This document shows, piece after piece, positions 1 through 35,637 of a stretch of DNA of 35,637 nucleotides. Below the pieces are notes generated by a model, which searched no databases, was not told the origin of the DNA, and saw nothing but the letters and a program-made list of their open reading frames with translations. A program made the position numbers and the translations under genes. This DNA comes from Rhodospirillales bacterium. GTDB taxonomy: Bacteria > Pseudomonadota > Alphaproteobacteria > TMED109. The stretch lies in assembly GCA_028824295.1 (NCBI GenBank), contig JAPPED010000004.1, forward strand, positions 1-35,637. The letters are read 5' to 3'. Every line of letters begins with the position of its first letter. Position 1 is the first letter of the stretch.

Positions 1-97
1 GCGGCATCGCATGGGCTTGACCTATCGCGCGGAGGCGGACGGCGTCACGCCGGACCAGATCGTCCAGAACTTGCTGGAACAGGTCAGTGTGGTCTAG
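1..97 (+). CDS. MoxR-family AAA+ ATPase, C-terminal end only
   Basis: Only the last 31 codons are inside the window (reading frame starts at base 2, stop TAG 95-97). They read RHRMGLTYRAEADGVT and end NLLEQVSVV, the usual C-terminal lid helix of MoxR ATPases, where an arginine-rich HR(I/M)GLTY segment is followed by an EADGVT turn and a final IVxxLLxxV helix. MoxR proteins are cytoplasmic AAA+ chaperones that work with VWA-domain proteins, and the genes that follow (DUF58, VWA, TPR, BatD) are their standard partners. The next gene starts 11 bases inside this one, so they are co-transcribed and probably translationally coupled. The Walker motifs are off-window, so the family call rests on the tail and the context. 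Confidence 0.75.
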   Translation, partial: RHRMGLTYRAEADGVTPDQIVQNLLEQVSVV

Positions 98-1007
98 TCG
101 CGCCCAGCGGACCGGCTCGGATACGACCAATCCAACCACGCTGACGCTGCGCGAGCTCATGGCGACGCAGCCGCGTCATGTGCGCGGTCGGTTGCTGCCA
201 GGCGAACGGTATCCGACCGGCATGCGTCCCGGCCGCCGACGCGCCCAGGGCATGGACCTGGACAGCGTCGGTCCGTATGTGCCCGGGGACGACATTCGTT
301 GGATGGACTGGCGCGCGACGGCCCGCACCGGACGCGCCCAGATGAAGCGGTTCGTCGCTGAATCGCATCTTGCCCGGATGCTGATCGTCGACTTCCGAGC
401 ACACCTGCTGTTCGGCACCGAAACGCGACCCATGGCCAAGACCGCCGCGCTCTTGGCGGCGCACATGGCCTGGGAAGGGTTCGTGTTGCAGGAGCCGGTC
501 GGCATGGTCATCGTGCCGGACCAAGTGCTGGTTCGCCCGCGTCGAGGGCGAAGTCATGTCTTGTTCCTGCTGAAGCACCTAGAGGAAAGTTACGCTGCAG
601 CGCTTTCGCGGTCCGAGCATCATGGCGAGGACGCCCTGGTCGTGGCGATCGACACCGCGAGCCGGCTGCTGAAGTTCGGCGACGAAATCTGTGTCTTCAG
701 TGACTTCGGCGACACGGCCCCGGCCCTGGCCGAGAAAGTGCGCGAACTGAACACGTTCCGGCATTTTCGCGCCATAATCGTCGAGGATCCGATGTTCCGT
801 CGCCCGCTTCGTTCCGGACGTTACCCCTACCAGACGACGGGCGACCCCGTGCGTCGACTGGCGACAGTCTCGAAATCGATGGCAAACCGGCACCAGGACG
901 TTGTAAGGGAGCTCCGGCGCAACCTGCGCCGGGCACTCATCAAGGACGGCTGGCGGATTACCGAAGCCGCGAGCGGCGGTTTCCTGTCTCCGGGACCCGG
1001 GCGATGA
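87..1007 (+). CDS. DUF58 domain protein of the MoxR/Bat operon
   Basis: 306 residues from a GTG start that overlaps the end of moxR. The DUF58 signature is clear at residues about 64-82: YVPGDDIRWMDWRATARTG, followed by a lysine/arginine-rich stretch and a hydrophobic strand ending in a VD (VDFRAHLLFG), the position where DUF58 proteins carry a VWA-like fold. The usual serines after that Asp (D-x-S-x-S) are absent (DFRAH), so this copy is unlikely to have a working metal site there. There is no signal peptide. DUF58 proteins are widely found next to moxR and are presumed clients or adaptors of the ATPase; the biochemical role is not established. The downstream gene overlaps by four bases (ATGA). 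The start is uncertain: an internal ATG at residue 25 is an alternative. Confidence 0.85.
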   Translation: MWSSRAQRTGSDTTNPTTLTLRELMATQPRHVRGRLLPGERYPTGMRPGRRRAQGMDLDSVGPYVPGDDIRWMDWRATARTGRAQMKRFVAESHLARMLIVDFRAHLLFGTETRPMAKTAALLAAHMAWEGFVLQEPVGMVIVPDQVLVRPRRGRSHVLFLLKHLEESYAAALSRSEHHGEDALVVAIDTASRLLKFGDEICVFSDFGDTAPALAEKVRELNTFRHFRAIIVEDPMFRRPLRSGRYPYQTTGDPVRRLATVSKSMANRHQDVVRELRRNLRRALIKDGWRITEAASGGFLSPGPGR

Positions 1008-1375
1008 CCGAAGATACGGTTCTCGCCCAGCTGCGCGACATTCAACTGCCCGCGGACCCTGGCCTGGTGGCGCCGAGCACGTTTGCCCTCTGGCCGTTCG
1101 TGCTGCTGGCGGCAGTCGTGGGTGCGATCCTCGTCGTGCGGTTCTGGCGAGGCAGCCAATGGCGGCGGACCGCCAGAGCCGAGCTGGCCAGGATTCTCGA
1201 GGTGGACGACCACTCGACGCAATGGTCAATGCTGCTCGCGTTCTCGGCCAGCCTGTCGGAACGGGCGCGGCGTCCCGTCACCCTGCCGCCCCTCGCCTAC
1301 CGCCGTCCGGATACGGTTTCCCAGGGCGAGCGGAACGAGTTTATTGCCTTCCTGAGCAGGGAACTCGGTCGATGA
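1004..1375 (+). CDS. DUF4381 membrane protein
   Basis: 123 residues. The N-terminus reads LAQLRDIQLPADPG, the hallmark of DUF4381 proteins (LRDIxLP followed by a proline-rich stretch), then one membrane helix at about residues 27-48 (LWPFVLLAAVVGAILVVRFW) and a cytosolic arginine-rich helical domain that ends close to the stop. Proteins of this family sit between the DUF58 and VWA genes of Bat-type operons; function unknown, presumably a membrane anchor or assembly factor. Both ends overlap neighbours by four bases (ATGA at 1004 and 1372), so translation is coupled along the operon. Confidence 0.75.
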   Translation: MTEDTVLAQLRDIQLPADPGLVAPSTFALWPFVLLAAVVGAILVVRFWRGSQWRRTARAELARILEVDDHSTQWSMLLAFSASLSERARRPVTLPPLAYRRPDTVSQGERNEFIAFLSRELGR

Positions 1376-2307
1376 TCGACCTGATGCGTCCCTGGGTATT
1401 CGTGCTGTTGCCCCTGCCGCTCCTGGCCTGGCGGATTCTGCCCGCCATCGCCGCGAACGCAGCGCTGCCGGTACCGGCGCCGATCCGGGGCCTCATTTCC
1501 GGATTGTCCGACGAGGGCCGGCGACGGCGACGGCGGCCGGAAGACCTCTGGATCAAGGCCCTGGGCTGGGCCCTGCTCGTGGTCGCGCTTGCCGGGCCCT
1601 ACAGCCGCGACTCGATCCTCGTGACGCCGACGGGCCGCGACTTGATGATCGCCGTCGACTTGTCGGCCAGCATGGAACAGCAGGACATGGTCCTGGACGG
1701 CGTCAGCGTGCCCCGTTTCGTGGCCGTCCGGGAACTGCTCAAGGACTTCATCAAGGCGCGGAAAGGTGATCGGGTGGGGCTGATCGCCTACGGCCATGAG
1801 GCGTACCTGATTTCGCCGCTGGGCTACGACGTCGAGGCGGTCGCGGCGGTTCTGGACGAATTGACGATCGGCCTGCCGGGACATCGAACGGATCTCGGCC
1901 GTGCCATCGGACTGGCGGTCAAGACGTTCGATGCTGAACAGGACGCCGGCCGGGTACTGGTGTTGCTGTCCGATGGCGAAGACAATTCGGGCGAACTCAC
2001 CGGATTCGACGCGGCTGTCCTCGCGGCGCAGCACGGCGTCCGCATCCACACCATCGGTTTTGCGTCCAACATCGAAGCCGACGGCGCGGATGTCCTCAGG
2101 AACATCGCGAACAACGCCGACGGCGTGTTCTTCTGGGCAAGATCGACGGCCGACCTGGCCGCGACATCGCGCGCCATCAACGAGATGGAGCCGACCGAAC
2201 GACCGGAGGAGGAAAACCACATCCTGCGCGACTGGTCCCTCTATGCCGTCGCGGCGGTGCTGCTGCTGCTTGCCGGCCTGATCGTCCAGGAGATTCGCAA
2301 GGCATGA
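1372..2307 (+). CDS. batA: BatA-like VWA-domain membrane protein
   Basis: 311 residues starting at the ATG that overlaps the previous stop; reading further upstream is possible but would overlap the DUF4381 gene by 200 bases. Membrane segments lie at about 8-24, 60-77 and 285-305, with a VWA domain between the last two. The MIDAS metal site is complete in appearance: DLSAS at 96-100, a later conserved TDLGRAI segment and a LLSDGEDNSG segment. This is the normal BatA layout (two N-terminal helices, periplasmic or cytoplasmic VWA, one C-terminal helix). In Bacteroides and Leptospira Bat proteins are linked to aerotolerance or stress resistance; in proteobacteria the role is inferred from context with MoxR. 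Confidence 0.88.
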   Translation: MIDLMRPWVFVLLPLPLLAWRILPAIAANAALPVPAPIRGLISGLSDEGRRRRRRPEDLWIKALGWALLVVALAGPYSRDSILVTPTGRDLMIAVDLSASMEQQDMVLDGVSVPRFVAVRELLKDFIKARKGDRVGLIAYGHEAYLISPLGYDVEAVAAVLDELTIGLPGHRTDLGRAIGLAVKTFDAEQDAGRVLVLLSDGEDNSGELTGFDAAVLAAQHGVRIHTIGFASNIEADGADVLRNIANNADGVFFWARSTADLAATSRAINEMEPTERPEEENHILRDWSLYAVAAVLLLLAGLIVQEIRKA

Positions 2308-3161
2308 CTTTCGCGTATCCGCTCGCGCTGCTCCTTCTGCTACCGGCGTTCGGCTTGCTGGCGTGGCTCAAGCTCTGGCACGGTCGAGCAGGGCTGGGCC
2401 TGCCCGGACACTGGCACCGGATCATCGACACCACGATGCAGTCCTTCATGGTCAAACAGGTCGTTTCGCAAAGGCAGTTGCCGGTCGGGCTCTGGCTGGT
2501 GATTTGGGCGCTCCTGGTATTGGCCCTGGCCCGCCCCGTCCTCGATTTCGGGGAACCGGTACCATCCGGCAACCTCGTCGGTCGTGTGATTGCCCTGGAT
2601 GTCGGCGCCAGCGTCGACCCCGAACGCCAGCGATGGATCGCCTACCGAATCCTGGACGCCGCGCCCACGACACCGACTGCGCTGGTGGTCGCCACGGGAG
2701 AGGCCTTCGACATCGTGCCCTTCACGACCGATCGCGGGCATCTCGACCGGTACCTGCAGGTCATCAAGCCCGAGGTCATGCCAGTTTCCGGACGGTCGCC
2801 GGGGATGGCGGTCACGCACGCCGAATCGCTGCTGGCCCGGGCAGGGATGGTCGTCGGGCAGCTCGTTCTGGTGACCGGCGGCACGGTGCCTGCAGCCGAG
2901 GCGGCGGCGGCCGGCGACTGGCTGCGGGCGGTCGTCGTGGATGGTGATCACGCCTCCGCCTGGGAGGACTATGCTGAGCGGATCGGCGCCCAGCTCGCCG
3001 ACACAACCACCATTGACGACGTCATCAGAGAGTTGGACGGCAGGGTGGCCGATACCCTTCGAGACAGTGACGACGCCGCAGGATTCGCGGCGGGCCCGTG
3101 GCTGATCACCGCCGCCGCAGGTTTGTGGCTGCTCTTCTTTCGCCGGATTCGGTCCGCATGA
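2304..3161 (+). CDS. BatB-like protein with a degenerate VWA metal site
   Basis: 285 residues, ATG overlapping the batA stop by four bases. Topology copies BatA: two N-terminal membrane helices (about 4-22 and 60-79), a soluble domain, and a C-terminal helix ending in FFRRIRSA. The segment that should hold the DxSxS MIDAS reads DVGASVD, so the first serine is glycine, and the later LLSDG-type strand is LVLVTGGTV with no Asp. The fold is therefore probably retained while divalent-metal binding is probably lost. It is shorter than BatB proteins that carry a full domain (around 320-330). It likely pairs with BatA as a structural subunit. The assignment rests on operon position and topology more than on sequence. 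Confidence 0.7.
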   Translation: MTFAYPLALLLLLPAFGLLAWLKLWHGRAGLGLPGHWHRIIDTTMQSFMVKQVVSQRQLPVGLWLVIWALLVLALARPVLDFGEPVPSGNLVGRVIALDVGASVDPERQRWIAYRILDAAPTTPTALVVATGEAFDIVPFTTDRGHLDRYLQVIKPEVMPVSGRSPGMAVTHAESLLARAGMVVGQLVLVTGGTVPAAEAAAAGDWLRAVVVDGDHASAWEDYAERIGAQLADTTTIDDVIRELDGRVADTLRDSDDAAGFAAGPWLITAAAGLWLLFFRRIRSA

Positions 3162-3964
3162 CCGTGCGCGTGCTTGGTTGGGGCGCAATCGCGGCGTTCG
3201 CCGTCGCCGTGTCGTGGCTGTGGCCGAGAATCGAACGAGCGCCGACCGATTTCGAGATCGCCCTCGAGTACCTGGGCGATCAGCGGCCGGACCTGGCGCT
3301 CCTGCTCTTCGGGGACACTGAGTGGCGCGGCGTGGCCGCCTACCGCGCCGGTCGGTACGCGCAGGCATCGCGCGAGTTCAAGGTCAAGGAAACGGCACTC
3401 AGCCAGTACAACCTGGGCAACAGCCAGGCGCGTTTGCGCGAATGGCCCAAAGCCCTCGCAACCTATGAAAAGGTGTTGCGGTTGGACCCCAACCACCTTG
3501 ATGCGCGACACAATCTGGCATTGGTGAAGGAGCTGCTCGAGCCGGGCAAGGACTCGGAGGAACCCGAGGACGCCCCCGAACACGTTCCGACCGAGACCGA
3601 GGAGCACATGGTCTCTGAACCCCAGGAAGGAATCTCCAACTGGGCGCAGGCCGCCGATTCACCGCAGCGCGACACGGCCGGCAACACCAACGACACGGAT
3701 GAAGTCAGCGACAGCGAGGCGGCAGAACGACCCAAACCGGTGGACACGACGGGCGAAGTCGGGAGCGCCACCGCCATCGGCAGAACCAGTGAGGATCGCG
3801 GACGCAACGATCACCGGATCGTGGGCACCGTCGACCTGAAACCGAGGACGAGCGCTCGGCCGGCGGAGGTGTTGCTCCGCAGGATTCACGACGATCCGGA
3901 GAAGGTGGTGCGCGCGAGAATGCTGGCGGTCTACGAATCCAGGATCGCGAGTCCCGCGCCGTGA
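3158..3964 (+). CDS. BatC-like TPR membrane protein
   Basis: 268 residues from the ATG that overlaps the previous stop. One membrane helix at 6-23, then TPR units at about 56-80 and 83-125: the second carries the standard YNLGNSQARLREWPKAL and LDPNHLDARHNLAL pattern. The rest (about 130-268) is acidic, low-complexity and predicted disordered, rich in E, D, T and S, ending in a short basic helix. This layout (helix, two or three TPRs, charged disordered tail) is that of BatC/BatE proteins, which are thought to scaffold the Bat complex. Coupled on both sides by four-base overlaps. Confidence 0.8.
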   Translation: MTVRVLGWGAIAAFAVAVSWLWPRIERAPTDFEIALEYLGDQRPDLALLLFGDTEWRGVAAYRAGRYAQASREFKVKETALSQYNLGNSQARLREWPKALATYEKVLRLDPNHLDARHNLALVKELLEPGKDSEEPEDAPEHVPTETEEHMVSEPQEGISNWAQAADSPQRDTAGNTNDTDEVSDSEAAERPKPVDTTGEVGSATAIGRTSEDRGRNDHRIVGTVDLKPRTSARPAEVLLRRIHDDPEKVVRARMLAVYESRIASPAP

Positions 3965-5277
3965 TTCGGGTCTTCCTTTGCTGCCTCGGCCTGTGCCTCC
4001 TCAACGTGGCGGCAGTCGCGCAGCAGACAGACGAAGCCGATCGCCGGTGGTTCAACGTCACCATGGATCCGCCGTTCGTGGCGACCAGGGGAACCTATAT
4101 CGGTGGGCAGATCGTCCTCCACGTTCAATTTATTTCGTCCGACCCGTTCAAGCGTGTTCGGCTCGAGCTTCCGGCGATCGAAGGCGTGCGCTCGACGGTC
4201 CTCGCGCGCCCGCACACGCGGCAGGTCGAAATCCTCGACGACGACGGGTACAGCACGCTCGGGAGCCAGAAGTACAGCCACGAAACCCGACTGGTGATCG
4301 TGCCCGACCGGAGCGGCACCATCTTCGTTCCGCCGATCACCGTCACCGGTATTTCCGAGCCAGGGAGCGGCCGCAGTTTCGAGTTCGAAGAGGTCTATCC
4401 GCAGCAAACGATTCTCGTTCATCCGGAGAGCCCGGAGTTCGTTGGGGATGCCTGGATCGTTTCCCGCGACGTGAAGATCGAGGAGTCCTGGTCACCCGTA
4501 GTCGATGACGTCCGAAACGGAGACACGGTGCGTCGCACGGTGGCGCTGAGGGTCGCTGGCGTGACGGCGGACGATCTTCCCGAACTCGTTCTGAACTCGA
4601 GCAGCGGCCACCGCGTGTTGAGCACTGAAGTCTCGACCAAGACCGAAAAGACCGACAACGGTTTCATCGCCCATCTGGAACAGTCGTGGGACATCTACGT
4701 CGAGACGGAAGACATCACCCATATCGGCGGGATTCGGTTCCCGTACTGGAATCCGGAACTCGGCTTGCCGGAAGACGCCACCCTCCTGCCCCAGCGCATC
4801 GAGCCACTCAAGCGAGACGCGGTGGCGCTACGCCAGACGCTGCGCGAGGAAGCCCTCGCAGGGCACCAAGCCAGACGACTCGGCTTCCTGGGTCTGCTGC
4901 TGGTGCCGCTGGCAGCCCTGGCCTCGGCTATCGCGCTGGTGCTTTGGCGCGCGCTGCCGACGAGGACGGACCTGAGGTTTTGGCGCGCCTCCAGGCAGAG
5001 CGATGATCCGCTGCGATTCTATGCCTCGTTCCTGTCGTGGGGACGACACACGTTCAGGCAGCGCACCCCGGTCGGCCAACAGCACGTGCAGATGCTCGGC
5101 GCCCGCGCAGCCGATCAAGTGGGACGGTTGCATCGCTCGATCTTCGGGCTCTCCGGGGACCGTCTGCGATGGCCGCGGCTTGCAGCGACTCTCATCCTGG
5201 CATCACGGCGAATGATCGTGCAGCGATTCCTGGCGGCAATCGTCCCCGGCATTTCGCGGTTCCTTTTCCTGCGTTGA
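3961..5277 (+). CDS. batD: BatD-like protein (oxygen-tolerance family)
   Basis: 438 residues from a GTG that overlaps the preceding stop (GTGA). Signal peptide about 1-20 (hydrophobic LCCLGLCLLNVAAVAQ, cleavage near AVAQ), then an extracytoplasmic beta-rich region of about 280 residues. The opening (VTMDPPFVATRGTYIGGQIVL) is the typical BatD first strand pair in which a short Ig-like domain follows the signal. A membrane helix lies at about 308-330 (LGFLGLLLVPLAALASAIAL), and the last 105 residues are cytoplasmic, with an FYASFLSWGRH-type helical segment. It is the last gene of the operon; the next gene starts 130 bases later with no overlap. Confidence 0.82.
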   Translation: MIRVFLCCLGLCLLNVAAVAQQTDEADRRWFNVTMDPPFVATRGTYIGGQIVLHVQFISSDPFKRVRLELPAIEGVRSTVLARPHTRQVEILDDDGYSTLGSQKYSHETRLVIVPDRSGTIFVPPITVTGISEPGSGRSFEFEEVYPQQTILVHPESPEFVGDAWIVSRDVKIEESWSPVVDDVRNGDTVRRTVALRVAGVTADDLPELVLNSSSGHRVLSTEVSTKTEKTDNGFIAHLEQSWDIYVETEDITHIGGIRFPYWNPELGLPEDATLLPQRIEPLKRDAVALRQTLREEALAGHQARRLGFLGLLLVPLAALASAIALVLWRALPTRTDLRFWRASRQSDDPLRFYASFLSWGRHTFRQRTPVGQQHVQMLGARAADQVGRLHRSIFGLSGDRLRWPRLAATLILASRRMIVQRFLAAIVPGISRFLFLR

Positions 5278-5410
5278 CATTCGCTTGGCCTAAGCCCAAC
5301 GATCCCGGGCGCAAGGTTGGGTGCCCGACCCGCGAAACCGGTCGCAGTAGCTGCAGGCATGCCATGAACGTGGGCCTTGGCGTCGACACCAGATCTGCAA
5401 GCCAGGCTTG

Positions 5411-6343
5411 ATGCCTGAAACAGCGATGCATCACCACTACGCGGACGTCGGCGACGTGCGACTGCATTACGTGATGGCGGGCAGCGGGCCGGCTGTCGTC
5501 CTCCTCCATGGCTGGCCGCAGACCTGGTACATGTGGCGCGACGTAATGCCGAAGCTTGCCGGGAACTATCGTGTCATCGCGCCGGACTTGCGCGGGTTAG
5601 GGGACTCGTCGCGCCCTGTCGGTGGTTACGACAAGAAGACACTTGCACAGGATGTCTGGCGTCTGGTTCACGACACTTTGGGCGAGCAGAGTCTCTTCGT
5701 CGTCGGGCATGACTGGGGTGGGCCGACGGCTTTCGCGCTGGCCGCCCAGCACCGAGACTCCGTGAAACGCTTGGCGGTCTTCGATGTACCTGTGCCGGGA
5801 GACGGCACCTCGGTGATGTTCGGGAACCGCTGGCATCATGGGCTGCACTGGGAGGAGGAGCTGCCCGAAACCCTGACCCGGGGCCGTGAGCACGTCTACC
5901 TGGGTTTCTTCTACCGTAACTGGGGTGGGCGCCCCGATGCCATCACCGAAGACGCGGAACGTGAATATCTGCGGACCTACCGGCAGCCGGGCGCGATGCA
6001 GGCCGGCTTCAATCTCTACCGCGCCACTCCACAGGACGTCGCTGACAATCAGGCGTTCCTATCACAAGGGAAACTGGAGATGCCTGTGCTCTGCTACGGC
6101 GGCACCCTGGGGCGAGGGCGCGGGAAGACAGCCATCGAATCCTGGCGACGCGTGGCTGATGATGTGCGTGGGGGCGTGGTCGAGGACTGTGGCCACTGGA
6201 TCCCTGAGGAGCGGCCGGACTGGGTAGCCGAGGAATTGCGAACCTTCTTCGACGAGGAGAACGCCGGTTCCGGCAGGGCACGGACATCGTCGCGTCGGCC
6301 CGGGACTGCCAGTGTCCCGCCGGCCGCGAAAATGTCTGGCTGA
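5411..6343 (+). CDS. alpha/beta hydrolase, epoxide hydrolase/haloacid dehalogenase-like
   Basis: 310 residues from ATG 5411; an in-frame TTG lies just before and a second ATG at residue 6. Oxyanion motif HGWPQ at 33-37, nucleophile elbow GHDWGG with Asp101 as predicted nucleophile, and catalytic His262 in GHWIPEE. An Asp nucleophile with HGWP and WG points to the soluble epoxide hydrolase / fluoroacetate or haloalkane dehalogenase branch. The acid usually found after strand 6 is not obvious: that strand runs VLCYGGTLGRGRG with no Asp or Glu, so the acid may lie after strand 7 or be missing. The last 27 residues (after FFDEE) are Gly/Ser/Arg/Pro-rich and look like an unrelated tail read on to the next stop. 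Substrate unknown. Confidence 0.85.
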   Translation: MPETAMHHHYADVGDVRLHYVMAGSGPAVVLLHGWPQTWYMWRDVMPKLAGNYRVIAPDLRGLGDSSRPVGGYDKKTLAQDVWRLVHDTLGEQSLFVVGHDWGGPTAFALAAQHRDSVKRLAVFDVPVPGDGTSVMFGNRWHHGLHWEEELPETLTRGREHVYLGFFYRNWGGRPDAITEDAEREYLRTYRQPGAMQAGFNLYRATPQDVADNQAFLSQGKLEMPVLCYGGTLGRGRGKTAIESWRRVADDVRGGVVEDCGHWIPEERPDWVAEELRTFFDEENAGSGRARTSSRRPGTASVPPAAKMSG

Positions 6344-6553
6344 CACAAGCGATCCGGGTGGGCACGCCTGCACGGAGCTGGGGCGTCAAGACACCCAGCA
6401 ACGACCGGCTGTCGTCTATCGCGGGCCTGCCGCCATCCGACGGCAACCGGCAAGACTCCGTTGGCGCGCTCGAGGCGGGACAGAACGGTCTTCGGGCCCA
6501 AGTCACTCGCGTCGCAGGTTGCCCCGAATGCGAGCCGGCCGACCTGGCGCCAC

Positions 6554-6789
6554 TCGATTTCGGTATTCCGCGCCGGCGCGCGTTCCTGGCCGGCCGCGCG
6601 GAACGCTACAGGCCTTCGAGCAGGATCAGATTGCCGATGGACCCGGCCTGCCGGGCTTTCAGGAGCGGCTGGTACTCTGCCGAGTGGTACCACTCGCGTG
6701 CACGCTCGAGCGACGGGAATTCGAGAATTACGGCCACGTTGGGTAGCTCGTCCGAACCCTCAAGCTTTTCGATTTCGGTATTCCGCGCC
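6554..6789. repeat. 21-base direct repeat, two exact copies
   Basis: The 21 bases at 6554-6574 recur exactly at 6769-6789, 215 bases apart and in the same orientation. The right copy lies inside the DUF1330 gene, where the minus strand encodes ARNTEIE; the left copy lies downstream of that gene's stop. Flanks do not match, so it is a short isolated duplication, not a leftover of a longer gene copy. Confidence 0.8.
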
Positions 6790-6896
6790 AGATAGCGCCC
6801 GCCGTAGGATTCCACCTGAGCCTGGACTTTCGGAATGTAGTCCTCCACCCACGAACCGTCGGTGATCGTCACCCTACCCATTACATACGCAGCCAT
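6606..6896 (-). CDS. DUF1330 domain protein
   Basis: 96 residues, start ATG at 6896 chosen because a strong GAGGAG ribosome site stands nine bases before it; longer in-frame readings lack one. The sequence has the ferredoxin-like DUF1330 pattern: MAAYVMGRVTITD at the start, a central GGRYLARNTEIEKLEG, VAVILEFPSLERAREWYHS and a final strand NLILLEG. These are small dimeric alpha/beta-barrel proteins related to ABM and Dabb families; no reaction is established for most. It stands alone between two intergenic stretches. A 21-base piece of it is repeated just downstream of its stop. Confidence 0.85.
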   Translation of the reverse strand: MAAYVMGRVTITDGSWVEDYIPKVQAQVESYGGRYLARNTEIEKLEGSDELPNVAVILEFPSLERAREWYHSAEYQPLLKARQAGSIGNLILLEGL

Positions 6897-7464
6897 TCTT
6901 CGTCTCCTCAAGTCCAGTACCGGCCTATTGCGCCCACGCCGGCGCGCTTGACCTGCCCCCGCGCCACGCCGAGTCTGACGGCCGGAGGCGCCCTGCGCAA
7001 GGCTGTTGGCCGGTCCGGGGGTCCGATCCATGCACCCGGCCGTCCAGCTGCCGGCAGGTTCGCCGACCAAGGAATTCCGATTTGCGAGGAGCAACGCCAT
7101 GTCGGCCGCTCGACCCGTGTGCCGAAGCTGCACCCTTCAATCCGCCGGGCTCACAATCGGGAACCACCGACGGGAACGACGGGACAAATCCGGATGCCCG
7201 CCAGGTCGTGCCCAAATCCCAAGACTTCGGAGACATCATCGCGGCAGCAACCGTCCGACGACCGGCCGGGCAGCCGGGCAGGCTCCCGTCCGCGTCCGAC
7301 ACCGGGCGAACCCTGACAACCACGCCGATCCCGGTTCAAGGGCTGGTGTCGGTCAATCACTGAGGAAAATCTCTGGACGGAAGCGCGCCGCCGGTGGTCG
7401 AGACCGGCGCCCGGTACTACCCTGAGGGCAGCGCTCCACATCGTCGGTCCGAAGGGTTTTATCC
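6897..7464. other. Intergenic stretch without a supported gene
   Basis: 568 bases between divergent genes. It should hold the promoters of both. Several open frames cross it on both strands, but none has a recognisable domain, a ribosome site or a consistent third-base pattern, and I see no hairpin with a T-run. Confidence 0.5.
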
Positions 7465-7797
7465 ATGCATGTCGTCATTTTCGAGGTCGAGCCAACTGCA
7501 GACGGCAAGGACGAGTATCTGGATATCGCCGGACAGCTCCGGGAAGAACTGGAAACCATCGACGGCTTCATCGCGATCGAACGTTTTGAAAGCCTGGTGC
7601 AGCCCGGCAAGATCCTTTCTCTCTCGACCTGGCGGGACGAGGCGGCGATCAAGGAATGGCGTGAGCGCACCGCGCATCACGCAGCTCAGGAGAGAGGCCG
7701 AACCGCGCTGTTCGAGCACTACCGCATTCGGGTGGCCGAAGTCGTTCGCGACTATGAACTCGAGACCTCTCCATGGCGCCCTAGCGTGCGCCAGTGA
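7465..7797 (+). CDS. ABM-domain (antibiotic biosynthesis monooxygenase-like) protein
   Basis: 110 residues, compact dimeric ferredoxin-like fold. The order of elements fits the ABM family: first strand MHVVIFEVEP, a helix DEYLDIAGQLREELETI, DGFIAIERFES, then the ILSLSTWRDEAAIKEWR strand-helix with the conserved Trp, and an HHAAQERGR helix followed by FEHYRIRVAEVVRDY. Members range from quinol monooxygenases to heme-degrading enzymes and many have no known activity; nothing here picks out one. The ribosome site is weak (GGGTTT about nine bases upstream). Confidence 0.85.
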   Translation: MHVVIFEVEPTADGKDEYLDIAGQLREELETIDGFIAIERFESLVQPGKILSLSTWRDEAAIKEWRERTAHHAAQERGRTALFEHYRIRVAEVVRDYELETSPWRPSVRQ

Positions 7798-7972
7798 CAG
7801 TGGGACGGTGACTAACTCCTACCGGGCGCAGCAGGCCGATATGCCATGGCCGGCGGTAGCGGCCCAGAAGCACTCCGTGTGACGACTTCACTTCCGAACT
7901 AGCGTCCAAGGTCCACGCCGACATCGTGTCGGTCAACACGATTTCGGCACTGGCGGCCCGGTTCACCTCCGG

Positions 7973-8103
7973 CTCGGCCGACTCACGGTCGGGCGTTTTC
8001 GCCTCGCCAAACTGGTGCGCTTCATTCCCTACCCGGTGGCCGCAGGTTCGTGCCCGGAAGCGGTGGGGCGGTGTGCCTGGCGGCGATGTCGCTCATGGGT
8101 GCA
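7973..8103 (+). pseudogene. Fragment of a SulP/SLC26-type anion transporter
   Basis: In one frame bases 7973-8050 encode LGRLTVGRFRLAKLVRFIPY followed by PVAAG, the very conserved SulP segment (a LGxxRLGxLVRFIPYPVxxGF helix). From about 8042 the homology continues only in another frame as FVPGSGGAVCLAAMSLMG, matching the next part (GFLxGxGxLLxxxxxSLMG). So about 45 codons of an ancient SulP gene remain, split by a frameshift, with no start, STAS domain or other helices nearby. Nothing on either side continues it. Confidence 0.65.
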
Positions 8104-8217
8104 AATCCTTGGGGGCAGGCGGCGCTCGAGCTGTTGGCGCCAGCCGTGAGACATGGCTCCCGGGTGACGCGATCGGGCCGGTTGGCGCGGCGGGCATGTC
8201 CGCGACCGGAATACCGG

Positions 8218-8817
8218 TCAGGACCGGGTCAGCTCCCGCTCGACGAATTCCATCCGATCCTTGCCCCAGAAGACTTCGCCGCCGATCACCATGGTCGGCG
8301 CGCCGAACACGCCGCGATCGAGAGCCCCGTCGGTCGCATCGATCAGCGCGGTGCGGCATTCATCGCTCTCGGCGACCGCCTCGAAGTCGTCCGGATTGAC
8401 GCCGAGCGATCCGGCAATCCCACGCAGCCCTGCGTAGTGCTGGATCGAGGCGTCATCGCGCTCCCAGTAGGCGGCGAAGACGGCGTCGATAAAGGCCACT
8501 TCTTTGCCCCAGCGCCGCATGGCGATGGCGCCACGCAAGGCCCGGCTGGTCTTGATCGGGAAGGTCGTCGGGAGGCGGAATGGCAGGTCGTAACGCTCTG
8601 CCCAGCGCTCCAGATCGCGGATGCGATTGGCGATCTTGGCCGCGGGCTCATCCATCAGCACATAGTTGTGGTGGCGGAAGACGTGGCCCAGGTTGATCGG
8701 GATATACCGGATGGCCGCCCCGTGCCGTTCGGCGATGGGCCGGAGCAGATGGAGCGCGAAATAGCTGTTGGTGCTGCCGACCTCCCAATAGAAATCGATC
8801 GTCCGGATGTTCTCCAT
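8218..8817 (-). CDS. 2-hydroxychromene-2-carboxylate isomerase / DsbA-like protein
   Basis: 199 residues, start ATG 8817 with an AGGGAA ribosome site eight bases before it. It has the thioredoxin-fold HCCA isomerase layout: FYWEVGSTNSYFALH at the position of the GSH-binding serine loop (Ser15 or Ser18 candidates), an inserted helical domain with FPIKTSRALRGA, and the C-terminal GVFGAPTMVIGGEVFWGKDRM that holds the cis-Pro loop and closing helix. Family members isomerise 2-hydroxychromene-2-carboxylate in naphthalene-type catabolism using glutathione, but most are of unknown substrate, and no other ring-degradation genes are nearby. The normal family motif SPYSYLA is changed to STNSYFA. Confidence 0.85.
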   Translation of the reverse strand: MENIRTIDFYWEVGSTNSYFALHLLRPIAERHGAAIRYIPINLGHVFRHHNYVLMDEPAAKIANRIRDLERWAERYDLPFRLPTTFPIKTSRALRGAIAMRRWGKEVAFIDAVFAAYWERDDASIQHYAGLRGIAGSLGVNPDDFEAVAESDECRTALIDATDGALDRGVFGAPTMVIGGEVFWGKDRMEFVERELTRS

Positions 8818-9296
8818 GGTAATTCCCTGACTGAAACGCGGCAGACATCAATCCGTCCAATAACTATCAAAGTGCCAGCAATCGTTGGCCGACCTCGCGA
8901 ATCAAATCGTTGGAAAGAACGGGGACCCTCGAGTACATCAGCCCTGCCGAGGGCCTTTCGTGGTTGCGGGTGCAGGGTACGGATCTTCGACCTTCGATGA
9001 TGCGCTTGCGGTGAGCGCGCGGGACGTCCCGGCCCCGGGCCCGCTGGCCTGCCCCGCGTATGCCCAACCGCAGCTGAGGCCTGGCCTGTGGTCCAAGGGG
9101 CTCAGGCCCAGAGTCCTTGCCTGCCGGGAAGCCCTTCGGTTACCCGCCCAGCCGAATGCCTTGCTTGACCACACGGTCATGTACGCGCCAAAGGTATGAT
9201 CATCACTGACGTGGAGGTTGTCCGGGAAGTGCCGGCTTGAATGTCCGGTCTATGACTTAACCGCCCCGACAACACTTGAGGCACCGGAGGCGCAAC
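8818..9296. other. Intergenic stretch with possible gene stubs
   Basis: 479 bases. On the plus strand an ATG at about 9197 opens MIITDVEVV and stops after 14 codons; this resembles the first residues of mandelate racemase/enolase-superfamily proteins (MKITDVEVx), preceded by an AAAGGT site. It may be a stub of a lost gene or chance. Nothing else is recognisable. The stretch also carries the promoters for the divergent neighbours. Confidence 0.25.
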
Positions 9297-9665
9297 ATGA
9301 CGAGGCTCTTGATCATTGCGGTCCTGGCCGTGGGACTCACGGCTCCGACGATTGGGGCCCTGGCGCATCACGGCTGGTCGTGGACGACCGGCGGCAATAT
9401 CGATCTAACCGGCATCATCAAGACCGTCCGCCTGGGGAATCCCCACGGGATCCTGAAGATCGACGTGGACGGCGAGGAGTGGACGGCCCAGGTCGGCCAG
9501 CCTTGGCGCAACGACCGTGCCGGCCTCAAGGACGGCGATCTGGCCGTAGGAGTCGAAATCCGGTTGATCGGCGAGCCGGCCGCCGATGTGTCGGAAAAAC
9601 TGATCAAGGTGGAACGGCTGTTCCTAGGCGAACAGGAGTACATCCTTTACCCCGGACGCGACTGA
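9297..9665 (+). CDS. DUF6152-like exported protein
   Basis: 122 residues, ATG 9297 preceded by CGGAGG at nine bases. A signal peptide (TRLLIIAVLAVGLTAPTIGA, cleavage near ALA-HH) leaves a mature protein starting HHGWSWTTGG. The double histidine at the mature N-terminus followed by a T-G-x-(I/V) strand, a GNPHG turn and a GDxVxV-like strand is what I associate with DUF6152, a family of small periplasmic beta-rich proteins of unknown function with a possible metal-binding HH. It is followed four bases later by a membrane protein gene, so they form a two-gene operon. Confidence 0.7.
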   Translation: MTRLLIIAVLAVGLTAPTIGALAHHGWSWTTGGNIDLTGIIKTVRLGNPHGILKIDVDGEEWTAQVGQPWRNDRAGLKDGDLAVGVEIRLIGEPAADVSEKLIKVERLFLGEQEYILYPGRD

Positions 9666-9669
9666 GACC

Positions 9670-10140
9670 TTGGAAGGCCTGCTTGCAGCGCTCGAGGGGA
9701 CGGCGCTGGCGCAGGCCCTGCGGGGATCCCGCTGGTTCTATGCCGGCGTCAACGCCGCGCACATCTTTGCAATCGCATTGCTGATCGGGTCCATCATCCC
9801 GCTGAACCTGCGGCTTTTTGGCGTGTGGCGCGGAATCTCGCGCGAAGCGGTGGTGCGGGTGCTCGCGCCCGTAGCAGCGAGCGGGCTGATCCTCGCCCTG
9901 ATCACGGGACCGCTGCTGTTCTCGGTCCGGGCGCGGGAATACAGTGATGTCGGATTCCTGCAGCTGAAGCTGGCCTTCATCACGGTCGGGGTCCTGTCTG
10001 CGCTCGCCCTTTGCCGGGCCCACGGGTTCCTGCTCAAGGACGCACCGCGCGGACACCTGGCCGGTCACGCCGTCGTCTCCACGGTTTGCTGGCTCGGCGC
10101 GCTCGTCTGTGGGCGATTGATCGCGTTCGCGGGGGATTGA
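9670..10140 (+). CDS. DUF6644-like four-helix membrane protein
   Basis: 156 residues from a TTG start four bases after the preceding stop; no ATG fits without losing the first helix. Four membrane helices at about 24-45, 62-81, 91-110 and 127-147. The N-terminal part (ALRGSRWFYAGVNAAHIFAI, then LLIGSIIPLNLRLFG) matches the DUF6644 pattern: a short amphipathic helix, a conserved His in the first membrane helix and an (L/N)LRLxG loop. The family is unassigned. Gene order DUF6152-DUF6644 suggests an exported partner plus a membrane component working together. Confidence 0.65.
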   Translation: MEGLLAALEGTALAQALRGSRWFYAGVNAAHIFAIALLIGSIIPLNLRLFGVWRGISREAVVRVLAPVAASGLILALITGPLLFSVRAREYSDVGFLQLKLAFITVGVLSALALCRAHGFLLKDAPRGHLAGHAVVSTVCWLGALVCGRLIAFAGD

Positions 10141-10321
10141 GGTCAACATCGTTCAGCCTGCATGCATGTCCGGGTTCTCTGCAAGCACACCAACAGCGGC
10201 CGTCTTTCAGTGCGTGAGACCGTATTCACGGACTCTCCGCCCGCCGAACGCCAGTTCGTCGAACCACACCAAGTGCGCCACAGTCCACATTGCTGTTGGG
10301 GTTAGCCCGCTTCGCTGTCGA

Positions 10322-10468
10322 TCAGCGCCCCACGTGATCGATCGCGTGGGCGGCGCAGACGATGATCGAGCGGCGGCACAGAGTGCAGAGATAGCGGTGC
10401 GGCGCGTGCTCCGCGAGTGCCCGGGCGGCCTGGACCCGGCGCACGGGCAGGTTGGCATGCACGAGCAC
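10322..10468 (-). CDS. Small Cys/His protein downstream of the Nramp-related gene
   Basis: 48 codons from a GTG at 10468 (a further in-frame extension reaches into the transporter gene), 17 bases after the transporter's TAG. Third codon positions are almost all G or C, as in real genes here, which argues against chance. The protein reads VLVHANLPVRRVQAARALAE and continues to CTLCRRSIIVCAAHAIDHVG: a CxxC and a later CxxH that could form a small zinc site. I do not recognise a family. A purine-rich GGCAGG stands six bases before the start. It may be co-transcribed with the transporter. Confidence 0.45.
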   Translation of the reverse strand: MLVHANLPVRRVQAARALAEHAPHRYLCTLCRRSIIVCAAHAIDHVGR

Positions 10469-10485
10469 GACCTGCCGCCCCGGGG

Positions 10486-11790
10486 CTACCCCCAGCCCGC
10501 CGCGTCGATGATCGAGACGATGGACTGCCACGCGCCCCAGATCGACAGCACGAACAGCGCCGCTAGGAAGCCGTTCTCCCACCACCGGTTGCGCCACTCG
10601 GTGCCAATGAACGCGCCGCGCGCCGTGAGGATCCACAAGGCGCCGCAGAGGACGGGCAGCACCACCACCGTTGCCGCGCTGCCGACGAGGGTGAGGAAGA
10701 TGAAGTCCGGCGCGCCGGGCAGGCTCCAGACCAGTGGCGAGAACAGGCACCACACGATCACGGCCCGGTAAGCTGGACGCGCGCCGGCGTCGAACGGCTC
10801 CGCAGGCACGGAGTCGGCCGCGCGGTGGACGCGTAGCGCGTCGGTGACGAGGTAGCCGAACCCCATCGCCATGCCGATCACCGAGCTGTACACGGCGGCG
10901 AACACCCCGACGTAGAAGATCGGCGCGCCGAGGTCGCCGAGCGCGATCGTCAGCAGCTTGGCGAGGTCGGCGAGGCTCGCGATCGTTTCGCCGCGCGCGT
11001 GCAGCACCTCGGCGCCAATGACCCACACCGACAGGTTGAGGAACATGAGCACACCGACGCCGAAGGCGAGATCGTAGAGCTGGACGCGGCGGAATTGCGG
11101 CCCCCGCCAGCCCTTCTGCTGGATGAAGTAGGGATACAGCAGATTGGCGATCGAGCCGCCGACCGCGCCGATCAGCGACACGATCACGAGCAGCGCGCCG
11201 TAGGACCCCTGTTGCTCGGGGACCTCGAACAGGAGCACGCCCTTCGCCGCCGCGACGGGGTCGGGACCGCTCCAGGCGGCGACGCCGATCACCGAGATGC
11301 TGAGCATGGCGAGGAAGACGTAGAAGACTGGCTCCAGCCGGCGGTAGAGGCCGCGGAATACGAACACCGCCGCCGCGCCCACCCAGAACGCCGACCAGGC
11401 GAAGGGGGCGCCAAAGCCCAGCAGGGCCTCGCTTGCGAGACCGAGGCCGCGCACCAGGAACGAGCCGTAGATGTGGCCGAAGATCACCGCCACGACGGCA
11501 ACGAAGAGCGGCATTGCCGGGTGCACGCGCTTGAGGCCCGACAGCACGCTCTCGCCGTGCTGGTTGCAGAGCTGGTACTTGGCGACGATTGACACGAAGA
11601 CGAAGCGTACGAACAGGGCGAGCGCCATCGCCCACATCAGCGCGTAGCCGTAATTGCCGCCGGCGACGGCGGAATCGACGAGGTCACCGGCGCCAAGCCA
11701 CGTCAGCGCGACTACCAGCCCGGGCCCGAGCGATCGGATGTGCTGCCAGAAGCTCTCAGGCGCACGCGGCCCGGTCTTCGCGTCGGCCAT
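10486..11790 (-). CDS. Nramp-related transporter lacking the canonical metal motif
   Basis: 434 residues from ATG 11790, chosen because GGGGGAG stands six bases upstream; an ATG ten codons earlier has no such site. About eleven membrane helices. GPGLVVALTW and GGNYGYALMW in helix 1 and VSLIGAVGGSIANLLYP around helix 6 align with the Nramp fold. In true Nramp metal transporters helix 1 carries DPGN and helix 6 MPHN; here helix 1 has GAGD (33-36) and helix 6 has IANL (214-217), so the metal-binding Asp, Asn and Met are not in place. It is thus a member of the wider Nramp/APC-fold superfamily with an uncertain substrate. A small Cys/His gene follows. Confidence 0.85.
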   Translation of the reverse strand: MADAKTGPRAPESFWQHIRSLGPGLVVALTWLGAGDLVDSAVAGGNYGYALMWAMALALFVRFVFVSIVAKYQLCNQHGESVLSGLKRVHPAMPLFVAVVAVIFGHIYGSFLVRGLGLASEALLGFGAPFAWSAFWVGAAAVFVFRGLYRRLEPVFYVFLAMLSISVIGVAAWSGPDPVAAAKGVLLFEVPEQQGSYGALLVIVSLIGAVGGSIANLLYPYFIQQKGWRGPQFRRVQLYDLAFGVGVLMFLNLSVWVIGAEVLHARGETIASLADLAKLLTIALGDLGAPIFYVGVFAAVYSSVIGMAMGFGYLVTDALRVHRAADSVPAEPFDAGARPAYRAVIVWCLFSPLVWSLPGAPDFIFLTLVGSAATVVVLPVLCGALWILTARGAFIGTEWRNRWWENGFLAALFVLSIWGAWQSIVSIIDAAGWG

Positions 11791-12089
11791 CGGCTCCCCC
11801 GTCGAACCCCGGTTCGTCATAGCACGCGGCGGCGCGGCTCGCCGAATTTGCCGGTCAGACCATGTGGACGGGCGGACGAACCGGCTGCTTCCACATCACC
11901 GGCTTAGGCCCGGGCCCCGCCGGCCCGCTCCCGCCGTTACCCGATCCGTCCCCTTGAATGAGCGGACGCGACCCGGCCGGTAGGCTAACCGTCCTGGAAA
12001 GTGCTTCCGAATGTCAGCGTTCGCCGCGCAGATCCAACCAACAGGGGTACGGCTTAGCGGCTTCAGGACGCAGCCTCCACGCAACGCGA

Positions 12090-12240
12090 TGCGCGACCAT
12101 CTGCGTGCACGGCGAGTCCGTGGAACCCACACTGCCTGACGGCTGCTCGATCCTGTCCGACCGCAACCGCCAAGCCCGGCGGGGGCGCGGGACCTACGTG
12201 GTGCGTAGAAACGGCGGGCTGGACGGGTTCGCCCCGCCGA
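12090..12240 (+). pseudogene. Fragment of an S24/LexA-type peptidase
   Basis: The plus frame encodes CVHGESVEPTLPDGCSILSD and then a basic stretch and GTYVVRRNGGLDGF. This is the catalytic-serine segment of S24 peptidases (GxSMxPTLxxG, with Ser in GES at about 12111-12119) followed by the strand that normally reads GxxYVVRxxDGLxVK, where the catalytic Lys would be; here the Lys position is lost and the sequence runs into the 3' end of the convergent lipoprotein gene at 12241. No HTH domain is present upstream. It looks like the remains of a phage-type repressor or LexA-like gene. Confidence 0.6.
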
Positions 12241-12939
12241 CTATTCGGAAGCACGAAGGACGCCGAACACCCCCGCGATGCCGTCCATTTTGAAGGTGCC
12301 AGCAGCCCCTTCGTGGTCCGCGCCATAGAAGGAGCCTTCGATGCCCGCGGCTGCATTCCCGAACGCGCCACCGTCCATGGTGAGCGCCGACCAAGACAGG
12401 TCGGCCTGGTAGTTGTCCAAGTTGGTGAATTCGACATCGACGGTAGCAGCCGTGAAATCGACCTCGAGTCGCGCGTCGCCTTCCACCGGAGCATGTGTCG
12501 TGACCGACGTGGTCTCTGAGGTCGCAACGGTGTCCGTCTCATAGCCGTGGACATCACCTCTCCACTCGGCACTTCCGCTCACCGGCGACGTTCCCGACGG
12601 CGTGCCCGTCACCATCGCGGCAACGGTCCCGTCCCCTTCGCTGGTCAAGGTCGCCCAGAAGATCTCATCGCCGCCGGGGGGACAACCGATGGCCGCACAC
12701 GTGGCCACGTCGTCTCTGAGGATCCCGCCCCACACCCCCCAGTTGTGGAAGACCGCGGTGACGGCATCCCCGTTCACATCGATCTGGGAAAGTCGATATT
12801 CGCCAGTCGTGCTCAGCGAGACTTCACGGACAGGATCGTGTTCGCGCTCGGGCACCAACCCGTCGACGACGCCGACGCCCCCGCCGGCACAGCCGGCAAC
12901 AAGCAACAGCGCGAATCCGGAAACCAGCAGGCGTCTCAT
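12241..12939 (-). CDS. TbpB-like beta-barrel lipoprotein
   Basis: 232 residues. Signal peptide of about 17 residues ends in the lipobox VAGC (Cys17), so it is lipid-anchored and exported. The mature protein is beta-rich. Its end reads IEGSFYGADHEGAAGTFKMD followed by GIAGVFGVLRA, the C-terminal signature of transferrin-binding-protein-like beta-barrel domains (GxFYG....E.xGxF......FG). Those domains occur in surface lipoproteins of Gram-negative bacteria; ligands are mostly unknown outside TbpB. A related lipoprotein sits at 14569-15399 on the same strand. No receptor gene (TonB-dependent) is in view. Confidence 0.75.
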   Translation of the reverse strand: MRRLLVSGFALLLVAGCAGGGVGVVDGLVPEREHDPVREVSLSTTGEYRLSQIDVNGDAVTAVFHNWGVWGGILRDDVATCAAIGCPPGGDEIFWATLTSEGDGTVAAMVTGTPSGTSPVSGSAEWRGDVHGYETDTVATSETTSVTTHAPVEGDARLEVDFTAATVDVEFTNLDNYQADLSWSALTMDGGAFGNAAAGIEGSFYGADHEGAAGTFKMDGIAGVFGVLRASE

Positions 12940-13451
12940 TTCGACATCCTATCGTGTCGATGGTCTTGATACTTGCCCGGATTCGGAGGCAGAATCTGTA
13001 ACTGCGGCCTTCAGATTGTGAAGCTTCGGGGAACGCTGACGCCGGCCACCCGGGTAGTGCGGCACTTCCCCCCCGGTCACGCTCCACCTTGTGCGCACAT
13101 CTGCCTTCGCCGGACCCGCGTTGCGAACGAGCCCCCCAACCGTCAACCCGAACGCAGCGAAGCGGAGATCCGGCTTCCCCGGCTCTCGCGAAGGCTTCAG
13201 CGGTTGAGCTTGCTCTTCGCCGACTGCGGCAGCGTTGGTTGCCGGAGGTGGTCCCCCGCTATCGTTGTGGCGACGAATGGGACGCGGAGCACAGCGTAGC
13301 CATGCCTGCGGCGCCCGGCCTACAAGCAGCTGGAGATGTGAGATTCGAGCAGGCCAAGACCGGGAGGTGCAGCTTGGAGCGGGAAACCGGCTCGTCTATG
13401 GTTTCTCAGCCGCGCACTTTCCGGTTTGTACTGCCGCCAGAGAGGTAATTC
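12940..13451. other. Intergenic stretch without a supported gene
   Basis: 512 bases between divergent genes, containing the promoters for both. Open frames cross it on both strands without a recognisable domain, and I see no repeat or T-run hairpin. The 15 bases before 13452 hold a good AGAGAGG ribosome site for the aldolase gene. Confidence 0.5.
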
Positions 13452-14264
13452 ATGCTCGATCTCGGAGACCGCATTTCCGTGTACCAACCCGAACAGGCCG
13501 GCCGGAAATTCCCCCGGGAACTGACCACGAACGACCCGGAAAAGCTGCGCGAGCACCGCAAGCGCCATCTGGTGGGCGCCTGCCGGGCCTTCGCCAAGTG
13601 GGGACTGGACTACGGCTTCGCCGGCCATCTGACGATCCGCGATCCAGAACACCCGGAACACTACTGGACCAACCCGATGGCAGTGCATTTCGCGGAGGTC
13701 AGGCTCTCCAACCTGATCCTCGTGGACCACGACGGCCAGGTCGTGGAGGGCGACCATGCAGTGAACCAGGCGGGTTTCGTGCTGCACGCGGCCGTCCATG
13801 CCGAGCATCCCGATATCCTCGCGATGTGCCATGCCCACACGCTTTACGGCACCGCCTATGCCTCGCAGGGCCGGCCACTCGCACCGATCACCCAGGATGC
13901 CTGCCAGTTCTTCGAGGACCATGCGGTGATCCGCGAGGAATCGGGCCAGGTCGCGGTCGAGCGCGGCGCCGGCGCCAGCATCGCGCCAGCCTTCAAGGGC
14001 GTAAGGGCGGCGATCCACCAGAACCACGGCCTGTTTACCGTGAGCCGGCACAGCATCGACGCCGCCGCGTTCATGTTCATGGCGCTGGAGCGCTGCTGCC
14101 AGCAGCAGCTTATGGTCGAAGCCTCGGGCCACCAACCAATCGAGATCCCGACCGATAAGGCGCGCTACAGCCGCGAGCACGTCGGCAGCGACTACACCGC
14201 GTGGCTCTGCTTCCAGACAGACTACGACCATCTGGTGCGGACCCAGCCGGACATGTTCGACTGA
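13452..14264 (+). CDS. Class II aldolase/adducin-family protein
   Basis: 270 residues with a clear ribosome site. Family features: GFAGHLTIRDP near 56-65 (the Ser/Gly loop), SNLILVDHDGQVVEG, then the zinc ligands in CHAHTLYG (His127 and His129) and a third histidine in AIHQNHGLF (His192). The acidic residue that serves as base in fuculose-phosphate aldolases is in the EDHAV region near 155. Members cleave or decarboxylate sugar phosphates or act on related hydroxy acids; the long form of about 270 residues with the N-terminal extension and HPEHYWTNP is common in proteobacteria and poorly characterised. It stands alone as a transcription unit. Confidence 0.85.
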   Translation: MLDLGDRISVYQPEQAGRKFPRELTTNDPEKLREHRKRHLVGACRAFAKWGLDYGFAGHLTIRDPEHPEHYWTNPMAVHFAEVRLSNLILVDHDGQVVEGDHAVNQAGFVLHAAVHAEHPDILAMCHAHTLYGTAYASQGRPLAPITQDACQFFEDHAVIREESGQVAVERGAGASIAPAFKGVRAAIHQNHGLFTVSRHSIDAAAFMFMALERCCQQQLMVEASGHQPIEIPTDKARYSREHVGSDYTAWLCFQTDYDHLVRTQPDMFD

Positions 14265-14342
14265 CATATCTCGAAGAAAAACGCCCCGGCTCCGGGCCGC
14301 AGCGAGGGGCAGCGACCACGAATCTCTAGCGCTTCACGCCGG

Positions 14343-14507
14343 CGCCGCTCGCGCCCTACACAGAAGATAGCGGCGGCGCAGGGCCGCGCGTGGGAGCTCG
14401 TGAGGGACAACCCGGCGATGGTGCCAGAACCGTGGCCAGTCGACACGGCAATGGTCTGCAAGATGCTCGGGGTCGCCCAAACGTTGATCGAGCCGCGGCG
14501 CGGGTAG
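14343..14507 (+). pseudogene. Unrecognised coding-like remnant
   Basis: One frame, ending at TAG 14505-14507, reads SRPTQKIAAAQGRAWELVRD then NPAMVPEPWPVDTAMVCKML and GVAQTLIEPRRG. Third positions are mostly G or C and the composition is protein-like, but no ATG or GTG opens it at a sensible place and the upstream part turns into an arginine-rich run. It seems to be the 3' end of a lost gene. I do not recognise the family. The last ten codons are similar to 20349-20375. Confidence 0.3.
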
Positions 14508-14514
14508 CGGTGGT
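14489..14514 (+). repeat. Dispersed short repeat, copy 1 (copy 2 at 20350-20374)
   Basis: The segment TGATCGAGCCGCGGCG followed by GGGTAGCGG at 14489-14514 is found again at about 20350-20374 in the same orientation, with one base inserted here between the two parts. The neighbouring bases (ACGT/ACGC before, a G/T-rich tail after) are partly alike too. In both copies one frame reads TLIEPRRG. Origin unknown. Confidence 0.55.
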
Positions 14515-14568
14515 TAGGGCGGGATGACGGATTGCGGGCATGGTTCGCCTGCCCTGGGGCGGGAAACG

Positions 14569-15399
14569 TTAGTGCCGCACGCCGCCGAACCCACCTGTAA
14601 TCGTGCCCTGTTCGAAAATCCCTCCAACCTCCTGCTGATCGGGACCGTAGAAACGCCCGCGAATCCGCTCGGAAGGCGACTCGTGACGTTCAAAAGCACC
14701 CTCCTCCACGGCCATGTCGCGCCATTCCATATCGGGCCGGGCAGCGCCGCTCCCGAGCACGGCAATCCCGCTGAACAGCACGTCGGCCTCCAACCCGGTG
14801 GGGACGAATTCCACGTGAATCGTCGCGTCGCCTTGAAGCGCCTGACCCCGGTCGGACCCGACCGCGAGATCCCTGCCGAGCATGACGCCGGACCATTGCG
14901 CCGACGTGCCGGTCAGGATCGGGTTGACTCCGGACGCCTCGCCGACCGCATAGGCCTTGACCCGCGTGTAGCCCCGGTTCGGGTCGGCGGGATTGGTGAA
15001 CAGGTCGGCCTGGGTAGCGAAGAACGCATATTCCATCCATCCGCCGTAGACTTCCACGTCCGCCCACTCGAAGCTTGCATCCTCCCGGACGATCCGGATT
15101 CCGGGCCGCGTCCCCACCAGTGTCAAATCCAGATTCTCCACGCTGAATCGGGTGGGATCCGAGTACCGAATGAAGCCAATCGAGCATGTGTCACCCCGAC
15201 ACCGGGTCGGAATTCGCTCGGCGTCACTGTTGCCGAGAGAGTTCAGAAGATCGCCGTACAGGACCGAGTTGGCGTCCGCCAGGATCTGCTCGAAGGCCTC
15301 GCGTAGTGGCGCATCGGGGTCATGCACAATCGCAGGCGTACTGCCACCACAGGCCGTCAGCGCGAGCACCGTCGCGAAGGCCCAAGCTCTAGGAATCAC
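14569..15399 (-). CDS. TbpB-like beta-barrel lipoprotein, second copy of the type
   Basis: 276 residues if started at GTG 15399, preferred because GAGGGTAG stands six bases upstream and the reading begins VIPRAWAFATVLALTACGG, a proper lipoprotein signal with lipobox LTAC. An ATG seven codons earlier is the alternative. The mature part has a helical N-terminal stretch (about 30-65), then beta-rich sequence, ending IRGRFYGPDQQEVGGIFEQG and GGFGGVRH, the same C-terminal FYG...EVGGxF...GFG signature as the lipoprotein at 12241-12939. The shared ending and strand suggest related functions; the rest differs widely. Ligand unknown. Confidence 0.75.
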   Translation of the reverse strand: MIPRAWAFATVLALTACGGSTPAIVHDPDAPLREAFEQILADANSVLYGDLLNSLGNSDAERIPTRCRGDTCSIGFIRYSDPTRFSVENLDLTLVGTRPGIRIVREDASFEWADVEVYGGWMEYAFFATQADLFTNPADPNRGYTRVKAYAVGEASGVNPILTGTSAQWSGVMLGRDLAVGSDRGQALQGDATIHVEFVPTGLEADVLFSGIAVLGSGAARPDMEWRDMAVEEGAFERHESPSERIRGRFYGPDQQEVGGIFEQGTITGGFGGVRH

Positions 15400-15574
15400 G
15401 CGTCTACCCTCACATTGCAAACGGCGGAGAGCCTAACCGAAGCTGTGCCGCCGTACGCACTGTTGCTCTCCGTCCAGCATTTAACCGCTGGCATCCGCGT
15501 CGGATGTCCGCCAACGGGGTTCGACGCCACCTCTCCGGCCGATGCCCACCAGCACCAGCGCCGCCCTTTGGCAC

Positions 15575-15817
15575 AGGATGACGGCCTCTTCAACCACTCG
15601 CGCTGGAGCTCGCGAGCGGAGCAGATCAATTCCTCTGCATGGCCTTCTTTCGGCATCCGACTGCGCGCCGTCGTTGCCAGGATGTGCACATATCGAAAGG
15701 TCTGCTCGGTCAGGGGGTCCAAGATTGGCCCGGCAGACGCGCACGAAAGCCTTCTCCGACCGCCACGAGCACAGCCGCGCGCACCAGTTCGCCCGCGGTC
15801 GTGCTCGAGTTCGGCAT
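15575..15817 (-). pseudogene. Frameshifted paralogue of the RHH-type gene at 17425-17775
   Basis: From ATG 15817 the minus strand reads MPNSSTTAGELVRAAVLVAV and stops soon after; a second frame then continues LTEQTFRYVHILATTARSRM and EELICSARELQREW. The intact gene 2 kb away reads GMTVGELVRAAVR, QTCRYVHILATAMRNRM and EELIRSARELPPEL at the same relative places. So this is a decayed copy with a frameshift in the middle, and its N-terminal DNA-binding strand region is gone or scrambled. The gene lies directly upstream of the SGNH esterase. Confidence 0.65.
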
Positions 15818-16058
15818 GAACCCGGGGGCGGCAGACGGGCGTAGCGTTGGCGTACACCGAGGCCGCATGCGTGTACTCGCATCCGTCGCTGCCGGGCGCG
15901 AGCCTCTCGCGTTCCCTGACGAGCCTGAACCGCGTTATCTCGACGGCCAGGTCAAGGCCCACGCTACGCTAGACTGGGATGTCAGCAGATTCCTGCCGAT
16001 CAACCGCGATTCTCCATGCGGGGAGGTCAGTCAACTCAAGAAAACACAGGAGGTGCCA

Positions 16059-17366
16059 ATGACAGGGCATCGTAAACAACATGACGAACGGACACACCGG
16101 CGAGGAGGCCAGGCCCCTCGCATCCGACATGGTGCGTTCGGCTGCGTATTCCTCTTGGCGCTGGGCCTGCCAAGCGCAAGCCATGCCGCAGACTGGATCA
16201 CCGCATGGTCGGCCAGTCCGCACCCCCGCTTCGCACCGGACTTCATCCTGCCCAACACGCCGCCGAAGTCGCTGACGAATCAGACCATCCGGCAGGTCGC
16301 ACGCCTCAATCTTGGCGGCAGCAAGGTGCGGGTCGTGATCTCAAATGAATACAACGACCTGCCGCTCCATATCGGTGCAGCATCCGTCGCCACGGCGGGA
16401 GAAGGCGGTGCGATCGTTGATGGATCCAGCCAGGCCCTCACGTTCGCGGAAGCCGAAGCCATCCGCATCCCGCAAGGTGCCCGGGTCATCAGTGACCCGA
16501 TCGAACGCTCGGTCAGCGCGTTCGACAGCCTGGCCGTGAGCATCTACCTGCCAAACCATTCCCTGATCGAGAGCTATCACTGGGATGGTGTGCAGACCGC
16601 CTACATCTCGGGACCCGGGAACTTCGTCGCTGACACTGCGTTTGCTGCCGAGATGACCAATCCGTCGCGCATGCTCCTCAGCGGGATCATGGTCGACGCA
16701 CCCGCCGACGCTCAGGCGATCGTCCTGTTCGGCGATTCGATTACCGACGGCAACTGCTCGACCGTGGACGCCAACCATCGCTATCCCGATTTCCTGGCTG
16801 AGCGCCTGCACGCCGCGGGCATCACCAACGTCGCGATCATCAATGCCGGCGTGTCAGGGGCGCGGCTGTTCAAGGACGGCATGGGTGAGAGTGCACTAGC
16901 GCGACTGGACAGCGAGGTGTTCGCGCAGCCTGGCGCCACCACGATGGTGATCATGCTGGGAATCAACGACATCGGGTGGTCGGCGATGGGGCTGGACCCA
17001 TGGAACCCAGTTCCCTCCAGTTCCGACGTCACGCGGATGTACCAGATGATCATCGACCGGGCGCACATGCTCGGCATCCGCATCCTCGGCGCCACCCTGA
17101 CGCCGTTTGCCGATTCCTTCCAGGGCGCGATCCTGGAAGGCTACTACAGCGAGGCCAAGAACGCGGTGCGGAACGAAGTCAACGCGTGGATTCGCGACAG
17201 CGGCGCCTTCGACGGTGTCATCGACTTTGATGTGGCGGTCCGGGATCCGGAGAAGCCTGACTACATTCTCGAGGAATTCGACTGCGGCGATAACCTGCAT
17301 CCGAACGACGCCGGCTACAGGGCGATGGCGGAATCCATCGACTTGGGTCTGTTGCTCGGGAACTGA
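16059..17366 (+). CDS. Exported SGNH/GDSL esterase
   Basis: 435 residues from ATG 16059, set by a textbook AGGAGG eight bases upstream; much longer readings are possible but run through the RHH remnant. A basic N-terminus and hydrophobic stretch (GAFGCVFLLALGLPSASHAA) form the signal peptide, cleaved near residue 43. A beta-sandwich-like N-terminal domain (about 45-215) precedes the SGNH hydrolase domain: GDSITDG (Ser227), NAGVSG (Gly265), GIND (Asn303) and DNLHPND (Asp411, His414). This two-domain type is known from exported esterases acting on acylated sugars or polysaccharides; the exact substrate is not visible. It is probably periplasmic or secreted and monocistronic. Confidence 0.88.
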   Translation: MTGHRKQHDERTHRRGGQAPRIRHGAFGCVFLLALGLPSASHAADWITAWSASPHPRFAPDFILPNTPPKSLTNQTIRQVARLNLGGSKVRVVISNEYNDLPLHIGAASVATAGEGGAIVDGSSQALTFAEAEAIRIPQGARVISDPIERSVSAFDSLAVSIYLPNHSLIESYHWDGVQTAYISGPGNFVADTAFAAEMTNPSRMLLSGIMVDAPADAQAIVLFGDSITDGNCSTVDANHRYPDFLAERLHAAGITNVAIINAGVSGARLFKDGMGESALARLDSEVFAQPGATTMVIMLGINDIGWSAMGLDPWNPVPSSSDVTRMYQMIIDRAHMLGIRILGATLTPFADSFQGAILEGYYSEAKNAVRNEVNAWIRDSGAFDGVIDFDVAVRDPEKPDYILEEFDCGDNLHPNDAGYRAMAESIDLGLLLGN

Positions 17367-17424
17367 CCGCTACGTGCAGGCCTGGCCCGGCGGGCAGGTC
17401 GGCCACGCGCGGCCCGCGACCTCA

Positions 17425-17775
17425 CTAGGCCGGGCGCTTCTGCAGCTCGGGCGGCAGTTCGCGAGCTGAGCGGATCAGCTCTTCTAGCCGCTCCGCGCGG
17501 ACTTCCTCCTGCATCCGATTGCGCATTGCCGTCGCGAGGATGTGCACGTACCGGCACGTCTGCACGATCAACGGGATCAGGGTTCGGCCTGAATCAGCCG
17601 TGGAGGAAGGCGCCCGGACCGCCGCGCGCACCAGCTCGCCCACGGTCATTCCCTGCATGACAGCAACGGTCTCCAGGCGAGCCCACTCTCGGTCGGAGAA
17701 CCGAATCGAGCGCGGCATCCGTTTCTCCGCTCCCGTGCCCTCTTGCAGCACATCCAGCGGTCGTGTTTGGGCCAT
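17425..17775 (-). CDS. Ribbon-helix-helix-like DNA-binding protein
   Basis: 116 residues from ATG 17775, with GGAGGGG eight bases before it. The core KRMPRSIRFSDREWARLETV AVMQGMTVGELVRAAVR has the RHH order: a strand RSIRFSD, helix EWARLE..A, a Gly turn and a second helix SVGELVR-like. This fits MobC/CopG-type or antitoxin-type proteins. The C-terminal half (RYVHILATAMRNRM, EELIRSARELPPEL) is helical and shared with a decayed copy at 15575-15817. No toxin or relaxase partner is next to it, so its job (plasmid mobilisation, autoregulation) is open. Confidence 0.6.
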   Translation of the reverse strand: MAQTRPLDVLQEGTGAEKRMPRSIRFSDREWARLETVAVMQGMTVGELVRAAVRAPSSTADSGRTLIPLIVQTCRYVHILATAMRNRMQEEVRAERLEELIRSARELPPELQKRPA

Positions 17776-18105
17776 CGTTCCCCTCCAGACCTAACCCGGT
17801 CATGCGGATGGCGGGGTGATTTTCCGCCGGGCGACGATGCGGCGGGCTCGACACATCCAAGGCCGAAGCCCATGTCGGCCGCGCGGCCCGGCCCAAGCAC
17901 TGGCCAATTCCGTTCCACGGGCCCGGCGGCGGCACACGCCTGGGCGTTCGCACGGCTCGGACTCTGCGCCGGCGACCGGTCATCCCGATGCTGACGTGGT
18001 CCGCGTCCAGAGCCTGGCTGGACACCTGCCGCTACATCTCGCCGATGTCACGGAGCGTCGCGATGCGTTCATCGGCGACCACCCGGACAGTGGGACCAGG
18101 CTCGG
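17776..18105. other. Intergenic stretch without a supported gene
   Basis: 330 bases between the RHH gene and the integrase remnant. It carries the promoter of the minus-strand RHH gene. The open frames here have no recognisable domain; part of it may be the decayed upstream body of the recombinase, but no R-H-x-x-R box can be read. Confidence 0.4.
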
Positions 18106-18230
18106 CCGCTCGTCGGCCGCTTCCTCGGCCATAACCGGCATCGCACCACGGCAGGCTACGCCTACCTTGCCGATGCGCACCTTGTCGAAGCGGTGGAGAA
18201 GGTCGGAGCAATCACCGCCACTGCGATGAC
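18106..18230 (+). pseudogene. C-terminal remnant of a tyrosine recombinase
   Basis: The plus frame reads PLVGRFLGHNRHRTTAGYAY followed by LADAHLVEAVEKVG. This is the last catalytic block of phage-type integrases: the GH motif, about nine residues, then the nucleophile tyrosine in GYAYL and the LADxxLxxAxExVG tail. The upstream part (arm, core-binding domain and the Arg and HxxR motifs) is missing, and the remnant overlaps the 3' end of the convergent SRPBCC gene. It marks a former mobile element that differs from the intact integrase at 24823, whose tail reads RYAHLADDPLRKASERI. Confidence 0.7.
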
Positions 18231-18889
18231 GAGTAGACGCCCACAACCGACAGCGCATCCACAATGGCACGGCAGTGCTCCGGGTCGCGGAGCACGTCCA
18301 AAGTATGCATCAATCCGGCGCCACCGTGTCGCCCACGTAAAAGGCCACCGTACGTTGCGCTGCTGCCGACGATGAGCGCCCTTCCGTCACGAGTCGTGTG
18401 GAACGTTGCAACGTCCAACTTGGGTTCGCTCGGCCGGGTAAGGTGCAGTTCCATCCCCAACAACCCCATTTCCCAACCTACGCCGACGGCACCGGCACCG
18501 AATTTGTGCCAGTGGTCGGACACCAGCGCGGTATGCGTAATCGCAAGGCGCGAGCGGCCAGTACCATCGTTGCACAGACGAGCCTCCACCCAGCTCACGT
18601 CACCGCCGAACTCCCACGTCAGCCCGAGATACGAGGGACGTTCGCAGCGCCTGATCGTACCGCCTGCGTTGCCCTCCAGTTGGTAGCGACGGCCGAGTTC
18701 GAGGCGGCCGCTGACCGGCAGGAACCAGCGTGGGATTCGTTCCGCGCTCGTCACGGCGTCCCAGAGGTCCTCCACTGTCGTCGCGTAGCTGCGGGCGAGG
18801 GTGACCGCGCGAGCGGCCTGTCCGTCGCGCTCCAGGGACGACACTGTGCGCTCCACGGCGCCGAGGAGGCGTTCGACATCCAGGTCCAT
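18212..18889 (-). CDS. SRPBCC (AHSA1/START-like) domain protein
   Basis: 225 residues, ATG 18889 with GGAGAA six bases before it. A helical lead (LLGAVERTVSSLERDGQAAR) is followed by the SRPBCC fold: AVTLARSYATTVEDLWDAVT, AERIPRWFLPV, RYQLEGNAGGTI, LGLTWEFGGDVSWVEARL and a C-terminal long helix with VGVGWEMGLLG. This long subtype is found as a stand-alone lipid- or ligand-binding protein, sometimes near ArsR regulators. The last 50 residues look unlike the family end, and the gene's 3' end overlaps the integrase remnant on the other strand, so the original C-terminus may have been replaced. Confidence 0.82.
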   Translation of the reverse strand: MDLDVERLLGAVERTVSSLERDGQAARAVTLARSYATTVEDLWDAVTSAERIPRWFLPVSGRLELGRRYQLEGNAGGTIRRCERPSYLGLTWEFGGDVSWVEARLCNDGTGRSRLAITHTALVSDHWHKFGAGAVGVGWEMGLLGMELHLTRPSEPKLDVATFHTTRDGRALIVGSSATYGGLLRGRHGGAGLMHTLDVLRDPEHCRAIVDALSVVGVYSSSQWR

Positions 18890-19023
18890 GGCTTCTCCGT
18901 TTCGTCACCCAGGCGATTATCCATGTACATGCCACTGCGTACAGCAAATCAAGCCGCGTGGACGATGGCTCGGAGCGCCCACAAAGCCGCAGACCGTCGG
19001 ACAACAGCTAGTCGGAAGCCCGC

Positions 19024-19311
19024 TCATCCGCCGTCGTCACGTCCCCCGAGTGCCGGCATGGGCCCCAAGGGATCCGGCGTGCTGCGGCCTCGCTCCGGCG
19101 CCCGCCGAACAAAGCGCATGCCGCAGAGCTCGATATGGTCCACCATGGCGTCCGCTACCAGCTTCAATCGGTCAGGGTCGCCGGGCCTGCGCCGTTTCGG
19201 CCAGAAGCACTCCGCCTTGAGCAGCGCCGTGTGCACCGTGAGCGTCAGGTCGCCCCGCGAGACAGGGATGTTGCGATCTTCCAGCATGGACCGGTCACAG
19301 TTCAAAAACAT
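19024..19311 (-). CDS. Small conserved protein, copy A of a local pair
   Basis: 95 residues if started at ATG 19311, the position that matches the start of its copy at 22649-22936; there is no clear ribosome site. Its body is basic and Cys-poor: NIPVSRGDLTLTVHTALLKA, CFWPKRRRPGDPDRLKLVAD and HIELCGMRFVRRAPERGR, followed by a Gly/Pro tail (PDPLGPMPALGG). I do not recognise the family. By eye about two thirds of the positions are the same as in copy B, which shows that both are or recently were under selection. The upstream region is AT-rich compared with its surroundings. Confidence 0.6.
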   Translation of the reverse strand: MFLNCDRSMLEDRNIPVSRGDLTLTVHTALLKAECFWPKRRRPGDPDRLKLVADAMVDHIELCGMRFVRRAPERGRSTPDPLGPMPALGGRDDGG

Positions 19312-19464
19312 ATATGGAACAGTAGGAATACATATCATTAATGGTGCCAACCTGCATAGCTCGCCGACGCGACAGGTTATGGGTTCGGGCGGCGTCCGGT
19401 TCACGGCGCCGGGGACTTGCCGCCCGTCGGCGACGTCATCTCCGGCGTTGGGGAGCGATGCGGG

Positions 19465-19920
19465 CTAGTCCCTGACCCGGAACGTCAGATGACAGGAGCG
19501 ACAGCCACGGGCCACGGGAACCAGCGCGGCATTGACTGCTTCGAGGTCGCGGCCCCTAGCGGCAGCGGCAAGCTCACGAACCGAGTCCAGCGAGTCTTCC
19601 AGCGCGGCATCAAACTTCGCGCGCTCCTCCCAGATTTTTGCCCGCGCCTGGGTATCGCCTTCTGCAGTTCCCTCGGGGAACGCGACACGGGAATTCTCCA
19701 GCAAATCCACGATCGCCTGCGCGCTGGTGATCAGTCCGTCGGCAAAATCGACCCGGCCTTGCGCAAGCAGGACCACGTTGGCGAGATGCGCACCGGCGCT
19801 CGTCATCAAGTTCTGCCGATACTTGATGACGTGCTCGGGAGCATTTGCCGCAGAAATGGTTTCCCCCGTGACGAGAAGCGCCAGGAAGACCATGGCGGCG
19901 AGACGGGCGGGATAGGACAT
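19465..19920 (-). CDS. Cytochrome c' (class II cytochrome c)
   Basis: 151 residues from ATG 19920, chosen because a signal peptide follows at once (LAAMVFLALLVTGETISA) and CAGGA stands upstream; longer readings add a non-signal tail. The mature protein is a four-helix bundle type: EHVIKYRQNLMTSAGAHLAN in helix A, a central AQAIVDLLENSRVAFPEGT, and KIWEERAKFDAALEDSLDS, with the heme-c site CRSCH at 140-144 near the C-terminus followed by LTFR. This is the normal layout of cytochrome c' and related c-556 proteins, periplasmic electron carriers or NO-binding proteins. Met39 could be a sixth ligand. No partner gene is adjacent. Confidence 0.88.
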   Translation of the reverse strand: MSYPARLAAMVFLALLVTGETISAANAPEHVIKYRQNLMTSAGAHLANVVLLAQGRVDFADGLITSAQAIVDLLENSRVAFPEGTAEGDTQARAKIWEERAKFDAALEDSLDSVRELAAAARGRDLEAVNAALVPVARGCRSCHLTFRVRD

Positions 19921-20440
19921 ACGGGCATTCCTGTCGTGGTGTTGCACAGTCCAGGGCACAGTTCGCATCGAAGCGGTCACCGAAAATAGTGCGATAAATT
20001 CCGGGACGCACCCAAGGCCCACGGATTGGGTATGGGCGCAACCGCGTCAGTACGCGGATGACCCTCTCCCCCGTCTGACAGCACACCTACTTGGCAGCCG
20101 GGCGGTCAGAGCTGCGTGCCATGTACGCTTCCGAAACTGCGGCGACTTCCTTTGGCGACTACGAAAGTTCCCGGCCTTGCCAGCCTGCATATGGGACGCC
20201 GCAAGTATGGCAACATCAACCGCATGGCCCGATCCGAGTTCCATGTCGCACCGAAGGTTGAGTGACGCAGGGGAACCACGGACAGGCACTCGCAAGGCCA
20301 TCACCACCTGACGAGCAGACCGCCACAAGGTAGGGGTGGGACATACGCTGATCGAGCCGCGGCGGGGTAGCGGCCAGGGGGCGAAGGAAAAATTCCGGCG
20401 GGCGGGCCAATCCGCTCGATGGGATCGAATTCCTCCGGAT
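19921..20440. other. Intergenic stretch; second copy of the dispersed repeat
   Basis: 520 bases. Bases 20350-20374 repeat the segment of 14489-14514. A short plus frame beginning at ATG 20190 reads MGRRKYGNINRMARSEFHVA and stops after 24 codons; it looks protein-like but cannot be assigned. No other structure seen. Confidence 0.35.
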
Positions 20441-20656
20441 TCAGGCGCGCACCGGCAGCAGAGCGGACGGCTGTCCGATCACCCTCTCGAATTCGTACAT
20501 GTGCACGTTCCCGTCGTGTGATTCGTACATGTAGACGAGATAGAACCCGTCCTGTCCCACCAACCGGATCTGGTGGCAGTCGAGCAGCTCGCGGATCCGG
20601 CTCTCCCACGCCGGCCCGTCCTGCCAAAATGTCCCAATGCGGCGCCACGCAGGCAT
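20441..20656 (-). CDS. Small protein of unknown function, 71 residues
   Basis: Starts at ATG 20656. The third-base pattern is strongly G/C, as expected for real genes here, and the sequence is ordered and aromatic-rich: WRRIGTFWQDGPAWESRIRE, LLDCHQIRLVGQDGFYLVYM and HDGNVHMYEFERVIGQ. This suggests one helix and three beta strands. A CAGGACA stretch stands before the start as a possible ribosome site. No family recognised. Confidence 0.5.
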   Translation of the reverse strand: MPAWRRIGTFWQDGPAWESRIRELLDCHQIRLVGQDGFYLVYMYESHDGNVHMYEFERVIGQPSALLPVRA

Positions 20657-20864
20657 TTTGTCCTGGACCCAACCTTTCCCGTCCCCTCACACGGGCCCAG
20701 TTCACATGCGAGTGCGACGGGGATTTCCCCTCCACGCGGAATGACCGGCGCGTGCCGCACTGTGCCGCCCACATACATGGAGGTACTCGGGCCTACGCCA
20801 GATCAGCGCATGAGATGCCCTTGTCATGACAGAGATATGATGCAAGGATTCACGGACGGACGGG

Positions 20865-21125
20865 GTGCGGGCTACCATTCTCGTGACGGAACGCAATGCC
20901 GACAGTTTTATGGTCCTGGTCACGGGTGCCATTGCGCACCTACGCAGTCGCGGCAACATCAATCCGGACCTTGACGACGTGATTGCGCTGTTGCGCGAGT
21001 TGAAGTTGATGGCGCCCGTGAGCACGGAAGAAGGCACGGTTGCGGCCAATGCCGCGTATTCCGCCTTCCAGAGCGCGGTGGTGCGACAAATCGACGGGGA
21101 ACTGGCGAAGATCTCGTGGGGGTAG
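20865..21125 (+). CDS. Small protein of unknown function, 86 residues
   Basis: GTG start at 20865; a second GTG six codons on is possible. It reads TERNADSFMVLVTGAIAHLR, NINPDLDDVIALLRELKLMA and NAAYSAFQSAVVRQIDGELA, mainly amphipathic helices, with a good G/C third-base bias. An ACGGGG stretch precedes the first start. It is cytoplasmic in appearance and has no membrane helix. Family not recognised; no neighbour suggests a role. Confidence 0.5.
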   Translation: MRATILVTERNADSFMVLVTGAIAHLRSRGNINPDLDDVIALLRELKLMAPVSTEEGTVAANAAYSAFQSAVVRQIDGELAKISWG

Positions 21126-21343
21126 CCTGAATCCACCGCTTGGGCAGATCGTACGCGCCGTGCACCGAGGGAGGTCGGTTCGGCGGCCGTGCGGTCGCCC
21201 GCATCACGCATGGATGGCGTGACGGCAAGGCTCCGCGAGCACGCCGGCGCGCAGCCCCTGACAGGGATGCCGTCCGAGATTCCCTCGCCGGCAGATGCGC
21301 GCTAGGCTAACGCGACTTCCGTTCGCCACAGGTCTTTCGTCAC

Positions 21344-22374
21344 ATGGTTCGGGGCGTGCTCCATCCGGCCGCAATGCTGGCCTTGCTGGCGCTTCTGTCG
21401 CCGTCGACGGACGCCCGGGCACACGAGATCAGACCGGCGATCGCCGGTCTCTCCGTCGACCGTGCCGGCGGCTACGAGGTCTCGATCAAGTTCAACCTGG
21501 AAGCACTGCTGGCCGGCATCGGGCCCGCCCACACCGACACTTCCGAAGCGCCGGGCGCCGCCGAGTACGAGAGGCTCCGCAGCCTCTCGCCAGCTGACCT
21601 GCGACGCGCGTTTGACGCGTTTGCCGGGCAGTTCCTGGACGGGGTGATGCTGCACGCCGGAGACACACCGCTGCAGCCGGCGGTCCTCGACGTGCAGGTG
21701 CCCCCGGTCAGCGACACCGGGTTTCCGCGCCGCTCCCGGATCGTGATCGGCGGCACGCTGCCACCCGGCGCGGAGAGCGTGACCTGGGCCTGGGATGCGG
21801 AGTTCGGCCCGATTGTGCTCCGGCTCCCGGGCCCGGACGCGGGCGATCCCCCGCTCTTCGCCGAACTCCTGCAGAACGGCGTCGCCAGCGATGCGATCCC
21901 CGTCGCCGGCGACGTTCGCCGAACCTTCGCGGAGATCGCTCGCGACTACCTGGTGATCGGCTTCACGCACATCCTGCCGAAGGGGCTCGACCACATCCTG
22001 TTCGTGATCGGACTCTACCTCCTCAGCACGCGGCTCTCGACCCTCGTGTGGCAGGTGACGAGAACACGGTCACGAACCGGCTGCAGCGCTGGCGGCCCGC
22101 GATCGTGTTCGGGTTCGGCCTCCTCCACGGGCTGGGCTTTGCAGGGGTGCTGAGCGACATCGGGCTGGCGCCGGCGGAGTTCGTCACCGGCCTGATCGCC
22201 TTCAATGTCGGAGTCGAACTCGGACAACTTGCCGTGATCGCCGGCTGCTTCCTGGTGGCCGGCCTCTGGTTCCGGCACAAGGAGTGGTACCGATCCATCA
22301 TCACGAACCCGGCGTCGGTCCTGATCGCGGCCATCGGGGCGTGGTGGTTCGTCGAGCGGACAGTGCTCGCCTGA
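21344..22374 (+). pseudogene. HupE/UreJ-2 membrane protein, internally deleted and frameshifted
   Basis: Two frames together encode one HupE/UreJ-like protein. Frame one (21344 to about 22060) gives a signal peptide, a beta-rich exported domain and the conserved helix IGFTHILPKGLDHILFVIG, ending at LLSTRLSTLVWQVT. Frame two (from about 22062) resumes with ENTVTNRLQRWRP, then IVFGFGLLHGLGFAG and LIAFNVGVELGQLAV to the normal C-terminus. In intact relatives about 40 residues (roughly one and a half membrane helices, with another HT motif) stand between these points. So about 110-130 bases have been lost, and the deletion is out of frame. Nickel or cobalt uptake has been proposed for the family; this copy should not work. 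Confidence 0.8.
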
Positions 22375-22399
22375 TCACGGCCCCGCGGCGGGGCTGATC
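22373..22399 (+). terminator. Strong hairpin at the end of the HupE gene
   Basis: GATCA-CG-GCCCCG, loop CGG, CGGGGC-TGATC: an 11-pair inverted repeat with a two-base bulge, starting inside the HupE stop codon. No T-run follows, so if it terminates it does so weakly or with Rho. Confidence 0.4.
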
Positions 22400-22648
22400 C
22401 GCCGGCGCAACCTCCCAGAAACCGGTGGAATACCGGGCAGTGACAGGACCGGCCGTACCGGTCCCACTATCGCACCGGGTTCGTCGCCCGACGTGCGGCC
22501 GAGGGTCTGCCACCCTTCCGGATGCTAGAGAGTGGTGCGCGACGTAGCGCCCGGGTGGCGCATCGGGTCGCCAAAAAGGGCGTCGTGCCGCGCGGCCGGG
22601 ACATCGGATTCCGGCAGCGCCGCCTCCGGCAGACGTCCGGCGGTCCGT

Positions 22649-22936
22649 TCATCCGCTGTCGTCACGCCCTCCGGGTCCCGGCATGAGGCCCCAGGGATCC
22701 GGTGTGGTGCGGTCGCGCTCCGGTGCCCGCCGGAAACAGCGGATGCCGCAGAGGCCGATGTGGACGACCACGGCGTCCGCCACGATCTTCAACCGATCGT
22801 GATCGCCCGGCCTGCGCCGCTTCGGCCAGAGCTGCTCCGCCTTGCGCAGCGCCACATGCACCGTAAACTTCAGATCATCGCGGGAGATTGGGATGCCGGG
22901 ATCTTGCGGCATGGGCTGACGATAGAGAAAGAACAT
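22649..22936 (-). CDS. Small conserved protein, copy B of a local pair
   Basis: 95 residues from ATG 22936, aligned with copy A at 19024-19311. It reads GIPISRDDLKFTVHVALRKA, QLWPKRRRPGDHDRLKIVAD, HIGLCGIRCFRRAPERDR and a Gly/Pro tail. A longer reading runs back across the SRAP and HNH remnants and is unlikely to be real. Both copies share the block WPKRRRPGD and the spacing to the end, so the function probably depends on it. Copy B starts about 50 bases from a divergent SRAP remnant, so the two may once have shared a promoter region; a GAAC-7-GATC sequence at 22931-22945 is one base from the GAAC-N7-GAAC LexA site of alphaproteobacteria. Confidence 0.6.
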   Translation of the reverse strand: MFFLYRQPMPQDPGIPISRDDLKFTVHVALRKAEQLWPKRRRPGDHDRLKIVADAVVVHIGLCGIRCFRRAPERDRTTPDPWGLMPGPGGRDDSG

Positions 22937-22985
22937 TACGGGATCAAATTGACATCTGACCGCCGGCAATGGTAGCGTCGTCGCC

Positions 22986-23058
22986 ATGTGCGGGAAGTTC
23001 AGCAACCGGCTCTCGTAGTCCGAACTGCATGAGCTGATTTGCCCCCTCGGCGTGCATC
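22986..23058 (+). pseudogene. 5' stub of an SRAP (SOS-associated peptidase) gene
   Basis: From ATG 22986 the frame reads MCGKFSNRLS, a TAG at 23016-23018, then SELHELICPLGV. SRAP/HMCES/YedK proteins start MCG(K/R)F..., with Cys2 the catalytic nucleophile that crosslinks to abasic DNA, and have a tryptophan a few residues later (S-W-x-E-L) where the stop now stands (TGG to TAG). After about 24 codons the homology ends at the HNH remnant. It is therefore a stub with a nonsense mutation and a truncation. Confidence 0.65.
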
Positions 23059-23207
23059 GGCACCATGTTGCCGCCATCGTCATCTGCACCGCCGAGCGCC
23101 AGCAGCAGCAGGTGGTCGACCTCGAACGGACCATCGATCGGCTCCTCGCAGTACCCGCAAATCTTGCCGTGGGCCTTGAGGATCCGCTTTCGGTGGGCAG
23201 CCGTCAT
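23044..23207 (-). pseudogene. Truncated HNH endonuclease
   Basis: From ATG 23207 the minus strand reads TAAHRKRILKAHGKICGYCE, EPIDGPFEVDHLLLLALGGA and NMVPMHAE: the CxxC zinc pair half and the VDH of the HNH motif, the usual Gly-Gly loop and the Asn of the second block. In intact HNH proteins this is followed by a CHxxKT segment, but here the frame passes into antisense SRAP sequence and ends at 22944. The second Cys pair and the final catalytic His are lost, so the enzyme is probably inactive. Confidence 0.7.
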
Positions 23208-23386
23208 GGGACGGCGCTGGCAGCTCGCGAGCGATCATCCGGCGTGAAGGCCCGTGGCGTTCCCCGGGGACGCCGTGATCCTCGGCCGGGTGGTGTGGAC
23301 GGCGCGGGCGTTGGTGTAGGGAACCCCTGCCTGAAGAATGCCCTCCCGACCGGACAAATCGCTCCGAGCGCGGTTTGCCCGGACGG

Positions 23387-24328
23387 TCATCGACCGGGGT
23401 GCAGCGCGGCGCACAGGTCGGCCGCGGCGTCGTCGAATGCCGCCTTCGCCGCCGGCACCGCCCCACCCATGTTGAAATAGCCGTGGATCAGGCCGGCATA
23501 GTGGCGCTCGACCACCGGCACGCCGGCAGCCTTCAGCTTCTCCGCATAGGCGATGCCCTCGTCCTGGAGCGGGTCGAAGCCGGCAGTGTGGACCGCGGCG
23601 CGCGGCTGGCCGGCGAACTCCGGATAGCGCAGCGGTGACATCCGCGGATCGCTGCGGTCGGCGTCGCCAGCATAGCCGTCGCCGAACCAGCTCATGTGCG
23701 GCTCTTCCAGCAAGTAGCCGCTGGCGTAGGTCTGGCGCGATGGGAAGCCGCCGGTCATGTCGGTCGCCGGGTAGATCAACAGCTGGAAACAGGGCAGGGG
23801 TAATCCGGCGTTGCGTGCTTCATGGCACAGCACGGCGGCAAGATTGCCGCCCGCGCTGTCGCCGCCGACCGCGATGCGCGCCGGATCGATGCCGTAGTCC
23901 GACGTCCGGGCCTGCAATGTCTCCCACACGAACAGGACATCGTCGACGGCCGCCGGGAACGGATGCTCCGGAGCCAGCGCGTAATCGACCGAAAGCACCC
24001 GGCAGTCAGCCCGCGCCGCGAGTCCGCGGCACGTCCGGTCGTAGGACTCGAGGCTGCCGATGGTCCAGCCGCCGCCATGCAGCCAGACCAGCAGCGGATC
24101 GGCTGCCCTCGTCTGCTTCGGCGTGTAGAGGCGGGTGCGGACGAACCGGCTGTCCCGCCCGAGCGCGATCTCGACCACCGAGTCCATCGGCGCCGGATCG
24201 ATGTCGAGCCTGATCACGGTCTCGTCATACTGGGCGCGGGCCGCCGGCGGCGACAGCGTGTAGACCGGCGGATAAGGGGACTTTTCGATGAGGTCGAGCA
24301 CCCACTCGATCTGGGGATCCATGGTCAT
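23387..24328 (-). CDS. HSL-family alpha/beta hydrolase (carboxylesterase)
   Basis: 313 residues, ATG 24328 with GGAG upstream. All marks of the hormone-sensitive-lipase family are present: oxyanion loop HGGGW at 84-88, SVDYALAPEHPFPAA, nucleophile GDSAGG (Ser158), acid Asp252 in GFDPLQDE and His282 in LIHGYFN. It is cytoplasmic (no signal peptide). HSL esterases hydrolyse small acyl esters; the specific substrate is not visible. Its start overlaps the end of an aldolase remnant by four bases (ATGA), so the two once formed an operon, which suggests that both acted on the same catabolic substrate. Confidence 0.9.
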   Translation of the reverse strand: MTMDPQIEWVLDLIEKSPYPPVYTLSPPAARAQYDETVIRLDIDPAPMDSVVEIALGRDSRFVRTRLYTPKQTRAADPLLVWLHGGGWTIGSLESYDRTCRGLAARADCRVLSVDYALAPEHPFPAAVDDVLFVWETLQARTSDYGIDPARIAVGGDSAGGNLAAVLCHEARNAGLPLPCFQLLIYPATDMTGGFPSRQTYASGYLLEEPHMSWFGDGYAGDADRSDPRMSPLRYPEFAGQPRAAVHTAGFDPLQDEGIAYAEKLKAAGVPVVERHYAGLIHGYFNMGGAVPAAKAAFDDAAADLCAALHPGR

Positions 24329-24480
24329 GCCGGTTCTCCGAAGGATGCCCGCAGGGATTGCGCCCCCTTGGCCAGCAGCGGCAGGTCAATTCCAGCCGCG
24401 ACGAAGGTGAAACCCTAGTCGGTGTAACGCCGGGCCGCCTCGACGACAAGACCCTGGTCGGCACCCGAATCGCCAAGTCT
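24325..24480 (-). pseudogene. C-terminal remnant of an HpcH/HpaI-type aldolase
   Basis: The minus strand reads GADQGLVVEAARRYTD, a TAG (24415-24417 on the plus strand), then GFTFVAAGIDLPLLAKGAQS and LRASFGEPA to a stop that overlaps the next gene's start. HpcH/HpaI aldolases end with a (R/K)(R/Y)xDxGFxFVAxGxDxxLLxxG segment, the last strand and helix of the barrel. The TAG sits in that block, and nothing upstream of about 24480 continues the gene: the chromosomal flank is cut near the tRNA. So it is both truncated and nonsense-mutated. Confidence 0.7.
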
Positions 24481-24582
24481 TCGACTCCGGCACTCACCGA
24501 TCGCCGTTTGGCGCCCGAATTTATCTTGAATCCGCTTACGGTACGCTTACGGCAGCTTCACAAAATGCGGCCACAGAAAAAG

Positions 24583-24619
24583 AAACCCCGCTATCCTGTT
24601 GGAATAGCGGGGTTTTTTT
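24583..24619 (-). terminator. Rho-independent terminator after tRNA-fMet
   Basis: CCCCGCTAT (24586-24594) pairs with ATAGCGGGG (24604-24612). Read on the minus strand, the stem is followed by TTTCTTTTTC; on the plus strand by seven T's, so it may work both ways. It stands directly beyond the CCA end of the tRNA half. Confidence 0.85.
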
Positions 24620-24663
24620 GGTTGCGGGGGTAGGATTTGAACCTACGACCTTCAGGTTATGAG
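24619..24663 (-). tRNA. 3' half of tRNA-fMet(CAU): attachment core of an integrated element
   Basis: On the minus strand this is CTCATAA (anticodon CAU at 24659-24661), CCTGAAGGTC, then a T arm GTAGGTTCAAATCCTAC with perfect stem pairing, CCCCGCAA and CCA. It matches the 3' half of initiator tRNA, including the CTCATAA loop typical of fMet. The 5' half (D arm and acceptor 5' strand) is absent: right of 24663 the sequence is unrelated. This is what a tyrosine recombinase leaves at one end when it integrates into a tRNA 3' half; the intact gene should be at the other end. Confidence 0.85.
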
Positions 24664-24688
24664 ATCGAGCATCGTTTGCGGTCGGGAG

Positions 24689-24731
24689 TTCTACGGAATT
24701 CTATGGAGTATGGAATAGGCTGATTCTACAG
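24689..24731 (+). repeat. Three TTCTAYRG repeats beside the attachment core
   Basis: TTCTACGG at 24689-24696, TTCTATGG at 24699-24706 and TTCTACAG at 24724-24731 lie in the AT-rich stretch between the core and the integrase gene. The first two are exactly 10 bases apart, one helical turn. They are candidate arm-type binding sites for the integrase or operators for its promoter. Confidence 0.35.
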
Positions 24732-24822
24732 TATTTATTCAGGAATGCTTGCGGTCCTGACACCTCTCGACTACCCTCTTTCTTGGTGGAGAGAAATTCC
24801 GATCGCATTCCGAGAACGCTTC

Positions 24823-25977
24823 ATGCCGAGACTGACCAAGCGCCACATTGACAACCTGCCCGCCCGCGAGAAAGAGTACTTTGTCTGGGACGATCAGCTC
24901 AAGGGCTTCGGCGCCCGCGTCTATCCCAACGGCGGCAAGCGCTACGTCGCCCAGACCTTCCGCCGGGGAAAGACCATCCGCGTCCAGATCGGCCGCCACG
25001 GGGCCCTACCCTTCGAGCAGGCCAAGGCGCGGGCCCGGAAGATCATCGCCGATGTCGACGACGGCAGAAACCCGAACAAGGAGAAGGAAGCGGAACGCCT
25101 GTCGCCCACGGTGGCGGAGTTGGCGGATCGGTTCCTGAAGGACTATGTCCCCGCCCACTGCAAGCCGCGCACCGAGGTGGAGTACCGGCATGCGGTGAAG
25201 CGCTACATCGTCCCGGCGCTGGGCTCGGTCAAGGTGGTGGCGCTCGCGCGCGACGACGTGGCCGCACTGCACCACGAGATGCGGGACAAGCCCACCCAGG
25301 CCAACCGGACGCTCGGGGTGGTCTCGAAGATGATGAACCAAGCCGAGGCATGGGGCCTACGGCCCGACCGGTCCAATCCGTGCTACCACATCCGGAAGTA
25401 CAAGGAGACGAGGCGCGAACGCTTCCTGACCACGGAGGAACTGGCCCGCCTGGGGAAGGCGCTGGACGGGGAGGAGTCGTTCGCGCCCGCGGCGGTGACG
25501 GCGTTACGGCTGCTGCTTTACACCGGGGCGCGGCTGTCCGAGATCCAGACCCTGAAGTGGGAGCATATCCGGGGCGACCGGATTCACCTGCCCGATAGCA
25601 AGACAGGGGCCAAGACAATTCCGCTGAACGGGCCGGCGCTCGAGGTGCTGGCCAACACGGAGCGGGTCGAGAGGAACCCCTACGTCATCGTGGGCACCGG
25701 CGAGGGTGCGCATCTGACCGACCTGCAGAAGCCATGGCGGCGGGTGCGCAAGGCGGCCGGACTGGAGGACGTGCGGATCCACGACCTGCGGCACACATTC
25801 GCGTCCGAGGCGGTGATGCGGGGCGAGAGCCTGCCGATGGTGGGGCGGATCCTGGGTCACACCCAGGCGCAGACAACTTCCCGGTACGCCCACCTTGCCG
25901 ATGATCCGCTGCGCAAGGCGTCGGAACGGATCGCCTCGTCGCTCAGGCTGGCAATGCACAGACAGGGCGGGAGCTGA
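24823..25977 (+). CDS. int: Tyrosine integrase of the tRNA-fMet element
   Basis: 384 residues from ATG 24823 (an upstream reading of 26 codons has no ribosome site). N-terminal DUF4102-like arm domain (MPRLTKRHIDNLPAREKEYF, FGARVYPNGGKRYVAQTFR), SAM-like core-binding domain (about 93-190), and a catalytic domain with all active-site residues: Arg237 in GARLSE, Lys260 in DSKTG, His320 and Arg323 in HDLRH, His346 in LGHTQ and the nucleophile Tyr355 in SRYAHLAD. It is the P4-type used by genomic islands that enter tRNA genes and reads away from the attachment core. Intact and probably active. Confidence 0.92.
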   Translation: MPRLTKRHIDNLPAREKEYFVWDDQLKGFGARVYPNGGKRYVAQTFRRGKTIRVQIGRHGALPFEQAKARARKIIADVDDGRNPNKEKEAERLSPTVAELADRFLKDYVPAHCKPRTEVEYRHAVKRYIVPALGSVKVVALARDDVAALHHEMRDKPTQANRTLGVVSKMMNQAEAWGLRPDRSNPCYHIRKYKETRRERFLTTEELARLGKALDGEESFAPAAVTALRLLLYTGARLSEIQTLKWEHIRGDRIHLPDSKTGAKTIPLNGPALEVLANTERVERNPYVIVGTGEGAHLTDLQKPWRRVRKAAGLEDVRIHDLRHTFASEAVMRGESLPMVGRILGHTQAQTTSRYAHLADDPLRKASERIASSLRLAMHRQGGS

Positions 25978-26161
25978 CGGGCGAAACCACACGATCCGCT
26001 ATGAGATGAGCGGTAGCGCAAGGGAGCCGAAGTACGCATTCGGAGCTGTTAGCCGATGCATCGCTCGATTGCCGTGATCAAGTCGCCCACTGGCAACCAT
26101 GGATTCTGCGGCCGATACGAGAGGGTCGCGGGCCGGACAGCATCACTGTGTTCAGGTGCGT

Positions 26162-27412
26162 CTATGGCCCCAGTGCGCCAATCGGGATTACTCCCACGTC
26201 CTGCATGCCTGCGTGGCCGTAACCGTTTGGCACGATGACCGACAACGCCGACGGCTTTTCGTGGTCGCTCCCCTCCATGCGCTTGGCCAGTCTGTTCAGA
26301 TTTTTCGCGCCCTCCGCCACCCAGCGGTCACCCAGCTTGATCTCGAAGGCCGCCCAGCGCCCGTCCGCCGCCTCAACGATGGCGTCGACCTCCAGCCCTT
26401 CCTTCTCCCGATAGTGGAACACTTGGGCGTCCGCCGCTTGGGCGTAGATGCGCAGGTCACGGATGACCATGGACTCGAACAGCAGACCAAGGAACTCCGG
26501 ATCGGCAGCCAGACGTGCAGGTGTGGTTCGCAGGGCCGCCGCGGCCAGCGAAGGATCCACGAAGTGCCGGACAGGCGTCGCCCGGAGCATCGTGCGCGAC
26601 CTCAGGTGCGGCGACCATGCGGGCTGGTCTTCCACCAGCATGAGCCGCTCCAGCGTTTCGAGGTACCCGGCGGCCGTATCCGCCTTCAGGCATTCGCCGT
26701 CGCGGCCGACATCGCGCGCCAGCTTCGCCATCGCGACCGGGGTTGCGATGTTCCGGGCCAGCGACCGCAGAAGGCGTGCCACCTTGATCGGATCTCTCCT
26801 CTTTTCGCTGACTCTGGAGATGTCCACGCGCCGGATTTCGTCCAGGTAGCCCCGGTTCATGCGAAGGACCGACCGCAAGGGCTTGCCGGCGTTCCCTGGC
26901 CAGCCGCCAGCGCAGACGAGTTCGGCAACGGAAGCGATCGATAGATCGGACCGCGGCGCCCGCTGCCGCTCGCCGTCAAGGAGCCTTCGCAGTGAAATCT
27001 CGCCGGAAGAGCGTCCCGCCTCGTAGAGCGACAGCGGGCGCATGCGAAGTCGGGTAAAGCGCCCGGCCCCGGTATGGCGGGTCGTGTCGTCTGCGGGAAC
27101 CGCGGAACCGGTGAGGATGAATTGGCCCGGCCGGGAACGCTGGTCCACCATCCTCCGAACATGATTCCAAATTACGGGCTCCAGTTGCCATTCATCGATC
27201 AGACGCGGCATATCGCCTTCGAGCACGACTGCAGGATCGACGCCGATCAGGCGGCGGGCATTGTCGTCGATGTCCAGCAATACCTTGCTCGCGGCCGCAC
27301 GCTTGGCGGTTTCCGTCTTCCCGCAAGCCTTGGGGCCTTCGATGAGCACCGCCCCGGAAGCCTCAAGCAGTTCCGCCAGTTCCGCATCGACGATTCGTGG
27401 GAGGTAGTCCAT
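26162..27412 (-). CDS. DUF4143/AAA_14 ATPase
   Basis: 416 residues. Walker A GPKACGKT at 26-33 and a LIDEWQ Walker B-like strand at about 76-81, followed by QFILTGSA (sensor 1) and the MRPLSLYEAG segment typical of AAA_14 proteins. The C-terminal DUF4143 domain has a winged helix and a restriction-endonuclease-like pattern: GLEVDAIVE and WAAFEIKLG (the D...ExK residues). This family is very common in islands and archaea; it is sometimes discussed as an anti-phage or toxin-like element, but its role is not established. It is preceded by a 500-base region without genes and stands alone. Confidence 0.88.
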   Translation of the reverse strand: MDYLPRIVDAELAELLEASGAVLIEGPKACGKTETAKRAAASKVLLDIDDNARRLIGVDPAVVLEGDMPRLIDEWQLEPVIWNHVRRMVDQRSRPGQFILTGSAVPADDTTRHTGAGRFTRLRMRPLSLYEAGRSSGEISLRRLLDGERQRAPRSDLSIASVAELVCAGGWPGNAGKPLRSVLRMNRGYLDEIRRVDISRVSEKRRDPIKVARLLRSLARNIATPVAMAKLARDVGRDGECLKADTAAGYLETLERLMLVEDQPAWSPHLRSRTMLRATPVRHFVDPSLAAAALRTTPARLAADPEFLGLLFESMVIRDLRIYAQAADAQVFHYREKEGLEVDAIVEAADGRWAAFEIKLGDRWVAEGAKNLNRLAKRMEGSDHEKPSALSVIVPNGYGHAGMQDVGVIPIGALGP

Positions 27413-27935
27413 CGGTCACCGAGCCACCAAACAGAGAAATGCTGTAACGTATCGTCGGAATCCCTCGACGGCAAGACGAAAAGGATCATCTAGAGGGTGA
27501 TTCGGAGAGTTTCCAGAGAGTGATTTGGCGGATCATAAGCGGGCGGTTCGGGGAATTATCGGCGAGTGATCGAGCGGAATATCAACGGTGGCGTCTTCGC
27601 AAGGCGACCGGGTCGAAAGGCGTGCAGATTCATTACCTTCGCTACAGGCTCATCGCGACTCGGATCGAAACGGGTCAGTTCTTCTTCCCTCGCAGCATCG
27701 GGAAACGCCCCAGGGCCGCACTCAGGCCGTCCACCCGGGCGGTACCGACGCAGATCAAGTCAGTCGAAGGCGCTTGGCGGCCACGAAGTGATACCCGATC
27801 GAATTCTTCAGGAACTCGTCCTCCGCCTCTCCTGTCGATTCGGGCTGGCCTGATAGAAGTCGACTCAATCTTGAGTGATTTTGTCGTTGAGTCGGGCTTG
27901 AACGGCTCTTCGAATGCGGCATCAGGGCCATTTTC
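27413..27935. other. Intergenic stretch without a supported gene
   Basis: 523 bases between two minus-strand genes, including the DUF4143 promoter. Around 27490-27580 the plus strand has several GAGTGAT-like near-repeats (GAGGGTGATTCGG, GAGAGTGATTTGG, GCGAGTGATCGAG), unevenly spaced. I see no recognisable coding sequence; the minus strand near 27780-27850 reads FLKNSIGYHFVAAKRLRLT but has no start. Confidence 0.4.
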
Positions 27936-28229
27936 TCATACCAGTTCCAAGCGTAGTTCACGCCCCACGGCCTGCGCGGCCTTAAGCATGGTGTCGAGCT
28001 GAACGCGGTCATTCTCAGGGTCGAGGAGGCGATCCAGACGCGCACGGCTGGTGCCCATGCGCCGCGCCATCTCGGATTTCGTGACCGCGCCTTTGTCCAT
28101 GGCTTGGCGAAGCTGCCAGGCAAGAACGGCCTTGACGGCATGCGCCTGGGTCTCCTCGAAGGTGCCCTGCTCGCGCAACAACTCTTCCAGGGAAGAACCA
28201 ACATGCGGGTTGTTTGTTTTTCTATTCAT
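27936..28229 (-). CDS. XRE-family antitoxin (HigA type)
   Basis: 97 residues, ATG 28229 overlapping the end of the toxin remnant. Helix-turn-helix of the XRE type: AWQLRQAMDKGAVTKSEMAR, RMGTSRARLDRLLDPEND, with the last helix VQLDTMLKAAQAVGRELRLE. The 35-residue N-terminal extension (SSLEELLREQGTFEETQAHA) is the toxin-wrapping part seen in HigA2-like antitoxins paired with Gp49-type toxins. It should bind its own promoter and neutralise the toxin. Because the toxin gene is broken, this may now be a lone antitoxin. Confidence 0.82.
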   Translation of the reverse strand: MNRKTNNPHVGSSLEELLREQGTFEETQAHAVKAVLAWQLRQAMDKGAVTKSEMARRMGTSRARLDRLLDPENDRVQLDTMLKAAQAVGRELRLELV

Positions 28230-28596
28230 GGCGTTTCAACTCCTTCATGCGTTGTTCAGCGAGGTCCAGGTCCCGATCCGGCGTCTTCCGGGCCTTCTTG
28301 ATGAAGCCATGAAGCGCATGTAGCTGGTCGTCAGACACACAAACCAGCACCCGTGCAATCCGCCCGCCCAGGAAATCCGTATGCACACAAGCCGCGCCGG
28401 GAGGAGATTGCCCGGCAGAGCGGCATACCGATGGGCCCGCCAAACTCAACGGTTGCCAGATCGATCCCTATCCGGCGCCGATCTTCCTCGGAGAGCTCAA
28501 CCAGCCACTTCCGAACTGGCTCGTTCCCCGATAGCGTCCGGAAGAATCGGACCTCAATGCGTTTCGGTGCTTTTGGCGTCGTACCTCACAAGATAC
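28222..28596 (-). pseudogene. HigB/Gp49-type toxin, frameshifted
   Basis: Frame one carries the start of a Gp49-like (RelE-superfamily) toxin: IEVRFFRTLSGNEPVRKWLV, ELSEEDRRRIGIDLATVEF and GGPIGMPLCR. The homology then changes frame around 28390-28410 and goes on as FLGGRIARVLVCVSDDQ and LHGFIKKARKTPDRDLDLAE to KRHE and a stop in the antitoxin's start region. There is also no ATG or GTG in the first frame, while a neighbouring frame opens GTG...RYDAKSTETH before hitting a stop. Intact relatives run about 115 residues without a break. As it stands no full toxin can be made unless the ribosome shifts frame. Confidence 0.75.
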
Positions 28597-28786
28597 TCTA
28601 TGCCTCAAGAGGCTCTTGCAAAAAAGGTCTAAACGAGCGGAAATAAGGTCGGAAACGGTCTGAAGCTGGCGGGACCGGCCGCCGCCTTCCGGTATCCTGG
28701 GGTTGCTGAAGACGCAGGATGGAAGGGACGGCGACCATGTTCCTGCAGGCGCACGACCTCATCGTGAGTGTGAGACCGGTACGGCG

Positions 28787-29881
28787 TCATTGCAGACAGG
28801 TGGATTCCGTACTCCACAAACGATCGTCAATCTGACTATTCGTGGGATTCTCAGGGCAATTGTCATTGTTCTGGTATTGAAGCACGGAACGCCCCCCGCC
28901 ACCTGCCGCGCAACAGGCAATGTCATCTTGAATTGAGTCAATGAAGTGGCTAGTGGTACGTGAGATGGACGTAATGCGGCCAGTCTGAGTGTTGTCCGAA
29001 AAAAATTGGCCTACCCCGTCTCGCTGCGACACATAAGACTCTAACTTTACGTGCTCTTGAGGCTCTGTTGGATTCGTCAATCCAATGCTTCCGAAAGCAT
29101 AGGCATCAATGTGAGGGCATGACTCTGAAACAGCAGATGCAACATGCTGAACGGCCGCACCGCCGAGTGAGTGCCCAGCAATCGTTACACGATCGCTTTT
29201 GGGCTCGAAGGCCTTTTCCGAGTTGACTTGCAGAAGGCCCCGTTCCCGCGAGACCTCGCATATGGATTGGATAGCGAATGTCGCAGCGGGAAACGGACAA
29301 TCTTCTCCGGTGAAGTTGGCCGCGATTTGTCTCAGGTCGAGGATTCGGGTACCCGGAAAGCCAATCTGTAGATCACCGTCCGTACCATGGATTTGCAGTG
29401 GGGCCCACGCGCGGGATTCGAAATCGCGTGCAGCTGTATCCACCTCGATAAACAGACTTCCTGCCAAATCATAGATTCGCAATACCACAGCCAAGAACAT
29501 GTTGTTTACTCTACAACTGACAAGAATTGTGTCCCCGATCGAAGTTACATTGACACTCTTCTCATTCCTAGTGCCATCCAACTCGCGGCGAACTGTTCGT
29601 TCCAGTTCATCGATGTGCTTTGGATCTATCGAAAGCAGGTGTGTTTTGGGGAGCAGTGCATCGGGGCGGCATGACCAGATGTCACCCTTGCGATCGCTTG
29701 GTCGCTCCGCTAGTTGGGAGTATTTGAATAGCGATAGTAGATGATCTCTCGTACTCTGGGCTGCCGCGTCACAGGCGGCTATGCGCATCGCTCCTGTTTG
29801 CTCTTGTCCAAATGCGTTGGATGGAATGAAACCTAAGAAGACCAAGACAACCAATGTCGAATGAACGCAAGTAGTCCGCAT
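28787..29881 (-). CDS. Exported class-3 lipase-like protein
   Basis: 364 residues from ATG 29881, preferred to one 14 codons upstream because GGAGGTGGAC stands just before it and a signal peptide follows at once (STLVVLVFLGFIPSNAFG). The catalytic residues of a class-3 lipase can be placed: GHSLGG with Ser238, RDGV with Asp288 and SHFID with His312. Ten or so cysteines suggest disulfides in the mature, exported protein. The codon usage and GC are clearly lower than in the core genes. Within a defence island it may be an accessory enzyme; its substrate is unknown. Confidence 0.8.
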   Translation of the reverse strand: MRTTCVHSTLVVLVFLGFIPSNAFGQEQTGAMRIAACDAAAQSTRDHLLSLFKYSQLAERPSDRKGDIWSCRPDALLPKTHLLSIDPKHIDELERTVRRELDGTRNEKSVNVTSIGDTILVSCRVNNMFLAVVLRIYDLAGSLFIEVDTAARDFESRAWAPLQIHGTDGDLQIGFPGTRILDLRQIAANFTGEDCPFPAATFAIQSICEVSRERGLLQVNSEKAFEPKSDRVTIAGHSLGGAAVQHVASAVSESCPHIDAYAFGSIGLTNPTEPQEHVKLESYVSQRDGVGQFFSDNTQTGRITSISRTTSHFIDSIQDDIACCAAGGGGRSVLQYQNNDNCPENPTNSQIDDRLWSTESTCLQ

Positions 29882-30700
29882 TGTCCACCTCCAGCATTTC
29901 GCGCGCAAGGAGGTTCCCATCATACGGCGTACGATCGCAGCTTCCCGAAGGAGCGCGCCATGGCGACCGGCCGGAATCTATTGTTCTCGTGGGACGCTGT
30001 AGATAATGAACGGGCCTTCCACCTGGATCGAGGATCTCGTTTTGAGGACAGTGAGGGCCACCGCCCGTGTGGAACGTGTGTTTGCTATGGCTGAGAACTT
30101 CGTCCTTGAGCGTGGAAGCCACTTGGCCAACTTGACGATGACCTCATCGCCAGCCCAGACTGGCGAACCCGGACCTGCGCGCCTCACCCCAGCCTGTGCT
30201 CCTGACCTAAGACGCTATCGGACCGGATAAAGCGGGCCACTCCGCGGCACAGGAATAGGTCCGACGGGGCTTCCAGAATGTCCCACGATGCGAGCTTCCG
30301 CCAGACCCAGCAAGCACTCCCGGGTGTATTCGTCCAAGATGTTCAGGACTTGGAACGCCCGGCCGTCAGATGCAGCGTTGACCCGTCGTAGCCGTCCCCG
30401 GCGATTACGACGACCCGTCAGATGAACCCCAAACGCCCGGTCTACGGCCACGCGGCTTCTACAGCCGAGTGCCACCGGATTGGCGATGCCCGGCAGTTGC
30501 CGTTCACCCAGAAATCTGGTAAATGGCGGACTCAACCAAGCCACTATCGTCAACATCGATGTGAGTTTGCCAGAGCCGCGCAAGCCGCCAGATCAAGTCA
30601 CGGGGTCGACATGGACGCGCCTGACCTCTTGCCTTTGACGTGGAAATTGAAAGTGAGGTACCACGACACGGGCCGACTGGCGTTTGAGAGCTAGGGGCCG
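29882..30700. other. Decayed mobile DNA between lipase and methylase
   Basis: 819 bases without an intact gene. The middle and right part carries a transposase remnant (separate entry). The left part has open frames but no recognisable domain. GC here is higher than in both neighbours. It should hold the promoter of the methylase cassette, with an AGGGG ribosome site at 30693-30697. Confidence 0.5.
30240..30450 (-). pseudogene. Transposase (rve integrase core) fragment, IS3/IS481-like
   Basis: The minus strand reads SDGRAFQVLNILDEYTRECL LGLAEARI. This is the block around the second catalytic Asp of retroviral-type integrase cores in IS3-like transposases (DGRxFRxLNIxDExTRECL). Nothing matching the first Asp, the DDE glutamate or orfA can be read in frame; the upstream residues are scrambled Arg/Gly-rich sequence. 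No terminal inverted repeats were found. Confidence 0.65.
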
Positions 30701-32056
30701 GTGCAGTTTATCGACTTATTTGCAGGCCTCGGAGGATTTCATCTCGCGCTTGGTCGTCTGGGCCATGAGTGCGTATTTGCGTCGGAAGTCGATCGAGATC
30801 TCGCTTCCCTTTATGAGAAGAACTTTGGTATCACTCCGGCGGGTGACATCCGCGCAGTAGATTTAGCGGACATTCCCCCACATGATATTCTCTGTGCAGG
30901 CCTCCCCTGTCAGCCTTTTTCTAAGGCTGGAGAGCAACAGGGCTTGGACTGTCCCCAGTGGGGCGATCTTGTCGATTATGTTGTCCGCATCTTGCGCTAT
31001 CGCAAGCCAACCTACTTTATCATTGAAAATGTTCCAAACCTAGTTCGGCACAACGAAGGAAAGACGTGGAAGAGAATCAAGAGCCAACTCCGCGACGCGG
31101 GGTATGAAGTTGCCGACCACAAGCTGTCTCCGCACCAGTTCGGCGTCCCTCAAATTCGTGAGCGAGCTTTCATCGTTGGTCAGCGAGATCGCTTAGCGAC
31201 CTTTTGCTGGCCTGCCCCGACATTGCCTAGCGAACTGTCAATTCGAACTGTGCTGGAACGAGATCCGAAGGACGCGCGTCAGCTTTCCAGCCAGGCCATA
31301 GAGTATTTGAAAGCTTGGCAGGACTTCCTCAATGTTTTTCCGAGCGATGTGGAGCTTCCGTCGTTCCCCCTTTGGGCGATGGAATTCGGTGCGAGTTACC
31401 CTTATGTCGGGCAAACTCCTCACTCCACCAACTACGGCGGCCTCGACCGCTGGCGGGGAAGCTTCGGTCGACCGCTCAGAGGGTTGTCGCCGGACGATGT
31501 CAAGGCGACCCTCCCTCCCTATGCGCGTGACAGAGTCGACGTCTTCCCGGACTGGAAGATCGACTTCATTCGGAAGAACCGACTTTTCTTTTGCCGGCAC
31601 AAGGCAATCATCCAACCTTGGCTCCCCGCTATCCTTTCGTTTGCGCCCAGCTTCCAGAAGCTGGAATGGAACTGCAAGGGGTGTGAGCGCGACATCTGGA
31701 AGCTCGTCATTCAGTTTCGTGCATCCGGTATCCGCGTGAAGCGCCCGACCACTGCGCCTTCCCTAGTCGCCATGACCACGAGCCAGGTTCCTGTCATCGC
31801 TTGGGAGCGTCGCTATATGACCCCTCGCGAATGCAGTCACTTGCAGAGCATGGCTTCCCTCAAGCATCTTCCCGATGCCAAGGGCACCGCCTTCAAGGCG
31901 CTTGGCAATGCCGTAAACGTTGATGTGGCGGAGGCAGTCGCCCGCGCCTTGCTGCCAGCCAGCATTTCGATGCCCGTCGACAAAGCTACCCGGCCAAATG
32001 TCTCGTACAACTGGCCTGCCCCACAACCAGCGGACGCCTTGGCTCATGTCGGATGA
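30701..32056 (+). CDS. C5-cytosine DNA methyltransferase (Dcm/type II)
   Basis: 451 residues from GTG 30701, with AGGGG a few bases before it and homology beginning at once. Motif I FAGLGGFHLAL (7-17), motif IV PCQPFS with catalytic Cys70, motif VI ENV (109-111), motif VIII QIRERAF (151-157), a long target-recognition region (about 190-380) with an unusual CKGCERD segment, and motif X KALGNAVNVDVAEAVA near the end. It transfers a methyl group from SAM to carbon 5 of cytosine in a site I cannot predict. First gene of a coupled cassette; its stop overlaps the GHKL ATPase start by 11 bases. In that setting it most likely protects host DNA. Confidence 0.93.
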   Translation: MQFIDLFAGLGGFHLALGRLGHECVFASEVDRDLASLYEKNFGITPAGDIRAVDLADIPPHDILCAGLPCQPFSKAGEQQGLDCPQWGDLVDYVVRILRYRKPTYFIIENVPNLVRHNEGKTWKRIKSQLRDAGYEVADHKLSPHQFGVPQIRERAFIVGQRDRLATFCWPAPTLPSELSIRTVLERDPKDARQLSSQAIEYLKAWQDFLNVFPSDVELPSFPLWAMEFGASYPYVGQTPHSTNYGGLDRWRGSFGRPLRGLSPDDVKATLPPYARDRVDVFPDWKIDFIRKNRLFFCRHKAIIQPWLPAILSFAPSFQKLEWNCKGCERDIWKLVIQFRASGIRVKRPTTAPSLVAMTTSQVPVIAWERRYMTPRECSHLQSMASLKHLPDAKGTAFKALGNAVNVDVAEAVARALLPASISMPVDKATRPNVSYNWPAPQPADALAHVG

Positions 32057-33596
32057 AGACGGGCTCGACACTCTCGATACAGTCAGCATCCGGCCAGGTG
32101 TCAGCGTCTTATCTGTTCTACGGCACCTGAACTACAAGCCTTGGTTCGCACTGGCGGAGTTTGTCGACAACGCTGTCCAAAGCTTCTTCGAGCGCCGAGA
32201 TCTACTTGAGCAACTTCACGGCAAGAGCTTCAAGGTCAAGGTTCAAATCAACATCGATTCTAGGCGGCCGGGGAGAATTTCCGTCATAGACAACGCTGGC
32301 GGAATCGCTCGGAAGGATTTTCCCCGCGCGTTCAGACCCGCGGCAGTACCCGTGAACACATCTGGCCTCTCAGAGTTCGGCATGGGAATGAAGAGCGCCG
32401 CTTGCTGGTTCTCTCCCAGATGGTATGTGCGCACCAAAGCTCTCCGAGAACCGGTCGAGCGAACCGTGAGGTTCGATGTAAACAAGATCGTACACGACCA
32501 ACTCGAGGAACTGGACATTACCCGAGCCTCGGCTGATGAAGAACTGCATTTCACCGAGGTCGTGCTCGAAGATCTTCATCACGTTCCTGTCAAGAAGACC
32601 GTCAACAAGATCAAAGAGCATTTGACAGATATCTATCGGGTCTTCATCCGAGAAGGCCTTCTCGATCTCTATTTCAACGATGAGCGCCTCACATATGCAG
32701 AGCCTACCGTCCTTACGACCCCCTATGTTCGGGACAAAGGCGGCAAGACACGAACGTGGCGCAAGGATATACACTTCGACTTTGGCGAAGGTCTGTATGT
32801 CACAGGCTTCGCCGCCCTGCGTGACCCGGGGAACTTCGCTAGATGTGGCTTTGCCTTGTTTCGCCGCGGTCGGCTCATTCAAGGTAGCGGCGACGAGGGT
32901 TACCGCCCACGGCTCATCTACGGACAGCCGGGCAGCTTTCGCTCGCTACGCCTGTTCGGTGAGTTGCATCTTGAGGGCTTCGAAGTCAGCCACACGAAGG
33001 ACGGCTTCCGATGGGACGAGAATGAGCAGCCCTTCCTCGAACTCCTGAAGGATGATCTGGACTCCGACGATCTCCCCCTCCTCAGGCAGGCCGATGACTA
33101 TCGGGCCCTCGCTTCGAAGAACATTCGCAAGCGAACTGCGCAGAAAGCTGTGGATCGAGCCGTCGAGACAATGCAGCAGACGCTGCCGGCAGCGCTTCCT
33201 GCTATAGCCGACGAGCCTCCTGCCGAGACACCAACCCAATCCCTCTCGGCGCAGACAGTCCTGGCACACCGGGAGCTGACGATCGACTTTCGGGGCAAGC
33301 AGTGGCTGATTAAGGTTGAACTCACGGACGAGCCGGCGGAGAGCCAGTGGCTCTCGGTCAGCGACCAACTCGGCAGCGACGCCGCGCCTAACGTGATCGA
33401 GATTCGGGTTGCCCTCGCGCATCCATTCATGGTGAATTTTGCCCAAACAGACCCTGTAGATGTCGAAGCGCTTCTCCGAGTGGCGGCGGCTCTGGCCTTG
33501 GCCGAAAAGTTGGCCCGCCTTTCCGGTCAGAAATACACGGGTACGATCCGACGCAATCTAAACGACATCCTTCGTGAGGCGCTCGCTCAGATATGA
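32046..33596 (+). CDS. GHKL/MORC-like (paraMORC) ATPase
   Basis: 516 residues from ATG 32046, inside the end of the methylase gene. GHKL ATP-binding motifs: N box WFALAEFVDNAVQS (Glu38, Asp41, Asn42), G1 IDNAGGI (81-87), G2 LSEFGMGMKSAA (108-119). The arrangement (short lead, then RHLNYKPWFALAEFVDNA) is that of prokaryotic MORC-like proteins and not histidine kinases; there is no H box or receiver. An S5-like second domain follows (to about 330), then a charged linker and a C-terminal domain with beta strands (LTIDFRGKQWLIKVEL). MORC and MutL ATPases clamp or loop DNA on ATP binding. It should act with the methylase and the Z1 protein. Confidence 0.85.
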   Translation: MSDEDGLDTLDTVSIRPGVSVLSVLRHLNYKPWFALAEFVDNAVQSFFERRDLLEQLHGKSFKVKVQINIDSRRPGRISVIDNAGGIARKDFPRAFRPAAVPVNTSGLSEFGMGMKSAACWFSPRWYVRTKALREPVERTVRFDVNKIVHDQLEELDITRASADEELHFTEVVLEDLHHVPVKKTVNKIKEHLTDIYRVFIREGLLDLYFNDERLTYAEPTVLTTPYVRDKGGKTRTWRKDIHFDFGEGLYVTGFAALRDPGNFARCGFALFRRGRLIQGSGDEGYRPRLIYGQPGSFRSLRLFGELHLEGFEVSHTKDGFRWDENEQPFLELLKDDLDSDDLPLLRQADDYRALASKNIRKRTAQKAVDRAVETMQQTLPAALPAIADEPPAETPTQSLSAQTVLAHRELTIDFRGKQWLIKVELTDEPAESQWLSVSDQLGSDAAPNVIEIRVALAHPFMVNFAQTDPVDVEALLRVAAALALAEKLARLSGQKYTGTIRRNLNDILREALAQI

Positions 33597-33634
33597 GCCA
33601 TATTCGCGAGAGTACACTGGGAAGCGGTCCTTGA
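33593..33634 (+). other. 13-codon ORF between the GHKL and Z1 genes
   Basis: ATG 33593 overlaps the GHKL stop (ATGA) and reads MSHIRESTLGSGP before TGA 33632-33634, which in turn overlaps a TTG that could start the Z1 gene. It may couple translation of the two genes, or be the true N-terminus of the Z1 protein separated by a one-base frameshift. Confidence 0.3.
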
Positions 33635-35610
33635 CCGCCGATCATCCCACTACCGTTGTGACGCCAATCCCGACTACACACGTGCCCGGTGCACAATGGC
33701 AACCCACTGTAGGACCGGAGGCTCGCGGCGTCGTTGAAAGAAAGCGGCTACCCAGAGAAGCTGGCGAGGCAGTCATCGAAGCTGCTGCATCCATCCTGGC
33801 ACGCGGAACCCGCCCGACCAGTCCGCAAGATGATCGGACCGGTCTTGTCGTGGGGTACGTACAGAGCGGTAAGACCCTCTCCTTTACCACTGTCATTGCC
33901 TTAGCTCGCGACAATGGCTATCGGCTTGTTGTTGCCATAGCTGGCACTTCAACTTCCTTACTCAAGCAGTCCACCCGGCGCTTGCGCAACGACTTGTATG
34001 TTGACGATGTTGACGGCTATCTCAGATGGTCAACCTTTACAAACCCTGACGACACTGAAGGAAACCGGCGTTCAATTGAGCAAGTTCTCGACGAGTGGCG
34101 TGATCCTCTCGTTCCACAACATGAACGCCCCACAGTGCTCATAACTGTCATGAAGAATCATCGACATCTTGCAAACCTCTTTGCGCTACTAAACCAACTT
34201 AACTTAAGCGACGTTCCAACACTCATCATTGACGACGAAGCCGATCAGGCCAGTCTCAATACACTAGTTAATCGGGGCAGAGAAAGTACAACATATGGAA
34301 GGCTGCTCGAACTAAGAGATACCGTGCCGTGTCACACGTTCCTTCAATATACAGCTACGCCTCAGGCGCCGCTGCTCATCAACATTATTGATGCTCTCTC
34401 CCCCGATTTCGTTGAAGTTCTGGAGCCGGGCAGGGACTATGCGGGCGGACGCTCATTTTTTTCGGAGACCCGCGGATTGGTCAGCGTCATTCCGTATGAG
34501 GATGTACCGGCCGACGACAATCCGCTCGTAGATCCACCGTGCTCGCTGCTGGATGCGCTCCGCGTTTTTCTGGCGGGTGTTACCTCTGGCCTGATCCAAG
34601 GCCGCAGCCGGAGCAATGCGAATCGATCGATGCTGGTCCATCCATCGAGAGAAACCGCACAGCACCAAGAGTATCGCATTTGGATTGGTCAGGTGTTTGA
34701 CGAGTGGCGACGCGTACTGGCACTGCCGGAAGCGGATCCAGATCGAGTTGACCTGTTGCAGGACTTTCAAGAAGCCTGCTCAGACTTGGCGCTCACTGTT
34801 CCTGATCTTCCCTCCTTCGATGAGCTCAAAGCTATGCTGCCCAGAGCCTTCCGCCTTACGAGCATTGAGGAGGTCAATACGAGAGCAGGCCGTGGAACTC
34901 CATCGATTGATTGGAGTCGCTCATACGGCTGGATCCTTGTGGGCGGCCAAGCAATGGATCGTGGCTTCACGGTGGAGGGCCTGACAGTCACCTACATGCC
35001 CCGCGGCCCGGGGGTCGGCAATGCCGATGCTATACAGCAACGTGGGCGCTTCTTTGGCTACAAGCGCCCATATCTCGGGTATTGCCGCACCTACCTTGAG
35101 CATGACGTTGTCTCCGCGTTCGAAGAATACGTGGAGCACGAGGAGGAAATGAGGCGACAGCTTCAGCAAGTGCGCGATTCTGGCAGCCCTCTCAGCGACT
35201 GGAAGCGTGCCTTCATCCTATCGCCTGCTCTGCGCCCCTGCAGGAGCAACGTCATTCAGTATGACTACGCGCGCGGCCGTTACGCTGATGCATGGTTTGC
35301 ACCTCGCACCGTTCTTTGCGCTCCGAGTGTCATTGATGGCAATCGACGAGCAGTGCTGAGCTTCCTCGACGATCTAACGTTTAGTCCAAATGCGGGAAGC
35401 CCGAACCGAGAACCTGCTCAGATGCATCACATCTGCCGTGATGTACCGATGGTCGACATAATCAATGACCTCCTTGTCCCATACCGACTAACGGCATCGC
35501 GCGATACTCGAGAGATTACTGGAGTGCTGTTGCAGCTATCCCACGCTCTGGAGCAAAATCCAGATGAACGCTGCGTAATCTATGGGGATTATATACCCAC
35601 GTTGACATAG
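33631..35610 (+). CDS. Z1-domain SF2-like ATPase
   Basis: 659 residues if started at TTG 33631 (GGGAAG six bases upstream); GTG 33574 and GTG 33658 are alternatives. Helicase-type motifs: Walker A GYVQSGKT (75-82), Walker B IIDDEAD (199-205), motif III-like YTATPQAP (240-247), then about 200 residues later the Z1 hallmark GGQAMDRGFTVEGLTVTYMP and QQRGRFFGYK, equivalent to motifs V and VI. Z1 proteins are found almost only in predicted restriction systems, beside a methylase, a MORC/MutL-like ATPase and a nuclease. It probably uses ATP to move along or remodel non-self DNA. It carries no nuclease motif that I can see, so cutting needs another gene, probably past the window edge. Confidence 0.88.
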   Translation: MTADHPTTVVTPIPTTHVPGAQWQPTVGPEARGVVERKRLPREAGEAVIEAAASILARGTRPTSPQDDRTGLVVGYVQSGKTLSFTTVIALARDNGYRLVVAIAGTSTSLLKQSTRRLRNDLYVDDVDGYLRWSTFTNPDDTEGNRRSIEQVLDEWRDPLVPQHERPTVLITVMKNHRHLANLFALLNQLNLSDVPTLIIDDEADQASLNTLVNRGRESTTYGRLLELRDTVPCHTFLQYTATPQAPLLINIIDALSPDFVEVLEPGRDYAGGRSFFSETRGLVSVIPYEDVPADDNPLVDPPCSLLDALRVFLAGVTSGLIQGRSRSNANRSMLVHPSRETAQHQEYRIWIGQVFDEWRRVLALPEADPDRVDLLQDFQEACSDLALTVPDLPSFDELKAMLPRAFRLTSIEEVNTRAGRGTPSIDWSRSYGWILVGGQAMDRGFTVEGLTVTYMPRGPGVGNADAIQQRGRFFGYKRPYLGYCRTYLEHDVVSAFEEYVEHEEEMRRQLQQVRDSGSPLSDWKRAFILSPALRPCRSNVIQYDYARGRYADAWFAPRTVLCAPSVIDGNRRAVLSFLDDLTFSPNAGSPNREPAQMHHICRDVPMVDIINDLLVPYRLTASRDTREITGVLLQLSHALEQNPDERCVIYGDYIPTLT

Positions 35611-35637
35611 CGGCCCCTTCCGCCTAGCCTGCCGCCT

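Follow-up and report, generated by a model that had tools for sequence, protein, structure and literature searches.

Does the methylase–MORC–Z1 gene set at the very end of a Rhodospirillales contig represent a defence operon whose nuclease merely falls off the window, as the initial annotation supposed, or was the operon itself broken at this point? The window, meaning the whole stretch of DNA that was analysed, is contig C4 in its entirety (35637 bases). The assembly comprises 3.02 Mb in 35 contigs at a completeness of 97.9%, which leaves about 2% possibly missing; its contig graph is broken in many places and has some ends that stand free. We consider it very probable that the locus is a methylase–MORC–Z1–DUF4420 restriction operon interrupted by an IS1595-family transposon in Z1, which most likely still methylates and does not restrict.

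Three consecutive genes lie on the forward strand, and the catalytic motifs originally named in them were recovered by profile searches (PF00145, HATPase_c_3 and PF10593) and a motif check. The first gene (30701..32056, +) encodes a Dcm-type DNA (cytosine-5) methyltransferase of 451 aa, matching PF00145 (E 4.7e-64, 217 bits) and TIGR00675 (208 bits against a cut-off of 100.65); the motifs DLFAGLGG, PCQPFS and ENV are all present and the catalytic set looks intact. As first described, it overlaps by 11 bases with the second gene (32046..33596, +), which encodes a MORC-type GHKL-S5 ATPase of 516 aa (HATPase_c_3, E 4.4e-13, 50 bits) with N, G1 and G2 boxes, an S5 motif and the motifs EFVDN, DNAGGI and FGMGM. 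The third gene (33631..35583, +) encodes a truncated Z1-domain SF2-like ATPase of 651 native codons out of about 740 (PF10593, E 3.8e-36, 125 bits), in which GYVQSGKT (Walker A), DDEAD, YTATPQA and QQRGRFFGYK are intact. This gene had been placed at or inside the end of the second; judging by the alignments, its start is more likely the TTG at 33631, 34 bp past the GHKL stop, because relatives begin there. No match to a sigma-70-type promoter was found in 30200-35637. All three genes are open, and their low dN/dS against a Defluviicoccus MAG contig (L097), roughly 0.08–0.15 (methylase dN 0.085, dS 0.56), shows at the level of sequence that they were maintained by purifying selection, a ratio that cannot date the insertion.

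The MORC label of the ATPase holds for both motif and fold. The motif GhXhhpXXRhl, which unites and defines the MORCs (Iyer et al., 2008; PMC2292703), reads GFALFRRGRLI in the window and occurs in 90/90 relatives versus 23/2000 shuffles. An AlphaFold model of the protein (pLDDT 85.7) matches SMCHD1 (Z 21.6) and MORC2, MORC3 and MORC4 (Z 19.6–20.6, with one MORC2 chain at 18.1), and Hsp90/TRAP1 comes next (Z ≤18.5), a small margin behind the MORC group among the chains listed. These matches span residues 16 to about 355, the C-terminal 160 residues lying outside them, and PADLOC, NCBIfam and Pfam recognise nothing in this gene beyond HATPase_c_3. Iyer, Abhiman and Aravind described a third type of MORC operon consisting of a MORC ATPase, an SF2 helicase and a restriction-endonuclease-fold gene, together with a cytosine methylase and at times Vsr (Iyer et al., 2008; PMC2292703). 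The present locus resembles this type in its GHKL-S5 ATPase with GhXhhpXXRhl, in its SF2 helicase with DThhQXuRhFG (DAIQQRGRFFG here, DTxQQRxRFFG in relatives) and in its neighbouring cytosine methylase (PF00145 at 30701-32056), a frequent but not obligatory component. It differs in that the Z1 gene is interrupted and the nuclease was not found. An adjacent E-D-ExK restriction-endonuclease-fold gene is present in relatives and not in this genome's copy, which is therefore classed as an interrupted member rather than a complete system. On these sequence features, the locus is a transposon-interrupted member of the third MORC operon type, known since 2008.

What an uninterrupted member looks like can be read from relatives of the GHKL protein, for which plasmids, viral contigs and genomes at class level were searched, along with 84,980 species genomes. 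The order methylase–MORC–Z1–DUF4420, on one strand and fixed, was found at 67 of 90 loci (one of the 67 with a split Z1), a set in which ten loci from other searches were added to the 80 closest among 288 relatives, and which includes a few duplicates and is not an unbiased sample. Many of the remaining loci run off a contig end, or their methylase lies elsewhere. The 90 loci are distributed over Proteobacteria, Acidobacteria, Chloroflexi, Bacteroidota, Planctomycetota, Actinobacteria and other phyla, and the co-localisation of the cassette genes across them is far above chance expectation. The homologues are thus co-located in other genomes, which strongly supports the restriction-like reading initially given to the locus. 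A Rathayibacter plasmid is annotated with the same series, namely dcm, an ATP-binding protein, Z1 and a PD-(D/E)XK protein. Pairwise distances among the MORC, Z1 and nuclease proteins correlate at r 0.89–0.91, with the largest of 999 permutations at ≤0.17, while methylase distances correlate less tightly (r 0.56–0.65). This pattern fits an effector whose three parts stay together and a specificity module that is exchanged more readily. At least six relatives (L103, L104, L105, L131, L133 and L136) carry methylase, MORC and Z1 with no adjacent DUF4420 despite room for it, indicating that retention does not strictly depend on the nuclease.

The nuclease of the relatives belongs to DUF4420 (PF14390), of PD-(D/E)XK type, and its triad E152, D178 and [ED]187-x-K189 is invariant in 73/73 sequences. 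Searched against PDB sequences, the nuclease profile returned only chance matches, to ribonucleotide reductase. The initial guess that the missing nuclease is a DUF4420 PD-(D/E)XK protein, with Vsr nearby, is supported: DUF4420 follows in relatives, and in the Defluviicoccus contig it is succeeded by vsr. The idea that an intact system simply runs on beyond the contig edge is not supported. An IS1595-family element divides the Z1 gene here, and no DUF4420 nuclease was found in the contig or elsewhere in the assembly by single-protein, Pfam DUF4420 or six-sequence profile searches, the last of which was positive in two control genomes.

The point at which the window departs from its relatives is sharp. 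All of them cease to match its Z1 at about residue 650 of roughly 740 (base 35583), and L097, which shares 88% DNA identity from 30622 to exactly 35583, continues in its own Z1 to 742 residues and then at once into DUF4420. The cassette had been taken to end at 35610, whereas native Z1 homology ends at 35583; the stop at 35608-35610 and the last eight codons of the reading frame lie inside the transposon end. The absent portion of Z1 includes nine positions conserved in ≥93% of 83 sequences. The intact L097 protein, modelled with AlphaFold (pLDDT 84), has SF2 helicase fold matches; in this model the break falls inside a strand (647-652) of a C-terminal alpha/beta region and takes away the confidently predicted strands 659-663, 701-712 and 715-728. 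A PDB sequence search with the Z1 profile gave nothing of note. The missing C-terminus was found nowhere else in the assembly, and the same query was positive in control genomes.

The sequence beyond the break identifies what interrupted the gene. The final 55 bases of the window (35583-35637) recur without change as the end of contig C26, each facing outward. Most other contig ends in the assembly join by exactly 55 bases, which indicates that 55 is the assembler's k-mer and that one shared repeat brings the two contigs to a stop. Because the window stops on entering a repeat common to C26, the cassette is interrupted and not merely cut by the window's edge. The outer end of the transposon, within the Z1 gene (35584..35637, +), begins with a 24-bp terminal inverted repeat, GGGGATTATATACCCACGTTGACA (35584..35607, +), of which exact copies stand at the ends of C26 and C2 and a copy with three mismatches at C23:76757; it was found in 0/384 other genomes of the class. 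C26 and C2 are the two flanks of one transposon copy, because GTTTTTCT, which precedes the repeat on C26 and directly follows it on C2, constitutes an 8-bp target-site duplication across both. The copy at C23:76757 is a diverged complete element of 3064 bp between 8-bp copies of ATTCGTTG, with an IS1595-family transposase (DDE_Tnp_IS1595, 134 bits), and a GGG-type terminal repeat is common to this transposase-bearing element and the window's end. Target duplications of 8 bp, or 7–9 bp, have been described for the IS1595 family (PMC12561309). From the duplications of the other copies, TAATCTAT (35576..35583, +) is presumed to be the left copy of the window's own 8-bp duplication; its right copy, and with it the right-hand junction, was not found in the assembly. 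DNA searches of plasmids and viral contigs with the terminal 54 bases gave no match, and it was the contig-end comparison and the C23 copy that gave their identity. The C2-side end matches the transposase-proximal end of the C23 element, which would place the transposase of the window's copy in the orientation opposite to Z1. We are highly confident that the Z1 gene of this genome is interrupted by an IS1595-family element. Ordinary gene calling overlooks the break, since the chimeric reading frame closes neatly on a stop codon; the case is a caution that genes at the edge of a contig can look like a full set and yet be broken by a transposon.

Several described systems share components with this operon. 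A putative defence system of Z1, DUF4420 and a cytosine methylase, in types I and II, was reported by Miller et al. (2022; PMC9523054); it shares the same three core families, a broad taxonomic range and an association with repair endonucleases or MORC proteins, and differs, by description, in a Z1 of 925 aa versus about 740 here and in AIPR and other components that are absent from this set. CglI, NgoAVII and BceSIV likewise pair a 5mC methylase with a Z1-bearing DEAD ATPase that cooperates with a nuclease (PMC4267653), but their nuclease is of phospholipase-D type with a B3 domain and they contain no MORC ATPase. Membership in the CglI/NgoAVII group, which needs a phospholipase-D nuclease (R-protein), was rejected because the nuclease of the relatives is DUF4420. 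In VcSduA (Shedu type I-D), a GHKL ATPase, paraMORC3, is coupled to a PD-(D/E)XK nuclease and phage defence needs both activities (PMC12137116); VcSduA differs in being one fused protein with paraMORC3 rather than MORC and with neither methylase nor Z1. No experimental tests of the present operon type, whether biochemistry or phage assays, were found in the searchable literature. What our analysis contributes beyond the 2008 and 2022 reports is the interrupted copy itself, the co-evolution seen in the protein distances, the invariance of the nuclease triad and at least six loci that retain methylase, MORC and Z1 with no adjoining DUF4420.

The gene order, the motifs, the fold resemblance and the insertion junction with its family were shown by the analysis, whereas each biochemical step of the following scheme is inferred. 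Intact operons likely act by restriction that is predicted to be ATP-dependent and controlled by a MORC clamp. The cytosine methylase would mark a short host sequence and so protect self, while the MORC ATPase would dimerise on ATP and clamp or loop DNA, serving as a licensing switch. The Z1 SF2-type ATPase and the nuclease would bind unmethylated sites, Z1 translocating along or remodelling the DNA and the PD-(D/E)XK protein cutting it, such that Z1 and DUF4420 together form the putative restriction engine. This division of roles among engine, MORC clamp and protective methylase is proposed by analogy with CglI and NgoAVII, in which ATP hydrolysis by the Z1-bearing N-protein (a DEAD ATPase) needs both the nuclease partner and DNA with unmethylated sites (PMC4267653). 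With Z1 deprived of its C-terminal ~90 residues and the nuclease not found, the locus in this genome would most likely methylate but not restrict.

Other readings were weighed against this interrupted restriction operon, the most serious of which concerns what became of its downstream half. The 3' end of Z1, the nuclease and vsr may have been deleted, for instance where one transposon copy recombined with another, so that only the methylase, MORC and truncated Z1 are left. We regard this as a real but lesser possibility: a 97.9% complete assembly with working positive controls holds neither a Z1 C-terminus nor DUF4420, but the transposon and its partner flank are missing as well, and the same absence is expected if the piece was simply unbinned. 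The loss of short contigs, to which the missing transposon also attests, could be taken further, namely that the living genome keeps an intact operon, that the contig end was produced by the assembly alone and that the nuclease sits on an unbinned contig, as the breaks and free ends of the contig graph would allow. We find this very improbable, since the contig reads 54 bases through an exact Z1–transposon junction, whose 55-mers therefore existed in the reads, and was not stopped at 35583 by a branch to an uninterrupted allele. The boundary moreover coincides with a perfect terminal repeat of which a sister copy has an 8-bp duplication, and a lost nuclease contig, being compatible with insertion, does not restore Z1.

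A different question is whether the operon cuts DNA at all. The methylase, MORC and Z1 proteins could instead silence, compact or loop unmethylated foreign DNA in the manner of eukaryotic MORCs, the nuclease being a dispensable add-on. The MORC fold and motif are in keeping with such a module, and the loci with no adjacent DUF4420, this interrupted copy included, hint at it, as do the open reading frames and low dN/dS of the three window genes; the low dN/dS, however, mostly reflects time before the insertion, the active site of the nuclease is invariant, and the nuclease co-evolves with MORC and Z1 as tightly as these do with each other, such that we judge a non-cutting role unlikely. It is very unlikely that the locus is a variant of Mza or Druantia. 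Comparison with defence-system models did yield matches of Z1 to MzaC, of DUF4420 to MzaD and of the methylase to DruM2, and in MzaABCDE, too, a Z1 protein occurs with a PD-(D/E)XK protein, both from the same broad families as here, but the scores lie far below the cut-offs of the NCBIfam equivalog models (MzaC 113 bits versus 1500, MzaD 38 versus 420), MzaB matches are only marginal, MzaA and MzaE gave no match, and the set contains no AIPR or DruE-like gene. Mza membership was rejected on these scores, and Druantia was rejected because no DruE-type large helicase stands beside the methylase, the PADLOC matches of the Z1 gene are Helicase_II and MzaC only, and the conserved neighbours are the MORC, Z1 and DUF4420 genes.

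The relatives of this transposon-interrupted restriction operon offer intact operons that are compact (about 6 kb) and have defined active sites, on which the 2008 prediction could be put to a direct test. Eukaryotic MORC proteins, which silence transposons, are considered descendants of bacterial restriction operons of this sort. A Vsr-like endonuclease ORF lies nearby at 26/90 loci and, when present, would repair the T:G mismatches that arise from deamination of 5mC. In L097, the DUF4420 gene is followed by a vsr ORF of 98 codons that matches the C-terminal part of Vsr, and Vsr-like sequence stands upstream in another frame with stops, a configuration in which the L097 vsr may itself be damaged.

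Upstream of the methylase-MORC-Z1 cassette, the window encodes a tyrosine-type phage integrase with an Arm-DNA-bind_3 domain (24745-25977). The G+C content of the window, which is 65.5% over positions 1-24500, drops to 60% over positions 24700-30600 and to 56% in the cassette, and this drop fits a mobile island that begins at the integrase. No tRNA gene was found in the window. Between the integrase and the cassette, the minus strand carries a gene for an AAA_14/DUF4143 ATPase and a small gene encoding an antitoxin-like helix-turn-helix protein (26162-28229). Just 5' of the cassette, also on the minus strand, lies an ORF with DGRAFQVLNILDEYTRECL (30215-30583), which has no Pfam match and resembles a remnant of an IS3-type transposase.

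The cassette is also present, with protein identities of 55-63%, on six IMG/VR contigs classified as viral (L014-L019), which suggests that prophages or comparable mobile elements carry it, or else that these contigs have been misclassified. At six of the compared loci (L103, L104, L105, L131, L133 and L136), methylase, MORC and Z1 genes are present and the DUF4420 nuclease gene does not adjoin them, while the contig runs on for 1.1-5.8 kb. A Vsr gene lies immediately 3' of Z1 in L103, at the position where DUF4420 would be, and a Vsr-like gene lies 5' of the methylase in L133.

Disrupted copies of the operon may be common, because the Z1 gene is shortened or split at three further loci (L101 9537-10505, L010 15660-17905 and L019 5271-7518). 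In the Defluviicoccus relative (L097 7112-7560), the vsr reading frame is open only in its final 98 codons, and stop codons and a change of frame break up the Vsr-like stretch 5' of these.

Elsewhere in the genome to which the window belongs, contigs C26 and C2 (L022 and L093) flank a second copy of the IS1595-family transposon that interrupts Z1. The genes on either side of this copy are rho and one that encodes a PEP-synthase regulator (Kinase-PPPase), and the two flanks are matched by the duplication GTTTTTCT. Contig C23 of this genome carries an IS1595-family element of 3064 bp (L096 4758-7821) with an 8-bp target duplication, ATTCGTTG; because it contains additional ORFs beyond the transposase, this element is better described as a small transposon than as a simple IS.
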